Shown: positions 1-64,000, numbered from the stretch's first letter. The stretch: 64,000 nt of DNA from Betaproteobacteria bacterium (GCA_016194905.1 JACQAP010000028.1:1-64000); one strand, 5' to 3'. The notes: generated by a model not told the origin, from the sequence alone. Translations and numbers: made by a program.

Positions 1-78
1 GGATTCGAGCCACTGCACGAAGAACCGGCCGAAGAAGAGCGTCTGCCCGGCGAAGCCGACGACGAGCCAGAGTTGAGC
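1..78 (-). CDS. Lipid A biosynthesis N-terminal (LAB_N) domain protein, 5' fragment
   Basis: The minus strand from position 72 to the window edge reads LWLVVGFAGQTLFFGRFF followed by VQWLES. This is the characteristic first helix of the LAB_N membrane family, small proteins usually found beside polyprenyl-phosphate glycosyltransferases. Only about 24 residues lie in the window. The frame is open from position 78, but an in-frame TAG lies at 81-79 and there is no ATG, GTG or TTG between that stop and the conserved residues. The expected N-terminus (a few residues beginning with Met) is missing exactly where a CCCCTAG repeat tract begins. Either the gene uses a non-standard start, or the repeat has removed or displaced the start codon. 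Family assignment rests on the motif only. Confidence 0.55.
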
Positions 79-94
79 CTAGCCCCTAGCCCCT
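76..94. repeat. CCCCTAG heptamer tract (single-arm foldback remnant)
   Basis: Two and a half copies of a CCCCTAG unit fill the whole space between the minus-strand LAB_N frame and the GTG start at 95. The same unit is repeated seven times at 42904-42955. No complementary GGGGCTAG arm is visible next to it, so this would be a half element or an arm whose partner was lost. It leaves no room for a ribosome binding site for the gene at 95. Confidence 0.6.
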
Positions 95-553
95 GTGAAG
101 TTCCTCGCCGACGCCCTGCAGTCGATCGCCGTTACCCTGTGGGTGGGCGGACTGTGGGCCATCGGCCTGATCGTGGCGCCTTTGTTGTTTCACGCACTGA
201 CCGACCGTTCCCAGGCCGGCATGCTGGCCGGGCAGGTTTTCACGACGATCACCTACATCGGGCTCGGCTGCGGCGCTTATTTGCTGCTGTTCAGGCTGGC
301 GCACTTCGGCGGCCAGGCTTTCAGGCAGTTGTTTTTCTGGTTGGCGCTGCTGATGATGGGGTTGGCCGCGGCGGGTCAATTCGGTGTGCAGCCGATCATG
401 GCCAGCCTGAAGCAGCAGGCCTTGCCTTCAGAAGTCATGCACAGCATTTTCCGCGATCGCTTTGCGGCCTGGCATGGCGTGTCGAGCGTGCTCTATCTGA
501 TCGAGTGTGCGCTCGGGCTTGTTATGGTTCTGCAGCACGGGCGCGGCCGATAA
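95..553 (+). CDS. DUF4149 family integral membrane protein
   Basis: A 152-residue protein with four predicted membrane helices (about residues 14-33, 50-72, 76-96 and 125-148). It begins with the LWVGGLWAIG and AP-LLFH motifs typical of DUF4149 proteins. This family commonly sits between greA and yhbY/rlmE in betaproteobacteria, which fits the position here. Function is unknown. The GTG at 95 is the only usable start, because an in-frame TAG lies at 80-82. No Shine-Dalgarno sequence precedes it, since the upstream bases are a CCCCTAG repeat. The gene is convergent with yhbY, separated by only 4 bp. Confidence 0.8.
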   Translation: MKFLADALQSIAVTLWVGGLWAIGLIVAPLLFHALTDRSQAGMLAGQVFTTITYIGLGCGAYLLLFRLAHFGGQAFRQLFFWLALLMMGLAAAGQFGVQPIMASLKQQALPSEVMHSIFRDRFAAWHGVSSVLYLIECALGLVMVLQHGRGR

Positions 554-557
554 TCCA

Positions 558-911
558 TCAGGCGCGGTTCTGGAAGCTGCGTTTGAGCGCTCGCGGCGGT
601 CTTCTCTTCGATCTTGGCTTGGGCTTCGACGGTGCGTCGGGCTTCGGCCTGTAAATGACCAGGATCTTGCCGATATGCTGAACCGGTGCTGCATTCAGGT
701 CTTCGCAGATCTGTTTCAGAATGTCCTCGCGCGCGTCGCGGTTGTCGCCCATGACCCGCACCTTGATGAGTTCGTGGGCGGTCAGGCTGCGGTCGATTTC
801 ACCGGCCACCGTCGGTGTCAGGCCGCCGCTCCCGACCAGCACGGTGGGTTCGAGGGCATGGGCGCGGGCTTTGAGCGCTCGGCGTTCGACAGGCGAGAGT
901 TGCAGCGACAC
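558..911 (-). CDS. yhbY: YhbY/CRS1 family RNA-binding protein
   Basis: A 117-residue protein of the CRM (CRS1/YhbY) fold, which binds RNA and is associated with pre-50S ribosomal particles in Escherichia coli. The family's hallmarks are present: LSPVERRALKARAHALEP near the start, the VLVGSGGLTP loop (GxxG-type), and HELIKVRVM. The last 25 residues form a Lys/Arg/Pro-rich tail. The start is a GTG at 911 preceded by AAGGAG with normal spacing. The longer minus-strand frame continuing to 1358 is overlapped by rlmE and is not used. It is divergent from rlmE with only 30 bp between starts, so the two promoters overlap each other or the coding regions. Confidence 0.92.
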   Translation of the reverse strand: MSLQLSPVERRALKARAHALEPTVLVGSGGLTPTVAGEIDRSLTAHELIKVRVMGDNRDAREDILKQICEDLNAAPVQHIGKILVIYRPKPDAPSKPKPRSKRRPPRALKRSFQNRA

Positions 912-941
912 GGGAATCTCCTTAAACAGGCATTTTAGGCA

Positions 942-1568
942 ATGGCGCGAACCAAGACCAGCAAGGCCTGGATGCACGAACATGTGACCGATGTATATGT
1001 GCGTCGCGCAAAGCAGGAAGGTTACCGTTCGCGCTCCGCCTACAAGCTGCTGGAAATTCTCGAGAAGGACAAGCTGGTGCGCTCCGGCATGACGGTTGTC
1101 GACCTGGGCGCAGCGCCCGGCGGCTGGTCGCAGGTGCTGGCGCCACTGGTGGGCGCGAAAGGACAGGTCATTGCGTTGGATATCCTGGAAATGGAACCGT
1201 TGCGTGGCGTGGTCCTGATTCGCGGCGATTTCTCGGACGAATCCACTTTGAAGCTTCTTGAGGAGCAGAGGGGCGATCGCTCCATAGATCTTGTGGTTTC
1301 CGACATGGCGCCCAATATCAGCGGGGTGGGACTCGTTGATCAGGCCCGTTCCATTCATCTGGCGGAGCTGGCACTCGAATTTGCCCGTGACCGGTTGAAA
1401 CCGGGCGGGGATCTGCTAGTCAAAGTTTTCCAGGGGGCGGGGCTGGACGAATTCCGCAGGCAGCTTACCGTCGCATTCGGCTCGGTCGCGGTACGCAAAC
1501 CGAAGGCATCGCGCGACCGGTCCAGCGAGTTTTATCTGTTGGCTCGCGGCAAGCGGCAGGGGAGTTGA
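942..1568 (+). CDS. rlmE: 23S rRNA 2'-O-ribose U2552 methyltransferase RlmE (FtsJ/RrmJ)
   Basis: This heat-shock-associated enzyme methylates the 2'-OH of U2552 in 23S rRNA using SAM and promotes a late step of 50S maturation. The 208-residue protein carries the SAM-binding motif [15 protein letters not shown] at 52-66. The K-D-K-E catalytic tetrad reads as K35, D121, K161 and E196, each exactly three residues before the E. coli RrmJ positions 38, 124, 164 and 199. The ATG at 942 gives the normal N-terminus. Its position directly before ftsH is the conserved rlmE-ftsH arrangement. Confidence 0.97.
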
Positions 1569-1632
1569 TCCGCATCAGCGGGGCTGGACGCCGCGCAGAG
1601 TCCGGAATCGGTTTAGAATGGCCTCAATGATT

Positions 1633-1650
1633 GGCGGCTCGAGAGCCGCC
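1633..1650 (+). promoter_or_regulatory. GC-rich hairpin in the ftsH leader
   Basis: A perfect 8-bp inverted repeat (GGCGGCTC, 2-nt loop, GAGCCGCC) lies between rlmE and ftsH. It ends five bases before the AAGGAG ribosome binding site at 1656-1661. No T-run follows, so it is not a standard terminator. It could affect ftsH translation or transcript processing. A TTTAGAAT sequence at 1612-1619 just upstream resembles a -10 element, so ftsH may have its own promoter. Confidence 0.45.
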
Positions 1651-1666
1651 GTGGCAAGGAGAAACC

Positions 1667-3559
1667 TTGAATAATCTCATCAAGAACGTAGCGATCTGGC
1701 TGGTCATCGCGTTGGTGCTGATGACGGTCTTCAATCAATTCAGCGCGCGTCAGCAGCAGAACACCTCGATGGAGTACTCGCAGTTCATCGAAGAGGTGAA
1801 GCAGGGCAACATCGCCAAAGTCACGATCGAAGGCCGCGTGCTTAAAGGGGTGAAGAGCAACGGAGCCAAGTTCACTACTTATTCGCCGTCGGATCCGTGG
1901 TTGGTATCGGACCTGCTGAAAGCCGGCGTCATCATCGAGGCCAAGCCCGAGGAAGAGCCGTCGCTGCTGATGAACATATTCGTCTCCTGGTTCCCGATGC
2001 TGTTGCTGATCGGTGTGTGGATATTTTTCATGCGCCAGATGCAGGGCGGCGGGCGCGGCGGCGCGTTTTCGTTCGGCAAGAGCCGCGCGCGCATGCTCGA
2101 CGAATCCACCAATCCGGTCACGTTTGCGGACGTCGCCGGATGCGAGGAGGCCAAGGAGGAAGTTTCCGAACTGGTCGACTTCCTGCGCGACCCGAGCAAG
2201 TTCCAGAAGCTCGGCGGGCGCATTCCTCGCGGCGTGTTGATGGTCGGCTCTCCCGGCACCGGCAAGACGCTGCTGGCGCGCGCCATCGCCGGCGAAGCCA
2301 AGGTGCCGTTCTTTTCGATTTCGGGTTCCGATTTCGTCGAGATGTTCGTCGGCGTGGGCGCGGCCCGCGTGCGCGACATGTTCGAGCAGGCCAAGAAGCA
2401 CGCGCCCTGCATCGTGTTCATCGATGAAATCGACGCGGTCGGCCGCCAGCGCGGCGCCGGCCTGGGCGGCGGCAACGACGAACGCGAGCAGACGCTGAAC
2501 CAGTTGCTGGTGGAAATGGACGGATTCGAAACCGGCGTCGGCGTGATCGTGATCGCCGCGACCAACCGGCCGGACGTACTCGATCCGGCGCTGCTGCGTC
2601 CGGGACGTTTCGACCGCCAGGTTGTCGTGCCGCTGCCCGACATCCGCGGCCGCGAACAGATCCTCATGGTGCACATGCGCAAGGTTCCGGTCGCCCCCGA
2701 TGTGCGCCCCGACATCCTCGCCCGCGGCACACCCGGATTTTCCGGCGCCGATCTTGCCAACCTGGTGAATGAAGCGGCGCTGTTTGCCGCGCGCGGCAAC
2801 AAGCGCCTGGTTGACATGGACGATTTCGAGCGCGCCAAGGACAAGATCATGATGGGCGCGGAACGCAAGTCCATGGTGATGCCGGAGCATGAGCGCCGCA
2901 ATACCGCGTATCACGAGTCCGGCCATGCGGTCGTTGCCCGGTTGTTACCGCGAACCGATCCAGTGCACAAAGTCACCATCATTCCGCGCGGGCGCGCACT
3001 GGGCGTGACCATGCAGCTCCCGCAGGAAGACCGCTACAGCATGGATCGCGAGCAGATCCTGCAGAACATCGCCGTGCTGTTCGGCGGGCGCATCGCCGAA
3101 GAAGTGTTCATGAAGCAGATGACCACCGGGGCATCAAACGACTTCGAGCGTGCCACTGAAATGGCGCGTCGCATGGTGACCCAGTGGGGCATGAGCGATC
3201 ATCTCGGTCCGATGGTGTACGGCGAAAACGAGGGCGAAGTCTTCCTCGGCCGCTCGATCACCACGCACAAGAACGTTTCCGAAGCCACCATGCAACAGGT
3301 CGACGCGGAGATCCGGCGCATCATCGACGGGCAATACGCGCTTGCGCGCAAGCTCATCGAAGACAACAGCGACAAGGTCGAAGCCATGGCCAAAGCGCTG
3401 ATGGAATGGGAAACCATCGATGCCGACCAGGTCAACGACATCATGGAAGGCCGTCCGCCGCGTCCGCCCAAGCCACCGGCCAACCCGCAGACTCCGCCGC
3501 CGTCGCAAGGCAGTGCCACGGCGCCCGCAGTTACGACTACGCCGGCCCGGGAAGCGTAA
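1667..3559 (+). CDS. ftsH: ATP-dependent zinc metalloprotease FtsH
   Basis: Membrane-anchored AAA+ protease that degrades misfolded membrane proteins and regulators such as LpxC and sigma-32. The 630-residue protein has an N-terminal helix ([19 protein letters not shown]), a second helix around 105-125, then the AAA domain. Walker A is GSPGTGKT at 194-201, followed by Walker B (IVFIDEID) and the SRH segment ending GRFDR. The zinc site HESGH is at 416-420. The start is a TTG at 1667, chosen because AAGGAG lies 5 bp upstream and the protein then begins MNNLIKN as in relatives. The alternative upstream start adds 12 unsupported residues. The C-terminus is Pro-rich ([14 protein letters not shown]), as in other betaproteobacterial FtsH. 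Confidence 0.97.
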
Positions 3560-3566
3560 CAACCCC

Positions 3567-3694
3567 GTGAGGGGTCAGGGGTGAGGGGTCAAGACCTCAC
3601 CCTTTTCGTTTTTTGAGCACACGTTTGAACATCGACAACCCTCGCTCAATGGTCAGCGGTGCCGAGATGGCATTTCCTCACCCTTCACTCCTTA
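3567..3694 (+). repeat. GTGAGGG-type foldback element between ftsH and folP
   Basis: Directly after the ftsH stop come heptamer units GTGAGGG, GTCAGGG, GTGAGGG and GTCAAGA (3567-3594). A complementary CCTCACCC arm follows at 3594-3603 and another copy of this arm type (CCTCACCC/TTCACTCC) at 3675-3692. The first two arms form a hairpin of about 10 bp with a two-base bulge, followed by TTTTCGTTTTTT, so it may act as an attenuator between ftsH and folP. The element supplies spurious upstream starts for folP. Confidence 0.65.
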
Positions 3695-3714
3695 TGGTCG
3701 AAGGCCGGTATCCC

Positions 3715-4569
3715 GTGGACACTCCTCGCGCCGTTCTGAAGCTCGGCCGTTTCGCGCTGTCGCTCGAACGCCCGCTCATCATGGGCATCGTCAACATCAC
3801 ACCGGATTCGTTTTCCGACGGCGGAAGGTTTTTCGATACCAGCCGGGCGGTGGAGCACGCCAGGCAACTGGTCGAAGAGGGAGCGGATATCCTCGACATC
3901 GGCGGCGAATCGTCGAGGCCTGGCGCGCAGCCTGTCGACGTCGATGAAGAACTACGGCGCGTGCTGCCTGTACTGGACAAGTTTGTCGAATTGCCGGTAC
4001 CGGTGTCCGTCGATACCTGCAAGCCCGAAGTGATGCGCCGCGCGATTGCTGCGGGCGCTGCGATGATCAACGACATCTTCGCCCTGCGAGCGCAGGGCGC
4101 GCTGGATGCGGTGGCCGATTCGCCGGTCGCGGTCTGCCTGATGCACATGCAGGGCGAGCCGCGCAGCATGCAGCGTTCGCCGCTTTACCGCGATGTGGTT
4201 GGCGAAGTGGAAGCGTTTCTGGTCGAACGGGCTGCCACTGCTGTTGCCTCCGGCATCGGGCACGATCGCATCGTGCTGGATCCGGGCTTCGGCTTCGGCA
4301 AGACGCCGCAGCACAATCTCGAACTGATACGCGCGCTACCCAGGTTGCGCGAGGCCGGGTTTCCGCTGCTCGCCGGCCTGTCGCGCAAAGCGCTATTCGG
4401 TAAAATCGTCGGACGCGTGGCGGCGGAACGTGTACACGCCAGCGCGGCCGGCGCACTGCTGGCGGCGCAACGCGGAGCGTCGATTGTTCGCGTGCATGAC
4501 GTGGCCGCGACCCGCGATTGCCTGCTGGTATTACGTGCGATAGACGACACTACGTTTTCATTCTCATGA
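3715..4569 (+). CDS. folP: Dihydropteroate synthase
   Basis: Condenses 6-hydroxymethyl-dihydropterin diphosphate with p-aminobenzoate in folate synthesis. Both signatures of the TIM-barrel family are present: [19 protein letters not shown] (first DHPS signature) and [14 protein letters not shown] (second). DPGFGFGK occurs later. The GTG at 3715 gives a 284-residue protein beginning [13 protein letters not shown], the usual length, with AAGG about ten bases upstream. Starts further up (3613, 3649, 3667, 3694) all lie inside the repeat element and would add repeat-encoded residues, so I reject them, though start choice is not certain. It overlaps glmM by 4 bp (ATGA), so the two are translationally coupled. 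Confidence 0.93.
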
Positions 4570-5930
4570 AAAAAATCAGAAAATATTTCGGTACTGACGG
4601 CGTGCGCGGGCGCGTCGGCGAATCGCCGATCACGCCCGATTTCGTGATGCGCCTCGGTCACGCCGCCGGCAAGGTGCTCGCCGCCGGACAGGATCTGCCG
4701 CCCGGCGAGCATGCCTCGGTGCTGATCGGCAAGGACACGCGCATTTCCGGCTACATGCTGGAGTCCGCGTTGCAGGCGGGTTTGTCCGCGGCGGGGGTGG
4801 ACATTTATCTCGCCGGGCCGATGCCCACACCCGCGGTCGCCTATCTTACGCGGGCGCTGCGCCTGCGGGCGGGCATCGTCATCTCCGCTTCCCACAATCC
4901 GTTCGAAGACAACGGCATCAAATTCTTCTCGGCGGATGGCAACAAGTTGCCGGACGCGGTCGAGCACGCTATCGAAGCGCGGCTCGATCAGCCGCTCGAG
5001 ATCATGCCCTCGGCGCAACTGGGCAAGGCGCGCCGGCTGAACGACGCTGCCGGACGCTACATCGAGTTCTGCAAGAGCACCTTCCCCAACAATCTCGACC
5101 TGCACGGACTCAGACTGGTGGTGGATTGCGCACACGGCGCGACCTACCACATCGCTACGCACGTGTTTCACGAACTGGGCGCAGAGGTTATTTCCATCGG
5201 CGTGCAGCCGGACGGAATCAACATCAACCGCGATGGCGGCGCGACGCATCCGCAGGCGCTGGCGAAGGCGGTGAAAGCGCATCGCGCGCACCTGGGCGTG
5301 GCATTCGACGGCGATGGTGACCGCCTGACGATGGCGGACCAGGACGGCAAACTCTATGACGGCGACCAGCTGTTGTTCGTCATCGCGCAATTCCGCAAGA
5401 AGCACAAGATCCTGAACGGCGGTGTGGTCGGCACGCTGATGACCAACCTGGGCATGGAACAGGCGCTTGCGGACAACGGGATTCCGTTTGCACGGGCGGG
5501 CGTAGGCGACCGCTATGTCCTGGAAAAGCTGGTCGAGAAAGGCTGGCAGCTCGGCGGCGAGAACTCGGGCCACATCATCTGCCTCGACAAACATACGACC
5601 GGCGACGGCATCATTTCGGCATTGCAGGTGCTGCATGCGTTAAAGGCCGAAGGCCGGGGACTCGAGCAGCTGTGCGGCGGCATGCGTCTCTACCCGCAGG
5701 TGCTGGTCAACGTGAAAACCAAGAAAGGCTTCGACTTCGAAGTCGACGACAAGGTCGGTGTCGCGCTCAAGGCGACGCAGGTCAGGCTTGGAGACAAGGG
5801 CCGGGTATTGCTGCGCGCGTCCGGCACCGAGCCGGTCATCCGGGTCATGGTCGAGGGGGAGGGTCACGTTTTCATTTCCGAACTGGCGGAATCGCTGGCG
5901 CACACCATTCGTCAGCAAACCCGCGGCTGA
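4566..5930 (+). CDS. glmM: Phosphoglucosamine mutase
   Basis: Converts glucosamine-6-phosphate to glucosamine-1-phosphate for UDP-GlcNAc, peptidoglycan and LPS synthesis. The 454-residue protein begins [15 protein letters not shown], the standard GlmM N-terminus. The phosphorylated catalytic serine lies in [16 protein letters not shown] (Ser109 here). The metal-binding loop is DGDGDR, the sugar-binding loop is GGENSGH, and the phosphate-binding loop is [12 protein letters not shown]. The start is the ATG at 4566 overlapping the folP stop. The folP-glmM pair is conserved across proteobacteria. Confidence 0.96.
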
Positions 5931-5980
5931 GGCCGCGTGAGGCGCGGCTTGGCCGGCGTAAGGGAAGCGGTGCAATCAAA

Positions 5981-5998
5981 CTGTCACATTGCATCCAT
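5981..5998 (+). promoter_or_regulatory. Candidate Pho box upstream of pstS
   Basis: The sequence CTGTCACATTGCATCCAT has one strong match to the PhoB half-site CTGTCAT, then a 4-bp gap and a weaker second half-site (CATCCAT). A preceding TGCAATC could be a further weak half-site. A CATAAAAT sequence right after it (5996-6003) could serve as the -10 of a PhoB-dependent promoter. The site lies 50 bp before the pstS start, where PhoB regulation is expected from knowledge of the family. Confidence 0.5.
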
Positions 5999-6047
5999 AA
6001 AATCGCGCCGTTCGGATTCAAACCCCTTATCGAAGGAGATCGACCTC

Positions 6048-7055
6048 ATGTTCAAAGCTTCCCGCATCGTACTTGCAGCCACGGCGGCTGTATTCGCGAG
6101 CACCTTGTGCATCGTTGCGCCTGTGGTGCATGCACAACTGGTAAAAATTGACGGTTCCAGCACGGTGTTTCCGATTACGGAAGCCATGGCCGAAGATTTC
6201 CAGAAGTCCACGAAAGGCAAGGTAAAAGTCACGGTGGGAATTTCCGGCACTGGCGGCGGCTTCAAGAAATTCTGCCGCGGCGAGACCGACATTTCCGATG
6301 CTTCCCGCCCGATCCTGAAAAAGGAAATGGACGATTGCAAGGCGGCAGGCGTGCAGTACATCGAGCTGCCGGTCGCCTATGACGCCCTGACCGTCGTGAT
6401 TCATCCCGACAACAAGTGGGCGCAGACGCTGACAGTCGCCGAGCTCAGGAAGATGTGGGAGCCGGGCGCGCAGGGCAAGGTGAAGACCTGGAAGCAGGTG
6501 AATCCCGCATGGCCGGATCAGCCGTTGAAGTTGTTCGGCCCCGGGGCGGACTCCGGTACCTTCGACTATTTCACCGAGGCGGTCAGCGGCAAGGCCAAGT
6601 CCAGCCGCGGTGACTTTACCGCATCGGAAGACGATAACGTCCTGGTGCAGGGCGTATCCCGCGACGTCAACGCGCTGGGCTATTTCGGATTCGCCTACTA
6701 CGTCGAAAACAAGGATAAGCTCCGGGCCGCCAGGATTGCGGACAAGGCTGGTCAGGGGGTCGAACCCTCGTTCGAAACGGTCATCAACGGCACTTACCAG
6801 CCACTGGCCCGTCCGATCTTCATTTACATCAATGCCAAGTCGCTGGAACGGCCGGAAGTGAAGGAATTCGTCGAGTTCTACATGAAGAGCGCCGAAGTAC
6901 TGGTACGCGAGGTCAAGTACGTGCCGCTGCCGGCCAAGGCCTACGCCTATAACATCGAACATGCCAACAAGAAGGTGCTCGGCACTAAATTCGGCGGCGA
7001 GAACAAGGTCGGTCTTACAATAGAACAGTTGATGCAGCTCGAAGCCAAGCTGTAA
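6048..7055 (+). CDS. pstS: Phosphate ABC transporter, periplasmic substrate-binding protein PstS
   Basis: Captures inorganic phosphate in the periplasm for the PstCAB transporter. A 335-residue precursor with a typical signal peptide (residues 1-30, ending PVVHAQ) and the PstS N-terminal motif [19 protein letters not shown]. Phosphate-binding loops SGTGGGF and [10 protein letters not shown] are visible. AAGGAG at 6033-6038 selects the ATG at 6048; the longer frame from 5937 has no support. It is the first gene of pstSCAB and is probably PhoB-controlled through the site at 5981. Confidence 0.95.
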
Positions 7056-7074
7056 GTCGTCCCGATTCCGGAGC

Positions 7075-7105
7075 AACAGGAGGGGCATTGCCCCTCCTGT
7101 TTTTT
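7075..7105 (+). terminator. Rho-independent terminator/attenuator between pstS and pstC
   Basis: A perfect 12-bp stem (AACAGGAGGGGC with GCCCCTCCTGTT, loop ATT) is followed by a run of T. It lies 20 bp after the pstS stop and 58 bp before pstC. It should terminate most transcripts after pstS, so the binding protein would be made in excess over the membrane complex, a common pattern in ABC importers. Confidence 0.9.
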
Positions 7106-7162
7106 GCCCGGGCTGCGGGTGTCGCGAGAAATCTGTAATATATTTTCCTCGGTCCCGAACCG

Positions 7163-8116
7163 ATGAGTTCCGTCGCAAATACCCAACCACTGAATACCCT
7201 GGTGGACCACACAATCAGCGCGCGGCTCGCGAAGAAGAAAACCCGGCATGTTCGCGAGCGGTTAATCGAAGGCGTGCTGTTCCTGGCGGCATCGGTTTCG
7301 GTCGCCATCACCGTCGGCATCGTGGTCATCCTGGTGACCGAGTCCTACCAGTTCTTCCAGCACATCTCGCTGGTCGATTTTCTCACCGACAACCAGTGGA
7401 CGCCGCTGTTCGACGACGCCCATTACGGCATCATGGTGCTGCTGTCGGGCACGGTGGTTAGCTCGTTCGTGGCGCTGGCCGTGGCAATACCGCTCGGCAC
7501 CATGATCGCCATTTACCTGTCGGAATTTGCGCCCTTCGCGGTGCGCGAAATCGCCAAGCCGTTTCTCGAATTGCTGGGCGGCGTGCCCACCATCGTTTAT
7601 GGATATTTCGCTCTGCTGTACGTGAATCCGGCGCTGCAATTCTTCTTTCCCGGGCTGCCCGGCTTCAATCTTCTGTCTGCGGGACTGGTCATGGGCATCA
7701 TGATCATTCCCTACGTCAGTTCGGTTTCCGAGGACGCGATGCGCTCGGTGCCGATGGCGATGCGCGAAGGTTCCTATGCAATGGGCGCGACGCGCTTCCA
7801 GACTGCGGTTCGTGTCGTCACACCCGCCGCTTTCTCCGGCATTGCCGCGGCTTACATCCTCGGCATATCGCGCGCAGTCGGAGAAACCATGATTGTCGCG
7901 GTGGCCGCCGGCATGCAGCCCAACCTGACCTGGAATCCCGCGGAACCGGCGGCAACCATCACCGCTTATATCGTGCAGGTCGCGCTGGGCGATCTGCCGC
8001 ACGGCAGCATCGGCTACCAGACGATATTCGCAGCAGGCCTGACCCTGATGTTGCTGACGCTGTTCTTCAACGTCGTCGGCCACTTTATGAAGCGTCGCTA
8101 CCGGCAGGCGTACTGA
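7163..8116 (+). CDS. pstC: Phosphate ABC transporter permease PstC
   Basis: One of two inner-membrane subunits of the PstSCAB phosphate importer. The 317-residue protein has about six membrane helices after a charged 35-residue N-terminus. The permease EAA-type loop is seen as MREGSYAMGATRFQTAVRVV, and ELLGGVPTIVYGYFALLY is typical of PstC. No strong ribosome binding site precedes the ATG at 7163. It is followed one base later by pstA. Confidence 0.94.
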   Translation: MSSVANTQPLNTLVDHTISARLAKKKTRHVRERLIEGVLFLAASVSVAITVGIVVILVTESYQFFQHISLVDFLTDNQWTPLFDDAHYGIMVLLSGTVVSSFVALAVAIPLGTMIAIYLSEFAPFAVREIAKPFLELLGGVPTIVYGYFALLYVNPALQFFFPGLPGFNLLSAGLVMGIMIIPYVSSVSEDAMRSVPMAMREGSYAMGATRFQTAVRVVTPAAFSGIAAAYILGISRAVGETMIVAVAAGMQPNLTWNPAEPAATITAYIVQVALGDLPHGSIGYQTIFAAGLTLMLLTLFFNVVGHFMKRRYRQAY

Positions 8117-8117
8117 C

Positions 8118-9041
8118 ATGGCCGATATGACCGTCGCGGAAATCCGGGCGCTCATCACCAAGCACAAGCGCTGGGACCTGATATTCGCGACCGTGGGTGT
8201 GCTTGCATTGATGGTGGGCGTGCTGACGTTCGTTGCGCTGTTCGCCGGCATGGTGATGGACGGCGCGCACCGGCTGTCCTGGGATTTCTTCGTCAATTTC
8301 CCTTCCCGCCGCGCGGAGAACGCGGGCATCCTGTCGGCCTGGGCCGGCAGTACGCTGGTGATGCTGGTGACCGCCGTCACCGCCATCCCGGTAGGCGTGG
8401 CGGGCGCGGTTTACCTTGAAGAGTACGCGCCGAAGAACTGGATGACGGACATCATCGAGATCAACGTGACCAATCTCGCCGGCGTGCCTTCGATCATTTA
8501 CGGCCTGCTGGCATTGGGCCTGTTCGTTTACAAGTTCGGTTTTGGCCAGAGCATTTTGTCCGCCGGGCTGACACTGGCGTTGTTGATCCTGCCGGTGGTG
8601 ATCGTTGCTACTCGCGAGGCGATCCGTTCGATTCCCGGGGTGATCCGCGAAGGGGCTTATGCGCTCGGCGCCACCAAATGGCAGACCACCGCAGACCACA
8701 TTCTTCCGTACTCTGTTCCGGGTATCCTCACCGGCGTGATCATCGGCCTGGCGCGCGCAATCGGCGAGACTGCGCCGATCATCACCATCGGCGCGCTGAC
8801 CTTCATCGCGTTTCTTCCGCCGGCCCCTTTTACCGGCGATCCGTCGGCCGGACCGTTCGACTGGCTGTTCGCGCCGTTCACCGTGATGCCGATCCAGATG
8901 TTCAACTGGACTTCGCGACCGGAAGCGGCCTTCCATCAGAATGCCGCCGCTGCGGGCCTGGTGCTGGTGGTGATGACGCTGTCGATGAATGCACTGGCGA
9001 TCTACATCCGCTACCGACTGAGAAAAAACATCAAGTGGTGA
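8118..9041 (+). CDS. pstA: Phosphate ABC transporter permease PstA
   Basis: Second membrane subunit of PstSCAB, 307 residues with about six helices. Family motifs include NLAGVPSIIYGLLALGLFV, the EAA loop IREGAYALGATKWQTT, and RAIGETAPIITIGAL. The start is the ATG at 8118, one base after the pstC stop, so translation is coupled. The pstB start follows after 9 bp. Confidence 0.95.
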   Translation: MADMTVAEIRALITKHKRWDLIFATVGVLALMVGVLTFVALFAGMVMDGAHRLSWDFFVNFPSRRAENAGILSAWAGSTLVMLVTAVTAIPVGVAGAVYLEEYAPKNWMTDIIEINVTNLAGVPSIIYGLLALGLFVYKFGFGQSILSAGLTLALLILPVVIVATREAIRSIPGVIREGAYALGATKWQTTADHILPYSVPGILTGVIIGLARAIGETAPIITIGALTFIAFLPPAPFTGDPSAGPFDWLFAPFTVMPIQMFNWTSRPEAAFHQNAAAAGLVLVVMTLSMNALAIYIRYRLRKNIKW

Positions 9042-9050
9042 GAATCCAGA

Positions 9051-9851
9051 ATGTCCAAGATCACTGACGGACCCTCCGCACAGGCCAATCTCGTGCTCAA
9101 GGCGGAGTCGCGCGGATTGAATTTCTTCTACGGCGCTTTCCATGCGTTGAAAGGCATCAACATGCCGATCTACGACAAGAAGGTCACCGCGCTGATTGGG
9201 CCTTCGGGATGCGGCAAGTCGACGTATCTGCGCTGTTTCAACCGTATGCATGATCTCTATCCGGACAACCGCTACGAGGGCGAGATCCGGCTGCATCCGG
9301 ACAATACCAATCTGCTGAATCCGCACGTCGATCCGATCGAAGTGCGCATGCGCATCAGCATGGTGTTCCAGAAGCCCAATCCCTTTCCGAAATCGATCTA
9401 TGAGAACGTCGCATATGGACTGCGTGTGCGCGGCGTGCGCGGGGTGGCCACCATCGACGAGAAGGTCGAGCAGGCACTGCGTGGCGCCGCACTGTGGGAC
9501 GAGGTCAAGGACCGGCTGAACGACCTGGCATTCAATCTTTCCGGCGGCCAGCAGCAGCGCATGTGCATCGCGCGCGCACTGGCGACCGAGCCGGAAATCC
9601 TGCTGTTCGACGAACCGACGTCCGCGCTCGATCCGATCGCCACCGCCAGCATCGAGGAACTCATCGCCGACCTGAAGCACAAGGTCACTATCCTGATCGT
9701 GACCCACAACATGCAGCAGGCCGCGCGCGTGTCGGATTTCACTGCCTATATGTATCTCGGCGAGATGATCGAATTCGACGCCACCGACACCATCTTCATC
9801 AAGCCCAAGAACAAGGCCACCGAAGATTACATAACCGGAAGATTCGGCTGA
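9051..9851 (+). CDS. pstB: Phosphate ABC transporter ATP-binding protein PstB
   Basis: ATPase that powers phosphate import through PstAC. In 266 residues the canonical motifs appear in order: Walker [10 protein letters not shown] (50-58), Q-loop in [12 protein letters not shown], signature NLSGGQQQR, Walker [14 protein letters not shown], and the H-loop in VTHNMQQA. It is the last pst gene here. The usual next gene, phoU, is absent; tpiA follows 140 bp downstream with its own promoter. Confidence 0.96.
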
Positions 9852-9934
9852 CCGAATCGCCCGCTGGGCGCACTGGCCGGCTTCAAGCCGTGACCGCAGT
9901 TTTCGGCCTCCCCCTCCCCGGGATGCGGTGAACA

Positions 9935-9964
9935 TTGACCCTCCCTTGCCCTGACGGGTAAAAT
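9935..9964 (+). promoter_or_regulatory. Sigma-70-type promoter for tpiA
   Basis: TTGACC (9935-9940) and TAAAAT (9959-9964) are separated by 18 bp and lie 28 bp upstream of the tpiA ATG. This is the clearest promoter-like sequence between pstB and the long tpiA-secG-tRNA-nuo series. The 9852-9934 stretch holds no gene or clear terminator, only a small hairpin (CGGCTTCAAGCCG). Confidence 0.55.
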
Positions 9965-9991
9965 TCACCTGTTTTTTCGGTGGGATAGCGC

Positions 9992-10747
9992 ATGCGGCAG
10001 CGGCTGGCGGTGGGCAACTGGAAGATGCACGGCAGTCTTCCGGAAAACCAGGCCCTCCTCGACAAGGTCGCGGTGGCTGCCGGCGGTCTCAGCAGAGCAC
10101 ACGCCGCGATTTGTGTCCCTTTCCCCTACCTGGCCCAGGCTCAGTCGGCATTGGCGGGGTCGAAAGCGGCTTGGGGCGGCCAGAACGTCAGCCAACATCC
10201 CAAAGGAGCGTTTACCGGTGAAGTTTCCGCTGGAATGCTGCGCGAATTTGGCTGTCGCTATGTGATTGTCGGGCATTCCGAGCGCAGGCAGTCGTTCGGC
10301 GAGGATGACGCGTCGGTCGCGCTAAAGGCGAAGGCCGTATTGGCCGAAGGCATGGTACCGATCGTTTGCGTCGGGGAAACGCTGGCGGAGCGCGAGCGGG
10401 GTGTCACGCAAGAAGTGGTCGGCCGTCAGCTTGGCGTGGTGGCGGATCGGCTCGGTGCCGAAGGATTGAAGGCGTCGGTACTGGCTTACGAACCGGTCTG
10501 GGCAATCGGCACCGGCAAGACGGCGACGCCGGATCAGGCGCAGGCGGTGCATGCGTACTTGCGCGGGGTCCTGGCCGCGCGTGATGAAAGTATCGCCGCC
10601 TCGATGCCGATCCTGTACGGCGGCAGCGTGAAGGCGGCCAATGCGGCAGAGTTGTTCGGCATGCAGGATGTGGACGGCGGATTGATCGGCGGCGCTTCTC
10701 TGGTGGCCGAAGAATTCCTCGCCATCTGCCGGGCGGCAGATGGCTAA
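9992..10747 (+). CDS. tpiA: Triosephosphate isomerase
   Basis: Interconverts dihydroxyacetone phosphate and glyceraldehyde-3-phosphate in glycolysis and gluconeogenesis. The 251-residue protein has the full catalytic set: K11 in GNWKMHG, H95 in IVGHSERRQ, E167 in AYEPVWAIGTGK, and the phosphate-binding loop YGGSVKAANA. The tpiA-secG-tRNA-Leu-nuo order is conserved in betaproteobacteria. secG starts 17 bp downstream. Confidence 0.96.
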   Translation: MRQRLAVGNWKMHGSLPENQALLDKVAVAAGGLSRAHAAICVPFPYLAQAQSALAGSKAAWGGQNVSQHPKGAFTGEVSAGMLREFGCRYVIVGHSERRQSFGEDDASVALKAKAVLAEGMVPIVCVGETLAERERGVTQEVVGRQLGVVADRLGAEGLKASVLAYEPVWAIGTGKTATPDQAQAVHAYLRGVLAARDESIAASMPILYGGSVKAANAAELFGMQDVDGGLIGGASLVAEEFLAICRAADG

Positions 10748-10764
10748 AACGATGGGATGACACA

Positions 10765-11127
10765 ATGGAAACCTTGATTCTGATTCTCCATGTACTGGCC
10801 GCGTTGTGCGTGATCGGCCTCGTGCTGCTTCAGCACGGCAAAGGTGCGGATATGGGCGCGGCGTTCGGCAGCGGTTCCGCCGGCAGCCTGTTCGGCTCCA
10901 GCGGGTCGGCCAACTTTCTGAGCAGGACCACGGGAGTCCTGGCCGCGGTGTTTTTCCTGACCAGCTTGGGGCTTACCTATGTATCCAGTCACAAGGGCCG
11001 GCCGGAAGGCGTGATGTCCACGCATCAGGAATCGCCGGTGGAACCGGCCAAGAGCGTCCCGGTACCGGGTGCTCCGGTGCCGCAACCGTCTGGCGGCGAT
11101 TCGAAGGCGAACGAAATACCGAAGTAA
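10765..11127 (+). CDS. secG: Protein translocase subunit SecG
   Basis: Accessory subunit of the SecYEG translocon. The 120-residue protein has two membrane helices (about 3-22 and 52-72) separated by LLQHGKGADMGAAFGSGSAGS, the family signature, and a variable Pro/Ser-rich tail. Located between tpiA and a tRNA-Leu gene, as in many proteobacteria. Confidence 0.94.
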   Translation: METLILILHVLAALCVIGLVLLQHGKGADMGAAFGSGSAGSLFGSSGSANFLSRTTGVLAAVFFLTSLGLTYVSSHKGRPEGVMSTHQESPVEPAKSVPVPGAPVPQPSGGDSKANEIPK

Positions 11128-11135
11128 CGGCGAGA

Positions 11136-11200
11136 CGCGGGGAGTGAGGCGCAAGACCCTCAAGCTTGCAAAGGATCGGCCTCACGCCCGGCACCTCACG
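11136..11200 (+). repeat. Degenerate GTGAGGC foldback between secG and tRNA-Leu
   Basis: GTGAGGC at 11144-11150 pairs with GCCTCAC at 11178-11184, and inside it GCAAG pairs with CTTGC. CCTCACG occurs twice on the 3' side at 14-bp spacing, twice seven. The pattern matches the heptamer foldbacks elsewhere in the window, but it is short and degenerate, so membership is tentative. Confidence 0.35.
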
Positions 11201-11205
11201 TAAAT

Positions 11206-11290
11206 GCCGACGTGGTGAAATTGGTAGACACGCCATCTTGAGGGGGTGGTGGGGAAACCCGTGGGAGTTCGAGTCTCCCCGTCGGCACCA
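11206..11290 (+). tRNA. tRNA-Leu (anticodon GAG)
   Basis: An 85-nt class II tRNA with encoded CCA. The acceptor GCCGACG pairs with CGTCGGC, followed by discriminator A and CCA. The anticodon stem CCATC/GGTGG encloses loop TTGAGGG, giving anticodon GAG. The variable arm GTGGGGAAACCCGT is long as expected for tRNA-Leu, and the T loop is GTTCGAGTC. Escherichia coli also carries a GAG tRNA-Leu right after secG. Confidence 0.96.
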
Positions 11291-11304
11291 AATGAGAGTG
11301 GGCA

Positions 11305-11673
11305 ATGCTTGAGCAGTACTTTCCGATTCTGCTGTTCATTTTCGTCGGCCTTGCCGTCGGGGTGGCGTTACCCTTGGCCGGCGGCACCCTGAGCAGGCTG
11401 CTCGGCGTGCACCGGCCGGATCCGGAAAAACTTTCTCCCTATGAGTGCGGCTTCGAGGCCTTCGAGGACGCGCGCATGAAATTCGACGTGCGCTACTACC
11501 TCGTCGCCATCCTGTTCATCCTGTTCGACCTGGAAATCGCGTTTCTATTCCCCTGGGCGGTGGTGCTCCACGAAATCGGGACGTTCGGTTTCCTGGCAAT
11601 GGTGCTTTTCCTCGCAATCCTCGTCGTCGGCTTTGTCTACGAGTGGAAAAAAGGGGCGCTGGAATGGGAGTGA
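11305..11673 (+). CDS. nuoA: NADH-quinone oxidoreductase subunit A
   Basis: Membrane subunit of respiratory complex I, 122 residues with three helices. Hallmarks are [24 protein letters not shown] (loop between helices 1 and 2) and [18 protein letters not shown]. First gene of the nuoA-N operon, starting 15 bp after tRNA-Leu, so tRNA and mRNA are probably cotranscribed and processed. Confidence 0.96.
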
Positions 11674-11754
11674 GCAGTGGTTCGGAGGCGGCACGATGAG
11701 CTACCGAACCAATATGGCTGCGAGCATGTCTTCTATAGCAGGAGACCTTGATTC

Positions 11755-12231
11755 ATGAGCATCGAAGGCGTCACCGAAAAAGGCTTCGTCACCACCACGA
11801 TCGACAACGTCATCAACTGGACGCGCACCGGCTCGATGTGGCCTATGACGTTCGGGCTGGCCTGTTGCGCGGTGGAGATGATGCACGCCGGCGCGGCGCG
11901 CTATGACCTCGACCGCTTCGGCGTAGTGTTCCGGCCGAGTCCGCGCCAGTCGGACGTGATGATCGTGGCCGGCACGCTGTGCAACAAGATGGCGCCGGCG
12001 TTGCGCAAGGTCTACGACCAGATGTCCGAGCCGCGCTGGGTCATCTCGATGGGTTCCTGTGCCAACGGCGGCGGCTATTACCATTACTCCTACTCGGTGG
12101 TGCGTGGTTGCGACCGCATCGTGCCGGTGGACGTCTACGTCCCGGGCTGTCCGCCGACTGCGGAGGCGCTGCTCTACGGCGTCATCCAACTGCAGAACAA
12201 GATCCGGCGCACCAATACCATCGCGCGCTGA
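11755..12231 (+). CDS. nuoB: NADH-quinone oxidoreductase subunit B
   Basis: Peripheral-arm subunit that holds the terminal iron-sulfur cluster N2, the electron donor to quinone. In 158 residues the four cluster ligands appear as the adjacent pair in [10 protein letters not shown] plus GSCANGGG and VPGCPPTAE. The ATG at 11755 has AGGAG about nine bases upstream; a TTG at 11749 is a less likely start. The 80-bp gap after nuoA contains only leader sequence. Confidence 0.96.
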
Positions 12232-12240
12232 TTCACCGAC

Positions 12241-12837
12241 ATGGCCAGCATCGCGGCGCTCACAGAAAGCCTGAAAACCACGTTTGCGGACAAGGCCGTC
12301 GAGATTTTCGACGCCGGCGGCGAACTGACGCTTGTCGCCAAGGCCGCCGACTTATTGTCGATGGCCGGCACGTTGCGCGATCATCCGGCGCTGAAGTTCG
12401 AGCAGTTGATCGATTTGTGCGGCCTGGATTACCGGGACTATGGCAACGGACGCCACGACGGCCTGCGCTATGCGGTGGTCTACCACCTGTTGTCCGTTTC
12501 GTCGAACCATCGCCTGCGCCTGAAGGTATTCGCCACCGACGACGAATTCCCGGTAATGGATTCGGTCGTGGGAATCTGGCCGTCGGCCAACTGGTTCGAG
12601 CGTGAAGCTTTCGACCTTTTCGGCATCATGTTCCCCGGACACCCGGATCTGCGCCGGATCCTGACCGACTACGGCTTTATCGGGCATCCCTTCCGCAAGG
12701 ACTTTCCGTTGTCCGGTTTTGTCGAGGTCCGTTACGACCCTGACCAGAAGCGCGTGGTCTATCAACCGGTCAGCATCGAGCCGCGCGAGACGGTGCCGCG
12801 CGTAGTACGGGAAGCGCATTACGGCGACGTCGATTAG
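12241..12837 (+). CDS. nuoC: NADH-quinone oxidoreductase subunit C
   Basis: 30-kDa-type hydrophilic subunit of complex I (198 residues), a separate protein from NuoD rather than fused to it. The family signature reads [29 protein letters not shown], followed by [11 protein letters not shown]. Starts 9 bp after nuoB. A foldback element separates it from nuoD. Confidence 0.96.
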
Positions 12838-12865
12838 AGCGGGAAAAAAGAGCCGGACAGCTTTC

Positions 12866-12995
12866 GACGCAAAGGACGCAGAGTGAAAAGAAAGAGCGCA
12901 GAGGAAAAACACGGCAACGGCGGCTTATACGCATCCGTCCTCATCCCGCCTTTACTTTGCGACCCCTCTTTTTTCTTTGCGCCCTTTGCGGCAAA
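12866..12995 (+). repeat. CGCAAAGG/CGCAGAG foldback between nuoC and nuoD
   Basis: The 199-bp nuoC-nuoD gap contains a purine-rich 5' arm built of CGCAAAGGA, CGCAGAGTG, AAAAGAAAG and AGCGCAGAG units (12866-12910). After a 40-bp spacer comes a complementary pyrimidine-rich arm (TTTGCG, TCTTTGCG, CCCTTTGCGG; 12951-12995). The unit is about 9 nt rather than 7. nuoD begins 42 bp after the element with no Shine-Dalgarno sequence. No coding potential is seen here. Confidence 0.65.
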
Positions 12996-13036
12996 CGCTT
13001 TTGATTCTTTCCTGAATCCACGCGGCGCGACGGTTC

Positions 13037-14290
13037 ATGGCTGAGATCCGCAATTACACAATGAACTTTGGCCCCCAACACCCTGCTGCGCACGGGGTGT
13101 TGCGGCTGGTGCTGGAGCTCGATGGCGAGGTGATCCAGCGAGCCGATCCGCACATCGGCCTGCTGCATCGAGCAACCGAGAAGCTCGCAGAGTCCAAGAC
13201 CTTCCTGCAGTCGGTGCCGTACATGGACCGGCTCGATTACGTCTCGATGATGTGCAACGAGCACGCCTACGTGATGGCCATAGAGAAGCTGCTCCGGATC
13301 GATGTGCCGTTGCGCGCGCAATACATCCGCGTGATGTTCGACGAGATCACCCGCATCCTGAACCACCTGTTGTGGCTGGGCGCGCATGCACTCGACATCG
13401 GTGCGATGACCGTGTTCCTGTACTGCTTCCGCGAGCGCGAAGACCTGATGGACGTCTACGAGGCGGTTTCAGGCGCGCGGTTGCATGCCGCTTACTATCG
13501 TCCCGGCGGCGTTTATCGCGATCTGCCCGAAACGATGCCGCAGTACCTGGCGTCGAAAATCCACAACGAAAAGGCCGTGCGCGAGCTGAACGACAACCGC
13601 CGCGGTTCGCTGCTCGATTTCATCGAGGACTTCACCCATCGCTTTCCACGTTATGTCGACGAGTACGAAACGCTGCTGACCGACAACCGCATCTGGAAGC
13701 AGCGCACGGTGGGCATTGGCGTCGTTACGCCGGAACGGGCGCTCGCGCTCGGATTCACCGGCCCGATGCTGCGCGGTTCGGGCGTCGAATGGGATCTGCG
13801 CAAGAAGCAGCCCTACGAAGTCTACGATCGCGTCGATTTCGACATTCCCGTCGGCGTCAGCGGCGATTGCTACGACCGCTACCTCGTGCGCATCGAGGAA
13901 CTGCGCCAGTCCAATCACATCGTGAAACAGTGCATCGACTGGCTGCGCAAGAATCCGGGGCCGGTCATCACCGACGACCATAAGATCGCGCCGCCTTCGC
14001 GAGTTGACATGAAGATGAACATGGAAGAGCTCATCCACCATTTCAAGCTCTTCACCGAGGGTATGCACGTCCCGCCCGGCGAGACTTATGCCGCCGTCGA
14101 AGCGCCCAAGGGCGAGTTCGGCATCTATCTGGTGTCCGACGGCGCCAACAAGCCGTACCGCCTGAAGATCCGCGCGCCCGGTTTCGCTCACCTGGCCGCG
14201 CTCGATGAAATGGCGCGCGGCCACATGATCGCGGACGTGGTTGCCATCATCGGCACGCAGGACATCGTGTTCGGCGAGGTGGATCGATGA
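13037..14290 (+). CDS. nuoD: NADH-quinone oxidoreductase subunit D
   Basis: 49-kDa-type subunit lining the quinone cavity. The 417-residue protein begins [20 protein letters not shown], with the conserved HPAAHG loop near the quinone head group, then [11 protein letters not shown] and the HYKIAPPSR-like segment (here [10 protein letters not shown]). Overlaps nuoE by 4 bp (ATGA). Confidence 0.97.
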
Positions 14291-14778
14291 ACGCACCCAT
14301 GGTGCTGTCGCCGGAATCGCTGGTCCGGATCGACAAGGCGATCGCCAAATATCCCGCCGACCAGCGGCAATCGGCGGTCATGGCGGCGCTCACCATTGCG
14401 CAGGACGAGAAGAGCTGGCTGTCCACCGAAACGATGGATTTCGTCGCGCAATATCTGGGCATGCCGCCGATCGCCGTGTACGAAGCGGCCAGCTTCTACG
14501 GCATGTACAACTTGCACCCGGTCGGGCGCCACAAGATCACGATCTGCACCAATCTGCCCTGCGCCCTCTCCGGTGCGATGGTTGCTGTGGATAACCTGAA
14601 GAAGAAACTCGGCATCGACTTCAACGAGACCACGCCCGACGGCCAGTTCACGCTGAAAGAAGGTGAATGCCTGGGCGCCTGCGGCGATGCGCCGGTGTGT
14701 CTGCACAACGACAAGAATATGGCGTCCTTCATGACGCCCGACAAGCTCGATGCCTGGATAGAGGAGCTGCGCAAATGA
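14287..14778 (+). CDS. nuoE: NADH-quinone oxidoreductase subunit E
   Basis: 24-kDa-type subunit carrying the [2Fe-2S] cluster N1a, 163 residues. Cluster ligands are in [11 protein letters not shown] and [13 protein letters not shown]. The N-terminal helical domain contains the usual [18 protein letters not shown] motif. Overlapping ATGA junctions with nuoD upstream and nuoF downstream indicate translational coupling. Confidence 0.96.
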
Positions 14779-16088
14779 ACGCGCCGATGCCGCCGTATTC
14801 TCCGGATGTCTACGGGCCCGACGCGATCATCCTCAAGGAGCTGACCGGACTCAACTGGCGGCTCAAAGACTATGAGGCGCGCGGCGGCTACCAGGCATTG
14901 CACAAGATTCTCAACGAGAAAATCACGCCCGAGCAGGTCATCGCCGAGATGAAGAAGTCTGCGCTGCGCGGCCGCGGCGGTGCCGGATTTCCCACCGGTC
15001 TGAAATGGAGCTTCATGCCGCGCGCGTTCCCCGGGCAGAAATATCTCGTCTGCAATTCGGATGAAGGCGAACCCGGCACGTTCAAGGATCGCGACATCCT
15101 GCGCTACAACCCGCACATCGTCATCGAGGGCATGGCGATCGCGGCGTATTCGATGGGCATCACCGTGGGCTACAACTACATACACGGGGAAATCTGGGAC
15201 GTGTACGAGCGCTTCGAGGAAGCGCTGGAGGAAGCGCGCAGCGCGGGACTGCTGGGCAAGAACATCCTCGGCTCGGAGTTCAGTTTCGAGTTGCACGCGC
15301 ATCACGGCTGGGGCGCCTACATCTGCGGCGAGGAAACCGCGCTGCTGGAGTCACTGGAGGGCAAGAAAGGCCAGCCGCGCTTCAAGCCGCCGTTCCCCGC
15401 GAGCTACGGCTTGTACGGCAAGCCCACCACGATCAACAACACCGAAACCTTCGCCGCCGTGCCCTGGATCATCGTCAACGGCGGCGAAGCTTTCCTCAGC
15501 CTGGGTCGTCCGAACAACGGCGGCACCAAGGTGTTTTCGGTTTCCGGCCACGTCGCGCGCCCCGGCAACTACGAAGTGAAGCTCGGCACGCCGTTCGCGA
15601 AATTGCTGGAGATGGCCGGCGGCATGCGCGACGATCGCAAGCTCAAGGCAGTCATCCCCGGCGGTTCGTCGATGCCGGTGTTGCCCGCGGAGGTCATGCT
15701 CGCCACCGACATGGATTACGATTCGATCGCCAAGGCCGGTTCGATGCTCGGCTCCGGGGCGGTCATCGTCATGGACGAGACCACGTGCATGGTGCGTGCC
15801 CTGCAGCGCCTGTCGTATTTCTATTTCGAGGAATCCTGCGGCCAGTGCACGCCGTGTCGCGAAGGTACCGGCTGGCTGTATCGCATGGTCCATCGCATCG
15901 AGCACGGCCAGGGCCGCGCGGAGGATCTCGACAAGCTGAATTCGGTTGCCGACAACATCGCCGGCCGCACGATCTGCGCGCTGGGCGATGCCGCCGCGCT
16001 GCCGGTGAAAAGCTTCATCAAGCATTTCCGCGACGAGTTTCAGTACCACATCGACCACGGCAAGTGCCTCGTTCACGGACAACACTGA
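14775..16088 (+). CDS. nuoF: NADH-quinone oxidoreductase subunit F
   Basis: 51-kDa-type subunit that binds NADH and FMN and cluster N3, the entry point for electrons. The start at 14775 overlaps the nuoE stop and gives 437 residues; the longer frame from 14667 is only an extension into nuoE. Motifs: [11 protein letters not shown] (NADH/FMN-binding), [28 protein letters not shown], and [14 protein letters not shown] (4Fe-4S ligands). Confidence 0.96.
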
Positions 16089-16092
16089 TCCC

Positions 16093-18510
16093 ATGCACAT
16101 GGCAAAGCTCGAAGTAGACGGCCGGCCGGTGGAAGTTCCGGACAACAGCATGATCATGGATGCCACGAGCAAGCTCGGCATCTACGTGCCGCATTTCTGC
16201 TACCACCGCAAGCTGTCGATCGCCGCCAACTGCCGCATGTGCCTGGTGCAGGTGGAAAAGGCGCCCAAGCCGCTGCCGGCCTGCGCCACGCCGGTGACCG
16301 AGGGCATGAAGGTCTACACGCATTCCGAAGCCGCGATCAAGGCGCAGAAGGGCGTGATGGAATTCCTGCTGATCAACCACCCGCTCGATTGCCCGATCTG
16401 CGACCAGGGCGGCGAATGCCAACTGCAGGATCTTGCCGTCGGCTACGGTGCTTCCAGTTCGCGCTACGACGAGCCGAAACGCGTCGTGTCGAACAAGGAC
16501 CTCGGGCCGCTGGTGTCGGCCGAGGAAATGACCCGCTGCATCCATTGCACGCGCTGTGTGCGCTTCGGACAGGAAATCGCCGGCGTCATGGAGCTCGGCA
16601 TGGCCGGCCGCGGCGAGCACGCTGAAATCATGCCGTTCGTTGCACGAACGGTGGATTCCGAACTGTCCGGCAACATGATCGACGTGTGCCCGGTCGGCGC
16701 GCTGACGTCCAAGCCTTTTCGCTACAGCGCGCGCACCTGGGAGCTGGCGCGGCGCAAGTCGATTGCCCCGCACGACGCGCTGGGCTCCAATCTCGTGGTG
16801 CAGGTCAAGGGCGATCGCGTGATGCGCGTGCTGCCGCTGGACAACGAGGACGTCAACGAATGCTGGCTGTCGGATCGTGATCGGTTCTCTTACGAAGGGT
16901 TGAACGCCGCTGACCGGCTGACCTCACCGATGCTCAAGCGTGACGGCAAATGGGAAGACGTCGACTGGAGCACGGCGCTGGAATACATTGCCGGCGAACT
17001 CGGACGGATCCGCGCAACCCATGGCGCTGAAGCCATCGGTACGCTGGCGACGCCGCAGGCCACGCTGGAAGAACTTTATCTGCTGGGCAAGCTGGCGCGC
17101 GGACTGGGTGGCGGCAACGTCGATTTCCGCCTGCGCCAGTCGGATTTTTCCGCCGACGGACAACTGCGTGGCTCGCCTTGGCTGGGCATGAAAGTCGCGG
17201 AAATTCCCAAGCTCGATCGCATCCTGGTGATCGGCTCCACGCTGCGCAAGGAACAGCCGCTGCTCGCGCAGCGGTTGCGCCAAGCCGTCAAGAAGGGTGC
17301 GCAGTTCAATCTGATCAATCCGGTCGACGATGATCTGCTGATGCGCGTGGCCAACAAAGCCATCGCGGCTCCCTCCGCGTTGGTGGGAATCCTGGCCCAG
17401 GTCGTAAAGGCGGCGGCCGAGATCAAATCGGTTGCGGTGCCGGCTGCCGTTGCGGGGGTGGCCGTCGACGCTGCGGTTCGCAAGATCGCGGAAAGCCTCG
17501 CAGCGGGCCGCAACCGTGCGATCTTCCTCGGCAACCTGGCCCAGCATCATCCGCAAGCGAGCGAACTGCATCGGCTGGCGCAGGAGTTCGCGCGCATCGT
17601 CGACGCAAAAATCGGATTTTTCGGCGAAGCCGCCAACAGCGTTGGCGGTTATCTGGCCGGTGCGACGCCGACTGCCGGCGGGGTTCGCGGCATGAACGCC
17701 TTGCAGATGCTGGCGCAGCCGCGCAAGGCCTACCTGTTGTTGCACGCCGAGATGGATCTCGACACCGTCGATCCGCGCGCCGCGCGCGCCGCGATGCAGT
17801 CCGCCGAACTGGTGGTCGCCATGTCGCCGTTCAGACACGCGCTGGAGTACGCGCAGGTCCTGCTACCGGTGTCGCCGTTCACGGAAACCGGCGGCAGTTT
17901 CGTGAATACGGAAGGCCGGGTGCAGAGTTTCCAGGGTGTCGGGAGGCCGCTGGGCGAGACGCGGCCTGCATGGAAAGTGTTGCGTGTGCTTGGCACCTTG
18001 CTCGAACTGCCGGGCTTCGGGTACGACAGCGTCGAAGGCGTCCGCGCCGATTGCGTCGCCGCCATCGGCGATATGGCTTCGCGGCTGGACAATGCGATCC
18101 AGGGTGAGCTTGCGCCGTTGCGTGTCTCCGCCCTCACGGGTGTAGGGCGAGCCGGTATTGAAAGAACCGGCATTGAGAGAGCCGTCATTGAAAGGATCGG
18201 CGAAGTTCCGATCTATCACGTCGATGGCGTCGTGCGCCGCGCCGAGTCCCTGCAGCTGACTCGAGATGCGCAAGCTGCCGTAGTGTCGCTGCCCGGCGGC
18301 CTGGTCGAGAAACTCGGCCTGCGCCAAAACGACCGCGTACGCATTTCTCAGCACGGTGGCGAAGCCGTTCTGCCCTTCCTGCGCGACGACAGGCTGCCCG
18401 CGAATTGCGCGCGCATACCGGCCGGCTGTCACGAGACCAGCGGGCTGGGGCCGTTGTTCGGTGAAATCGAACTCGCGCGCGCGGTGGCGCAGGAAAAGGT
18501 GAGCGCATGA
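16093..18510 (+). CDS. nuoG: NADH-quinone oxidoreductase subunit G
   Basis: 75-kDa-type subunit (805 residues) with an N-terminal ferredoxin-like [2Fe-2S] domain ([19 protein letters not shown]), a HxxxCxxC-type cluster region ([14 protein letters not shown]), a 4Fe-4S domain ([11 protein letters not shown] and [10 protein letters not shown]), and a molybdopterin-oxidoreductase-like C-terminal half. An ATG at 16099 is an alternative start two codons in. Residues about 684-700 consist of a near-perfect 5-residue tandem repeat ([15 protein letters not shown]) encoded by a 15-bp direct repeat, unusual for this subunit and lying between conserved domains. Overlaps nuoH by ATGA. Confidence 0.95.
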
Positions 18511-19565
18511 ACCTCGCCTTCGTCGAGGGGCTGATCGGAGCCGACGGCGTGACTGCCCTGTGGACGCTGGCGAAGATCGTCGCCATCACGGTGCCGCTCA
18601 TTCTCTCGGTGGCCTATCTCACGCTCGCCGAGCGCAAGGTGATCGGCTACATGCAGGTGCGGATCGGGCCGAACCGGGTCGGCTACAAAGGCTTGCTGCA
18701 ACCGTTCGCCGACGTCCTCAAGCTCCTCGCCAAGGAAATCATCATTCCGTCAGGAGCCAACAAGTTCCTGTTCATACTGGCCCCCGTGCTGTCGATCATG
18801 CCTGCGCTCGCAGCGTGGGCGGTCGTGCCGTTCACGCCAGACCTGGTGCTTGCCCGCGTGGATGCCGGATTGCTGTACGTGATGGCGATCACTTCGATGG
18901 GCGTCTATGGCGTCATCGTCGCCGGCTGGGCATCGAATTCGAAGTACGCTTTCATCGGCGGATTGCGTTCCGCCGCGCAGATCGTATCCTACGAAATCGC
19001 CATGGGGTTCGCGCTGGTGTGCGTGCTCATGATGTCGGGCAGCCTGAACCTTTCCACCATCGTCATGGAGCAGAGCACCGCCTGGGGCTTGCTGGGCTGG
19101 AACCTGATCCCGCTGTTCCCGATGTTCCTGGTGTATTTCGTCGCCGGCGTGGCTGAAACCAATCGTGCACCATTCGATGTGGCCGAGGGTGAATCGGAAA
19201 TCGTAGCCGGTTTCCACGTGGAATATTCAGGAACGGCCTTTGCCGTGTTCTTCCTCGCCGAATATGCGAACATGATCCTGGTTGCTGCGCTGGCGGCGAC
19301 CATGTTTTTGGGCGGCTGGCTGTCACCGCTGCCGAGCGCATTGGCGGATTCGATGGGCCTGCCCTGGCTTGCGGCAAGCGGGTTTCCCTGGTTGCTGCTG
19401 AAGATCGCCTTCCTGCTGTTCTGTTTCCTGTGGTTCCGCGCGACATTCCCGCGCTATCGCTACGATCAGATCATGCGCCTGGGCTGGAAAGTGTTCATCC
19501 CGCTGACGATCGTCTGGCTGGTACTGATCGGCGGCCTGATGCAGACCTCGTGGTGGCCATGGTGA
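18507..19565 (+). CDS. nuoH: NADH-quinone oxidoreductase subunit H
   Basis: Membrane subunit at the junction with the peripheral arm, forming part of the quinone tunnel. 352 residues, about eight helices. Conserved [31 protein letters not shown] and [20 protein letters not shown] (acidic loop) are all present. Overlaps nuoG; nuoI follows within 30 bp. Confidence 0.97.
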
Positions 19566-19593
19566 AAATGAGAACTTCGGCGAGGGCGTGTAC

Positions 19594-20085
19594 ATGATCG
19601 AACGCCTCCGCGATTTCTTCCGTACCTTCCTGCTCTTCGAACTGGTAAAGGGCATGGCCCTGACCGGCCGCTATTTCTTCGCGCGCAAGATCACGGTGCA
19701 GTTTCCGGAAGAGAAGACGCCGCAGTCCGGACGCTTCCGCGGCCTGCACGCGTTGCGCCGCTATCCGAACGGGGAGGAACGCTGCATCGCCTGCAAGCTG
19801 TGCGAAGCGGTATGCCCGGCTCTGGCGATCACCATTGAATCCGAACAGCGCGCCGACGGCACGCGCCGCACCACGCGCTACGACATAGATCTGACCAAGT
19901 GCATTTTCTGCGGGTTCTGCGAGGAATCCTGTCCGGTGGACTCGATCGTCGAGACCCGCATTCTCGAGTATCACGGCGAGCAGCGCGGTGATCTGCTCTA
20001 CACCAAGGAAATGCTGCTGGCGATCGGCGATCGTTACGAAGAGCAGATCGCGAAGGATCGCGCCGAGGACGCAAATTACCGGTGA
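19594..20085 (+). CDS. nuoI: NADH-quinone oxidoreductase subunit I
   Basis: Ferredoxin-type subunit with two [4Fe-4S] clusters (N6a, N6b). The 163-residue protein holds ligand motifs [12 protein letters not shown] and [12 protein letters not shown]. The ATG at 19594 is preferred because it gives the usual length and has GAGG about eight bases upstream; an in-frame GTG at 19588 would add two residues. Followed directly by a foldback element before nuoJ. Confidence 0.95.
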
Positions 20086-20086
20086 T

Positions 20087-20141
20087 GGAGTGAGGGGTGA
20101 GGAGTGAGGAGACGATTCTCCTTACTCCTCAATCCTTACCA
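20087..20141 (+). repeat. GTGAGGA heptamer foldback between nuoI and nuoJ
   Basis: Begins one base after the nuoI stop. The 5' arm is GAGTGAG GGGTGAG GAGTGAG GA (20088-20110). After a four-base loop (CGAT, 20113-20116) comes the complementary arm TCTCCTTACTCC/TCAATCCTTACC (to 20140). The arms form about 23 pairs with one or two mismatches, and three of the differences are G opposite T, which would be G-U pairs in RNA. The element ends 9 bp before the nuoJ ATG, which has no Shine-Dalgarno sequence. Confidence 0.75.
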
Positions 20142-20149
20142 ATAACAAC

Positions 20150-20761
20150 ATGGACTTCAGGGCGGTCACTTTTTATTTCTTCGCGGCGATCATGGTAGTT
20201 GCCGCGCTGCGCGTGATCACCGCGCGCAATCCGGTGCACTCGGCGCTGTTCCTGGTGCTCGCCTTCTTTACCGCCGCCGGCTTGTGGATGCTGCTGGAAG
20301 CGGAGTTCCTGGCAATCGCGCTGGTGCTGGTTTATGTCGGCGCGGTCATGGTGCTGTTCCTGTTCGTCGTGATGATGCTCGACATCAACCTGGACCGGCT
20401 GCGCGAGGGTTATTGGGATTACCTCGTGCCGGCACTGATTGTCGCTGGTGTGATGGTCGCGGAAATGGCCCTCGTGCTCGGCGGACGCTACTTCGATCTG
20501 GAAGGCATGCCCAAGCCGGCACCGCACGCGGCCGACTACAGCAATACACGCGAGATCGGCCGGCTCATTTATACCGATTACGTCTACCCTTTCGAGATCG
20601 CGGCGGTCATCCTGCTTGTCGCCATCGTGGCGGCCATCGCGCTCACCCTGCGCCATCGCAAGGATACAAAATATATCGATCCCGCCCAGCAGCTCAAAGT
20701 TCGCCGGAAGGACCGCGTGCGCATCGTGTCGATGCCGTCCGAGAAGCGCAATGAGAAGTGA
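20150..20761 (+). CDS. nuoJ: NADH-quinone oxidoreductase subunit J
   Basis: Membrane subunit of complex I, 203 residues, five helices, with the family motif AVMVLFLFVVMMLDI near residues 65-80. The C-terminal 25 residues are basic (KVRRKDRVRIVSMPSEKRNEK). The last codons overlap the 5' arm of the next foldback element, so the terminal residues may be repeat-derived. No ribosome binding site is evident; translation may depend on coupling with nuoI. Confidence 0.95.
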   Translation: MDFRAVTFYFFAAIMVVAALRVITARNPVHSALFLVLAFFTAAGLWMLLEAEFLAIALVLVYVGAVMVLFLFVVMMLDINLDRLREGYWDYLVPALIVAGVMVAEMALVLGGRYFDLEGMPKPAPHAADYSNTREIGRLIYTDYVYPFEIAAVILLVAIVAAIALTLRHRKDTKYIDPAQQLKVRRKDRVRIVSMPSEKRNEK

Positions 20762-20849
20762 GGAGCCAGTATTGAGGAAAAGCTGTCTTTGGTCTCGAGT
20801 GGTGGGATGTTTTCCCTCGTTCCTCGCCCCTCGTTCCTCGCCCCTCCGG
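20751..20849 (+). repeat. CCTCGTT/CCTCGCC heptamer foldback between nuoJ and nuoK
   Basis: The 5' arm (ATGAGAAGTGAGGAGCC to 20777) is degenerate and overlaps the nuoJ stop. The 3' arm is regular: CCCTCGT TCCTCGC CCCTCGT TCCTCGC CCCTCCG (20813-20847), five heptamers. The spacer is about 35 bp. The element ends 15 bp before the nuoK ATG. Confidence 0.65.
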
Positions 20850-20863
20850 AACGGTGCGTCGGC

Positions 20864-21169
20864 ATGATCTCCTTGTCGCACTACCTGATTCTCGGCGCGA
20901 TCCTGTTCGCGATCAGCGTGGTGGGAATCTTCCTGAACCGCAAAAACGTGATCATCCTGCTGATGGCCATCGAGCTGATGCTGCTGGCGGTGAACATGAA
21001 CTTCATCGCCTTTTCGCACTTCCTCGAGGACACGGCGGGCCAGATCTTCGTGTTTTTCATCCTGACCGTCGCAGCGGCCGAATCCGCGATCGGACTGGCG
21101 ATCCTGGTGGTGCTGTTCCGCACCGTGCGCACCATCAACGTAGACGATCTGGACAAATTGAAGGGATGA
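20864..21169 (+). CDS. nuoK: NADH-quinone oxidoreductase subunit K
   Basis: Small antiporter-like membrane subunit, 101 residues and three helices, the normal length. Begins [18 protein letters not shown]; contains the conserved membrane glutamates in [19 protein letters not shown]. Upstream in-frame starts (from 20789) lie inside the foldback element and are rejected. No clear Shine-Dalgarno sequence precedes the ATG. Confidence 0.96.
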
Positions 21170-21212
21170 AATCCGTGCTGCCCGACTTCGCTGGATACCG
21201 GGCTTCGCCCAT

Positions 21213-21300
21213 AAGTGCTGTGTACTGTGTACTGAGAGAAAACATCGCGACGCGGAGGGATTGCCCCTTCGCAGCACGCAGCACGCAGTACGCAGTACTT
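21213..21300 (+). repeat. GTACTGT/GCAGTAC heptamer foldback between nuoK and nuoL
   Basis: The 5' arm GTGCTGT GTACTGT GTACTGA (21215-21235) and 3' arm GCAGCAC GCAGCAC GCAGTAC GCAGTAC TT (21271-21299) are separated by a spacer of about 35 bp. Paired antiparallel they give about 22 base pairs with three G-U-type pairs and one mismatch. Here the ribosome binding site (AAGGAG, 21302-21307) of nuoL survives just outside the element. The same unit occurs after zwf at 63743. Confidence 0.72.
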
Positions 21301-21317
21301 CAAGGAGCGTATTGAAA

Positions 21318-23276
21318 ATGAAGGCGCTCTACTTGATCGTTCCCCTTGCCCCGCTTGCGGGTGCGTTGATCGCCGGCCTGCTGGGCTGGCTCATCGGCCG
21401 GCGTGCGTCGCACGTGGTGACCATCGCCGGCATGGTGATTTCAGTGGTCGCATCCTTCCTGGTGTTCCGGGACGTGCTTGCGGGCAACACCTTCAACGGG
21501 CCGCTCTACACCTGGATCACAAGCGGCGACGTCACGATGCAAGTCGGTTTCCTGATCGACAAGCTGTCGGCCACGATGATGCTGGTCGTCACCTTCGTAT
21601 CGCTGATGGTGCACGTCTATACCATCGGTTACATGGCCGACGATCCCGGTTACCAGCGTTTCTTCAGCTATATCTCTCTGTTCACCTTTTCGATGCTGAT
21701 GCTGGTGATGAGCAACAACTTCCTGCAACTGTTCTTCGGCTGGGAAGCGGTGGGGCTGGTGTCCTATCTGCTCATCGGCTTCTGGTACACCCGCCCGACC
21801 GCGATCTACGCCAACCTGAAGGCCTTCATCGTCAACCGGGTCGGCGATCTCGGCTTCCTGCTCGGCATCGCGCTGATACTGGTGTATTTCGGCACGCTCG
21901 ATTACGCAAAAGTGTTCGCCAAGGCACCGGAGCTGGCGCACGCGACGCTCGGCGTGGCCTTTACTGATTGGCCGCTCATCACCACGATCTGCATCCTGCT
22001 ATTTGTCGGCGCGATGGGGAAGTCGGCGCAGTTTCCACTGCACGTCTGGCTGCCGGACTCGATGGAAGGTCCGACGCCGATTTCCGCGCTGATCCACGCC
22101 GCGACCATGGTGACGGCCGGTATTTTCATGGTCGCGCGCATGTCGCATCTGTTCGAGATGTCGGAGGCGGCGCTGTCGTTCGTCATGGTGATCGGGGCGA
22201 TCACGGCCTTGTTCATGGCGCTGGTGGCGATCGTGCAGACCGATATCAAACGCGTGGTTGCCTACTCCACGCTGTCGCAGCTCGGCTACATGACCGTGGC
22301 GCTGGGCGCTTCGGCCTATGCGGCCGGAATGTTCCACCTGGTTACCCATGCCTTCTTCAAGTCGCTGCTGTTCCTCGGCGCCGGCTCGGTCATCATCGCC
22401 ATGCATCACGAACAGGACATGCGCAGAATGGGCGGCCTGCGCAAAACCATGCCGATTACCTACGCCACGATGATGGTCGGCGCACTGGCGAGCGCGGGCA
22501 TTCCGGGTTTTTCCGGGTTCTTTTCCAAGGATGCGATCATCGAAGCCGTGCAGCTGTCCCATCTGCCGGGCAGCGGGTTTGCGTATTTCTGCGTGCTGTC
22601 CTGCGTGTTCGTCACCGCGTTCTATACCTTCCGGCTGATGTTCATGACCTTCCATGGCGCGGAGCATTTCACTGCGCATGACGATCACGCTGAACACGGC
22701 CACGCGCCCCACGAGTCACCCGCAGTCGTGACGGGGCCGCTGATCGGGCTGGCGATTCCGTCGGTCTGTGCCGGATGGTGGATCGGATCGGTGCTGTTCG
22801 GCGGCTACTTCGGCGATGCGATCGTGGTGAGCGAGCCGCACGATGTGCTCGGCGAGATGGGCAAGGAGTTTCACGGCGTCGTTGCGATGATGATCCACTC
22901 CCTCGGTACCTGGCCGTTCTGGCTGTCGATTGCCGGCATTGCATCAGCTGCCTTCCTGTATCTGAAGCGCACCGATCTGCCGGAGAAGCTGCGCGTCGTG
23001 TTCGGTCCGGTCTACACGCTGCTGGACAACAAATATTATTTCGATCGCTTCAACGACTGGTTTTTCGCCGGTGGCGCACGCCTGCTCGGACGGGGATTGT
23101 GGAAAGGCGGCGACGTGGCGGTGATCGACGGTGTCTTCGTCAACGGCGCGGCGCGGCTGGTGGGCTGGTTCGCGACGATTGCGCGCAAATTGCAATCCGG
23201 CCTGATCTACCACTACGCGTTCACCATGATCATCGGCGTGTTCGTGCTGCTCACGCTCTGGTTCGCGAGAAGCTGA
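21318..23276 (+). CDS. nuoL: NADH-quinone oxidoreductase subunit L
   Basis: Largest proton-pumping membrane subunit (652 residues), Mrp-antiporter family, with the long C-terminal lateral helix. Conserved segments include FFGWEAVGLVSYLLIGFW, KSAQFPLHVWLPDSMEGPTP, and YSTLSQLGYM. The ATG at 21318 follows AAGGAG by about ten bases; a TTG at 21312 is possible. A His-rich loop (TAHDDHAEHGHAPHESP) lies around residues 453-470. Confidence 0.96.
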   Translation: MKALYLIVPLAPLAGALIAGLLGWLIGRRASHVVTIAGMVISVVASFLVFRDVLAGNTFNGPLYTWITSGDVTMQVGFLIDKLSATMMLVVTFVSLMVHVYTIGYMADDPGYQRFFSYISLFTFSMLMLVMSNNFLQLFFGWEAVGLVSYLLIGFWYTRPTAIYANLKAFIVNRVGDLGFLLGIALILVYFGTLDYAKVFAKAPELAHATLGVAFTDWPLITTICILLFVGAMGKSAQFPLHVWLPDSMEGPTPISALIHAATMVTAGIFMVARMSHLFEMSEAALSFVMVIGAITALFMALVAIVQTDIKRVVAYSTLSQLGYMTVALGASAYAAGMFHLVTHAFFKSLLFLGAGSVIIAMHHEQDMRRMGGLRKTMPITYATMMVGALASAGIPGFSGFFSKDAIIEAVQLSHLPGSGFAYFCVLSCVFVTAFYTFRLMFMTFHGAEHFTAHDDHAEHGHAPHESPAVVTGPLIGLAIPSVCAGWWIGSVLFGGYFGDAIVVSEPHDVLGEMGKEFHGVVAMMIHSLGTWPFWLSIAGIASAAFLYLKRTDLPEKLRVVFGPVYTLLDNKYYFDRFNDWFFAGGARLLGRGLWKGGDVAVIDGVFVNGAARLVGWFATIARKLQSGLIYHYAFTMIIGVFVLLTLWFARS

Positions 23277-23280
23277 AAAC

Positions 23281-24762
23281 ATGCCCGGACCAGCCCTGCT
23301 CAGTACCGTCATCTGGTTGCCGATTCTGGCCGGCGTCGTCGTGCTTTTCACCGGATCCGACCGCAATGCCAACTTTGCGCGCTGGCTCGCTCTCGCCGGC
23401 GCGGTCGCCGGCTTCGTCGTTGCCCTGCCGCTCTACGTCAAATTCGATTCCACTGTTCAGGGGATGCAATTCGTCGAGCTGACGCCGTGGATCGAGTCCT
23501 ACAACATCAACTACCACCTTGGCATCGACGGCATCTCGCTGTTGTTGATCTTGCTGAACACCTTCACCACGGTGCTGGTGGTGCTCGCGGGCTGGAAAGT
23601 CATCGGCAGCCGCGTCGGGCAGTACATGGCGGCTTTCCTGGTGTTGTCGGGAATGATGAACGGCGTGTTCTGCGCGATGGACGCCGCGCTGTTCTACGTG
23701 TTCTTCGAGGCCACCCTGATCCCGATGTTCATCGTCATCGGTGTGTGGGGCGGACCCAGCCGCGTCTACGCCGCGTTAAAGTTCTTCCTGTATACGCTGC
23801 TGGGTTCGTTGCTGACGCTGGTCGCATTCATTTATCTCTACACGACGTCCGGAGGCAGTTTCGCCCTGCTGGACTATTACCGGCTGCAGATTCCGCTGGC
23901 CGCGCAAATCCTGTTGTTCATCGCGTTTTTTGCGGCCTTCGCCGTCAAGGTGCCGATGTTCCCCGTGCATACCTGGCTGCCGGACGCGCACGTCGAGGCG
24001 CCGACTGGCGGCTCCGTGGTGCTGGCGGCGGTCATGCTGAAACTCGGCGCTTACGGCTTCATCAGATTGTCCCTGCCGATTCTTCCGGATGCGAGCCACG
24101 TGTTGGCGCCGGTGGTCATCGGCCTGTCTCTGATTGCCGTGGTCTACATCGGACTGGTTGCGCTGGTGCAGACCGACATGAAGAAACTGATCGCCTACTC
24201 GTCGATCTCGCACATGGGATTCGTTACGCTGGGCATCTTCATCTTCAATCCATTAGGCATGGAAGGTGCGGTCATCCAGATGGTGTCCCACGGCTTCGTC
24301 TCGGGCGCGCTGTTCCTCTGCGTGGGCGTGCTCTACGATCGCATGCATTCGCGCCTGATCTCGGACTACGGCGGCGTGGTCAACAAGATGCCGGTATTTG
24401 CCGCCTTATTCATGTTGTTCGCGATGGCCAATTCCGGCTTGCCGGGTACCAGCGGATTCGTCGGTGAGTTCCTGGTGGTGACGGGCACCATGCACGTTAA
24501 CTTCTGGTATGCGGCCGTCGCTGCTACTACTCTGTTGTTCGGCGCCGCCTATACGCTTTGGATGTACAAGCGGGTTGTGTTCGGCGCGGTCGCCAACAGC
24601 CACGTCGAAGCGCTCTCCGATATCGGGGCACGTGAGGGACTGGTGCTCGCGCTGGTCGCGGTCGCGGTACTCGGCATGGGGCTGTACCCGCAGGCATTCG
24701 CCTCGGTGCTGCACAATTCGGTCGGCGACGTGCTGGCGCTGGCGATGAAGAGCAAACTCTAA
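23281..24762 (+). CDS. nuoM: NADH-quinone oxidoreductase subunit M
   Basis: Antiporter-like proton-pumping subunit, 493 residues, about 14 helices. Conserved motifs: [38 protein letters not shown] and [13 protein letters not shown]. Starts 4 bp after nuoL and ends one base before nuoN. Confidence 0.97.
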
Positions 24763-24763
24763 A

Positions 24764-26215
24764 ATGGATTACGAGATGCCGGATTTTCTGCTGGCGGCCC
24801 CCGAGATCTTCGTGCTGACGATGGTCTCGGTGATCCTCATCGTCGATCTGTTCCTGCCCGACCGGCTGCGCGTCTGGACCTACATCCTGACCCAGATCAC
24901 CCTTATAGCCACCGCTGGAATCATTCTGGTGGCCGGTGGCGAAGACGTGGCTTATACGTTCAACGGCATGTTCGTCGGCGATCCGATGTCGGATGTCCTT
25001 AAGATCGCAGTCTGCCTGAGCGTGGCAGTGATGCTCGCTTATTCGCGTTCCTACGCTTCGTTTCGCGGGATCTACCGCGGCGAATTCTTCGTGCTCTCGC
25101 TGTTCGCCACGCTGGGGATGATGGTCATGATCTCGGCGAATCACTTCCTGGTGCTCTATCTCGGCCTCGAACTGATGTCGCTGTCGCTGTATGCCATGGT
25201 GGCGCTGCCGCGCGACTCCGGCATCAGTACCGAGGCCGCGATGAAGTACTTCGTGCTGGGCGCGCTTGCCTCCGGCATGTTGCTCTACGGCATGTCGATG
25301 ATCTACGGCGCCACCGGCTCGCTCGAAGTAACGGAAGTCGCGCAGCGCATTACCGATGGCGACGCCATTCCGACCATCCTGATCTTCGGGCTGGTCTTCG
25401 TGGTGGCCGGCATCGGATTCAAGCTCGGCGCCGTGCCTTTCCACATGTGGGTGCCGGACGTCTACCACGGTGCGCCGACGGCGGTGACACTGCTGATCGG
25501 CACCGCGCCGAAGCTTGCGTCATTTGCCTTCATCATGCGCATGCTGGTCGAGGCGCTCGGCGTCCAGCAACTGATGGTGGAATGGCAGCAGATGCTGGTG
25601 ATTCTCGCCGTGGCCTCGCTGGCGATCGGCAACGTCACCGCGATCGCGCAGACGAACCTCAAGCGCATGCTCGCGTACTCGACCATCTCGCACATGGGAT
25701 TCCTGCTGCTGGGCATTCTCAGCGGCACGATCGAAGGATTCGGTGCCGCCATGTTTTATTCGATCGTCTACGTGGTGATGGGTCTCGGGACGTTCGGCAT
25801 GATCCTGCTGCTGTCGCGCGAAGGATTCGAGGCTGAAAACCTGGAGGACTTCAAGGGATTGAATCAGCGCAACCCGTGGTACGCGTTCATCATGCTGTTG
25901 CTCATGTTCTCGATGGCCGGGATACCGCCGACCGTGGGTTTCTGGGCGAAGCTGTTCGTCTTGCAGGCGGTATTGTCGGCGGGTTACATCTGGCTGGCGG
26001 TGACCGCGGTGCTGTTCTCCCTGGTCGGTGCCTTCTACTACCTGCGCGTGGTCAAACTGATGTACTTCGATGCGCCGACCGACACGCACGCGATCGAACC
26101 GTACGCCGATGTCCGCGCGCTGATGTCGGTCAACGGGTTGGCAATCATCGGACTCGGGCTCGCACCCGGCGCGCTGCTGGCCATTTGTCAGCACGCGATC
26201 CAGTTGTCGCTGTGA
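24764..26215 (+). CDS. nuoN: NADH-quinone oxidoreductase subunit N
   Basis: Third antiporter-like subunit, 483 residues, about 14 helices. Conserved [38 protein letters not shown] and [13 protein letters not shown]. Last gene of a complete 14-subunit complex I operon. Its final bases overlap the GTG start of the NUDIX gene, so that gene is probably cotranscribed. Confidence 0.97.
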
Positions 26216-26760
26216 GCTCCGATTTCACGGAAAAGAAAATTACCTCGCGAACGGCCTATCGCGGCAGGATCCTGACGGTCAACGAAGACGAGGTCAGGCT
26301 ACCCGACGGCAGAACGGCGTCGCGCGAGTATGTAATGCATCCCGGTGCCGCGATCATCCTGCCTTTGTTCGACGACGGCTCCGTATTGCTCGAGCGCCAG
26401 TTTCGTTATCCGGTCGGCCAGCATTTTTACGAGCTGCCGGCCGGCAAGCTCGAGCCGGACGAACCGGCTCTCGAAACCGCGAAACGCGAACTGCTCGAGG
26501 AGACCGGCTACGTGGCCGCAGAGTGGCGTGAATTGGGCCGCCTGCATCCGTGTATCGGCTACTCGGACGAACGGATCGATTTTTTCCTGGCGCGCAAGCT
26601 GGAGTTCAAGGGAGCACAATTGGACGAAGGCGAATTTCTGGAAACATTGCGCGTATCGCTCGCTGAGGGCGTGGACTGGATCCGGCGCGGGCGTATTACC
26701 GACGCAAAAACCGTTCTCGGCCTTTTCTGGGCGGAGAAACTCCTGAGGGAAAACTGGTAG
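26212..26760 (+). CDS. NUDIX hydrolase, ADP-ribose pyrophosphatase type
   Basis: A 182-residue protein with an intact Nudix box: G(x5)E(x7)REUxEExGU is seen from GKLEPDE to RELLEETGY (about residues 80-102). The surrounding sequence ([18 protein letters not shown]) matches ADP-ribose diphosphatases, which hydrolyse ADP-ribose to AMP and ribose-5-phosphate. The start is a GTG at 26212 overlapping the nuoN stop (GTGA), giving translational coupling. Location after nuoN is common in betaproteobacteria and may relate to NAD(H) turnover, which is inference. Confidence 0.88.
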
Positions 26761-26784
26761 GCACGGCCGTGCCCGACGCGTGTT

Positions 26785-28758
26785 TCAGGCGCGCTGGCCG
26801 GCTCGCAGTGGTTGCTGCGCGGGAACGATGGCAGGAAATGGCAGCGGACGGGCGAACAGAAACCCCTGGCCATACTGGACCCCCATTCCCACCAGAATGT
26901 CCATCACGGCCTGATTTTCGACCCACTCCGCGACGACCTGTTTATTCAGGCCGCGGGCGACGTCGCACAGCGCGCCCACGAAGAGCCGGCTGGCATTGTC
27001 GGAAGCGAGGTCGCGCACGAAGCTGCCATCTATCTTGAGGTAATCGACGTCGAAGCGCTTCAGGAAATAGAAGGAGCTGAAGCCCGCCCCGAAATCGTCC
27101 AGCGCAAAGCGGCAACCCAAGCCTTTCATCTGAGCGATGAATTCCTGGGTCACATCGACACTCGACATCGCCGCCGTTTCCGTGATTTCAAACACCAGTT
27201 GCGAATGGTCTATCGGAGCCGCCGCGAGCATGCTCTGGAAACGCCGCACCCAGTGCGGATCGGAAATGCTGGTGCGCGACAGGTTCACGAAAAAGCGCGT
27301 CTTGCGGCCGCGGAAATCCGGCCCCTGCAGCGCGTCGATGACCTTGCTGACTACACGCAGGTCGATTTCCTGTGCCATTCCCAGCGACTCGGCCACCTCG
27401 ATGAACTGTCCCGGCAGCACCATGCCGCCGTTGCGGTCGAGGATGCGAACGAGAATCTCCTGATGCACCGATGTGCGGTCGGACAGCCGGATCACAGGTT
27501 GCGAGCACAGCATGACCCTGTTGTCGTCGAGTACTTCGCGCAGCTCGCGCGCCCAGTGCACGCGCTTGTGGGTGCCCCGCAAATCGTCCGGATTGTGATC
27601 ATGAAGCCGCACGCGGTTGCGGCCGTTGTCCTTGGCCTGATACATCGCTATGTCGACATTGGCCAGCAGGGTGGCCACGTCGGCGCCGTGGAAAGGATAG
27701 ATGGCGACACCGATCGAAGCTGTCAGAGTCGACAGGCAGCCCTGCCCCGACACCGGAAACTTGTAATGGCGCAGCGCCGTCAGTGCGCGCTCGCCGAATT
27801 GCGAGGCATCTCCGCGCAATGCGTTTGGAAGGTGCAGCGCGAACTCGTCTCCGCCCAAGCGGAATACCTGCGCGTTTTCATCCTTGAACAGATCCTTCAT
27901 CAGCCCGCCGATGGCGATGAGAAGCTGGTCGCCGGCGCGATGACCGAAGTTGTCGTTGATGTATTTGAAATGATCGACGTCGAGCAGTACCACCGACCCT
28001 TTTTCGCCGTCGGCCAGAGCAGCTTCCAGCGCCTTCTGCAGAGAAACGCGGTTAGGCAGACCGGTCAGTCCGTCGTGAGTCGCGAGGCGCTCGATTTCCA
28101 GCGCGGCATGGTGCTGCTCGGTGACGTTGCGTGCGGTGCCGCGCAGTCCGACGATACGGCCTTCCTCGTCATGTGAGACCCGCGCGTTGATGCCCACCCA
28201 GCGGTCCGTGCCGTCGGTGGAAATCAGGTGGGTAAGGTAGTTCTTTACTTCGCCGTTCTTGCGCAGCGCCGACAGGAAGCGGCGGTTGGACACATGCTGG
28301 GGACGCGCCTCGAAATCGAAGAAGCAGCCGCCGTGCAGATCCTTTGGCCGCAAGCCGAAGAGCTCGACGCAGGCATTGTTCAGATAAGTGAAGCGGCCCA
28401 GCGCATCGGTCGTCCAGATCAGATCGTGGGAGGTTTCGACCAGATCGCGATAGCGCGATTCGCTTTCCAACAACAGCTGGATGATGCGGCGCTTTTCCTT
28501 CAGGGTACGGCGCGCGGCGGCCAGCTGATCTTCCATCCTGCCGGTCTCCGGCCTGACGAGATCGTGCTTATCGCTCGCCACGACCGTGGCCGAACCGGCC
28601 AGCCCATCGATGATCTCGCGCGCATAGCGGCGGTGGCCGCCGTCGGTTCGGCGGGCGACCAGCACGCCTTGTGCGTCCCAGCGCCGCAATTTCTGCAGCG
28701 GAATGCCCAGCCGTGCCGCCGCTTCCTGAATCGTGTACTCGGGAAGATCCTGCGCCAT
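26785..28758 (-). CDS. MerR-HTH / PAS / GGDEF / EAL protein, candidate DSF-responsive c-di-GMP regulator
   Basis: A 657-residue protein with unusual domain order. Residues about 6-50 are a MerR-type helix-turn-helix (YTIQEAAARLGI, LRRWDAQG, RTDGGHRRY). A coiled segment (80-100) precedes a PAS domain (about 105-225, RYRDLVETSHDLIW). The GGDEF domain has an intact motif at 302-306. In the EAL domain the motif is EIL (E434), but the other catalytic residues are visible: N in FVNLS, E in FEITET, DD in ALDDFGAG, K in YLKIDGSF and E in VVAEWVE. Both cyclase and phosphodiesterase activity are therefore possible. It directly follows rpfF. The PAS-GGDEF-EAL core resembles RpfR, the BDSF receptor of Burkholderia, but the N-terminus is a DNA-binding domain. 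An ATG at 28821, immediately after the rpfF stop, is an alternative start adding 21 Arg-rich residues. Confidence 0.85.
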   Translation of the reverse strand: MAQDLPEYTIQEAAARLGIPLQKLRRWDAQGVLVARRTDGGHRRYAREIIDGLAGSATVVASDKHDLVRPETGRMEDQLAAARRTLKEKRRIIQLLLESESRYRDLVETSHDLIWTTDALGRFTYLNNACVELFGLRPKDLHGGCFFDFEARPQHVSNRRFLSALRKNGEVKNYLTHLISTDGTDRWVGINARVSHDEEGRIVGLRGTARNVTEQHHAALEIERLATHDGLTGLPNRVSLQKALEAALADGEKGSVVLLDVDHFKYINDNFGHRAGDQLLIAIGGLMKDLFKDENAQVFRLGGDEFALHLPNALRGDASQFGERALTALRHYKFPVSGQGCLSTLTASIGVAIYPFHGADVATLLANVDIAMYQAKDNGRNRVRLHDHNPDDLRGTHKRVHWARELREVLDDNRVMLCSQPVIRLSDRTSVHQEILVRILDRNGGMVLPGQFIEVAESLGMAQEIDLRVVSKVIDALQGPDFRGRKTRFFVNLSRTSISDPHWVRRFQSMLAAAPIDHSQLVFEITETAAMSSVDVTQEFIAQMKGLGCRFALDDFGAGFSSFYFLKRFDVDYLKIDGSFVRDLASDNASRLFVGALCDVARGLNKQVVAEWVENQAVMDILVGMGVQYGQGFLFARPLPFPAIVPAQQPLRAGQRA

Positions 28759-28821
28759 GGTGCGCCTGACGCTCCGTTTTCGCCGGTTGATCGGGCCGAC
28801 GAATCCCATTCGCCGGCGCAT

Positions 28822-29772
28822 TCAGTGCAGATGCTTGGCCATGCCGGTGTCTTCCCGGCGGGCCATCGGGTGCAGGTCGTTCTGGCGGGAAACCAGGCGC
28901 TGCATGAGCTTGAGATCGCGGCCGCTCAGGCTGAGCGCGGTATCCACCCAGACCTCGACCACACCCAGCAGTTCCTCGTAGTCCAGCTTGTGGACACGGC
29001 GCCGGGCTGCGGCAATGCCGGCCATGCCAATACGGCTACGGCTGCGGGACTTGATGAAATTCCCGACTTCGCCCTCGCCCCGGCCCTGATCCACTACCAG
29101 ATCCACCACACCCATCGCCAGCATATCATCGGCGCCATAGACCCGGCCACTGGAGATCAGTTCTTCGGCCGCGCGTTTGCCGACTTTTCGTTCCAGGAAC
29201 GAATAGGCGCCCATCCCCGGGAAGAGGTTGAACAGGATCTCGGGAAAGCCGAAGCGGGACTGGCGTTCGGCCACGATCACGTCGGAAGACAACGCGGCCT
29301 CGAAGCCACCGCCCAGGCATTCGCCCTGGACCAGCGAAATCGTCGTGATCGGCAGCCCGTGGCCGACGTAGTTGCGGTACAGGACGTCCACGCAGGCTCG
29401 TCCGTAACCCAGCAATCCGTCGCGGTCATGCGCGTCGATCAGTCGCGTGAACAGGCTCAGGTCGCCGCCGAGATTGAAGACGCCCGGCACTTTCGACGCC
29501 AGTACCGCATATTCCAGGGGCATGCGTTCGCCCTGGCACTCGATCGCCCCGCCGCTGTGAGTCATGAACTGGCAGTAGCGATTGAGATCCTGCAGCAGTT
29601 CGGGATTGAAGTTCGGCCGCGGGCTCGGATTCCATCTCAGCCACATCGAATGCTGTTCCCTGTCGTAGAGCGCGGAAAGCTGCTCGGAAAAAAAGTATTC
29701 GGTGGATGGAGCGGCGGCCTGAGACCCTGGCGTTGCGGGAAGGAGTAGTTCCTGCGGGACATTCATGTCCAT
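28822..29772 (-). CDS. rpfF: RpfF-like diffusible signal factor synthase (crotonase fold)
   Basis: A 316-residue crotonase-superfamily protein that matches RpfF enzymes rather than beta-oxidation hydratases. The two catalytic glutamates lie in GECLGGGFEAALS (E158) and FGFPEILFNLFPGMGAYSF (E178), 20 residues apart as E141 and E161 are in Xanthomonas RpfF. VPGVFNLGGDLSLF and the C-terminal VWVDTALSLSGRDLKLMQRL are also RpfF-like. RpfF makes cis-2-unsaturated fatty acid signals (DSF/BDSF) from acyl-ACP by combined thioesterase and dehydratase activity. AGGAG seven bases upstream fixes the ATG at 29772. Transcribed with the downstream GGDEF/EAL gene and divergent from an acyl-ACP synthetase. Confidence 0.85.
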   Translation of the reverse strand: MDMNVPQELLLPATPGSQAAAPSTEYFFSEQLSALYDREQHSMWLRWNPSPRPNFNPELLQDLNRYCQFMTHSGGAIECQGERMPLEYAVLASKVPGVFNLGGDLSLFTRLIDAHDRDGLLGYGRACVDVLYRNYVGHGLPITTISLVQGECLGGGFEAALSSDVIVAERQSRFGFPEILFNLFPGMGAYSFLERKVGKRAAEELISSGRVYGADDMLAMGVVDLVVDQGRGEGEVGNFIKSRSRSRIGMAGIAAARRRVHKLDYEELLGVVEVWVDTALSLSGRDLKLMQRLVSRQNDLHPMARREDTGMAKHLH

Positions 29773-30111
29773 TTTAGTTCTCCTGAGCGAATGGTTTGAG
29801 GACGACGGAGAGGCCGCTTCCATGTTGTTTCTCCCAAAAGCGGTTTCCGCTCTGACTTTAGACGAAGACGCGATCGAAAGGCAAATCTAACACTCTGATA
29901 GGTTTACTTTTTTGGCTTCTTAGTCAATGTGTTGAATTAACTTGTCCCTGTAAGGCGACAAAAACTTCACAAATTTGTTTGGATGCGGACTGCCATGACA
30001 TCTGTGTAAGTGATTTAATATAGTGCTCCAAGCCATGGATTTTGTTTGCGTTGTGGATTTCATGCCGATATCCGCACGCCATGACGACAACGATTGCCGG
30101 TTGAGTGCTCT
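29773..30111. promoter_or_regulatory. AT-rich divergent control region between rpfF and the acyltransferase gene
   Basis: A 339-bp region with no gene, visibly more AT-rich than its surroundings. It holds a perfect 10-bp palindrome ACAAATTTGT (29969-29978). For the plus-strand gene there is a possible promoter with ATGACA (29995) and TATAGT (30019) 18 bp apart. For rpfF a minus-strand TTGACT (29927-29922) is the best -35 candidate but its -10 is poor. The palindrome could be an operator for the MerR-domain protein, but this is inference only. Confidence 0.4.
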
Positions 30112-32322
30112 ATGTCCTCCCTGATTCGCTTGCTGCTGCGGTTGCTTTTTCGTGTCCGCGTCCTCGGTGACTTGGCGCCGTTCGGGCATGCCGATCGCTT
30201 GTTGATTGTCGCCAATCACCATTCCCGCCTCGACGCCGTGGTGCTGGCCCTGTTTCTGCCGCGTGATCCCGTCGTTATCGTGCCGCCAGATGAAACCGGA
30301 GGCCGGCTCGTACGCTGGCTGCTGGCGCATGTCCGCCACGAAGCCCTGGATCTCAACAACCCTTTGAGCATGAAGCGGGTGCTGCGCCTGCTACGCGCCG
30401 GGCGTCCGGTGGTGCTCTTCCCGGAAGGGCGCATTGTCGAAAATGGCGCAGTCATGAAGATCTACCCGGTGCCCGCGTTAGTCGCCCTGAAAAGCGGAGC
30501 CAGCGTGCTGCCGGTGCACGTGGAAGGGGCGGGACAGTGGTTCAGCCGTTCCGGTTCGGCGTCGCGGCTGCGGCAATGGTTGCCTGCTATCACGCTGCGG
30601 GTATTTTCAGCGACGCGCATCGACGGTGGCGCCGCCGGGAGCGCACGGCGACGGCGCGCCTTCGCCACCCGCCGGCTCGCCGCGGTCATGCAGGCGATGG
30701 CGGTGCAATCGCACGCCTGCAAGCCGCTGTTCGAATGTTTCCTGGACGCCGTCTCCGTGCACGGCCGCAAGACCTTCCTCATCGAGGACCAGAGCGAGAA
30801 GCCGCATACCTACGGGGATCTCCTGCGCATGAGCCTGGCGCTGTCGCGCCTGTTGCGGCGGCACACCGACGACCGCGAAAACATCGGCGTGCTGCTGCCG
30901 AATGTGGTCAGTGCCGTCGCCGTGGTGATGGCATTGTCGGCGGCGCGCCGCGTGCCCGCGATCTTCAATTACTCGGCCGGTCCGCTGGCGGTGGAAAGTG
31001 CGCGCATTGCCGCGGGTGTGCGCACGGTGATCACGTCGCGCCGGTTCATCGAGCAGGCGCATCTGCAGCCGCTGCTGGATGCGTTGCCAGGCTGCACCCT
31101 CATCTATCTCGAGGATTTGCGCAGCCAGTTCGGGTTTGCCGACAAATTCTGGCTGATTGCATTCGCGCTGCGGCTGCCGCGACTGGCCATGGCAAAGCAA
31201 TCGACGCTGGACCCCGCGGTCGTGCTGTTTACGTCCGGTTCCGAGGATCGACCCAAGGGCGTGGTGCTGTCGCATCACGCCATCGTCGCCAATGTCGCGC
31301 AGATCCGGGCGGTGTTCGACTTCTCGCCTGCGGACAAGGTGCTCAATCCGCTGCCGCTCTACCACGCCTATAGCTTTACCGCCGGCGTGATGCTGCCGCT
31401 GATTACCGGCACGCGGGTCAATCTGTTCATCTCTCCGCTGCGCTATCGCGCCATTCCGGAAATTGCATACAAGCGCGACTGCACCATCCTGTTCGGTACC
31501 AGCACTTTTCTGTCGTTCTACGCGCGCTATGCCAATCCGATGGATTTCAGCCGGCTGCGCCACGTCATTTCCGGCGGCGAAAAACTGTCACCGGAAGTGT
31601 CCAGGATCTGGATGGAAAAATTCGGCGTGCGCATCATGGAGGGTTACGGCTCGACCGAATGCGCGCCGGTGATCTCGCTGGCCACGCCGGCGGCTTACCG
31701 TCGCGGCGCAGTCGGCAGCTTCCTGCCCGGCGTTGAACATCAGATCGAGCCCATGGACGGCATCGACAAAGGCGGCGTGCTGCACGTGCGCGGTCCCAAC
31801 CTGATGCTGGGCTATTACCGCTATCAGAATCCGGGCGTGATCGAGGCGCCGAAGTCCTCGGTCGGCGAAGGCTGGTACGACACCGGCGACGTCGTCGATA
31901 TCGATCACGATGGCCTGGTCTCGATCTCCGGGCGTGTCAAACGGTTTGCCAAGATCGCAGGCGAGATGGTATCCCTCGACATGATCGAGCATGTGGCGCG
32001 CGAGGCCTCTCCGGATTTTCATCATGCGGCGGTGCTCAATGCGCAGGATTTCGGCGGCGAGACCACCGTGCTGTTCACGACCGATCCCTGGCTCACGCGC
32101 GGCCGCCTGCTGGAGGCGGCGAAGCAACTGGGGACGCACGATCTTTCGGTCGCACGCCGCCTGGTCCCACTGAAGGAATTGCCGCTGCTGGCTTCGGGAA
32201 AGATCGATTACGCCGCGCTCAAAAGTCTGATCGAGGGCGATGTGGTGAAGCGGCTGCTGGCCGCCGCGATGATGAATCCTGTCGATGTCGAGGAAGGATC
32301 GCAGCCTACTTCGAGTAAGTGA
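30112..32322 (+). CDS. aas: Bifunctional lysophospholipid acyltransferase / acyl-ACP synthetase (Aas-like)
   Basis: A 736-residue fusion. Residues about 1-200 form a PlsC-type acyltransferase with the HX4D box (NHHSRLD) and FPEGR. Residues about 210-730 form an AMP-binding ligase with FTSGSEDRPKGVVLSH, EGYGSTECAPVIS and YDTGDVVDID. E. coli Aas re-acylates lysophosphatidylethanolamine and ligates fatty acids to ACP. The ATG at 30112 is chosen over the TTG at 30094 for its normal N-terminus. Being divergent from an RpfF-type synthase, it could charge free fatty acids to ACP as precursor or recycle the signal, similar in concept to RpfB; this is inference. Its last 17 bp overlap the convergent gene on the other strand. 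Confidence 0.85.
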   Translation: MSSLIRLLLRLLFRVRVLGDLAPFGHADRLLIVANHHSRLDAVVLALFLPRDPVVIVPPDETGGRLVRWLLAHVRHEALDLNNPLSMKRVLRLLRAGRPVVLFPEGRIVENGAVMKIYPVPALVALKSGASVLPVHVEGAGQWFSRSGSASRLRQWLPAITLRVFSATRIDGGAAGSARRRRAFATRRLAAVMQAMAVQSHACKPLFECFLDAVSVHGRKTFLIEDQSEKPHTYGDLLRMSLALSRLLRRHTDDRENIGVLLPNVVSAVAVVMALSAARRVPAIFNYSAGPLAVESARIAAGVRTVITSRRFIEQAHLQPLLDALPGCTLIYLEDLRSQFGFADKFWLIAFALRLPRLAMAKQSTLDPAVVLFTSGSEDRPKGVVLSHHAIVANVAQIRAVFDFSPADKVLNPLPLYHAYSFTAGVMLPLITGTRVNLFISPLRYRAIPEIAYKRDCTILFGTSTFLSFYARYANPMDFSRLRHVISGGEKLSPEVSRIWMEKFGVRIMEGYGSTECAPVISLATPAAYRRGAVGSFLPGVEHQIEPMDGIDKGGVLHVRGPNLMLGYYRYQNPGVIEAPKSSVGEGWYDTGDVVDIDHDGLVSISGRVKRFAKIAGEMVSLDMIEHVAREASPDFHHAAVLNAQDFGGETTVLFTTDPWLTRGRLLEAAKQLGTHDLSVARRLVPLKELPLLASGKIDYAALKSLIEGDVVKRLLAAAMMNPVDVEEGSQPTSSK

Positions 32323-33412
32323 CGCGGTAAACCACGTTGGCGGAGTCGTCGGAAATCAGCAGCGATCCGTCCGGTAGCACCAGCAGATCCACCGGGCGTC
32401 CCCAGGCGCGTTCATTCTCCATCCAGCCGGTGGCGAACTCCTCGAACTTGTCCACGGTTCGGCCGTCTTCCTTCAGCGTGGCCATCATCACCCGGTAGCC
32501 GTTCTTGCGGCTGCGGTTCCACGAACCGTGTTGCGCGATGAATATCCGGTTTCTGTACGCCGCGGGAAACATTTTGCCGGTATAGAAGCGCAGCCCGTCG
32601 GGTGCGACATGGCCGCCCTGTTTCAGTGCCGGCGGCGTGAACTCGCTGCATTTGCGCTTCGCCCCGTATTCCGGATCGGGGGTGTCGCCTTGATGGCAGT
32701 AGGGAAAGCCGAAATGCATGCCCGGCTTGGGCGCGTGATTCAGCTCGCAGGACGGCAGGTCGTCGCCCATCATGTCGCGGCCGTGGTCGTTGAACCAGAG
32801 TTCCTTCGTGTTCGGATCCCAATCGAAGCCGACCGTGTTGCGGATACCGCGGGCGAACACTTCAACCTGGCTGCCATCCGGCTTCATGCGGTGAATTGCG
32901 GCATACACGTCAGCATCAGTCTCGCAGATGTTGCAGGGTGCGCCGACCGGCACATAGAGCCAGCCGTCCGGCCCGAAGGCGATGAATTTCCAGCCGTGAT
33001 GGCCGTCCCTGGGAAGCTTGTCGAATACGACGACCGGTTTCGGCGGCTTCTTGAGATCCGCTTCGATATTGTCGAAGCGCAGGATGCGGCTGATTTCGGC
33101 GACATAGAGTGCGCCGTCGCGGAAGGCCACGCCATTGGGCGCATTCAGTCCCCTGGCGATGGTGACGACTTCGTCCACCTTGCCGTCGCGATTGGAATCC
33201 ACCAGCGCGTAGACTGAACCCTCGGAGCGCGTGCCGACGAATACGGTTCCCTTGTCGCCCAGTGCCAGCGAGCGGGCATTCTCGACATTCTCTGCATAGA
33301 CCTCGATCTTGAAGCCGGGCGGCAGCTTGATGCGCTCGATCGGCGGGGCGGCCATCGCTGTACCGGCGGCGAGGGCGGCGGCCAGGACCAGGACGGGGAC
33401 GAAATGTTTCAT
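32306..33412 (-). CDS. Periplasmic L-sorbosone dehydrogenase-like beta-propeller protein (PQQ-type glucose/sorbosone dehydrogenase family)
   Basis: A 368-residue precursor with a signal peptide (residues 1-22, MKHFVPVLVLAAALAAGTAMA) and a six-bladed propeller of the GSDH family. Motifs include LPPGFKIEVYAE, GLNAPNGVAFRDG, HHGWKFIAFGPDGWLYVPVG, and NHGRD-type FNDHGRDMMGDDLP. Several cysteines (PCNICE, PSCELN, YCHQGD, KCSEF) suggest disulfides. AAGGAG precedes the ATG at 33412. The real substrate cannot be read from sequence. Divergent from htpG. Confidence 0.8.
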   Translation of the reverse strand: MKHFVPVLVLAAALAAGTAMAAPPIERIKLPPGFKIEVYAENVENARSLALGDKGTVFVGTRSEGSVYALVDSNRDGKVDEVVTIARGLNAPNGVAFRDGALYVAEISRILRFDNIEADLKKPPKPVVVFDKLPRDGHHGWKFIAFGPDGWLYVPVGAPCNICETDADVYAAIHRMKPDGSQVEVFARGIRNTVGFDWDPNTKELWFNDHGRDMMGDDLPSCELNHAPKPGMHFGFPYCHQGDTPDPEYGAKRKCSEFTPPALKQGGHVAPDGLRFYTGKMFPAAYRNRIFIAQHGSWNRSRKNGYRVMMATLKEDGRTVDKFEEFATGWMENERAWGRPVDLLVLPDGSLLISDDSANVVYRVTYSK

Positions 33413-33487
33413 CGTTTGACTCCTTGTATGAATCCGGCGGCGATGCCGGACAGGCATCGGGCGACGTACCCGGGTTCCGGTGCGGCT

Positions 33488-33514
33488 CTTGAACGCATAA
33501 GATAGCGCCCTTAT
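33488..33514 (+). promoter_or_regulatory. Sigma-32 (heat-shock) type promoter of htpG
   Basis: CTTGAAC (33488-33494) and CCCTTAT (33508-33514) are separated by 13 bp. This is close to the RpoH consensus CTTGAAA-N13-CCCCATNT. It lies about 40 bp upstream of the htpG start, where AAGGAG (33540-33545) is the ribosome binding site. RpoH control of htpG is well established in other proteobacteria. Confidence 0.65.
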
Positions 33515-33554
33515 CTCACCAAGCCAGTACAAAATTCTTAAGGAGTGTATCGCC

Positions 33555-35513
33555 ATGGCCGAAGCCGCCACCAAGGAAACACTGGGCTTCCAGACCGAAG
33601 TCAAGCAACTGCTGCAGTTGATGATCCACTCGCTGTATAGCAACAGGGAGATTTTCCTGCGGGAGCTGATTTCCAATGCGTCCGATGCCTGCGACAAACT
33701 GCGTTTCGAGGCGCTGACCGATGCCGGGCTCTTCGAGGACGATGCCGACCTGAAAATCCGCGTGTCTTTCGATCGCGCGGCCCGCACCCTAACGGTATCG
33801 GACAACGGCATCGGCATGTCGCGCCAGGAAGTCATCGATAACATCGGCACGATCGCCAAATCCGGAACGCGCGAGTTCTTCGAGCGGCTCACGGGCGACC
33901 AGGCCAAGGACGCCACCCTGATCGGGCAGTTCGGCGTGGGCTTCTATTCCTCGTTCATCGTCGCCGACAAGGTCACGCTGGTCACCCGGCGCGCCGGGCT
34001 GGGCAAGGAGCAGGGCGTGCGCTGGGAATCGGGCGGCGAAGGCGACTACACCATCGAAACCGCGGAGAGGCCGGGACGGGGGACCGAAGTCACCCTGCAT
34101 TTGCGCGAAGGCGAGGACGAACTGCTGGAAGGTTTCCGCCTGCAGTCGATCATCCGCAAGTACTCCGACCACATCTCCCTGCCGATCCTGATGAACAAGC
34201 AGGAATGGGACAAGGACAAGGGCGAGCATGTCACCCGGGATGAACTGGAAAAGGTCAACCAGGCGTCCGCGCTGTGGGCGCGGCCGAAGTCGGAAATCAC
34301 CGAAGAACAGTATCGCGAGTTCTACAAACACGTCGGCCATGATTTCGATGCGCCGCTGGCGTGGGTGCATTCAAAAGTGGAGGGCAAGTCCGAGTACACC
34401 CAGCTGCTGTACGTTCCGGCGCGCGCGCCGTTCGACCTCTGGGACCGCGAGCACCGCCACGGCGTCAAGCTGTACGTGCGGCGCGTCTTCATCATGGACG
34501 ATGCCGAACAATTGCTGCCCGCCTACCTGCGCTTTGTGCGCGGCGTGGTGGACTCCGGCGACCTGCCGCTCAATGTGTCGCGCGAAATCCTGCAGGAATC
34601 GAAGGACGTCGAGACCATCCGCAAAGGTTGTGTGAACAAGGTCCTCGGCCTGCTCGAGGATCTGGCGCAGAACCAGAAGGACAAATACGCGGCCTTCTGG
34701 AAGGAATTCGGACGCGCGCTGAAGGAGGGCGTCGGCGAGGACTGGGCGAACAAGGAGCGCATCGCCAAACTGCTGCGCTTTGCATCCACCCATGCCGACA
34801 CCGAGGAACAGAGCATCGGGCTGGCGGACTACGTGGCGCGCATGAAGGACGGCCAGGACAAGATCTACTACATCACGGCCGACAGTTTCGCCGCCGCGAA
34901 GAACAGCCCGCATCTGGAGATCTTCCGCAAGAAGGGCATCGAGGTGCTGCTGCTGTCGGATCGCGTCGACGAGTGGGTAGGCTCGAATCTGACCGAGTTC
35001 GACGGCAAGCCGCTGGCGTCGGTCGCCAAGGGCAATCTCGACCTGGGCAAGCTGGCCGACGAGGACAAGACAGAGCAGGAGAAGGAAGCCGGCGAGCACA
35101 AGGAGCTGGTCGAGAAGATCGGCAAGAGCCTCGGCGACCAGGTGAAGCAAGTCCGCGTGACGTTCAGGCTGACGTCTTCACCGGCCTGCCTGGTTGCGGA
35201 CGAACACGGCATGAGCGCCAACCTGGAGCGCATGCTCAAGGCCGCGGGTCAGAAGGTGCCGGGCAGCAAACCCATCCTGGAAATCAATCCGCACCATCCG
35301 CTGGTGCAGCGGTTGAAATATGAGACCGACGAGGCGCGCTTCGGCGACTGGAGCCACATCTTGTTCGACCAGGCGCTGCTCGCCGAAGGCGGGCAACTCG
35401 ACGATCCGGCAACGTTCGTCAAACGCCTCAACGACCTCATGCTCGCCATGAGCCACCCCACCCCCTCTCCCCAGCCCTCTCCCGCCGGGGGAGAGGGGGC
35501 CTCCCAACCGTGA
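33555..35513 (+). CDS. htpG: Molecular chaperone HtpG (Hsp90 family)
   Basis: Bacterial Hsp90, an ATP-dependent homodimeric chaperone. The GHKL ATPase domain shows [27 protein letters not shown] and [13 protein letters not shown], followed by middle and C-terminal dimerisation domains. At 652 residues it is slightly longer than usual. The final residues ([19 protein letters not shown]) are encoded by a GC-rich CCCTCTCCC/GGGAGAGGG palindrome, so the natural C-terminus probably lay near LNDLMLAMS. Preceded by a heat-shock-type promoter and followed by a strong terminator. Confidence 0.96.
35462..35499 (+). repeat. CCCTCTCCC palindrome at the 3' end of htpG
   Basis: CCCTCTCCC (35475-35483) pairs with GGGAGAGGG (35489-35497). 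It lies inside the htpG reading frame and supplies its last residues. Similar GAGAGGG palindromes are frequent intergenic repeats in many proteobacterial genomes. Its polarity (C-rich arm first) is opposite to the heptamer foldbacks, so I treat it as a separate family. Confidence 0.7.
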
Positions 35514-35517
35514 AAAT

Positions 35518-35546
35518 AAACGGGCGACCAACGGGTCGCCTGTTTT
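35518..35546 (+). terminator. Rho-independent terminator of htpG
   Basis: A 12-bp stem (AAACGGGCGACC with GGTCGCCTGTTT, one G-T pair, four-base loop AACG) ends in TTTT. It begins 5 bp after the htpG stop and lies between two CCCTCTCCC palindromes. Confidence 0.88.
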
Positions 35547-35563
35547 GCTTTAGTGCCTCAGAG

Positions 35564-35604
35564 TTCCCTCTCCCCTCCGCGGGAGAGGGCCAGGGAGAGG
35601 GGGC
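35564..35604 (+). repeat. Second CCCTCTCCC palindrome, inverted copy
   Basis: CCCTCTCCC (35566-35574) pairs with GGGAGAGGG (35581-35589), followed by a further CAGGGAGAGGGGG. It resembles the reverse complement of the copy at 35462, so the two copies flank the htpG terminator in inverted orientation. It runs into the stop codon of the minus-strand crotonase gene. Confidence 0.65.
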
Positions 35605-36413
35605 TACTTATTCTTCCACTCCGGTTTTCTTTTCTGCATGAAGGCGTCGATGCCTTCGCCGACGTCCTCCGCCATCATGTTGCAGGCCATGACGTCCGCG
35701 GCGTACTCGTAGGCTGCTTCCATGCCCATTTCCATCTGCTTGTAGAACATCTTCTTGCCGGTGGTCACGGCGACGGAAGATTTTCGGATGATGGCATCGG
35801 CGAGCGCCTTGACCTCGGCATCGAGCCTGTCCGCCGGCACGACGCGATTCACCAGGCCGCGTTCCTTCGCGGTCGCGGCATCGATGAAATCGCCGGTCAG
35901 CAGCATTTCCATGGCTTCCTTGCGCGAGACGTTGCGGCCGAGCGATACGCTCGGGGTCGAGCAGAACAGGGCGACGTTGATGCCCGAGACGGCAAAGCGT
36001 GCGGTATCGGACGCGACCGCGAGATCGCATTGCGCGACCAACTGGCACCCCGCCGCGGTGGCAATGCCGTGCACGCGCGCGATCACCGGTTGCGGCAAGC
36101 GCAATAGCTTCATCATCACGTCGCTGCACTGCGCAAAGAGCTTGTCGTAGTAGGCCTTGCGCGGATTGGCGCGCATCTGCTTGAGGTCATGTCCGGCGCA
36201 GAACGCCGTGCCGGCACCCGCGATGACGACCACGCGAACCGATTCGTCCCTTGCGATGGCGTCGAGCGTCGATTGCAGTTCAGTCAGCAACTCTTCGGAA
36301 AGCGAGTTGTACTGCTTCGGGCGATTCAGCGTGACGGTGGCGATACCGCCGGCATCCTGGCGCAGCAGGATCGGTTCGTCGCTGGTTTGCAGCGCAGTTG
36401 CGCTCGCGGGCAT
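35604..36413 (-). CDS. Enoyl-CoA hydratase/isomerase family protein (crotonase)
   Basis: A 269-residue crotonase. The oxyanion-hole segments are AGAGTAFCAGHDLKQM and HGIATAAGCQLVAQCDLAVAS. Only one of the two typical catalytic acids is obvious; the second region reads NVALFCSTPSVSLGR without the usual glutamate, so hydratase activity is doubtful and the substrate is unknown. GGAG upstream supports the ATG at 36413; the long upstream extension is unsupported. Confidence 0.85.
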   Translation of the reverse strand: MPASATALQTSDEPILLRQDAGGIATVTLNRPKQYNSLSEELLTELQSTLDAIARDESVRVVVIAGAGTAFCAGHDLKQMRANPRKAYYDKLFAQCSDVMMKLLRLPQPVIARVHGIATAAGCQLVAQCDLAVASDTARFAVSGINVALFCSTPSVSLGRNVSRKEAMEMLLTGDFIDAATAKERGLVNRVVPADRLDAEVKALADAIIRKSSVAVTTGKKMFYKQMEMGMEAAYEYAADVMACNMMAEDVGEGIDAFMQKRKPEWKNK

Positions 36414-36482
36414 GGGGATTCTCCGGTATCTGACGCGTACACTGAAATTATAGGCGCTGCAGCGATGCTTTTGTAAGGTCCG

Positions 36483-36498
36483 GGCACCCCGGGGTGCC
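36483..36498. repeat. 16-bp perfect palindrome downstream of the GGDEF/EAL gene
   Basis: GGCACCCCGGGGTGCC is a perfect palindrome 10 bp after the stop of the minus-strand gene at 36508. It could fold as a 6-bp stem with CCGG loop. Without a T-run it is a weak terminator candidate. Confidence 0.4.
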
Positions 36499-36507
36499 GC
36501 GGGAACT

Positions 36508-39500
36508 TCAGGAGTGCAGGTGACGCCCTTGCGCTTGCTCGGCATTCCGGTCCAGAAAAAGCTCGAAGGCGTCGATACCCAGCGGCTTGCTGAACAGGAA
36601 ACCCTGGATTTCGTCGCAGCCATGGGCGTGCAGGAAATCGAGCTGGGGCACGGTTTCCACGCCTTCGGCGACGACTTCGAGCTTCATGTTGTGCGCCATC
36701 GCGATGATGCTGCGTGTAATCGACGCATCGTCGCGATCGTCCGGCAGATCGCGGATGAACGAGCGGTCGATCTTCACGCAGTCGATCGGGAAGCGCTTGA
36801 GATAGGCGAGAGACGAATAGCCGGTGCCGAAATCGTCGATGGCGATGCGCACGCCGGTGTCGCGCAGCGCCTGCAGCAGCTTGATCGCGCCCTCGGCGTC
36901 GCGCATCACCATGCTTTCGGTGATCTCGAGCTCCAGGTTTTCGGCCGGGAATCCGGTCTGCGCGAGGGCCTGGCTGACCCGCATCGCCAAACCTTCATCG
37001 TACAATTGCCGCACCGACAGGTTGACCGCGACGCGCAGGTTGCCATGTCCGGAGGCGCGCAGCGCCTGCCCCTGGCGGCAGGCTTCCGTCAGCACCCAGT
37101 CGCCGATCGGAACGATCATGCCGGTCTCCTCGGCAATGGCGATGAAGTCACCCGGCTGCATCAGGCCCTTCTCGGGATTGTGCCAGCGCACGAGCGCTTC
37201 CATGCCGGCGACGTTGCGTGAGGACATCTGCATCTTCGGCTGGAAATGCAGCATGAATTCGCGACGCTCGAGCGCGCGCCCCAGCGCCGATTCGATCGAC
37301 AGCCGCTCGCGCCCATGCGCATCCATGTCCGGCGAGAAATACTGGAAGCCGTTTTTGCCGGATTCCTTCGCGCGATACATGGCGACGTCGCTGTTGCGCA
37401 GCAGCGTCTGCAAGTCGGTGCCATCGTGCGGGCTGGTGCTGATGCCGATGCTGGCGGTGATCAGGAATTCCTGCTCATCGATGACCAGCGGCCGTGATGT
37501 GGCTTCGAGGATTTTGTTGGCCACGGCGCTCACTGCGTCGATGCTGGAGGCATCCTGCATCAGGATGACGAACTCGTCCCCGCCCAGGCGCGCGAGCACG
37601 TCGCCGTCGCGCAGGCAGGTGTGCAGCCGGGCGGCGACCTGCTTCAACAACTGGTCGCCGGCCTCGTGGCCGATGATGTCGTTGATGTTCTTGAAGCGGT
37701 CGAGGTCGACCACCATCAGCGCGCAATTCAGTCCCTGGCGCCGGCTGGCCGCGATCGTGTGTTCGAAAGCGCGCTGGAAGTGCGCGCGGTTGGGAATGCC
37801 GGTCAGCTCGTCGTGATAGGCCAGATACTCGATGTGTTCCTCGGCGCGCTTGCGGTCGGTGATGTCGCGAATGATGACGCTGGCGCACAGTTCGCCCGAT
37901 CGGTCACGGAAAGTGGTCGACGATACTTCCACCGGCACCCAGCTTCCGTCCTTGCGCCGCATTTTAAGCTCGCCGCGCGCGGCACCCTCGCGCTGATGCT
38001 CGTCCAGCAGGGCTGCCACGCGGGGATCGTCCGGCTCGGTCAGACCCCGGCGTCCAAGCGCGCGCAGTTCGTTTTCCGTATATCCCAGCAGCCGGCACGC
38101 CTGCGCATTGGCCGAAAGGATGCTGCCGTCGGGTTGCATCAGGAACACGGCGTCGATGCTGTGCTCGAACAACGCCTGATAACGCGCTTCGCTTTCGCGC
38201 AACGTGTCGGCGAGTACGCGTCGTTCGGTAATGTCTTCATCGGCCGCCACGCCGCCGACGATCTCGCCTTCGGCCGAGACGATGGGTGCCGCCGAGTGCA
38301 GGATGGTCTTGCGGCTGCCGTCGAAGCATTCGATGTCCACGACTTCATTGCGCGAGGTTTCTCCGTTGGCGAGCGCGCGTGCCATGCCCCAGTCGGCGGC
38401 TTCCAGCGGCTCGCCGGAATCCGATCGCCAGCCCCTCGGGCCCGCGGAGTGTGGCGACCCTTGCGCCGGTGATGCTCCCCAGATGCGCCTGCTGGCCGTG
38501 TTGCCCAGCACCAGATGGCCCTCGCTGTCGGCGACCCGGACGCCGACCGGCAGCGTATCGAGCACCTGGCGCAGCATCTGCTCGCTGTAAGCGACCGAGC
38601 GTGCCAGATCGTTCCGGCGACGCAGTTCCTGCATCAGCAGCCAGGCCAGCATCATCGTGGCCAGCGTGAAGGCGATCAATATCACGACCGTGACCTTTTT
38701 TTCCTCGCGCCAGCCGGCCAGTACTTCTTCCTCGCTCAGACCGACCTGCACCATCAGCGGCGTATCGGCTACCCGGCGGGCGCTGTAGATGCGGGCTACG
38801 CCGTCCACCGCGCTGACGCTGCGCGATGTGCGGGAGCCATGGCTCGAGAGCAGGTCTTTCAGCGTCAGGTTTCCCCCGGTGGGAACGCCCAGCCAGGAAG
38901 GGGCCTCCGGCGCGCTGGCGATCAGTTCGCCGTCCTCATGCATCAGTCCAATCACGCCGTCGCGTCCGACCTCGATGTCACGGTAGATCGACTGGAACAC
39001 GCCAGGTTCGAGTGCCACGACGATGGCGCCGGCGAAACGGCCTTCGGCGTCGTCGAGCCGCCGGCTCGCGGTGACAGACCATGCGCCGTTGCCGCGCTCG
39101 ACAATCGGCTTGCCGACATAGAGCCGGCCGGAATGCGAGCGATGCCAGTTGAAATAGTCTCGATCCGAGAAATCCCGCGGCGCGACCGGATGAATATCGG
39201 AGTCCTGCACCAGCATGCCGCGTGCGTCGAGCACGAACAGTGTGCGGGCGTTGGGCAGTTGGCCGAGTTTTTGCGCGAGCAGGGTGTGCATGCCGGCGCC
39301 GGCGGGGTCGCGCAACGCCGGCATCTGCAGCCACATTTCGCCCAGACCGCGCAGCGTAGCGTCCACCGATTGCAACATCGCGGCGGTACGCTGCTCCACT
39401 ATCTGGGCGAGGTTCCGCGTGGTGCGTTCGGCATCGCGCAGGCTGGCATCTCTCGACTTGGCCAGGGCGAGGAATGCAAGGGTGAAGAGGGTAACGACCA

Positions 39501-39588
39501 GCAGGGCGGCAAGCCCCGGGATCAGGTAGAGAAGAAGACGCTCTCGCTCTCGCGGGCGTTCGATTGCGGCCGGAGGCTGAGGCGTCAC
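36508..39588 (-). CDS. Membrane Cache / PAS / PAS / GGDEF / EAL protein
   Basis: A 1026-residue bifunctional c-di-GMP enzyme. A membrane helix at about 18-40 (LYLIPGLAALLVVTLFTLAF) is followed by a periplasmic sensor region of the Cache type (about 45-295), a second helix (about 300-325), and two PAS domains (about 335-460 and 470-590). The GGDEF domain has ARLGGDEFVIL (G669). The EAL domain has MEALVRWHNP (E797) plus DDFGTGYSSLAYLKRFP and VVAEGVET. Both sites look catalytically competent. The GTG at 39588 puts the first helix near the N-terminus; no good ribosome binding site is seen, and an upstream extension to 39795 cannot be excluded. Ligand unknown. Confidence 0.85.
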   Translation of the reverse strand: MTPQPPAAIERPRERERLLLYLIPGLAALLVVTLFTLAFLALAKSRDASLRDAERTTRNLAQIVEQRTAAMLQSVDATLRGLGEMWLQMPALRDPAGAGMHTLLAQKLGQLPNARTLFVLDARGMLVQDSDIHPVAPRDFSDRDYFNWHRSHSGRLYVGKPIVERGNGAWSVTASRRLDDAEGRFAGAIVVALEPGVFQSIYRDIEVGRDGVIGLMHEDGELIASAPEAPSWLGVPTGGNLTLKDLLSSHGSRTSRSVSAVDGVARIYSARRVADTPLMVQVGLSEEEVLAGWREEKKVTVVILIAFTLATMMLAWLLMQELRRRNDLARSVAYSEQMLRQVLDTLPVGVRVADSEGHLVLGNTASRRIWGASPAQGSPHSAGPRGWRSDSGEPLEAADWGMARALANGETSRNEVVDIECFDGSRKTILHSAAPIVSAEGEIVGGVAADEDITERRVLADTLRESEARYQALFEHSIDAVFLMQPDGSILSANAQACRLLGYTENELRALGRRGLTEPDDPRVAALLDEHQREGAARGELKMRRKDGSWVPVEVSSTTFRDRSGELCASVIIRDITDRKRAEEHIEYLAYHDELTGIPNRAHFQRAFEHTIAASRRQGLNCALMVVDLDRFKNINDIIGHEAGDQLLKQVAARLHTCLRDGDVLARLGGDEFVILMQDASSIDAVSAVANKILEATSRPLVIDEQEFLITASIGISTSPHDGTDLQTLLRNSDVAMYRAKESGKNGFQYFSPDMDAHGRERLSIESALGRALERREFMLHFQPKMQMSSRNVAGMEALVRWHNPEKGLMQPGDFIAIAEETGMIVPIGDWVLTEACRQGQALRASGHGNLRVAVNLSVRQLYDEGLAMRVSQALAQTGFPAENLELEITESMVMRDAEGAIKLLQALRDTGVRIAIDDFGTGYSSLAYLKRFPIDCVKIDRSFIRDLPDDRDDASITRSIIAMAHNMKLEVVAEGVETVPQLDFLHAHGCDEIQGFLFSKPLGIDAFELFLDRNAEQAQGRHLHS

Positions 39589-39733
39589 GGAAATCGCGGT
39601 AAGGTCACATTGCGAAGTGTACCTCGGATGTTCCGCGCCCGCGATGCGATCGTATCTATTCAGGACTGGCGCGCAAACCCGATCAACCCGCCCCGTTCCT
39701 CCCTCCCGACGACTGCGCTGCCGGCCGCTCGGG

Positions 39734-40282
39734 CTAGAACATCGGCTTCGGCTTTGCCTCGCGGTAGCGGGCCACGCTGGCCATGATCTCGGCACCGGCC
39801 TCTGCGGGCCCGAGCCAACCCGTGACTTTCACCCATTTACCGGGTTCGAGATCCTTGTAATGCTCGAAGAAATGCCGGATCTGAGAAAGGCGCTCGGGCT
39901 GCAGGTCTTCGGGCTTGTGCCAGTGCTTGTACATCGGCAACACGGAGTCGACCGGAACGGCCAGCAACTTGGCGTCCCCGCCGGCCTCGTCGACCATCTT
40001 CAGCACACCGATCGGCCGGCAGCGGATCACCGCGCCCACGTTGACCGGGAAGGGCGTGATCACGAGCACGTCGGCCGGGTCGCCGTCTTCGGACAGGGTG
40101 CGCGGGATGTAACCGTAGTTACAGGGGTAGCGCATGGCCGTCATCATGAAGCGGTCGACGAATAGCGCGCCGGTTTCCTTGTCCACTTCGTACTTGATCG
40201 GGTCGGCATTCATCGGGATTTCGATGATCACGTTGAAATCGTCGGGCAGGTCGCGTCCGGGCGTCACACGGTCGAGGTTCAT
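39734..40282 (-). CDS. ppa: Inorganic pyrophosphatase
   Basis: Soluble family I pyrophosphatase that drives biosynthetic reactions by hydrolysing PPi. The 182-residue protein contains [28 protein letters not shown] and the metal-binding signature DGDPADVLV. The ATG at 40282 gives the standard N-terminus ([11 protein letters not shown]); the 16 residues upstream are not conserved in type. The gene lies alone between a GGDEF/EAL gene and an MgtE-like gene. Confidence 0.95.
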
Positions 40283-40442
40283 GGCGGGGTTTGAAGGATT
40301 TGGTCCGCGGCCACTGTACACCGCCGCCATATCCGTGGCGACCGGGGCACGGTAAACTGCCGCCGCATACGGCGGGACGCCTCGGCCGCGAATCGAGGCG
40401 ACCGCGCTGCCTAACGGCGCGAATTTCGACAGGGTGGTGCGG

Positions 40443-41678
40443 ATGGAAAGCAGTCAGACCAATTCTGCATACGGCAACGAACAGCTTCGCCGCCGGTCGC
40501 TGATCACCGAGATCAGGCTGCGCGACGGCCGCGAGGCGGCCAAGCTGCTGATGGGGGAGTTGCCGAACGTCGCGGGACAGGTGTTGCTCGAGCTCAATCC
40601 CGGACAGACCACCGCGATTCTCGAGCGTTTCTCCAAAGACTTTGTTGCCAGGGTGCTCGCCAGTGTTCCCGCCGAATACGCGCGGCAGTGGGCGCGCAAC
40701 CAGGGTTATCCGGACGGCAGCATCGGCCGCATGATGGATCCGGCGATCGCAGTTTTCCCCCCCCACATCAACGTAGGCAATGCCATCGAGCGGCTGCGCA
40801 ACATGATCAAGACTGCATTCGTGACCTACGGCTTCGTCACCGACGAGTCCGGCAAGCTGCTCGGCCTGATCACGATGCGCGACCTCCTGTTCGGCGCGCA
40901 CGACAGGAAACTCTCCAGCGTCATGCTGGCCGATCCCTTTTGCCTGAACGCGGATATGCCGCTTTCCGACGCGATGAAGCCGGTGCTCAACCGCCACTAT
41001 CCGGTCTATCCCGCATGCGACGGACACGGCCGGCTGGTGGGCCTGGTGCGCGGCTCGACCATGTTCGAAGAGCAGAGCCTCGAGATCAGCGCGCAGCCCG
41101 CGTCGATGGTGGGTGTCGAAGAAGAGCGGCTGACCACGCCGTGGCCGAGAAGCTTGAAGTTCCGCCATCCCTGGCTGCAGTTGAATTTGCTGACGGCGTT
41201 CCTCGCTGCCGCGGTGGTCGGGTTTTTCCAGGGCACGCTGGACAAGCTCGTCATCCTCGCGTTGTTTCTACCGGTATTGGCCGGTCAGTCGGGCAACACC
41301 GGCTGCCAGGCACTGGCCGTGACGCTGCGCGGCATGACGCTCGGCGAACTGCGTGCCGGCGCGGAACGCAGTCTGGTCATCAAGGAAGCGGCGCTGGGAT
41401 TTCTCAACGGCACGCTGGTCGGGCTGATCGCCGCCATCGGCATGTACATCACCGCGACTTCGCAGCACAACCCGGCGGCGCTCCAGCTCTGTCTGGCGGT
41501 TCTGCTGGCGATGATCGCAAGTTGCGTGGTCAGCGGTGTTGCCGGCGCCATGATTCCGCTCACGCTGAAGAAACTCGGCTTCGATCCGGCCACCGCGTCG
41601 AGCATCTTCCTGACTACGGCGACCGACATAGCCAGCATGGGGTGTTTCCTCGGACTGGCGACGATACTGGTTCTGTAG
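40443..41678 (+). CDS. MgtE-family magnesium/divalent cation transporter
   Basis: A 411-residue protein with the MgtE layout: an N-terminal superhelical domain (about 1-110, [19 protein letters not shown]), two CBS domains (about 105-235, [15 protein letters not shown] and [18 protein letters not shown]), and five membrane helices (about 250-411) with [22 protein letters not shown], the pore signature. MgtE channels are gated by Mg2+ binding to N and CBS domains. ATG at 40443 is preferred; a GTG at 40434 is possible. No Mg-sensing leader RNA was recognised in the 160-bp upstream region. Confidence 0.88.
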
Positions 41679-41681
41679 GCC

Positions 41682-42797
41682 ATGAGCGAAGCCTTCACCT
41701 GCGGTCACTCGTCCTCGCCGAACTGGCGCGACGCCGCGGCGCAGTGCCTGCATCAGGCCGGCAAGGGTCCGCCCGGTGCCAATCTCGGCTTTCTCTATAT
41801 CACCGACAATTTCGCCGGCGAAGTCGCGGACATGGTGGCGTACTTCCGCGCCAATACCGGCATCCTGCATTGGTCCGGAACCGTCGGCATGGGCGTGTTC
41901 GCCACCGGTCGCGAGTACTACGATGAACCGGCGGTTGCGATCATGCTATGCGCCTTCGAAGAGGGCGGCTTCCGGGTGTTCTCCGGCGTGCGCTCGCCGC
42001 CGGATCTCGAGCGCCAGTCGCTGCACTTGGGCGAGCTGCCGGCGAACTTTGCCGTTGTCCACGGCGATCCGCGTAACGCCCAGTTGCCGCGATTGATCCG
42101 CGATCTGGCTGGCTGCATGGAAAGTGGCTTCGTCGCCGGCGGGCTGACCAGTTCGCGGCGCGAAGTCGTACAGATCGCCGACGGTGTGGCGAAGGGCGGA
42201 TTGTCAGGCGTGCTGTTCTCCGACGACGTCGTGGTCTCGACGCGGCTCACGCAGGGCTGCACGCCGATCGGCCCGCGGCATACCATCACCGGCAGCCAGC
42301 AGAACATCATCATCTCGCTCGATGGCCGTGCCGCGCTCGACGTATTCAAGGAAGATGTGGGCGAACTGGCCTGGAAAGATTTCTCGCAGACCGGCAGCAA
42401 CGTGTTTGCCGGGCTGTCGATATCGGGTTCCGGCACCGGCGACTATCTGGTGCGCAATCTCGTCGGTATCGACCCGGTGCACAAACTGGTGGCGATCGGC
42501 GACGTGCCGCAGGCCGGCGCGCAGATCATGTTCTGCAGGCGCGACGAGCCCGGTGCCATCGAGGACATGTCGCGCATGCTCGACAGCATCAAGAGCGGGC
42601 TGTTCGGGCGTCCGCGCGGTGGTTTGTATTATTCCTGTGTCGGACGCGGGCCGAACCTGTTCAGCGGCGAATCCGAGGAGGCCGGCATGATCCGCGAGGC
42701 GCTCGGCGAGTTTCCGCTGGTCGGATTTTTCTGCAACGGCGAAATATCGCACAACCGGTTGTATGGCTACACGGGAGTGCTGACGCTGTTCCTCTGA
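41682..42797 (+). CDS. FIST domain signal-transduction protein
   Basis: A 371-residue protein with FIST_N (about 25-220) and FIST_C (about 225-365) domains. FIST domains are predicted small-ligand sensors, often linked to chemotaxis or c-di-GMP output. Motifs: TGILHWSGTVGMGVFATGREYY and the C-terminal ALGEFPLVGFFCNGEISHN, typical of FIST_C. Starts 3 bp after the MgtE stop, so the two are probably cotranscribed. Ligand unknown. Confidence 0.85.
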   Translation: MSEAFTCGHSSSPNWRDAAAQCLHQAGKGPPGANLGFLYITDNFAGEVADMVAYFRANTGILHWSGTVGMGVFATGREYYDEPAVAIMLCAFEEGGFRVFSGVRSPPDLERQSLHLGELPANFAVVHGDPRNAQLPRLIRDLAGCMESGFVAGGLTSSRREVVQIADGVAKGGLSGVLFSDDVVVSTRLTQGCTPIGPRHTITGSQQNIIISLDGRAALDVFKEDVGELAWKDFSQTGSNVFAGLSISGSGTGDYLVRNLVGIDPVHKLVAIGDVPQAGAQIMFCRRDEPGAIEDMSRMLDSIKSGLFGRPRGGLYYSCVGRGPNLFSGESEEAGMIREALGEFPLVGFFCNGEISHNRLYGYTGVLTLFL

Positions 42798-42800
42798 AAG

Positions 42801-42955
42801 TCAGGGGCTAGGGACTAGGGGTTAGGGGCTAGTAAAATCCAGAAGGAAAAATTCCCTTATCCTTGCGTAAATCCTTTGCTGCGCAATGAATCGGACTATT
42901 CTTCCCTAGCCCCTAGCCCCTAGCCCCTAGCCCCTAGCCCCTAGCCCCTAGCCCC
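42801..42955 (+). repeat. CCCCTAG heptamer foldback between FIST and amidase genes
   Basis: The 5' arm (TCAGGGGCTAGGGACTAGGG and on to 42832) has four degenerate GGGGCTAG-type units. After a unique spacer of about 70 bp the 3' arm is a regular tract of seven CCCCTAG units (42904-42951), then CCCCTG. The 3' arm ends 10 bp before the amidase ATG, which has no Shine-Dalgarno sequence. The unit is the same as at 76-94. No coding potential is seen in this 167-bp gap. Confidence 0.8.
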
Positions 42956-42964
42956 TGATCCATC

Positions 42965-44536
42965 ATGTCCAAGCGCCCCACCGCCGAATTCCTGCGCGCC
43001 GTATCGGCGTTTCGCCGCTACGCCCATCCCGAGCGCCTCCCCGATTGGGAGCAGCGCTTTGCCTTCGGCCTTGCCGACATCGAACAGGTCTTCGAAGCGG
43101 CGGTCACGGGGGAGCCGGTGCTCTCCGCCCCCGGGGCAAATTGCACCGAAAGTTTCGAGGCAGGCCGATACGCGCCGTCCTCGGTGCCGGACGAACTGGT
43201 TTCCGCCAGCGCGGTGCAGATCGCCCACCAGGTCAGGAATCGCGTGCTGTCGCCGGTCAAGATCGCCGAACTGTTTCTCGGGCGCATCGAGGCGCATCGC
43301 CACCTCAACGCTTTCATCACCGTCAATCCGTTGCTGGTCATGGAGGAGGCCCACGGTCTGGACCATCGTCTCAGGCGAGGCGAAGATCCCGGACCGCTCG
43401 CGGGTGTGCCGGTGGGCGTGAAAGATCTCATGTCGGTCCGCGGCTATCCGCTGACCGCGGGCACCAAGGCGATCGAAGCGAAAGTGCAGGAACGCGATGC
43501 GCCGGTGGTCGCGAGATTGCGTGCCGCAGGCGCGCTGATCGTGGGCACGACCAATCTTCACGAGCTGGCCTTCGGCATCAACAGTGCCAATCCCCATTTC
43601 GGCCATGTACAGAACCCGCGTTATCCCGGCTATATTCCGGGCGGTTCCAGTGGTGGATCGGCTGCGGCCGTTGCCGCCGAACTGGCCGCCATCGGGGTCG
43701 GTTCCTGCACCGGCGGTTCGATTCGCCAGCCGGCCGCCTGTTGCGGCATTGTCGGCTTCAAACCGACCTACGATGCCGTGCCGCGCGAAGGCGTGCATGC
43801 GCTGGCCTGGTCGCTCGATCACATCGGGCCGATCACGCGCAGCGTCGAAGATGCGGGAATCGCTTTCGAAGTCATGGCGGGGTTGCCGGAACACTCGACG
43901 CTGCCGAAGACCGCGATCACGGCGCCGCGCATCATGAAGCCGCGAAAGTTTTTCTACGACATGCTCGACGACGAAGTGCGCACGGCGATGGACGCAGCGC
44001 TGGCCCGTTTCCGCGAGGCCGGCGCTACGGTCGGAGAAGTCAACGTGCCCGGCATTGAGCTCGCGCCCGGCATCCAGTTGATCACCATCGCTAGCGAGGG
44101 CGCCCAGGCGAACTGGGATCTGCTGGCGCGGCATGGCGACAAGCTCGGCGAAGACGTGCGGCTGCGCCTTGAGACCGGGCAGTTTTATCTGGCCGTCGAC
44201 TACATCAAGGCGCAACAGTTGCGCAATCAGGTCCGACAATCGATGATCGCCTCTTTCGGCGACGCCGACGTGATGATCATCCCCGCCATGCCGGTGCTGC
44301 CGCCGAAAAGCGGTACCATGACCCTGGATCTGGGCGGCAAGACGGTGCATGTCGCGCCGACATTGACACGGTTCACTTCACCGATCAATTTCTGCGGCTT
44401 CCCGGCGCTGTCGATGCCCTGCGGCAAATCCAGGAGCGGCCTGCCGGTCAACCTGCAGGTCGTCGGACGTCCGGGCGCCGATGCGACGGTGTTGCGCGTG
44501 GCGCGCTGGTGCGAGCACATACTCGCGGTTTCTTGA
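42965..44536 (+). CDS. Amidase signature family protein
   Basis: A 523-residue enzyme with the Ser-Ser-Lys triad region: Lys in VGVKDLMS, the GGSSGGSAAAVAAELA glycine/serine motif, and the nucleophile Ser in CTGGSIRQPAACCG. The first 70-80 residues (SAFRRYAHPERLPDWEQRF) are an extension before the catalytic domain and look like a DUF4089-type or gatekeeper segment, not recognised with certainty. Substrate unknown; related enzymes hydrolyse aryl or aliphatic amides. The start codon directly follows a foldback repeat. Confidence 0.85.
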   Translation: MSKRPTAEFLRAVSAFRRYAHPERLPDWEQRFAFGLADIEQVFEAAVTGEPVLSAPGANCTESFEAGRYAPSSVPDELVSASAVQIAHQVRNRVLSPVKIAELFLGRIEAHRHLNAFITVNPLLVMEEAHGLDHRLRRGEDPGPLAGVPVGVKDLMSVRGYPLTAGTKAIEAKVQERDAPVVARLRAAGALIVGTTNLHELAFGINSANPHFGHVQNPRYPGYIPGGSSGGSAAAVAAELAAIGVGSCTGGSIRQPAACCGIVGFKPTYDAVPREGVHALAWSLDHIGPITRSVEDAGIAFEVMAGLPEHSTLPKTAITAPRIMKPRKFFYDMLDDEVRTAMDAALARFREAGATVGEVNVPGIELAPGIQLITIASEGAQANWDLLARHGDKLGEDVRLRLETGQFYLAVDYIKAQQLRNQVRQSMIASFGDADVMIIPAMPVLPPKSGTMTLDLGGKTVHVAPTLTRFTSPINFCGFPALSMPCGKSRSGLPVNLQVVGRPGADATVLRVARWCEHILAVS

Positions 44537-44576
44537 TACCGGCAGTGCATACCCGAATGACAACAGGAGCGAGTCA

Positions 44577-45485
44577 GTGAAAGTATCGTCAGTGGCCGTG
44601 ATCGCGGCTTTCGGTTTTCTGTCCACGGCTGCGGCCGCCACGCCATTGCAGGATTGCGCGACGTCGAGCGTGCCGATGGCCTGCCTGGATGCGAAGCTCA
44701 AGGCCGCCAATCAGCAGTTGAATGCGACATTGAAAGCCGCTCAGGAACATCTCGAGCAGTTACAGGCGCACGGCAGGCGTCCGGTGCTGGGTGCATTCAT
44801 CGACAGCCAGCGCAAATTCAATGCGTATCGCGATGCGCAATGCAACTGGCAGGGGATTCGGGCGGCGCCTGGCGCAAACGGCGCCGACTATGTGAAGGAT
44901 TGCCAGATTCGCGCAACCCTTGCGCGCGAACAGGAGCTGACTGAATTCGTGGCGGGCGACGATCCACCCGCTCCCGCGGCAACCGCGCCGCCGCCGGCAG
45001 AGCCCGAATCCCGGAGCGCGAAAAATAGCGAACTCCCTCCCGCAGGGGATCAGGCTGCCGTAGTAGAGCCGCCTGCCGTACAACCGGAGAAACCGGCTGC
45101 GCCGGGCTCCTCATCCGCGCCGGGCTCGTCGTCCGCGGGACCGCGCGGTAACGAGTGGCGCTTGGTCAGATGGGTCGCCAATGGCGCAGAGAAACCGATT
45201 GTTCCCGATTCCGCCGTCACCATCGCGTTCGATCCCTCGGGGAAAATTGCGGGCAACGCGTCGGTGAACCGCTTTTCCGGCACCTTCCGCTTCGACGTCG
45301 ACGGACGCCTGGAGTGGCCGCGCGCGGGATTTACGCTCACCCGAATGGCCGGGCCGCAACCGCTGATGATGCAGGAGCGGGCCTTCCTGGAGTCCCTGCG
45401 GCGCACAACGTTGTATCGGGTGGACGGGCCGCAGCTCGTTCTGGAAAGTCGAAGCGGTGCGACAGTACTGACGTTCACGCGCTAA
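44577..45485 (+). CDS. Periplasmic LprI-like (DUF1311) - META domain fusion protein
   Basis: A 302-residue secreted protein. Signal peptide at 1-20 (ending STAAAA). Residues about 22-115 match the lysozyme-inhibitor LprI/DUF1311 fold with four cysteines (DCATSS, MACLDAKL, AQCNWQG, KDCQIRA) and the LDAKLKAANQQLNATL helix. A Pro/Ala/Ser-rich linker spans about 120-190. The C-terminal domain (about 192-302) is a META/HslJ domain (EWRLVRWVANG, GNASVNRFSGTF, MMQERAFLESL). AGGAG seven bases upstream fixes the GTG at 44577. Probable envelope stress or lysozyme-resistance role, inferred from both domain families. Confidence 0.75.
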   Translation: MKVSSVAVIAAFGFLSTAAAATPLQDCATSSVPMACLDAKLKAANQQLNATLKAAQEHLEQLQAHGRRPVLGAFIDSQRKFNAYRDAQCNWQGIRAAPGANGADYVKDCQIRATLAREQELTEFVAGDDPPAPAATAPPPAEPESRSAKNSELPPAGDQAAVVEPPAVQPEKPAAPGSSSAPGSSSAGPRGNEWRLVRWVANGAEKPIVPDSAVTIAFDPSGKIAGNASVNRFSGTFRFDVDGRLEWPRAGFTLTRMAGPQPLMMQERAFLESLRRTTLYRVDGPQLVLESRSGATVLTFTR

Positions 45486-45575
45486 ATGCGAGGGAAGAGG
45501 GGCGAGCAGGGCAGATTCGCAAACCGCTGCGGCCACCCTAAACGTCCGGCGACGCGCGGCAGGAAGGAGCCAGCC

Positions 45576-45956
45576 ATGGAACGCAGCTTCAAGTTCTCGG
45601 TAAGCCACACCGATACCAGCGAGTTCAGGGACGACGGCCTGCGGCCGTTCTTCCAGTATCGCGACCTGGGCATCCGCGATGCCACCAATGGTGCGATCGT
45701 GGCGCATGTCATTCGCACCAAGCCGGGCATGCAACCGCATCCCGAGCGCCATCATCATGAAGTCGAATTCCAGATGGTGTACGTGCTCAAGGGCTGGGTA
45801 AAATTTCACTACGAAGGCGTGGGCGAAGTCACGCTGAAAGCGGGTTCCTGCGTGCATCAGCCGCCGGGAATCAAGCACACCGAGATAGATCACAGTGATG
45901 ATTTGGAATTGATCGAGATTGTGATGCCAGCGGACTTCAAGACTGTCAATGACTGA
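45576..45956 (+). CDS. Small cupin-domain protein
   Basis: A 126-residue single-domain cupin with motif 1 PHPERHHHEVEFQMVYVLKG (metal-binding His cluster) and motif 2 around LKAGSCVHQPPGIKHTEID. AAGGAG at 45564-45569 supports the ATG at 45576. Single cupins may bind a metal and act as enzymes or sugar/acid sensors; the role here is unknown. Its neighbours are an LprI-META gene upstream and an aldolase downstream, separated by a foldback repeat. Confidence 0.85.
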   Translation: MERSFKFSVSHTDTSEFRDDGLRPFFQYRDLGIRDATNGAIVAHVIRTKPGMQPHPERHHHEVEFQMVYVLKGWVKFHYEGVGEVTLKAGSCVHQPPGIKHTEIDHSDDLELIEIVMPADFKTVND

Positions 45957-45965
45957 AAGAGCAGC

Positions 45966-46060
45966 GAACGGTGAACGGTAAAGTGTGAACGGCAAGATCT
46001 CACCCTATCGACCTGCTTTCTCTGTTTACTGTTCACCGCTCACCGCTCACTGTTCACTCT
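45966..46060 (+). repeat. GTGAACG heptamer foldback between cupin and aldolase genes
   Basis: The 5' arm is AACGGTG AACGGTA AAGTGTG AACGGCA (45967-45994). The 3' arm is TTACTGT TCACCGC TCACCGC TCACTGT TCACTCT (46026-46060). Both have strict 7-nt period. The spacer is about 30 bp. The aldolase ATG follows 15 bp later without a Shine-Dalgarno sequence. Confidence 0.75.
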
Positions 46061-46075
46061 TAATCGATCACCCTA

Positions 46076-46828
46076 ATGACGACCCTCTCCTTCCGCAAGC
46101 GCCTGCAAAAAGGCGACGTCCTGATCGGCTCCTTGCTGCAGATGCCGCTGCCCGAAATCGCCGAAAGTTTCGTGCACGCCGGCTACGACTGGCTGTTCGT
46201 CGACCTCGAGCACTCGCCGATGGATGCGCGCAATGCGCTCGATATCCTGACCGCGGTCGACGCGAAGATTCCCTGCGTGGTGCGAGTGCCGTGGAACGAC
46301 GAGGCGAACATCAAGAAGGCGCTGGACATCGGCGCCACCGGGCTCATCGTTCCGTTGGTGAACAACGCGGAAGACGCAAGGCTCGCGGTGGGACGCTGCA
46401 AGTATCCGCCCGCCGGCTTCCGCTCGGTCGGCATTACGCGCGCACAGCGCTTCGACCTCGACTTCGATGCCTACATGAAGCGTGCCAACGATGAAATCGC
46501 GGTGATCGTGCAGATCGAACATGTCGAGGCCGTAAAGAACATCGACGCCATTCTCGACGTGCCGGGCATCGACGGCGTGTTCGTCGGGCCGTTCGACATG
46601 TCGGGAAGCATGGACCTGCCCGGTCAGATCAATCATCCCCAGGTGCAGGAAGCCATCGGGAAGGTCGTCAAGGCCTGCGAGAAGCGGGACATCGCGCGCT
46701 GCATCTATGCGCATACACCGCAGCATGCGCGGACTTACCTGGAACAGGGCTATCGCGTCATCGGCCTGTGCTCCGATTACATCATGCTCGCGCGTACCGC
46801 GGCCGAGTATCTGAAGGCAGTCAGGTAA
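46076..46828 (+). CDS. HpcH/HpaI family aldolase
   Basis: A 250-residue class II pyruvate aldolase of the HpcH/GarL family. Metal ligands lie in VQIEHVEAVKNI and FVGPFDMSGSMDLPGQ; DWLFVDLEHSPMDARNA is the N-terminal family motif. Known members cleave 4-hydroxy-2-oxoheptanedioate or 2-dehydro-3-deoxyglucarate to pyruvate or tartronate semialdehyde plus an aldehyde. A hydratase that could supply such a substrate is encoded at 49451. Exact substrate not determined. Confidence 0.85.
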   Translation: MTTLSFRKRLQKGDVLIGSLLQMPLPEIAESFVHAGYDWLFVDLEHSPMDARNALDILTAVDAKIPCVVRVPWNDEANIKKALDIGATGLIVPLVNNAEDARLAVGRCKYPPAGFRSVGITRAQRFDLDFDAYMKRANDEIAVIVQIEHVEAVKNIDAILDVPGIDGVFVGPFDMSGSMDLPGQINHPQVQEAIGKVVKACEKRDIARCIYAHTPQHARTYLEQGYRVIGLCSDYIMLARTAAEYLKAVR

Positions 46829-46840
46829 CGACGGAATCCC

Positions 46841-47263
46841 ATGCAATCCGCCGAATCGCTTTCATTGCGCACCGTTGCCGCCCGGCTCACGCCGGGCGAG
46901 GACTTGCGCGATGCGATCGAGCGCCTGGCGCACGAACATCACGTCGAGGCCGGTTGCGTACTCAGCGCGGTGGGCAGCCTGACCGCGGCAATGCTGCGGC
47001 TGGCCGGCGCGGAAACCTTCGCGAAATTCACCGGCCCGTTTGAAATCGTCTCGTTGTCGGGGACGATCTCGCCCAGCGGCGTGCATCTGCATCTGTCGAT
47101 TGCCGGCGCCGACGGCAAAACGGTCGGCGGGCATCTCGTGCATGGTTGCGTGGTGCATACCACGGTGGAGATCGTGGTGGCCGACATGGCGGGCGTGCGC
47201 TTCGCCCGCCTGCTGGATGCGACGACGGGATACAAAGAGCTCAATATCTGGGGCGGGGGTTGA
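46841..47263 (+). CDS. PPC/DUF296 domain protein
   Basis: A 140-residue protein with the PCC (plants and prokaryotes conserved, DUF296) domain. It contains RLTPGEDLRDAIERLA, GCVLSAVGSLTAAMLRL, and GVHLHLSIAGADGKTVGGHL, including the His cluster of the family (HLHLS and GGHLVHG). In plants the domain accompanies AT-hooks; bacterial stand-alone forms are proposed metal- or DNA-associated proteins of unknown function. Starts 12 bp after the aldolase stop, so probably cotranscribed. Confidence 0.82.
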   Translation: MQSAESLSLRTVAARLTPGEDLRDAIERLAHEHHVEAGCVLSAVGSLTAAMLRLAGAETFAKFTGPFEIVSLSGTISPSGVHLHLSIAGADGKTVGGHLVHGCVVHTTVEIVVADMAGVRFARLLDATTGYKELNIWGGG

Positions 47264-47343
47264 ATCTCGTCCAGTTGATTGCAAAATCAAACTCGCACCG
47301 CGGTGAATGCTTGTCCCGAAAGCCAATAACCGAGGAGAAAAAC

Positions 47344-47955
47344 ATGGCACGTCCGCCGTTCAATCCGAACAAGATCGACTGGTCCGGAGAAAATCCCGGC
47401 ATGTATCTGAAAGAAACCGCTGACGGGCCTTTCGTCTCGCTGGTCAGTTACTTTCGCGTCGTCACTTCGCCGCACGGCAAGGGACACGCTGCCTTCATGC
47501 TCCTGGATCCGTACGGAGAGGGGACAAATCCGGAGAAGCCGAATGTCTGCCTGACCGACAACGAACCGCTCGCGGCTTACGTGCAGAAAGGTTTCGTCTC
47601 GCATTTCGGCGCGTTCAGGGGCGCAAAAGGATTGTCGAACCTGCAGGTGAAGCCGGGTTGGGACTTCATGGCGTCGGGTGACGGGCGCACGTCGCATACC
47701 GAATGGTTCCGCAGCGCGATCGGCCAGGTGAATCTGACCTGGGACAAGCTCTCGGCGCCTTTCATGGTCGAACTCATGAAAGAACAGTCGGCGACCGGCG
47801 CGCACGAAATGTTCTCGCTGTTCCTGGAATCTTCGCTGGCCACGATCACCATCAACGGCAAGCCGGTAACGGGAAAATCCTTTCCGCGTGACTGGGTAGG
47901 ACGCAAGAGCACGACTGCGTTTCTCGCTTTCAGCGAGACTTGGATCAAGGCCTGA
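47344..47955 (+). CDS. Conserved-looking protein of unknown function
   Basis: A 203-residue, apparently cytoplasmic protein that I do not recognise. There is no signal peptide or membrane helix. It begins MARPPFNPNKIDWSGENPG and is rich in aromatic residues and Gly. GAGGAG about seven bases upstream of the ATG at 47344 and codon usage like the neighbours support it as real. It follows the PPC gene by 80 bp and is followed by a strong hairpin. Function unknown. Confidence 0.7.
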   Translation: MARPPFNPNKIDWSGENPGMYLKETADGPFVSLVSYFRVVTSPHGKGHAAFMLLDPYGEGTNPEKPNVCLTDNEPLAAYVQKGFVSHFGAFRGAKGLSNLQVKPGWDFMASGDGRTSHTEWFRSAIGQVNLTWDKLSAPFMVELMKEQSATGAHEMFSLFLESSLATITINGKPVTGKSFPRDWVGRKSTTAFLAFSETWIKA

Positions 47956-47958
47956 AGG

Positions 47959-47987
47959 GCCGTAACGGTCGTCACGACCGTCACGGC
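47959..47987 (+). terminator. Hairpin after the gene ending at 47955
   Basis: A 14-bp inverted repeat (GCCGTAACGGTCGT and ACGACCGTCACGGC, one mismatch, single-base spacer) begins three bases after the stop codon. There is no T-run, so it may be a transcript-stabilising or weak termination structure between convergent genes. Confidence 0.5.
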
Positions 47988-48061
47988 TCAAGCGGGAGCG
48001 CCGAGCAATGTGTGTTATGCGATTTCACCGCTCCGCTGGACTCCTTAACCCGTGAAATGCA

Positions 48062-48352
48062 TCAGGGCATCTTGCTGATGATTTGCTTCATCTCGTCCAC
48101 AGCGAAGCCACGCAAGGTTTCCGTTCGCACATTGCCAAGCGAACTAACCTTCAGTAGTGCGGAGGTAACGGCTTCATCGGAGCCCTCCAAAACCACCACG
48201 ATGTCGTAATGTCCGACCGTGTAGTAGGTGCTTTTGACCGTTACACCGACTTTTTCAGCCATCGCCCGAAATGCATTAAAGCGATCTGGTGAGTCCTTGA
48301 CGTTCCGGATTCCCTGATCGGTGAAGTTCACAAGGGTAATGAACGTTGCCAT
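48062..48352 (-). CDS. GYD domain protein
   Basis: A 96-residue protein with the GYD domain (MATFITLVNFTDQGI, YYTVGHYDIVVVLEG, LGNVRTETLRGF), a ferredoxin-like fold of unknown function. GGAGG precedes the ATG at 48352. Convergent with the gene ending at 47955. Confidence 0.85.
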   Translation of the reverse strand: MATFITLVNFTDQGIRNVKDSPDRFNAFRAMAEKVGVTVKSTYYTVGHYDIVVVLEGSDEAVTSALLKVSSLGNVRTETLRGFAVDEMKQIISKMP

Positions 48353-48638
48353 GGTTCCCTCCAAGGAGAGTTGATGCTTTCCTGGCGGTCGCTAAACCGA
48401 CGCAACGATATGGAAGAAGACCGCCATTCCTCCAGATCCGGTAGTGCGACGATGCCCGCGAAATTCTTTCTGGCGCATAACTTGAATTGGCTGCATGCTG
48501 CGGAAGAATGCCAGCTCAATCAGGGTGACTGCAACGGGGCCGCCGCAATGGCGAACGCCGGAAGATGAACGCCTCGAGTTCTCGTGATGTCACAGCCGGC
48601 CGCGACGGTAGAAAGGGTCGGGACGCGCGCGACTCAGT
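48353..48638. other. Non-coding stretch, nothing identified
   Basis: About 290 bp between the GYD gene and the peroxiredoxin terminator. A plus-strand frame at 48371-48568 (65 codons) has no ribosome binding site or recognisable sequence and is not called. The region probably holds the promoter of the GYD gene. Confidence 0.4.
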
Positions 48639-48670
48639 GAAAAAAGCACGGCATGCGCCGCGCTTTTTCC
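48639..48670 (-). terminator. Rho-independent terminator of the peroxiredoxin gene
   Basis: AAAAAAGC-A-CGGC, loop ATGC, GCCG-C-GCTTTTT forms a near-perfect hairpin with A-tract and T-tract flanks. It lies 10 bp beyond the stop of the minus-strand peroxiredoxin gene and could act in both directions. Confidence 0.8.
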
Positions 48671-48680
48671 GTTACGCAAG

Positions 48681-49340
48681 CTATTTCGGCTGCGGCACGA
48701 TACGCAGATAAGGCTTGGGCGCCTTCCAGCCGTTGGGGTATTTCTTCTTCGCGTCCTCGTCGGAAACCGACGGCACGATGATCACGTCCTGGCCCGGCTT
48801 CCAGTTCACCGGCGTGGCGACCTGGTGCTTGGCGGTGAGCTGGATGGAGTCGAGCACGCGCAACACTTCGTCGAAGTTACGGCCAGTGCTCATCGGGTAG
48901 CTCAGCATCAGCTTGATCTTCTTGTCCGGGCCGATCACGAACACGGTGCGAACCGTCGCGTTGTTGGCGGCGGTCCGACCTTCCGACGTAATGCCGGCAT
49001 CCGCGGGAAGCATGTCGTAGAGTTTTGCGACCTTGAGTTCCGGATCACCGATCATCGGGTAATTGACTTTGTGACCCTGTGTTTCCTCGATGTCCTTGGC
49101 CCATTTGCTGTGGCTGCTGGCGGGATCGACGCTCAGGCCGATGATCTTGCAGTTGCGCTTCGTGAACTCGGATTGCAATCCGGCCATGTAGCCCAGCTCG
49201 GTGGTACAGACCGGGGTGAAATCCTTCGGATGGGAGAACAGAACGGCCCAGCCATCTCCGATCCATTGATGGAAATTGATGGTGCCCTGCGTGGTCTCAG
49301 CAGTGAAATTCGGGGCTTCGTCGTTGATGCGTAGTGACAT
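48681..49340 (-). CDS. 1-Cys peroxiredoxin (Prx6/AhpC-TSA family)
   Basis: Reduces H2O2 and organic peroxides. The 219-residue protein has the peroxidatic cysteine in HPKDFTPVCTTELGYMA (about residue 46) and no resolving Cys in the C-terminal domain. The C-terminal extension (VNWKPGQDVIIVPSVSDEDAKKKYPNGW) is typical of Prx6-type enzymes. AGGAGG upstream fixes the ATG at 49340. Followed by a clear terminator, so a single-gene transcript is likely. Confidence 0.93.
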   Translation of the reverse strand: MSLRINDEAPNFTAETTQGTINFHQWIGDGWAVLFSHPKDFTPVCTTELGYMAGLQSEFTKRNCKIIGLSVDPASSHSKWAKDIEETQGHKVNYPMIGDPELKVAKLYDMLPADAGITSEGRTAANNATVRTVFVIGPDKKIKLMLSYPMSTGRNFDEVLRVLDSIQLTAKHQVATPVNWKPGQDVIIVPSVSDEDAKKKYPNGWKAPKPYLRIVPQPK

Positions 49341-49450
49341 GATTGTCCTCCTACAGATTGTGGGTTTTCGGGTTTTCTGCCTTCTTCTGACCAATTCTTA
49401 TCGCACTGCCCTTTTCCCTTGTCAAGCACCGCCGCATCAGGCCGCCTATA

Positions 49451-50233
49451 TTACGGCGCGATCGAGATTTCGACGGTTCCAACGCCCTCAATCGCATAAC
49501 GGTAGTGCTCGCCCGCTTTGGGGAAGCGGGTCGTGACCCAGCTACCGGTGAGCACGATCTCGCCGGCCTTCAGCGTCTGGCCCAGTTCATTGAGATTATT
49601 GGCAAGCCAGCGCAGCGGTTCGAACGGGTGCCCGAGCACGTCGGCGCCCTTGCCTGCGTCGATCACCTTGCCGTTGCACTCCAGCACGCTCTTCGCTGTA
49701 CCGAGATCGGGCCAGGTGCCTTTGAATTCGCCGAGCACGTTGCCTTCGTTCCAGGAGTTGTCCGCAACCAGCGAAAGCAGGTCGAGCGGATAATCGGAAT
49801 TGCGGTCGTCGATGACTTCGAAGGCGGGGCACACGGCGTCCACCGCGGCGGCGACTTCCTTGAACGTGTACGGCTTGCCGCGCGGCGGCAGCGAAGTGCT
49901 GATGCGGGCGCAGCATTCGAATTCGATGCCGAGCCGGCCCAGCCGCGACAAAGAAAGCATCACGCCGCTTTTGTGCAGCCGGCTTTCGAGTACGACGCCC
50001 GAGTTCGGATGATTGACGCCGCACATTTCCTGCATGCGCTTCGACGTCAGTCCGATCTTGTAGCCGACGCGGCGGCCGAGGGATGCTTCCAGTCGCGTCA
50101 CGTAAGCCGCCTGGATTGCATAGGCGCCCGCGAGATCCGTTGCGCCGTAATCGCGTGCGAAAGGAACGATTTTTCTTTTCGCGGCATGGTCGCGTATCAG
50201 CGCGGCTGCCGCTTCTTCCGTTCTGACATTCAT
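49451..50233 (-). CDS. 2-keto-4-pentenoate / 2-oxohept-3-enedioate hydratase-like enzyme (FAA hydrolase superfamily)
   Basis: A 260-residue member of the FAH-related hydratase/decarboxylase family. It contains VGYKIGLTSKRMQEMCGVNHP, the metal ligands in GIEFECCARIS (E-x-E), and VLTGSWVTTRFPKAGEHYRY. Known relatives (MhpD, HpaH/HpcG, DmpH) act in meta-cleavage pathways upstream of a pyruvate aldolase. AGGAGG precedes the ATG at 50233. With the HpcH-type aldolase at 46076 it could form the last two steps of such a pathway, although the genes are 3 kb apart on opposite strands. Confidence 0.82.
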   Translation of the reverse strand: MNVRTEEAAAALIRDHAAKRKIVPFARDYGATDLAGAYAIQAAYVTRLEASLGRRVGYKIGLTSKRMQEMCGVNHPNSGVVLESRLHKSGVMLSLSRLGRLGIEFECCARISTSLPPRGKPYTFKEVAAAVDAVCPAFEVIDDRNSDYPLDLLSLVADNSWNEGNVLGEFKGTWPDLGTAKSVLECNGKVIDAGKGADVLGHPFEPLRWLANNLNELGQTLKAGEIVLTGSWVTTRFPKAGEHYRYAIEGVGTVEISIAP

Positions 50234-50380
50234 GCGACTGTCCTCCTCGATTGCGGCATGATATCGGCTTCGCTGTATTCTTGCGGAATACTAATGTGAA
50301 CCACTCAAGGGAACACTTGGAGCTGAAGCTGCCGTGGTTCAATCTTGCATTTGACCTTCAGTATGAACGGGGAGATATCA

Positions 50381-51346
50381 ATGCGGCGGATGGCGAAGCG
50401 GGTGCTGGTGGCAATGTTCTGCCTCGCGCTCCCGGCAGCGGCGGCGGAGTACCCCGATCATCCGGTGCGCATGATCGTGCCGTTCACGCCGGCGGGCGCG
50501 ACCGATCTGCTGGGACGCCTGGTGGGCGAGCGGCTCGGTGAGAAGCTCGGCCAGCCGGTGATCATCGACAATCGTCCCGGTGCCGGCGGCAACCTGGGAG
50601 CGGAGCTTGCGGCGCATGCGCGACCCGACGGCTACACGCTGCTGATGGGGCCGGCTTCCGTGTACGCTATTTCGGCCACGCTTTATCCGAAACTCAACTA
50701 CGACCTGGTCAAGGATCTCGTTCCGGTATCGCTGGTCGCCAATGTTCCGCATGTCCTGCTGGTGAACGTCGACCTGGCGGTGAAGTCGGTACCGGAGTTG
50801 ATTCAAATTGCGACGAAACAGCCCGGCGGCCTGAACATAGCCTCGCAGGGCAGCGGCACCGTTTCCCATCTCGAAGCCGAGCTGCTCAAGCACATGGCAG
50901 AAATCGACATGGTGCACGTGCCATATCGCGGCAGCGCGCCGGCGCTGATCGACCTGATCGGCGGTCGCACGCAGGTGATGTTCGACAGCATCGCCTCGGC
51001 GCTGCCGCACGTTCGCGCGGGCAGATTGCGTGCAATCGCAGTGGCTTCGAAGAGCCGTTCCCCGCTGCTGCCTGACGTGCCGACCGTCGATGAATCCGGA
51101 TTGAAGGGCTACAGCGCGCATTCCTGGCTCGGCATATTCGTCCCCGCAGGGACGCCGAAGCCGATCGTCGAGCGGCTGCAGCGCGATCTGAGCGCTGCGA
51201 TCGACGAGCCGAAAGCGCGAGCCCGCCTCATGGAGGCGGGCTTCGATCCGCGGAGCAGCACTTCGGCGGCCTTTGCGAAACTGGTGCGGGACGAAATCGA
51301 CAAGTGGCGTCCTGTCGTCAAGATATCCGGCGCTACCGCAGATTGA
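50381..51346 (+). CDS. Tripartite tricarboxylate transporter (Bug family) periplasmic binding protein
   Basis: A 321-residue precursor. After a signal peptide (about residues 1-22, ending LPAAAAE) come the Bug signatures YPDHPVRMIVPFTPAGATD, PVIIDNRPGAGGNLGAE, PDGYTLLMG, and VPYRGSAPALIDLIGGRTQVMFD. These proteins bind carboxylates or similar small anions and are greatly expanded in Burkholderiales, often without nearby TctAB membrane genes, as here. ATG at 50381 is chosen for GGGGAG just upstream; earlier ATGs at 50345 and 50363 are alternatives. Confidence 0.9.
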   Translation: MRRMAKRVLVAMFCLALPAAAAEYPDHPVRMIVPFTPAGATDLLGRLVGERLGEKLGQPVIIDNRPGAGGNLGAELAAHARPDGYTLLMGPASVYAISATLYPKLNYDLVKDLVPVSLVANVPHVLLVNVDLAVKSVPELIQIATKQPGGLNIASQGSGTVSHLEAELLKHMAEIDMVHVPYRGSAPALIDLIGGRTQVMFDSIASALPHVRAGRLRAIAVASKSRSPLLPDVPTVDESGLKGYSAHSWLGIFVPAGTPKPIVERLQRDLSAAIDEPKARARLMEAGFDPRSSTSAAFAKLVRDEIDKWRPVVKISGATAD

Positions 51347-51359
51347 CTAAATCTCTCCA

Positions 51360-51538
51360 CCCAACACAGAGACACAGAGAGCGCAGAGAACACAGAGGAA
51401 AACGAAAAGAATAATACTGGACGGTAACCGCGGGATATTGGAAGCTTAGCCGCCGCATCAATTGCCACCGATTCAGCCATTAACTCTTCTCATGCATTTC
51501 TCTGTGCCCTCTGTGTACTCTGTGTCTCTGTGTTGGGC
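51360..51538 (+). repeat. CACAGAGA foldback between Bug receptor and CoA-transferase genes
   Basis: The 5' arm CCCAACACAGAGACACAGAG and its continuation (51360-51400) consists of ACACAGAG-type units of 8-9 nt. The 3' arm (51498-51537, ending TGTCTCTGTGTTGGG) is its reverse complement, with the outer 20 bases matching perfectly. The spacer is about 97 bp. Best-matched arm pair in the window. No coding potential in the 225-bp gap. Confidence 0.8.
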
Positions 51539-51571
51539 GTAAATGAATTTTGACTTCATGGTGAGACGAAA

Positions 51572-52765
51572 ATGAGCGGTCCGTTGAAGGGAACAAGAGT
51601 CCTGGATCTGACGCGCGTGCTGGCGGGGCCGCACGCGACGCAGATCCTCGCCGACCTCGGCGCCGAAGTCATCAAGATCGAACGGCCGGGAACGGGCGAC
51701 GATACGCGCGGCTGGGGGCCGCCGTATGTGAAGGACGCGCAGGGCAACGACACATCCGAGACCACTTATTTCGCCGGCTGCAATCGAGGCAAGAAATCGG
51801 TCACGCTGGATCTCGCCGATGCGGACGCGCAGAAGCGGGTTCGCGAAATGGCCAGCCAGTGCGACGTCCTGGTCGAAAACTATAAGGTCGGCGATCTCGC
51901 GCGCTACGGGCTCGACTACGCATCGCTGCACAGGTTGTATCCGGGTTTGATCTACTGCTCGATTACCGGCTTCGGCCAGACCGGCCCGTACGCGGAGCGC
52001 GCGGGCTACGACCCGATAGCGCAGGCGATGTGCGGCATGATGAGTGTGACCGGCGAAGCGGAGGATAGGCCGGGCACGACGCCGCAAAGAGTCGGCGTCG
52101 CGGTGGTCGACCTGATGTCCGGTCAATACTCCGTGATCGGCATTCTTGCGGCGCTGCTGCACCGGAAGGAAACCGGCGAAGGTCAGCATATCGATATCGG
52201 CCTGCTCGACGTCGGTGTGGCCTCGATGGCCAACATCGGCTCCGCCTATCTCGGTGCAGGTGTCGTGTCGAAAAGAAACGGTGGCGTGCACCCAAGCGTG
52301 GTGCCGTCGCAGGGTTTCGAATGTGCGGACGGTTACGTCATCGTCGCAGCCGCGAACGATACCCAGTTCAGGAAGCTCTGCGAAGCCGCGGGCCGGCCCG
52401 AAATCGCACAGGACGAGCGTTTTGCCACGAATTCGGCGCGTGTGAGTAGTCGCGCCATTATCGCGCCGCTGCTCGAAGCTATTTTCCGCTCCCGCCCGGT
52501 CGCCGACTGGACCGAAGCTCTGGCCAAGGTCGGCGTCTCCTGCGGCCCGATCCATTCCATCGACCGGGTGTTCGACGATCCGCAGGTCAGGGCGCGGGGC
52601 ATGGTGGTCGAAGTCCCTTACGCTCCGGCGGGCAAGCTGAAGATGACAGCGAGCCCGATCAGGATGTCCGTTACTCCCCTTGAATCCGTGCAACCACCGC
52701 CTACACTGGGAGAACACAACAACGACGTGTTGCGGCCTGCCCCGGGCGGCGGGGCGGCTCGCTAA
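51572..52765 (+). CDS. CaiB/BaiF family (class III) CoA-transferase
   Basis: A 397-residue enzyme transferring CoA between carboxylic acids. Motifs: GPLKGTRVLDLTRVLAGPHA at the start, LGAEVIKIERPGTGDDTR, NRGKKSVTLDLADADA and the catalytic Asp in VAVVDLMSGQY (about residue 174). C-terminal VRARGMVVEVPY is typical. Pairing with the Bug-type receptor upstream is common in Burkholderiales and suggests uptake and CoA-activation of an organic acid, which is inference. Confidence 0.92.
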   Translation: MSGPLKGTRVLDLTRVLAGPHATQILADLGAEVIKIERPGTGDDTRGWGPPYVKDAQGNDTSETTYFAGCNRGKKSVTLDLADADAQKRVREMASQCDVLVENYKVGDLARYGLDYASLHRLYPGLIYCSITGFGQTGPYAERAGYDPIAQAMCGMMSVTGEAEDRPGTTPQRVGVAVVDLMSGQYSVIGILAALLHRKETGEGQHIDIGLLDVGVASMANIGSAYLGAGVVSKRNGGVHPSVVPSQGFECADGYVIVAAANDTQFRKLCEAAGRPEIAQDERFATNSARVSSRAIIAPLLEAIFRSRPVADWTEALAKVGVSCGPIHSIDRVFDDPQVRARGMVVEVPYAPAGKLKMTASPIRMSVTPLESVQPPPTLGEHNNDVLRPAPGGGAAR

Positions 52766-52918
52766 CCTGTTGCTTTCGGGACCTTCCACCCGGACTGCGC
52801 GGCCTGTTTCCTTTGCCCGTCGACGCGGTGGCGCCTGAGCGGTCGTAACCGCGAGCTGCAGGGTGGCAGGCCGTTGAAGCAGCGGCAGAGATCGAATCTC
52901 AACCTCAGGGGAGGCGAT

Positions 52919-54574
52919 ATGCGATTCCGCAATCAGAACGGCCCTCTATCGGTCCGCGCCATCTGCGGCCCACACGTGGTGACACTTGCTTGGGACGTTC
53001 GCGAGGCCGACTGGGACAACTTCACCGCAGGCCTCCTCGGCTTTGCCATCGAGCGCACCGCGTTCAGCAACGGCGCACCCGCCGAACGCTACTTCCTGCG
53101 CGGCATCAAGCGCTTCGAGGACAAGGACAAGGGGCTTGCGCCGGGAACCCCGGTGCCCACCTCGGAACACCCCGTGCAGTCGTTTCAGTGGGGCGACTAC
53201 ACCGTGAGGCCTGCACACCAGTACCAGTACCGTGTCGTGCCCGTCTACGGTCAACCGAAACTGCTCGAGCTGCGGGACGCGTCAGCGGTCACGGTCGGCG
53301 CGCCCACGCCCGACCCGCAAGTGGGCAGCCATGCCGTTTACTTCAACCGCGGGGCCGCGGGCTCCCAGGCCTACGCACGCGAATTCACGAACCCGAAACC
53401 GGACGAGACCAAGCCGGAATCGCCGCAGATGCAATGGCTGTCGCGGGGGCTCTACGAGGCGTTGATTGCATTCATCGGCCGGGCCAACGGCCCCGCCTTT
53501 GCCTTGCGCGGTGCCTTTTACGAATTCCGCTATCTCCCGGTCGGCAAGGCTTTCAAGCGGGCGGCCCAAGCCGGCGCGGACGTAAAGCTGCTTTATGACA
53601 AGCCGAACTACGGAGCGCAAAACCGCGCCATGGTTTCCAGGGCCGGGATCAAGGGTCTTTGCAGGGAGCGCAGAGGCATCCAGTCGGAGAAGCACAACAA
53701 GTTCCTGGTGCTGCTCCAGAACGGCGCGCCGATCGCGGTCTGGACCGGATCCACTAACATCTCGGCCGGCGGGATCTTCGGGCACTCGAATGTCGGGCAT
53801 GCGGTGTTCGATGCGGCCATCGCCCGCAAGTACCTCGACTACTGGTCCTTCCTGTGGGAGACGCCTGACGCGGCAAACGCGCCACTCGCCCGGCGGAACA
53901 ATCAGGAAACGCCCACGCCCGCCGGCGACCCCGACCCTAACTCGATCACGGCGCTGTTCAGCCCCCGCGTCGGGACGACGCTGCAGTGGTACGCGGACCG
54001 GATGGACAAGGCGAAGGATATCGTCTGCTTCACCGTTGCCTTCACCATCGCCGCGCCATTCGCCAATGTTCTCAAGAAGCAGAACGACGTGTCGCGTTAC
54101 GTTCTCAAGGACAAGAATTCCGCAGGCGACGACGAGATCCGCCGCGACGACGACCTCTTGATCGCTGCGGGCGCCAAGTTCGGCAAGAACGATCTCGCCA
54201 ACTTCAGGGCCGAAGCCCTGACCGGGTTCAACAAGAACCTCTACATCCACGATAAGTTCATGCTGATCGACCCGCTGGGCGCTGATCCGGTGATCATCAC
54301 CGGATCAGCCAACTTCAGCCCGGCCTCGACCACTTCCAACGACGAGAACATGCTCGTGATCCGCGGCAACACCGACCTTGCGGACGCCTACTTCGGAGAG
54401 TTCATGCGGCTCTTCGACCATATCTACGCGCGCCACATCATCACGCGCAAGCTCTCGGCGGCAGCCAAGAAGAACAAGCGCAACTACCTGGCGAACGACA
54501 ATTCGTGGGTGCGCCAGCAGAAGGACGGGCCCAAGGCGCGGCGGCGCAAGAGGTTCCACGGCCCCTGGGCCTGA
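52919..54574 (+). CDS. Phospholipase D-like (HKD) protein
   Basis: A 551-residue protein with two HKD-type half-sites: EKHNKFLVLLQ...WTGSTNIS (about 255-285) and IHDKFMLIDPLG...ITGSANFSPAS (about 443-470). These pack into one phosphodiesterase site in PLD enzymes, which act on phospholipids or nucleic acids. The N-terminal 150 residues (VRAICGPHVVTLAWDV) look like a fibronectin/beta-sandwich segment, unidentified. No signal peptide. GGGGAGG at 52908-52914 fixes the ATG at 52919. The basic tail (KARRRKRFHGP) could favour nucleic acid or membrane binding. The 153 bp before it hold no other feature. Confidence 0.85.
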   Translation: MRFRNQNGPLSVRAICGPHVVTLAWDVREADWDNFTAGLLGFAIERTAFSNGAPAERYFLRGIKRFEDKDKGLAPGTPVPTSEHPVQSFQWGDYTVRPAHQYQYRVVPVYGQPKLLELRDASAVTVGAPTPDPQVGSHAVYFNRGAAGSQAYAREFTNPKPDETKPESPQMQWLSRGLYEALIAFIGRANGPAFALRGAFYEFRYLPVGKAFKRAAQAGADVKLLYDKPNYGAQNRAMVSRAGIKGLCRERRGIQSEKHNKFLVLLQNGAPIAVWTGSTNISAGGIFGHSNVGHAVFDAAIARKYLDYWSFLWETPDAANAPLARRNNQETPTPAGDPDPNSITALFSPRVGTTLQWYADRMDKAKDIVCFTVAFTIAAPFANVLKKQNDVSRYVLKDKNSAGDDEIRRDDDLLIAAGAKFGKNDLANFRAEALTGFNKNLYIHDKFMLIDPLGADPVIITGSANFSPASTTSNDENMLVIRGNTDLADAYFGEFMRLFDHIYARHIITRKLSAAAKKNKRNYLANDNSWVRQQKDGPKARRRKRFHGPWA

Positions 54575-54715
54575 GTAAGAGCCTACGGCGTTGAAATGAC
54601 CATTGATGCAGAGTAGGGCGCACGATTCGCGTGCAGCCACGTCGAACCGGGCATCGTCGTGCATTCCCAATGCCTGGGACGCCGGTAGCGCCATCATGGC
54701 CAGGCACCGCGGTTG

Positions 54716-55270
54716 ATGGCGCGCGCTTGCATCTGGCTGATCGCCATGCTGTGGCTTGTGCTGACGGCCGGCTGTGCATCCCGGCCTGAGAAGCCGGCCG
54801 CGGTTCCGGCGTCTCCCGGGTCAAAACCCAGTTCCGGTTCGAAAATGTTCGTCAAGGACATTCAGGCAATCACTGCGTATCACAACAAGGTGCGCGCCGA
54901 TGTCGGCGTGGGTCCCATGAAGTGGTCCGCCGCGCTCGCGGTCTACGCTCAGGAGTGGGCGGACCATCTTGCCGCCACGACCTGCAAGATGAAGCATCGC
55001 TCCGGGAAAAGGTACGGGGAGAATCTGTTTCAGGGTACAGCCGGATTTTATACCGCAGTGGACGCGGCCAAGGCCTGGGAGACCGAGAAGAAGGATTATC
55101 GCGGCGGCGCGTTGACCGAGTCGAACTGGCATCCGGCCGGTCACTACACGCAGATGGTGTGGCGCGACACGACCGCTCTCGGTTGCGGTGAAGCAACCTG
55201 CGACAAAACCCTGATCGTGGCCTGCAACTACGATCCGCCCGGCAACTATATCGGCCGCCGTCCCTACTAG
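54716..55270 (+). CDS. CAP/SCP-PR1 domain lipoprotein
   Basis: A 184-residue secreted lipoprotein. The signal sequence ends in the lipobox LTAGC (Cys about residue 21), followed by a Pro/Ser-rich linker and a CAP domain. CAP motifs: AITAYHNKVRADVGVGPM, SGKRYGENLFQG, HYTQMVWRDTTALGCGEATC and CNYDPPGNYIGRRPY. Function of bacterial CAP proteins is mostly unknown. ATG at 54716 is preferred over a TTG three bases upstream. The 141-bp gap before it holds nothing recognised. Confidence 0.88.
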   Translation: MARACIWLIAMLWLVLTAGCASRPEKPAAVPASPGSKPSSGSKMFVKDIQAITAYHNKVRADVGVGPMKWSAALAVYAQEWADHLAATTCKMKHRSGKRYGENLFQGTAGFYTAVDAAKAWETEKKDYRGGALTESNWHPAGHYTQMVWRDTTALGCGEATCDKTLIVACNYDPPGNYIGRRPY

Positions 55271-55351
55271 AAACAATCTCAAGACTCCATTCAGATCCGG
55301 GACAGCGTCCAGAACAACGTTTATCGCAGAGGACGCGGTGAGAGTCGCTCT

Positions 55352-55386
55352 TTTCACGAAGTGCGCCGCGCGATGCTAGGATTCGG
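55352..55386 (+). promoter_or_regulatory. Promoter-like block of corA, shared with the alcohol dehydrogenase gene
   Basis: TTTCACGAAGTGCGCCGCGC and its continuation ATGCTAGGATTCGG match 31 of 35 positions of the block at 56430-56464. TGCTAGGAT (55374-55382) looks like an extended -10, and TTTCAC (55352-55357) lies 19 bp upstream of TAGGAT. CACGAAGTG is an inverted repeat that could bind a regulator. Confidence 0.5.
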
Positions 55387-55401
55387 GCAGGGAGAAAAGT
55401 C

Positions 55402-56367
55402 ATGCTCATCAATTGCGTCGCGTATGAGGGCGGAAAAAAACTCGCGGACATTCAGCCCAGCGAGATCCATAGTTACGTCAACCGACCGGAGTGTTTCGTC
55501 TGGGTCGCCATGTTCGAACCTACGGCCGACGAACTGGGAGCAATGGAGGCCGAGTTCAACCTGCACGAACTGGCGGTGGAGGATGCGCGTCATGGCCACC
55601 AGCGCCCGAAGATTGAGGAATACAGCGACCTGCTTTTTGCCGTCCTGCAGATCGTCGAAGTCGTGGGCGACGAGCTGAACGTCGGCGAGATGGACGTGTT
55701 CGTCGGCCGCAACTACATCCTGTCGGTGCGCAGCCATACCCAACTCGGTTTTCTGGGAGTGCGCGCCCGCTGCGAGCGCGAACCGGAGTTGCTCCAGCAC
55801 GGCGCGGGCTATGTGTTATATGCGATCACGGACGCCGTGGTGGATCGCTACTTCCCGGTGCTGGATGCGCTGGAAGTCGAGCTGGAGCAGATCGAAACCA
55901 GGATCTTCGCCGGCCAGAACAATCGCGCGATCATCGAATCGCTCTATTCCTTGAAGCAGAAGCTGATGACGCTCAAACACGCGACCAGTCCGCTGCTGGA
56001 GGCGATCGGCAAGCTCTATGGTGGACGGGTGCCCTACCAGTGCTCGCGCCTCCAGGAATATTTTCGCGACATCTACGACCATCTCGTGCGGCTCAACCAG
56101 TCGATCGAGAGCCTGCGCGAAATGGTGACGACCGCGATTTCGGTGAACCTGTCGCTGCTGACCATCCAGGAAAACGAAGTCACCAAGCGCCTGGCGGCCT
56201 GCGCTGCCCTGGTCGCGGTGCCCACCCTGATTGCCGGCGTGTACGGCATGAACTTCAAAAACATCCCGGAGCTCGAATGGGCCTTCGGTTATCCTCTGGC
56301 GGTCGGCATGATGACTGCGATCGACGTCTATCTGTTCTATCGTTTCCGCAAGTCGAAGTGGCTGTGA
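55402..56367 (+). CDS. corA: CorA-family magnesium/cobalt transporter
   Basis: A 321-residue 2-TM GxN transporter. It has the long cytoplasmic alpha/beta domain and stalk helix, then two C-terminal helices with the ion-selectivity signature YGMNF between them (about residue 279). The tail ends in basic RFRKSKWL. Homopentamers import Mg2+ down the membrane potential. GGGAG precedes the ATG at 55402. A second Mg2+-transporter type (MgtE-like) is encoded at 40443. Confidence 0.92.
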   Translation: MLINCVAYEGGKKLADIQPSEIHSYVNRPECFVWVAMFEPTADELGAMEAEFNLHELAVEDARHGHQRPKIEEYSDLLFAVLQIVEVVGDELNVGEMDVFVGRNYILSVRSHTQLGFLGVRARCEREPELLQHGAGYVLYAITDAVVDRYFPVLDALEVELEQIETRIFAGQNNRAIIESLYSLKQKLMTLKHATSPLLEAIGKLYGGRVPYQCSRLQEYFRDIYDHLVRLNQSIESLREMVTTAISVNLSLLTIQENEVTKRLAACAALVAVPTLIAGVYGMNFKNIPELEWAFGYPLAVGMMTAIDVYLFYRFRKSKWL

Positions 56368-56429
56368 TCGTCTTCTCCGGGCTGGTCGCGTTTCTCCGTG
56401 TCCTACGTGGTTAACATTGCCCTTTGCTC

Positions 56430-56464
56430 TTGCACGAAGTGCACCGCCCGGTGCTAGGATTCGG
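56430..56464 (+). promoter_or_regulatory. Promoter-like block of the alcohol dehydrogenase gene, shared with corA
   Basis: TTGCACGAAGTGCACCGCCC then GGTGCTAGGATTCGG. It contains a perfect inverted repeat TGCAC-GAA-GTGCA and an extended -10-like TGCTAGGAT (56452-56460), 19 bp after TTGCAC. It matches the corA upstream block at 31 of 35 positions and sits 30-65 bp before the start codon, so it is probably a functional promoter/operator. Confidence 0.5.
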
Positions 56465-56495
56465 CCAAGAGGAAAGAACATACGGGGAGGGAGCA

Positions 56496-57551
56496 ATGCT
56501 GAGTTACGACGTGGTCGAATGGGGAAAGCCCCTTCAGAAGGCGGAGAAGGCGACGCCGAAGCCGGCCGGAACCGAAGTGCTGCTGAAGCTCAAATATTGC
56601 GGAGTCTGCCACAGCGACGTGCACATCCGCGAAGGCTATTTCGATCTGGGTGGAGGCAAACGCTTCAACATGAGCGATCGAGGGATGAATCCACCGGTGA
56701 CGCTGGGACACGAGCCCTTCGGCACCGTAATTGCCGCGGGACCGGAGGCGAAGGATGTGCCGATCGGACAGGACCGGCTGGTGTGTCCGTGGATTGGCTG
56801 CGGAAAGTGCGCGCGCTGTCTGGAGGGGATGGACAATCATTGCATGGCGCCGCGCTGGATCGGCATTCAGCGTCCCGGCGGTTACGCCGATCATCTGCTG
56901 GTGCCGCATGCGAAATATCTGGTGGACGCGAGCGGGATCGATCCCATGTGGGCGGCGACGCTGTCCTGCTCCGGGCTGACGACTTATTCGGCCGTGGCGC
57001 AGTTGAAGCCCATCCCGCGCGATGAATGGGTGGCGGTATTCGGTGCAGGCGGCCTGGGCTTGATGGCGATCGAAATGCTCAAAGCCATCGGCCACGAACG
57101 CATCGTCGTCGTTGATATCGACGACAAGAAGCTCGAAGTGGCGAAGAAGGAAGGCGCCGCCGCGACAGTCAACGGACGCGATCCGGAGGCCCCGAAAAAA
57201 CTTCTGGAAGCCGCCGGCGGCCCGTTGTATGGCGCAGTCGATCTGGTCGGTGCCGCAGACACAGCCACGCTCGCGCTGGGCGTCTTGCGCAAAGGCGGAA
57301 AGCTGATCGTGGTAGGACTTTACGGCGGAGAAATCCCGGTATCGCTCGTTGTGGTGGTGCAACGCGCCTGGAGAATCCAGGGATCCAGCGTCGGCAATGT
57401 CGCCGAGTTGAAGGAGGTCATCGCGCTGGCGCGTTCGGGGAAGATCAAGCCGATCCCGATCGAAAAGCGCCCGCTCTCGGAAGTGAGCCGTACGCTCGAT
57501 CAGCTGAAGGCGGGAAGCATCGTCGGGCGGGTGGTGGCGTCGATCAACTGA
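56496..57551 (+). CDS. Zinc-dependent alcohol dehydrogenase (MDR family)
   Basis: A 351-residue medium-chain dehydrogenase. Catalytic zinc region GVCHSDVHIREG and GHEPFGTV; structural zinc cysteines in WIGCGKCARCLEGMDNHC; Rossmann motif VFGAGGLGLMA and acidic VVDIDDKKLE, suggesting NAD(H) preference. GGGGAGGGAG precedes the ATG at 56496. Substrate unknown; it resembles enzymes acting on cyclic or aliphatic alcohols. Confidence 0.9.
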   Translation: MLSYDVVEWGKPLQKAEKATPKPAGTEVLLKLKYCGVCHSDVHIREGYFDLGGGKRFNMSDRGMNPPVTLGHEPFGTVIAAGPEAKDVPIGQDRLVCPWIGCGKCARCLEGMDNHCMAPRWIGIQRPGGYADHLLVPHAKYLVDASGIDPMWAATLSCSGLTTYSAVAQLKPIPRDEWVAVFGAGGLGLMAIEMLKAIGHERIVVVDIDDKKLEVAKKEGAAATVNGRDPEAPKKLLEAAGGPLYGAVDLVGAADTATLALGVLRKGGKLIVVGLYGGEIPVSLVVVVQRAWRIQGSSVGNVAELKEVIALARSGKIKPIPIEKRPLSEVSRTLDQLKAGSIVGRVVASIN

Positions 57552-57575
57552 GGCCGTCGGCGCCGGGATCGTTCG

Positions 57576-57872
57576 TCAGACGCTCAACAGCAGGACCTCG
57601 AGTTCGCGCAGGCTCAACGACCCATCGTGGTCCAGGTCGGCCTGGTCGAATTTGCTCAGCAACCGGGGATCTTCTTCACGCAGTTCATCCCTGCTGATCT
57701 TGCCGTCGGCGTTCAGGTCGATTTTCATCCAGATGGGCTGGACTTCGGCCGGCTGGTAGTGCTGCGCGGCAGTCAGCGGCGCCATGTTGGCGAGCAGCCC
57801 GAAGGAAACCAGCAACGCGCAGGCGACAAGCAGTTTGGGAAAATGCCGGGATTTGGCGTTTTGATTTTTCAT
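57576..57872 (-). CDS. Small secreted EF-hand protein
   Basis: A 98-residue precursor with a signal peptide (about 1-36) and two EF-hand loops: DLNADGKISRDEL and DLDHDGSLSLREL, each with Asp/Asn at calcium-coordinating positions and a terminal acidic residue. Probably binds Ca2+ in the periplasm. Convergent with the alcohol dehydrogenase gene, 24 bp apart. Confidence 0.82.
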   Translation of the reverse strand: MKNQNAKSRHFPKLLVACALLVSFGLLANMAPLTAAQHYQPAEVQPIWMKIDLNADGKISRDELREEDPRLLSKFDQADLDHDGSLSLRELEVLLLSV

Positions 57873-58226
57873 TCTTTACCTCCAACAATGAACAACATGA
57901 TGCATCCCGGTTCTCGCGCAGGCGATGCCTTTGGTCGTGCGTCATTACAAGCATCGTGCCAGCACCGCTGACCTGTTTTGATATCAGCGGGTTAAGGCGC
58001 GCAAGTCAGGCGGGAGCAGCGGAAAAACCGTCCAGACTGTAGCTGGATGGAGTCACTATTGCATGCAATCCGCAAAATGCTGTTGTTTTGAAGGAAAAGT
58101 TTCTGTCGCCGGTTGGGGACAGCGGGCGCTTGGGCCCTCGCGTCCGAGCATGCGCCGCGTCATTGGAATGAACGCGCAATGGCCTATTCTTATCCGGCAA
58201 TGGCGCGAAACCTGGAGCGAAAAATC
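57873..58226. other. Non-coding stretch upstream of EF-hand and amidase genes
   Basis: A 354-bp divergent intergenic region. GAGGT near 57881 on the minus strand is the ribosome binding site of the EF-hand gene. I see no RNA gene, repeat or clear promoter. The plus-strand frame is open from 58113, but the amidase start at 58227 is better supported. Confidence 0.4.
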
Positions 58227-59630
58227 ATGAGCCAAGAGCTCTGTTTCATCCCGGCGGCCGAATTGGCCCGCATGATCAGGGAGAAAACCGTCTCGCCGTT
58301 GGAGGTCATGCGCGAGACGATCGCGCGTGCCGAGGCCCTCAATCCACGGCTCAATGCGATCTGCACGCCGACATTCGATGCCGCGATCAAAGCCGCAAGC
58401 GAAGCGGAAGATGCGGTGATGCGAGGCCGTCCATTGGGAATCCTGCACGGCGTGCCGACCAGCATCAAGGATCTCGCGTTTACGCGCGGCGTGCGCACCA
58501 TGAGCGGATCGCACATCCATCGCGACCGCATTCCGGATTTCGACCATCTGCACGTCGAGCGACTGCGCGCAGCCGGTGCGATCTCGATCGGCAAGACGAC
58601 GGTCTCCGAATTCGGCTGGAGCGGCGTCAGTAACAGCCCGCTCACCGGCATCACGCACAATCCGTGGAAGCAGGGCATGAATGCCGGTGCATCCAGCGCC
58701 GGCGCGGCCGTCTGTGCGGCGGCGGGGATCGGGCCGATTCATCAAGGATCGGATGGCGCCGGTTCGGTGCGCATGCCGGCCGCGTTCTGCGGCATTTACG
58801 GAATCAAGCCCTCGCATGGGCGAGTGCCTTACTGGCCGACGCCGGCGAACGGCCTGATCTCGCATGTCGGGCCGCTGACGCGCACGGTTGCCGACGCCGC
58901 ATTGATGTTGCAGGCGATGGCGGGTCCCGACGATCGCGACATGACCAGCCTCGAATCCCCGCCAGACGATTTCGTCGGGCGTCTCGACGAAGGCATTGCC
59001 GGGCTGAAGGTCGCCTACAGTCCGGACCTCGGTTATCTGAAGGTGGATGCGGAAGTCGCCGGGCCGGTCCGCAAAGCGGCGGCTGCATTCGAGGAACTCG
59101 GCTGCAAAGTCGAGGAGATCAAGCCGGGCTGGGACAATCCGATCGAAATGGAGCACATGCATTTCTCGGCGAACTTCAGCAGCCGACTCGGTCCGTTGCT
59201 CGATGAATGGGAGGACCGCATGGACGCCGGATTGGTCGCGCTGGTGAAGCACGGCATGAAATTCAGCGCCGCGGAATATTGCCGGCTCGATGAGAAGCGA
59301 CTGGCGCTGTACGACAAGGTGCGCGCGCTGTTCGAGCGTTACGATCTGTTGTTGACGCCGACGTTGTCGGTCGCTGCATTTCCCGCCGATCATCTGATTC
59401 CGCCGCACTGGGAACAGCATCCGTGGGACTGGATGCGCTGGGCCGGCTTCAGCTATCCCTTCAATCTCACCTGGTTGCCGGCGGCGACATGCCCCTGCGG
59501 CTTTACGCGGGCCGGATTGCCGATCGGATTGCAAATCGTGGCGAGCCGGCATCGCGATCTGCGGGTGCTGCAGGCTTCGCGCGCGTTCGAGCGCGTCCGC
59601 CCATGGGCGCAACATCGCCCGCCCTGCTGA
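58227..59630 (+). CDS. Amidase signature family protein (second)
   Basis: A 467-residue amidase. The catalytic Lys is in PTSIKDLAF. The usual GGSSGGS motif is changed to AGASSAGAAV, keeping the cis-Ser but with Ala replacing three glycines. The nucleophile Ser is in SDGAGSVRMPAAFCG. C-terminal LPIGLQIVASRHRD is typical. GGAG at 58213-58218 supports the ATG at 58227 (MSQELCFIPAAELARMI). Only distantly like the amidase at 42965. Substrate unknown. Confidence 0.87.
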   Translation: MSQELCFIPAAELARMIREKTVSPLEVMRETIARAEALNPRLNAICTPTFDAAIKAASEAEDAVMRGRPLGILHGVPTSIKDLAFTRGVRTMSGSHIHRDRIPDFDHLHVERLRAAGAISIGKTTVSEFGWSGVSNSPLTGITHNPWKQGMNAGASSAGAAVCAAAGIGPIHQGSDGAGSVRMPAAFCGIYGIKPSHGRVPYWPTPANGLISHVGPLTRTVADAALMLQAMAGPDDRDMTSLESPPDDFVGRLDEGIAGLKVAYSPDLGYLKVDAEVAGPVRKAAAAFEELGCKVEEIKPGWDNPIEMEHMHFSANFSSRLGPLLDEWEDRMDAGLVALVKHGMKFSAAEYCRLDEKRLALYDKVRALFERYDLLLTPTLSVAAFPADHLIPPHWEQHPWDWMRWAGFSYPFNLTWLPAATCPCGFTRAGLPIGLQIVASRHRDLRVLQASRAFERVRPWAQHRPPC

Positions 59631-59654
59631 TCTTTCACTCAACTGGAGGTTAAC

Positions 59655-59957
59655 ATGCCGACCGACGCGGACTTGCCTGTCGTCCACAATACCGCGGCAA
59701 AGCGCTTCGAAATCACTCTCGATGGCAAGATCGCATTCTCCAAATATCTCCTCGTCGGCGAAAAGATCATTGTCGAGCACACCGAGGTTCCGATTGAGCT
59801 GGAAGGAAAAGGCATCGCCAGCCGGATTGTGCGCACGGCGCTGGATTACGCGCGTGCGCAGCAACTCAAGGTCATGCCGCTGTGCCCGTTCACCGCGGGC
59901 TTCATCCATCGGCATCCCGAGTACCAGGACCTGGTATTGGAGGGTTATCGATACTGA
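59655..59957 (+). CDS. Small GNAT-type acetyltransferase (YjdJ/COG2388 family)
   Basis: A 100-residue minimal GNAT-like domain. The acetyl-CoA-binding segment reads VPIELEGKGIASRIVRTAL, and the C-terminal LKVMPLCPFTAGFIHRHPEY is the family hallmark. GGAGGT at 59644 is the ribosome binding site. It starts 24 bp after the amidase and may be cotranscribed. Substrate unknown. Confidence 0.85.
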   Translation: MPTDADLPVVHNTAAKRFEITLDGKIAFSKYLLVGEKIIVEHTEVPIELEGKGIASRIVRTALDYARAQQLKVMPLCPFTAGFIHRHPEYQDLVLEGYRY

Positions 59958-59980
59958 ACGCCGGACCGGGCTGGAAGCTG

Positions 59981-60571
59981 TCAGTCGATAGTGGCCAGGT
60001 GATGGCGCTGCGCAAATTGCAGAACCTGCGGCATGAATGCTCGGAAATCCGATTCAAGTTCGCCGTAGTGCTCCACCAGTTCATCGGCTGAGTTCAGCAA
60101 CCGATTCTCGCGTTTCAGCCGCCGACCCATGCGATCGAGCGCGGTGTGGATCGAACCGACTTCTGCATAGGACGCGAGCCAATTCCATTGCGCCATCTTC
60201 GGCGCCATCTGCTGAAGTCTTTCCGGGAGCATCGCGTGCTGCCGATCGAGGATCGCATAAATCCTGGCGGTGAATGCGTCGAGCGGTTCATCATGGAATT
60301 CGCGCCAGTGCCTGGCCAGGAAATGATCGTAGAACATGTCGATCATGATGCCGGCGTAGCGGCGGCGCCCGGCACTGACTCGCGATTTGCTCCGCAGCAC
60401 CACGGGGTGCGCGTCGGTGAAGCTGTCTATCTTCCTGTGCAGCGCGATTGCCCGCGTGATGTCCTCGCCATAGCGCCCGTCCAGCGGCCCCTTCACGAAA
60501 TCGCCCAGCAGGCTGCCCAGCCATGCCTCTTCGGTCGGCTCGGACAGGTACAGATGGGCGAGGTAGTTCAA
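59981..60571 (-). CDS. acpH: Acyl carrier protein phosphodiesterase AcpH-like
   Basis: A 196-residue HD-like protein matching AcpH, which removes 4'-phosphopantetheine from holo-ACP. It has MNYLAHLYLSEPTEEAWLGS, LGDFVKG, IALHRKIDSFTDAHPVV and IMIDMFYDHFLARHW with the His/Asp metal ligands. The start is a TTG at 60571 with no Shine-Dalgarno sequence; the foldback repeat begins 6 bp upstream and has apparently replaced the leader. Confidence 0.85.
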   Translation of the reverse strand: MNYLAHLYLSEPTEEAWLGSLLGDFVKGPLDGRYGEDITRAIALHRKIDSFTDAHPVVLRSKSRVSAGRRRYAGIMIDMFYDHFLARHWREFHDEPLDAFTARIYAILDRQHAMLPERLQQMAPKMAQWNWLASYAEVGSIHTALDRMGRRLKRENRLLNSADELVEHYGELESDFRAFMPQVLQFAQRHHLATID

Positions 60572-60576
60572 GGGCT

Positions 60577-60770
60577 GTGAATGGTGATTGGTAATTAGTA
60601 ATTGGGAAAGACAGGACTTCCAGGAATCATCTCCAAAGCAATCATCTAACTGCAGTCACCAGTCACCAGTCACCAGTCACCAGTCACCAGTCACCAGTCA
60701 CCAGTCACCAGTCACCAGTCACCAGTCACCAGTCACCAGTCACCAGTCACCAGTCACCAGTCACCAGTCA
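60577..60770. repeat. AGTCACC heptamer foldback between acpH and the M20 peptidase gene
   Basis: One arm is a perfect tandem array of 16 AGTCACC units (60654-60765) followed by AGTCA GTCAGG. The other arm (60577-60605) is a degenerate GTGATTG GTAATTA GTAATTG series, complementary with G-T pairs and A-C mismatches. The spacer is about 48 bp. The array supplies the TGA stop of the minus-strand M20 gene. There are no unique spacers between units, so it is not a CRISPR. Confidence 0.85.
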
Positions 60771-62044
60771 GTCAGGTTGAGCAGCGCGCGCACGCCGAGC
60801 TTCATTGCCGAGTCCTCGACAAAAAACCGCGACGAATGGTTGTAGGCAACCTTGCTCATGTCGGTGCCCTTCGGCGATCCGCCGAGGAAGATGAACAGTC
60901 CGGGGGACTGTTGCGCGAAAAACGAAAAGTCTTCGGAGCCGGTTACCTTCGGGCGCAACTTCACGTTCGACTCACCGGCAACGCGCTGCAGCGTCGGCAG
61001 CATGCGCTCGGTCAGTGCCTGATCGTTGATGGTCACATCGTAAGGTTTCTCTATCGTCACCGTGGCGGTTGCACCGGAAGCGGCTGCAATGCTCTCGACG
61101 GTCAGCTTCACGCGCTTGTGGATGTCGTCGCGCATCTTCTCGTCGAAGGTGCGGATCGTGCCGACCATTTCCACCTTGTCCGGAATGATGTTGAAACGGT
61201 TGCCGCCGTCGATGCCGCCGATGGTAATGACGGCCGGCTCCTGCGTGACGTTGATCTGGCGGCTGACGATGGTCTGCAGTCCGAGCACGATCTGTGAGGC
61301 GGCCACGATCGGATCCACTCCGGTCCAGGGCGCGGAGCCGTGGGTGGTGCGTCCGTGCACGGTAATGCGCAGGATGTCCATCGCCGCCATGAAGGGTCCC
61401 GCGCGATAACCGATGATGCCGGTTTCGGCTGCGGACGTGATGTGCAGACCGAAGACGACGTCGGGATGCGGATTTTCCATCGCGCCCTGTTTCACCATCA
61501 GCGCGGCGCCGCCGTCCTCGCCGGGCGGGGGGCTTTCCTCGGCGGGCTGAAACAGGAATTTGACCGTGCCGGGCAGCTGATCCCTGACCTTCGACAGCGC
61601 CTCGGCGACGCCCATCAGAATGGCGACATGCGTGTCATGGCCGCAGGCATGCATGACACCGGTGTCCTTGCCGGCCCAGGTGGTTTTCACTTTCGACGCA
61701 AAGGGCAGATCGACTTCCTCGGTCACCGGCAGCGCATCCATGTCCGCACGCAGCGCGACGACCGGACCAGGCTTGCCACCCTTCAGCAGTGCCACGATGC
61801 CGGTGTGCGCCACGCCGGTCTGGACTTCGAATCCAAGCGCCCTGAGATGTCCGGCAACGATGCCCGAAGTGCGGAATTCGCGGTTGCCGAGTTCGGGATT
61901 CTGGTGGATGTCATGCCGCCATTCGATCACTTTGGGTTCGAGCTGGTCGGCCAGCCGGTCGAGATCGGTTCTGATGTCGGCCGCGAAACCGCCGGCGGAA
62001 AGAATCGTCAGGAGGCCGGCGACAAAGCATGGCGCGTAACGCAT
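60761..62044 (-). CDS. Periplasmic M20 family amidohydrolase/peptidase (hippurate hydrolase-like)
   Basis: A 427-residue precursor with a signal peptide (about 1-20) and the M20D fold: ALRADMDALPV, HACGHDTHVAILMG, FQPAEESPPPGEDGG, and GSEDFSFFAQQ near the end, giving the full set of metal ligands. Relatives cleave N-acyl amino acids such as hippurate or indole-acetyl conjugates. ATG at 62044 is six bases after AAGGAG; the ATG at 62050 is too close. The last residues (LTDW) and stop codon come from the AGTCACC repeat. Confidence 0.9.
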   Translation of the reverse strand: MRYAPCFVAGLLTILSAGGFAADIRTDLDRLADQLEPKVIEWRHDIHQNPELGNREFRTSGIVAGHLRALGFEVQTGVAHTGIVALLKGGKPGPVVALRADMDALPVTEEVDLPFASKVKTTWAGKDTGVMHACGHDTHVAILMGVAEALSKVRDQLPGTVKFLFQPAEESPPPGEDGGAALMVKQGAMENPHPDVVFGLHITSAAETGIIGYRAGPFMAAMDILRITVHGRTTHGSAPWTGVDPIVAASQIVLGLQTIVSRQINVTQEPAVITIGGIDGGNRFNIIPDKVEMVGTIRTFDEKMRDDIHKRVKLTVESIAAASGATATVTIEKPYDVTINDQALTERMLPTLQRVAGESNVKLRPKVTGSEDFSFFAQQSPGLFIFLGGSPKGTDMSKVAYNHSSRFFVEDSAMKLGVRALLNLTDW

Positions 62045-62177
62045 GAACATCTCCTTGCTGATGCGGTTGGTTTCGCGAAGTTTGGTGCCGCGGGCGGCGT
62101 GAGTCAATCGTACCTGCGGCCGAACGTGTATAAATGGCTGCGATACGCCCCCCCACATTTCCAGACCAGGTAAAAAC

Positions 62178-63662
62178 GTGAACCAGGCAGACGCGTTATA
62201 TCCGTGCAGTTTCGTCATCTTCGGCGCCACCGGCCATCTGGCGGCAACCAAGCTCCTGCCGGCGCTGTACCGGCTGGAATTGGCAAAGCGGCTGCCCGAT
62301 GTCACCAACTTTGTCGCTTTCGCAAGGCGGGAATGGAATGACGCCGCATGGGCAGCACACATGGAGCAGGCGCTGCGACAAAAGCTCGGGGCGCAGTTCA
62401 CACCCGAGTGCTTTGCCCGGTTCGCTTCGCGCTTCAGCTACGTTCGCGGTGACCTGCAGGAGGTGCAAGCCTACCCGCGTCTGCTGGAAGAACTGGGCAA
62501 ACCGAAGACCGGGGTGTGCTCGAACATCGTGTTCTATCTGGCCGTCAAACCCGAGGACTTCGGCGCCATCGTCGACAATCTGGCGGCCACCGGCTTGAAT
62601 CGCCCGCGCGGCCTGCACCGCATTGTCGTGGAGAAACCCTTTGGCGAGGATATCGAGAGTGCGCAGCGGCTCAATCAGCTGTTGCACCGGCACTTTGACG
62701 AGCAGCAGATCTACCGCATCGACCATTACCTGGCCAAGGAGAGCGTGCAAAACCTGCTGGTATTCCGTTTCGCCAATCTGATGATCGAGCCGCTGTGGAA
62801 CCGCAATTTCGTGGACCATGTGCAGATCACGGTCGGCGAGCAGGCCGGCATCGAGACTCGCGCCGACTACTACGACAAGGCGGGTGCCATGCGCGACATG
62901 CTGCAGAACCATCTGATGCAGCTGTTCACGCTGGTGGCGATGGAACCGCCGGCCGCGTTGGAGGCCGACACGCTGCGCGACGAAAAAGTGAAAGTGCTGC
63001 GCTCCATCCGCCCGATTTCCCGGGACGCGGTCCATGCACACGCCGTGCGTGCTCAATATGGTCACGGTACCGTGGAGGGCGGGCAGGTACCCGGCTATCA
63101 CGGCGAAGCCGGTGTCGGCAAGGATTCGACTACCGAAACCTACATCGCCGCCAAATTCTTCATCGACAACTGGCGCTGGCGCGGTGTGCCATTCTATCTG
63201 CGCACCGGCAAACGACTGGCGAAACAGATGTCGATGATCGCCCTGCGTTTCCGCGACCCGCCACAGCAGTTATTCCGCGAGACCCCGCTGGAAAACATGA
63301 CGCCGAACTGGATACTCCTCAGTCTGCAGCCCAACGAAAGCATGCACCTGGAAATTCATGCCAAGCAGCCGGGGCTGGGCATGCATACCCGTGTAATCCA
63401 GATGAATGCCGGCTATCGGCAGGATCACGATCCCCAGCCGGACGCCTACGAAGCACTGCTCTCCGACATCATTCGCGGTGATGCCACCAACTTCATCCGC
63501 TTCGATGAAGTGGAATGGGCATGGCGGGTAGTGGACCCGATCCTGAAGTTCTGGGCACAGGAGCGGGACTTCGTTCATGCGTATCCCGCCGGCAGTTGGG
63601 GACCGGAGGAAGCCAATCGACTGTTCGAGAATGCAGACCAGGCGTGGCGCGACCAGGTCTGA
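62178..63662 (+). CDS. zwf: Glucose-6-phosphate 1-dehydrogenase
   Basis: First enzyme of the oxidative pentose phosphate (and Entner-Doudoroff) pathway. The 494-residue protein has a Rossmann motif [14 protein letters not shown] (the usual GASGDLA is altered), the substrate-binding RIDHYLAKE, and [15 protein letters not shown]. Start is a GTG at 62178. Divergent from the M20 gene. The downstream partners pgl/edd are not in the window. Confidence 0.94.
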
Positions 63663-63742
63663 GCGGACGGAACAGTTCACGATCAGCTTGTAGTCCACCG
63701 CAGCCCGAGAAGATACTTGGGATTTAGGGGAAAAGAATATCC

Positions 63743-63770
63743 GGTACTGCGTACTGACAACACGCAGTAT
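63743..63770 (+). repeat. Short GTACTGC foldback after zwf
   Basis: GTACTGC GTACTGA (63744-63757) and CACGCAGTA (63761-63769) form an 8-bp perfect stem (TACTGCGT/ACGCAGTA) with a 9-base loop. Unit and polarity match the nuoK-nuoL element. It lies 5 bp from the stop of the minus-strand EAL gene and may act in 3' end formation of both convergent genes. The remaining 63663-63742 stretch holds nothing recognised. Confidence 0.55.
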
Positions 63771-63774
63771 TTCG

Positions 63775-64000
63775 CTACGCGAGCCTTCTTAGAAGCGCCG
63801 GCACTTCCTCCGGGGGCACCGGGGGACTGAAAAGAAAGCCCTGCATTTCATCGCACTCCAAATGGCGCAACAGCGCGGACTGGGCTTCGGTTTCCACGCC
63901 TTCGGCGACGACCCGCAGTTTCAGCGTATGGGCGAGCGAGATCACCGAGTTGACGATGTTCAGGCTTTCCTCGTTCTGCGTCATGCCGACAATAAAGCTG
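63775..64000 (-). CDS. EAL domain protein, C-terminal fragment
   Basis: The minus strand from the window edge encodes the last 75 residues of an EAL phosphodiesterase domain: SFIVGMTQNEESLNIVNSVI, LKLRVVAEGVETEAQ with the catalytic Glu of VAEGVET, and DEMQGFLFSPPVPPEEV. The frame is open through position 64000, so the gene begins outside the window. It is the third GGDEF/EAL-type gene in 64 kb. Confidence 0.85.
   Translation of the reverse strand, partial: SFIVGMTQNEESLNIVNSVISLAHTLKLRVVAEGVETEAQSALLRHLECDEMQGFLFSPPVPPEEVPALLRRLA

Follow-up and report, generated by a model that had tools for sequence, protein, structure and literature searches.

We report a locus of a betaproteobacterium that looks like an undescribed signalling switch, in which an enzyme resembling the synthases of DSF-type signals is combined with an HTH-PAS-GGDEF-EAL protein and a candidate operator. 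Together with a neighbouring aas-like gene, these elements are most readily understood as a three-gene module for fatty-acid signalling with its own operator, whose regulator would couple a DSF-like acid and c-di-GMP to gene control; we put the probability of this reading at roughly 0.6. The DNA analysed, referred to here as the window, is a stretch of 64,000 nt from Betaproteobacteria bacterium (GCA_016194905.1 JACQAP010000028.1:1-64000). Both minus-strand open reading frames were found where a first-pass annotation of the sequence had placed them, the regulator gene directly after the rpfF-like gene (Table 1). The rpfF-like gene has a second in-frame ATG upstream, at 29823, and we favour the start at 29772 because it is preceded by AGGAG. 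For the regulator gene, a second possible start codon, the ATG at 28819-28821, directly adjoins the stop codon of rpfF (TGA-ATG) and gives a protein of 678 aa. An Rfam search of the window returned no match.

Table 1. Features of the rpfF-like/regulator locus, in window coordinates.
Feature	Position	Strand	Remarks
MerR/BldC-type HTH-helix-PAS-GGDEF-EAL gene	26785..28758	-	657 aa; GGDEF motif and EAL catalytic residues intact
EAL domain	26820..27560	-	catalytic positions examined all intact; motif is E-I-L
GGDEF domain	27600..28085	-	GGDEF motif intact
PAS domain	28120..28465	-	residues ~99-213; conserved GRCFFDFE, NRRF, RW.GINAR
Long connecting helix	28433..28540	-	residues ~74-108
MerR/BldC-like winged HTH	28600..28740	-	residues ~7-53; invariant KLRRWD and GGHRRY
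rpfF-like crotonase gene, RpfF/PRK08788 superfamily	28822..29772	-	316 aa; catalytic Glu pair E158/E178
-10-like region CTAAAG/TAAAGT	29855..29861	-	spacing 17-18
-35-like TTGCCT	29879..29884	-	one-base overlap with operator edge
Candidate operator, 21-bp inverted repeat	29884..29904	.	AACCTATCAGAGTGTTAGATT (minus-strand reading)
aas-like gene, divergent	30103..32322 (about)	+	acyltransferase and acyl-ACP synthetase; third module member

The domain order MerR-PAS-GGDEF-EAL had been proposed from the sequence alone, and a Pfam search of the 657-aa protein bears it out: PAS (50.3), GGDEF (142.4) and EAL (213.8) all score above their cut-offs, as do MerR (41.5 bits, cut-off 28.2), MerR_1 (33.4) and HTH_17 (29.2). 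The MerR-type head is therefore real, and it is also conserved. Comparison of the window protein with eight homologs shows KLRRWD, GGHRRY and most positions of the HTH core to be invariant, and the HTH is the best conserved of the domains (mean identity 76%, versus 71% for PAS, 62% for EAL and 59% for GGDEF). The HTH profile matches TipA, CarH and BldC. For a separate structure model of residues 1-106 (pLDDT ~83-88 at residues 11-50), the best alignments are to BldC and CarH (Z 7.8-7.2; 52-59 residues at rmsd 1.8-2.5), and BrlR of Pseudomonas aeruginosa is among the structure matches. Taken alone the Z values are middling; the top rows consistently belong to the BldC/CarH family. In the models, the HTH is joined to the PAS domain by a helix of ~35 residues. 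The full-length model (pLDDT 74.6, pTM 0.44) drew structure matches mostly to EAL and GGDEF domains, and since its confidence is modest we make no claim about inter-domain geometry. In two loci from one genus (L117 and L119), the HTH and the operator have been kept while the protein has lost its GGDEF motif and one of the catalytic residues of EAL; this suggests that the core function of the protein is to bind DNA.

The arrangement of the two genes had been likened to that of rpfF-rpfR in Burkholderia and Cronobacter. This proved wrong, since those genes are transcribed convergently (PMC6361424) and the genes of the window are in tandem; RpfF-RpfR-type pairs that we met in our own survey (L159-L162, L164) are likewise convergent. 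We considered whether the partner of the crotonase is nevertheless an RpfR orthologue whose FI domain has been swapped for a MerR head, as the first-pass annotation had implied, and whether the locus would then carry out ordinary BDSF signalling. The shared order PAS-GGDEF-EAL and the RpfF-family neighbour argue for such a relationship. However, the partners form a separate clade in the tree of the PAS-GGDEF-EAL part, where a joint clade with RpfR/PdeR was rejected (p-AU 0.00033). The FI domain is absent from the partner, its place being taken by the MerR-type HTH and the helix. RpfR contacts BDSF through five residues (S169, N172, Y183, R187 and N202); at the corresponding positions the window PAS has N158, F161, K172, T176 and N191, and so retains one of the five, the final Asn. 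When the PAS domain by itself was searched against PDB sequences, the single match was a weak one, to a histidine-kinase PAS (E 0.006), and RpfR was not returned. On the strength of the rejected clade, the missing FI domain, the lost BDSF contacts and the different gene orientation, we rejected RpfR orthology, and we regard ordinary BDSF signalling by an RpfR with an exchanged head as very improbable. Since the partner is not an RpfR with another head, the association of an RpfF-type enzyme with a PAS-GGDEF-EAL protein most likely arose twice.

The crotonase itself belongs to the RpfF/PRK08788 superfamily. It passes the NCBIfam model PRK08788 (347, cut-off 177) and misses the curated RpfF equivalog NF053515 (208 bits, cut-off 550). 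Among solved structures, it is closest to RpfF from Burkholderia and Xanthomonas (6dgn, 5fus and 3m6m; E 1e-54 to 1e-51), and ordinary enoyl-CoA hydratase structures match far more weakly (E 1e-15). In a phylogenetic tree, the crotonases that are paired with a regulator constitute one group (95/86) inside the superfamily, set apart by very long branches from ordinary enoyl-CoA hydratases, with which they did not cluster. Enzymes of RpfF-RpfR-type pairs form a separate clade (100/100), and the characterised RpfFs lie on the opposite side of the superfamily tree from the paired crotonases; the tree leaves both the root and the function within the superfamily unsettled. The first-pass annotation had cited a catalytic Glu pair 20 residues apart as a mark of RpfF. 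The pair and its spacing are present, but hydratase-type crotonases generally have this spacing (rat enoyl-CoA hydratase, for example, has Glu144/164), and we rejected it as a marker of RpfF because it is non-specific. A DSF synthase makes a cis-2 unsaturated fatty acid from 3-hydroxyacyl-ACP, and from the family relationships we infer that the product of the paired crotonase would be a DSF signal.

To determine how widely the pair occurs, we searched 399 genomes of the order for rpfF homologs. Counting that of the window, 37 crotonase homologs share 59-100% identity, followed by a gap down to 52%. A PAS-GGDEF-EAL gene lies directly downstream in all 33 inspected loci of the group at or above 59%, and an N-terminal HTH was detected in 32 of these 33 partners; the one partner without a detected HTH (L142) has a broken reading frame. 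The inspected paired loci span 10 families, and the pair occurs in many uncultured relatives of Burkholderia. Thus, co-occurrence of rpfF with a MerR-PAS-GGDEF-EAL gene, for which a search had been suggested along with the original proposal, extends to at least 10 families, and an arrangement that recurs so widely is not due to chance. In the inspected loci with rpfF homologs at or below 52%, no PAS-GGDEF-EAL gene follows in this way, with the sole exception of L148; there the crotonase shares 46% identity, the partner falls in the same clade as the paired regulators (100/99), and the N-terminus of the partner is a divergent HTH-like stretch. In genome G215 the pair is left only as broken remnants. 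At E 1e-100, a class-wide search of 369 sampled genomes turned up no full-length homolog beyond the order. In the open-access literature covered by our search, we found no description of a MerR, GGDEF and EAL architecture associated with rpfF.

We then asked whether the regions upstream of rpfF share a candidate binding site, using a palindrome-constrained motif search with dinucleotide shuffles as controls. The search yielded a 21-bp inverted repeat, AA(T/C)CTAnCAnnnTGnTAG(A/G)TT, that is AAYCTAnCAnnnTGnTAGRTT, with a log-likelihood of 394, versus 47-60 on the shuffles. The palindrome scores above 15 bits in 34 of 38 rpfF loci, and no good site was found in L130, L131 and L031/L145. Among 25 other loci (those with unpaired rpfF or RpfR-type rpfF, and L148), none has a palindrome above 14 bits. 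Within the window, the copy listed in Table 1 is the only one at two or fewer mismatches (expected 0.19). In 31 loci, the palindrome runs straight into a -35-like TTG, followed at constant spacing by a -10-like T..A.T (17 bases in 25 loci, 18 in six). This is not the classical position of a MerR-type site, which lies between the -35 and -10 elements with a spacer of 19-20 bp, whereas the candidate operator abuts the -35 and the spacer is 17-18. Across the genomes surveyed, an exact palindrome occurs in 20 of the 37 with the pair versus 7 of the 362 without it (Fisher 4e-18, counting related genomes as independent). Counting only palindromes away from rpfF, there are 23 in the pair genomes versus 8 in the others, making them ~28 times commoner where the pair is present; a reversed control pattern occurs four times in the 399 genomes. 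The genome-wide sites are spread over several families.

This co-distribution suggests that the palindrome is likely the operator of the partner protein, and, of the new evidence, it speaks most strongly for DNA binding by the HTH head. The palindromic site and the long helix are also consistent with a dimer that would bind its own operator. The original suggestion that a single protein could sense a signal, handle c-di-GMP and bind DNA thereby gains strong support. We also weighed the possibility that a different conserved transcription factor, such as a fatty-acid responsive repressor of aas, uses the palindrome as its operator, with the MerR-type head serving in dimerisation or protein contact. 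The palindrome sits between two divergent operons, its binding by the partner is a prediction, and it could belong to some other regulator that shares the same distribution. Against this, the site is missing from rpfF loci that lack the partner, the genome-wide enrichment is found only where the partner exists, a congener without the module (G001) has no exact site, and most positions of the HTH core are invariant. We therefore consider it improbable that the site belongs to a different regulator, and treat it below as the candidate operator of the partner.

The third member of the module is the divergent aas-like gene, which adjoins rpfF in most loci and is its most constant neighbour. It is kept in two loci where the nuo/NUDIX synteny is gone (L121 and L122), and in L148 a codirectional AMP-binding gene follows. 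In the congener G001, aas, rpfF and the regulator gene are all missing as one clean block, such that nuoM-nuoN-NUDIX is joined directly to a sorbosone-dehydrogenase-like gene and htpG; the three genes therefore tend to come and go together.

A mechanism that would accommodate these features can be outlined from the protein families involved. The crotonase would dehydrate 3-hydroxyacyl-ACP and release a free unsaturated, DSF-like fatty acid. The Aas-like enzyme could presumably re-attach free fatty acids to ACP or put them back into phospholipid, and would therefore limit the signal. The PAS domain would sense a fatty acid or a related cue, and may bind the DSF signal itself, while the GGDEF-EAL part may make, break or sense c-di-GMP. 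The two inputs together would set DNA binding or activation by the MerR/BldC-type HTH, which is predicted to bind the palindrome abutting the -35 of its own operon and at a small regulon, so that the operon would be autoregulated. A site at the edge of the -35 would suit either a class II-like activator contacting RNA polymerase or a repressor blocking the -35; activation with positive autoregulation is our guess, slightly preferred.

Several described systems share parts of this design. RpfF/RpfR of B. cenocepacia and Cronobacter likewise places an RpfF-superfamily enzyme beside a cytoplasmic PAS-GGDEF-EAL protein, but differs from the present pair in having an FI domain for the HTH, convergent genes, other ligand residues and a PAS-GGDEF-EAL protein of another clade; RpfR too reaches promoters, via GtrR (PMC12838280), and it controls the AHL synthase (PMC3703271). 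In E. coli, the trigger phosphodiesterase PdeR, a PAS-GGDEF-EAL protein, governs the MerR-type activator MlrA in a system that also includes DgcM (PMC5052742), and the BLUF-EAL protein BluF governs the MerR-type BluR (PMC3509220). In both cases the proteins are separate and there is no linked RpfF, whereas here a single chain is encoded. E. coli PdeL does combine a DNA-binding HTH with EAL in one protein, and it binds an upstream imperfect palindrome and autoregulates (PMC5052742); however, its HTH is of the LuxR type, and it has no PAS or GGDEF domain and no fatty-acid synthase neighbour. In trigger phosphodiesterases of the PdeR/PdeL kind, the activity of the target promoter depends on c-di-GMP binding or turnover; the window protein shares with them an EAL domain whose catalytic positions, as far as examined, are intact. 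DsfR of B. cenocepacia is a BDSF receptor that binds DNA itself, and it also links an acyl ligase to DSF (PMC12838280), but it is an acyl-CoA ligase with a leucine zipper rather than a MerR-PAS-GGDEF-EAL protein. BldC and CarH are closest to the window head in HTH fold and sequence; BldC is a bare HTH and CarH a B12 photoreceptor, and neither has c-di-GMP domains. BrlR of P. aeruginosa is a MerR-family regulator that responds to c-di-GMP (PMC5052742) and, unlike the window protein, has no PAS, GGDEF or EAL domain. By analogy, the best reading of the partner is as a fused counterpart of PdeR-MlrA or RpfR-GtrR, in which a c-di-GMP enzyme and a putative DNA-binding part share one chain. A MerR-type regulator and an EAL enzyme, separate partners in E. 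coli, thus also exist as a single protein, and the pairing of an RpfF-family enzyme with a PAS-GGDEF-EAL protein most likely arose more than once. Known DSF pathways act on promoters indirectly or via separate proteins; with one protein and one 21-bp DNA, the action of a DSF receptor and c-di-GMP on transcription becomes directly testable.

The palindromes away from rpfF suggest what the regulator may control. Genes around them were called with a home-made codon-usage caller, and hence we refer to the regulon genes as candidates; no extra palindrome lies inside a called gene, and one locus (L243) gave no gene calls. In G132, a palindrome lies 120 bases before luxR, which is followed by luxI (Pfam Autoind_bind, GerE and Autoind_synth), and another candidate target is the gene for a PAS-GAF-HD-GYP protein. 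Palindromes precede GGDEF-EAL genes in G038 and G321 and pilG-pilH-type genes in G321, these genes having been assigned by reading their sequences rather than by domain search. In G169, a palindrome precedes a T2SSE/MshEN ATPase gene. These putative targets are outputs typical of DSF/c-di-GMP networks; in B. cenocepacia, BDSF controls the AHL synthase (PMC3703271). A more specific interpretation, which we hold tentatively and at somewhat below even odds, is DSF-type quorum sensing in which the receptor is itself a transcription factor that autoregulates the synthase and sits atop an AHL system in some species. This would be a LuxR-like, one-protein fatty-acid circuit, with the PAS domain reading the signal, GGDEF-EAL reading or changing c-di-GMP, and the HTH binding the palindrome.

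The main rival to a signalling module is lipid homeostasis inside the cell without a diffusible signal. The regulator would then tie the state of the membrane lipids to c-di-GMP and motility genes, the crotonase would be an acyl-ACP dehydratase or thioesterase, and Aas would recycle the released fatty acid. RpfB-type ligases are thought to counter promiscuous acyl-ACP cleavage by RpfF. The most constant neighbour, Aas, is of a family that re-acylates lipids, and RpfF enzymes do cleave acyl-ACP substrates promiscuously (PMC6361424). That the crotonase passes PRK08788 and misses the RpfF cut-off, and that most BDSF contacts are missing from the PAS domain, would also fit this explanation. However, the genes that the extra palindromes precede are not lipid genes but luxR-luxI, genes for c-di-GMP enzymes and genes of the pilus, and true DSF synthases are the nearest solved relatives of the crotonase. 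On balance we find lipid homeostasis without a diffusible signal unlikely, and prefer the signalling module.

The candidate regulon is small and differs between genera. In four genomes from two families (G002, G003, G148 and G215), a palindrome precedes a gene of the Haem_oxygenas_2 family that adjoins a PAS-GGDEF-EAL gene. For the Haem_oxygenas_2 gene of the window genome the palindrome is decayed, and the second exact palindrome of that genome precedes a cytochrome-c-like gene.

A copy of the candidate operator, the 21-bp palindrome found before rpfF, lies upstream of luxR-luxI in one genome of the same order (G132), where luxR starts 120 bases past the operator copy and is followed by luxI. 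This arrangement suggests that the AHL system is subordinate to the rpfF/regulator system in G132. The candidate operator also precedes, in two families, a gene for a Haem_oxygenas_2/TENA-like protein of unknown function, and at operator-bearing loci of two families this gene adjoins a PAS-GGDEF-EAL gene. The Haem_oxygenas_2/TENA-like superfamily includes diiron enzymes, for some of which fatty acids are the substrates. In the window genome, the second exact operator copy (L200) is identical to that preceding the Haem_oxygenas_2 gene in two congeners, and lies 165 bases upstream of a gene encoding an 859-residue cytochrome-c-like protein. In G321 (locus L234), an operator copy is adjoined by a gene for a FIST-like protein; the window, too, encodes a FIST-like protein.

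Locations of features discussed in this section
Feature	Location	Strand	Genome or contig
Haem_oxygenas_2/TENA-like protein gene	L246:4198-5040; also L245, L238, L244, L248
Candidate operator copy and luxR-luxI locus	L230:4078-5951		G132
Second exact operator copy of window genome	L200:1743-1763		C35
Divergent module member	L148:2912-7833		G144
CRISPR array	L260:2-2011		G001, C32
Second PAS-GGDEF-EAL protein, apparently membrane-bound	window 36508-39795	(-)
FIST-like protein	window 41682-42797	(+)

At the divergent locus of G144, the rpfF-like, HTH-like-PAS-GGDEF-EAL and AMP-binding genes all run in the same direction, and the consensus palindrome is absent. Only broken pieces of rpfF and the regulator gene are left in G215 (L256); despite this, the operator copy before its Haem_oxygenas_2 gene is still intact. 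In G067, an rpfF gene paired with the regulator coexists with an rpfF-like gene of 49% identity that has no such partner (L127, L111). In G001, the congener that lacks the module, htpG is close to a CRISPR array of ~32 units with a 61-bp period and 29-bp repeats (GTGTTCCCCGCACGCGCGGGGATGAACCG).
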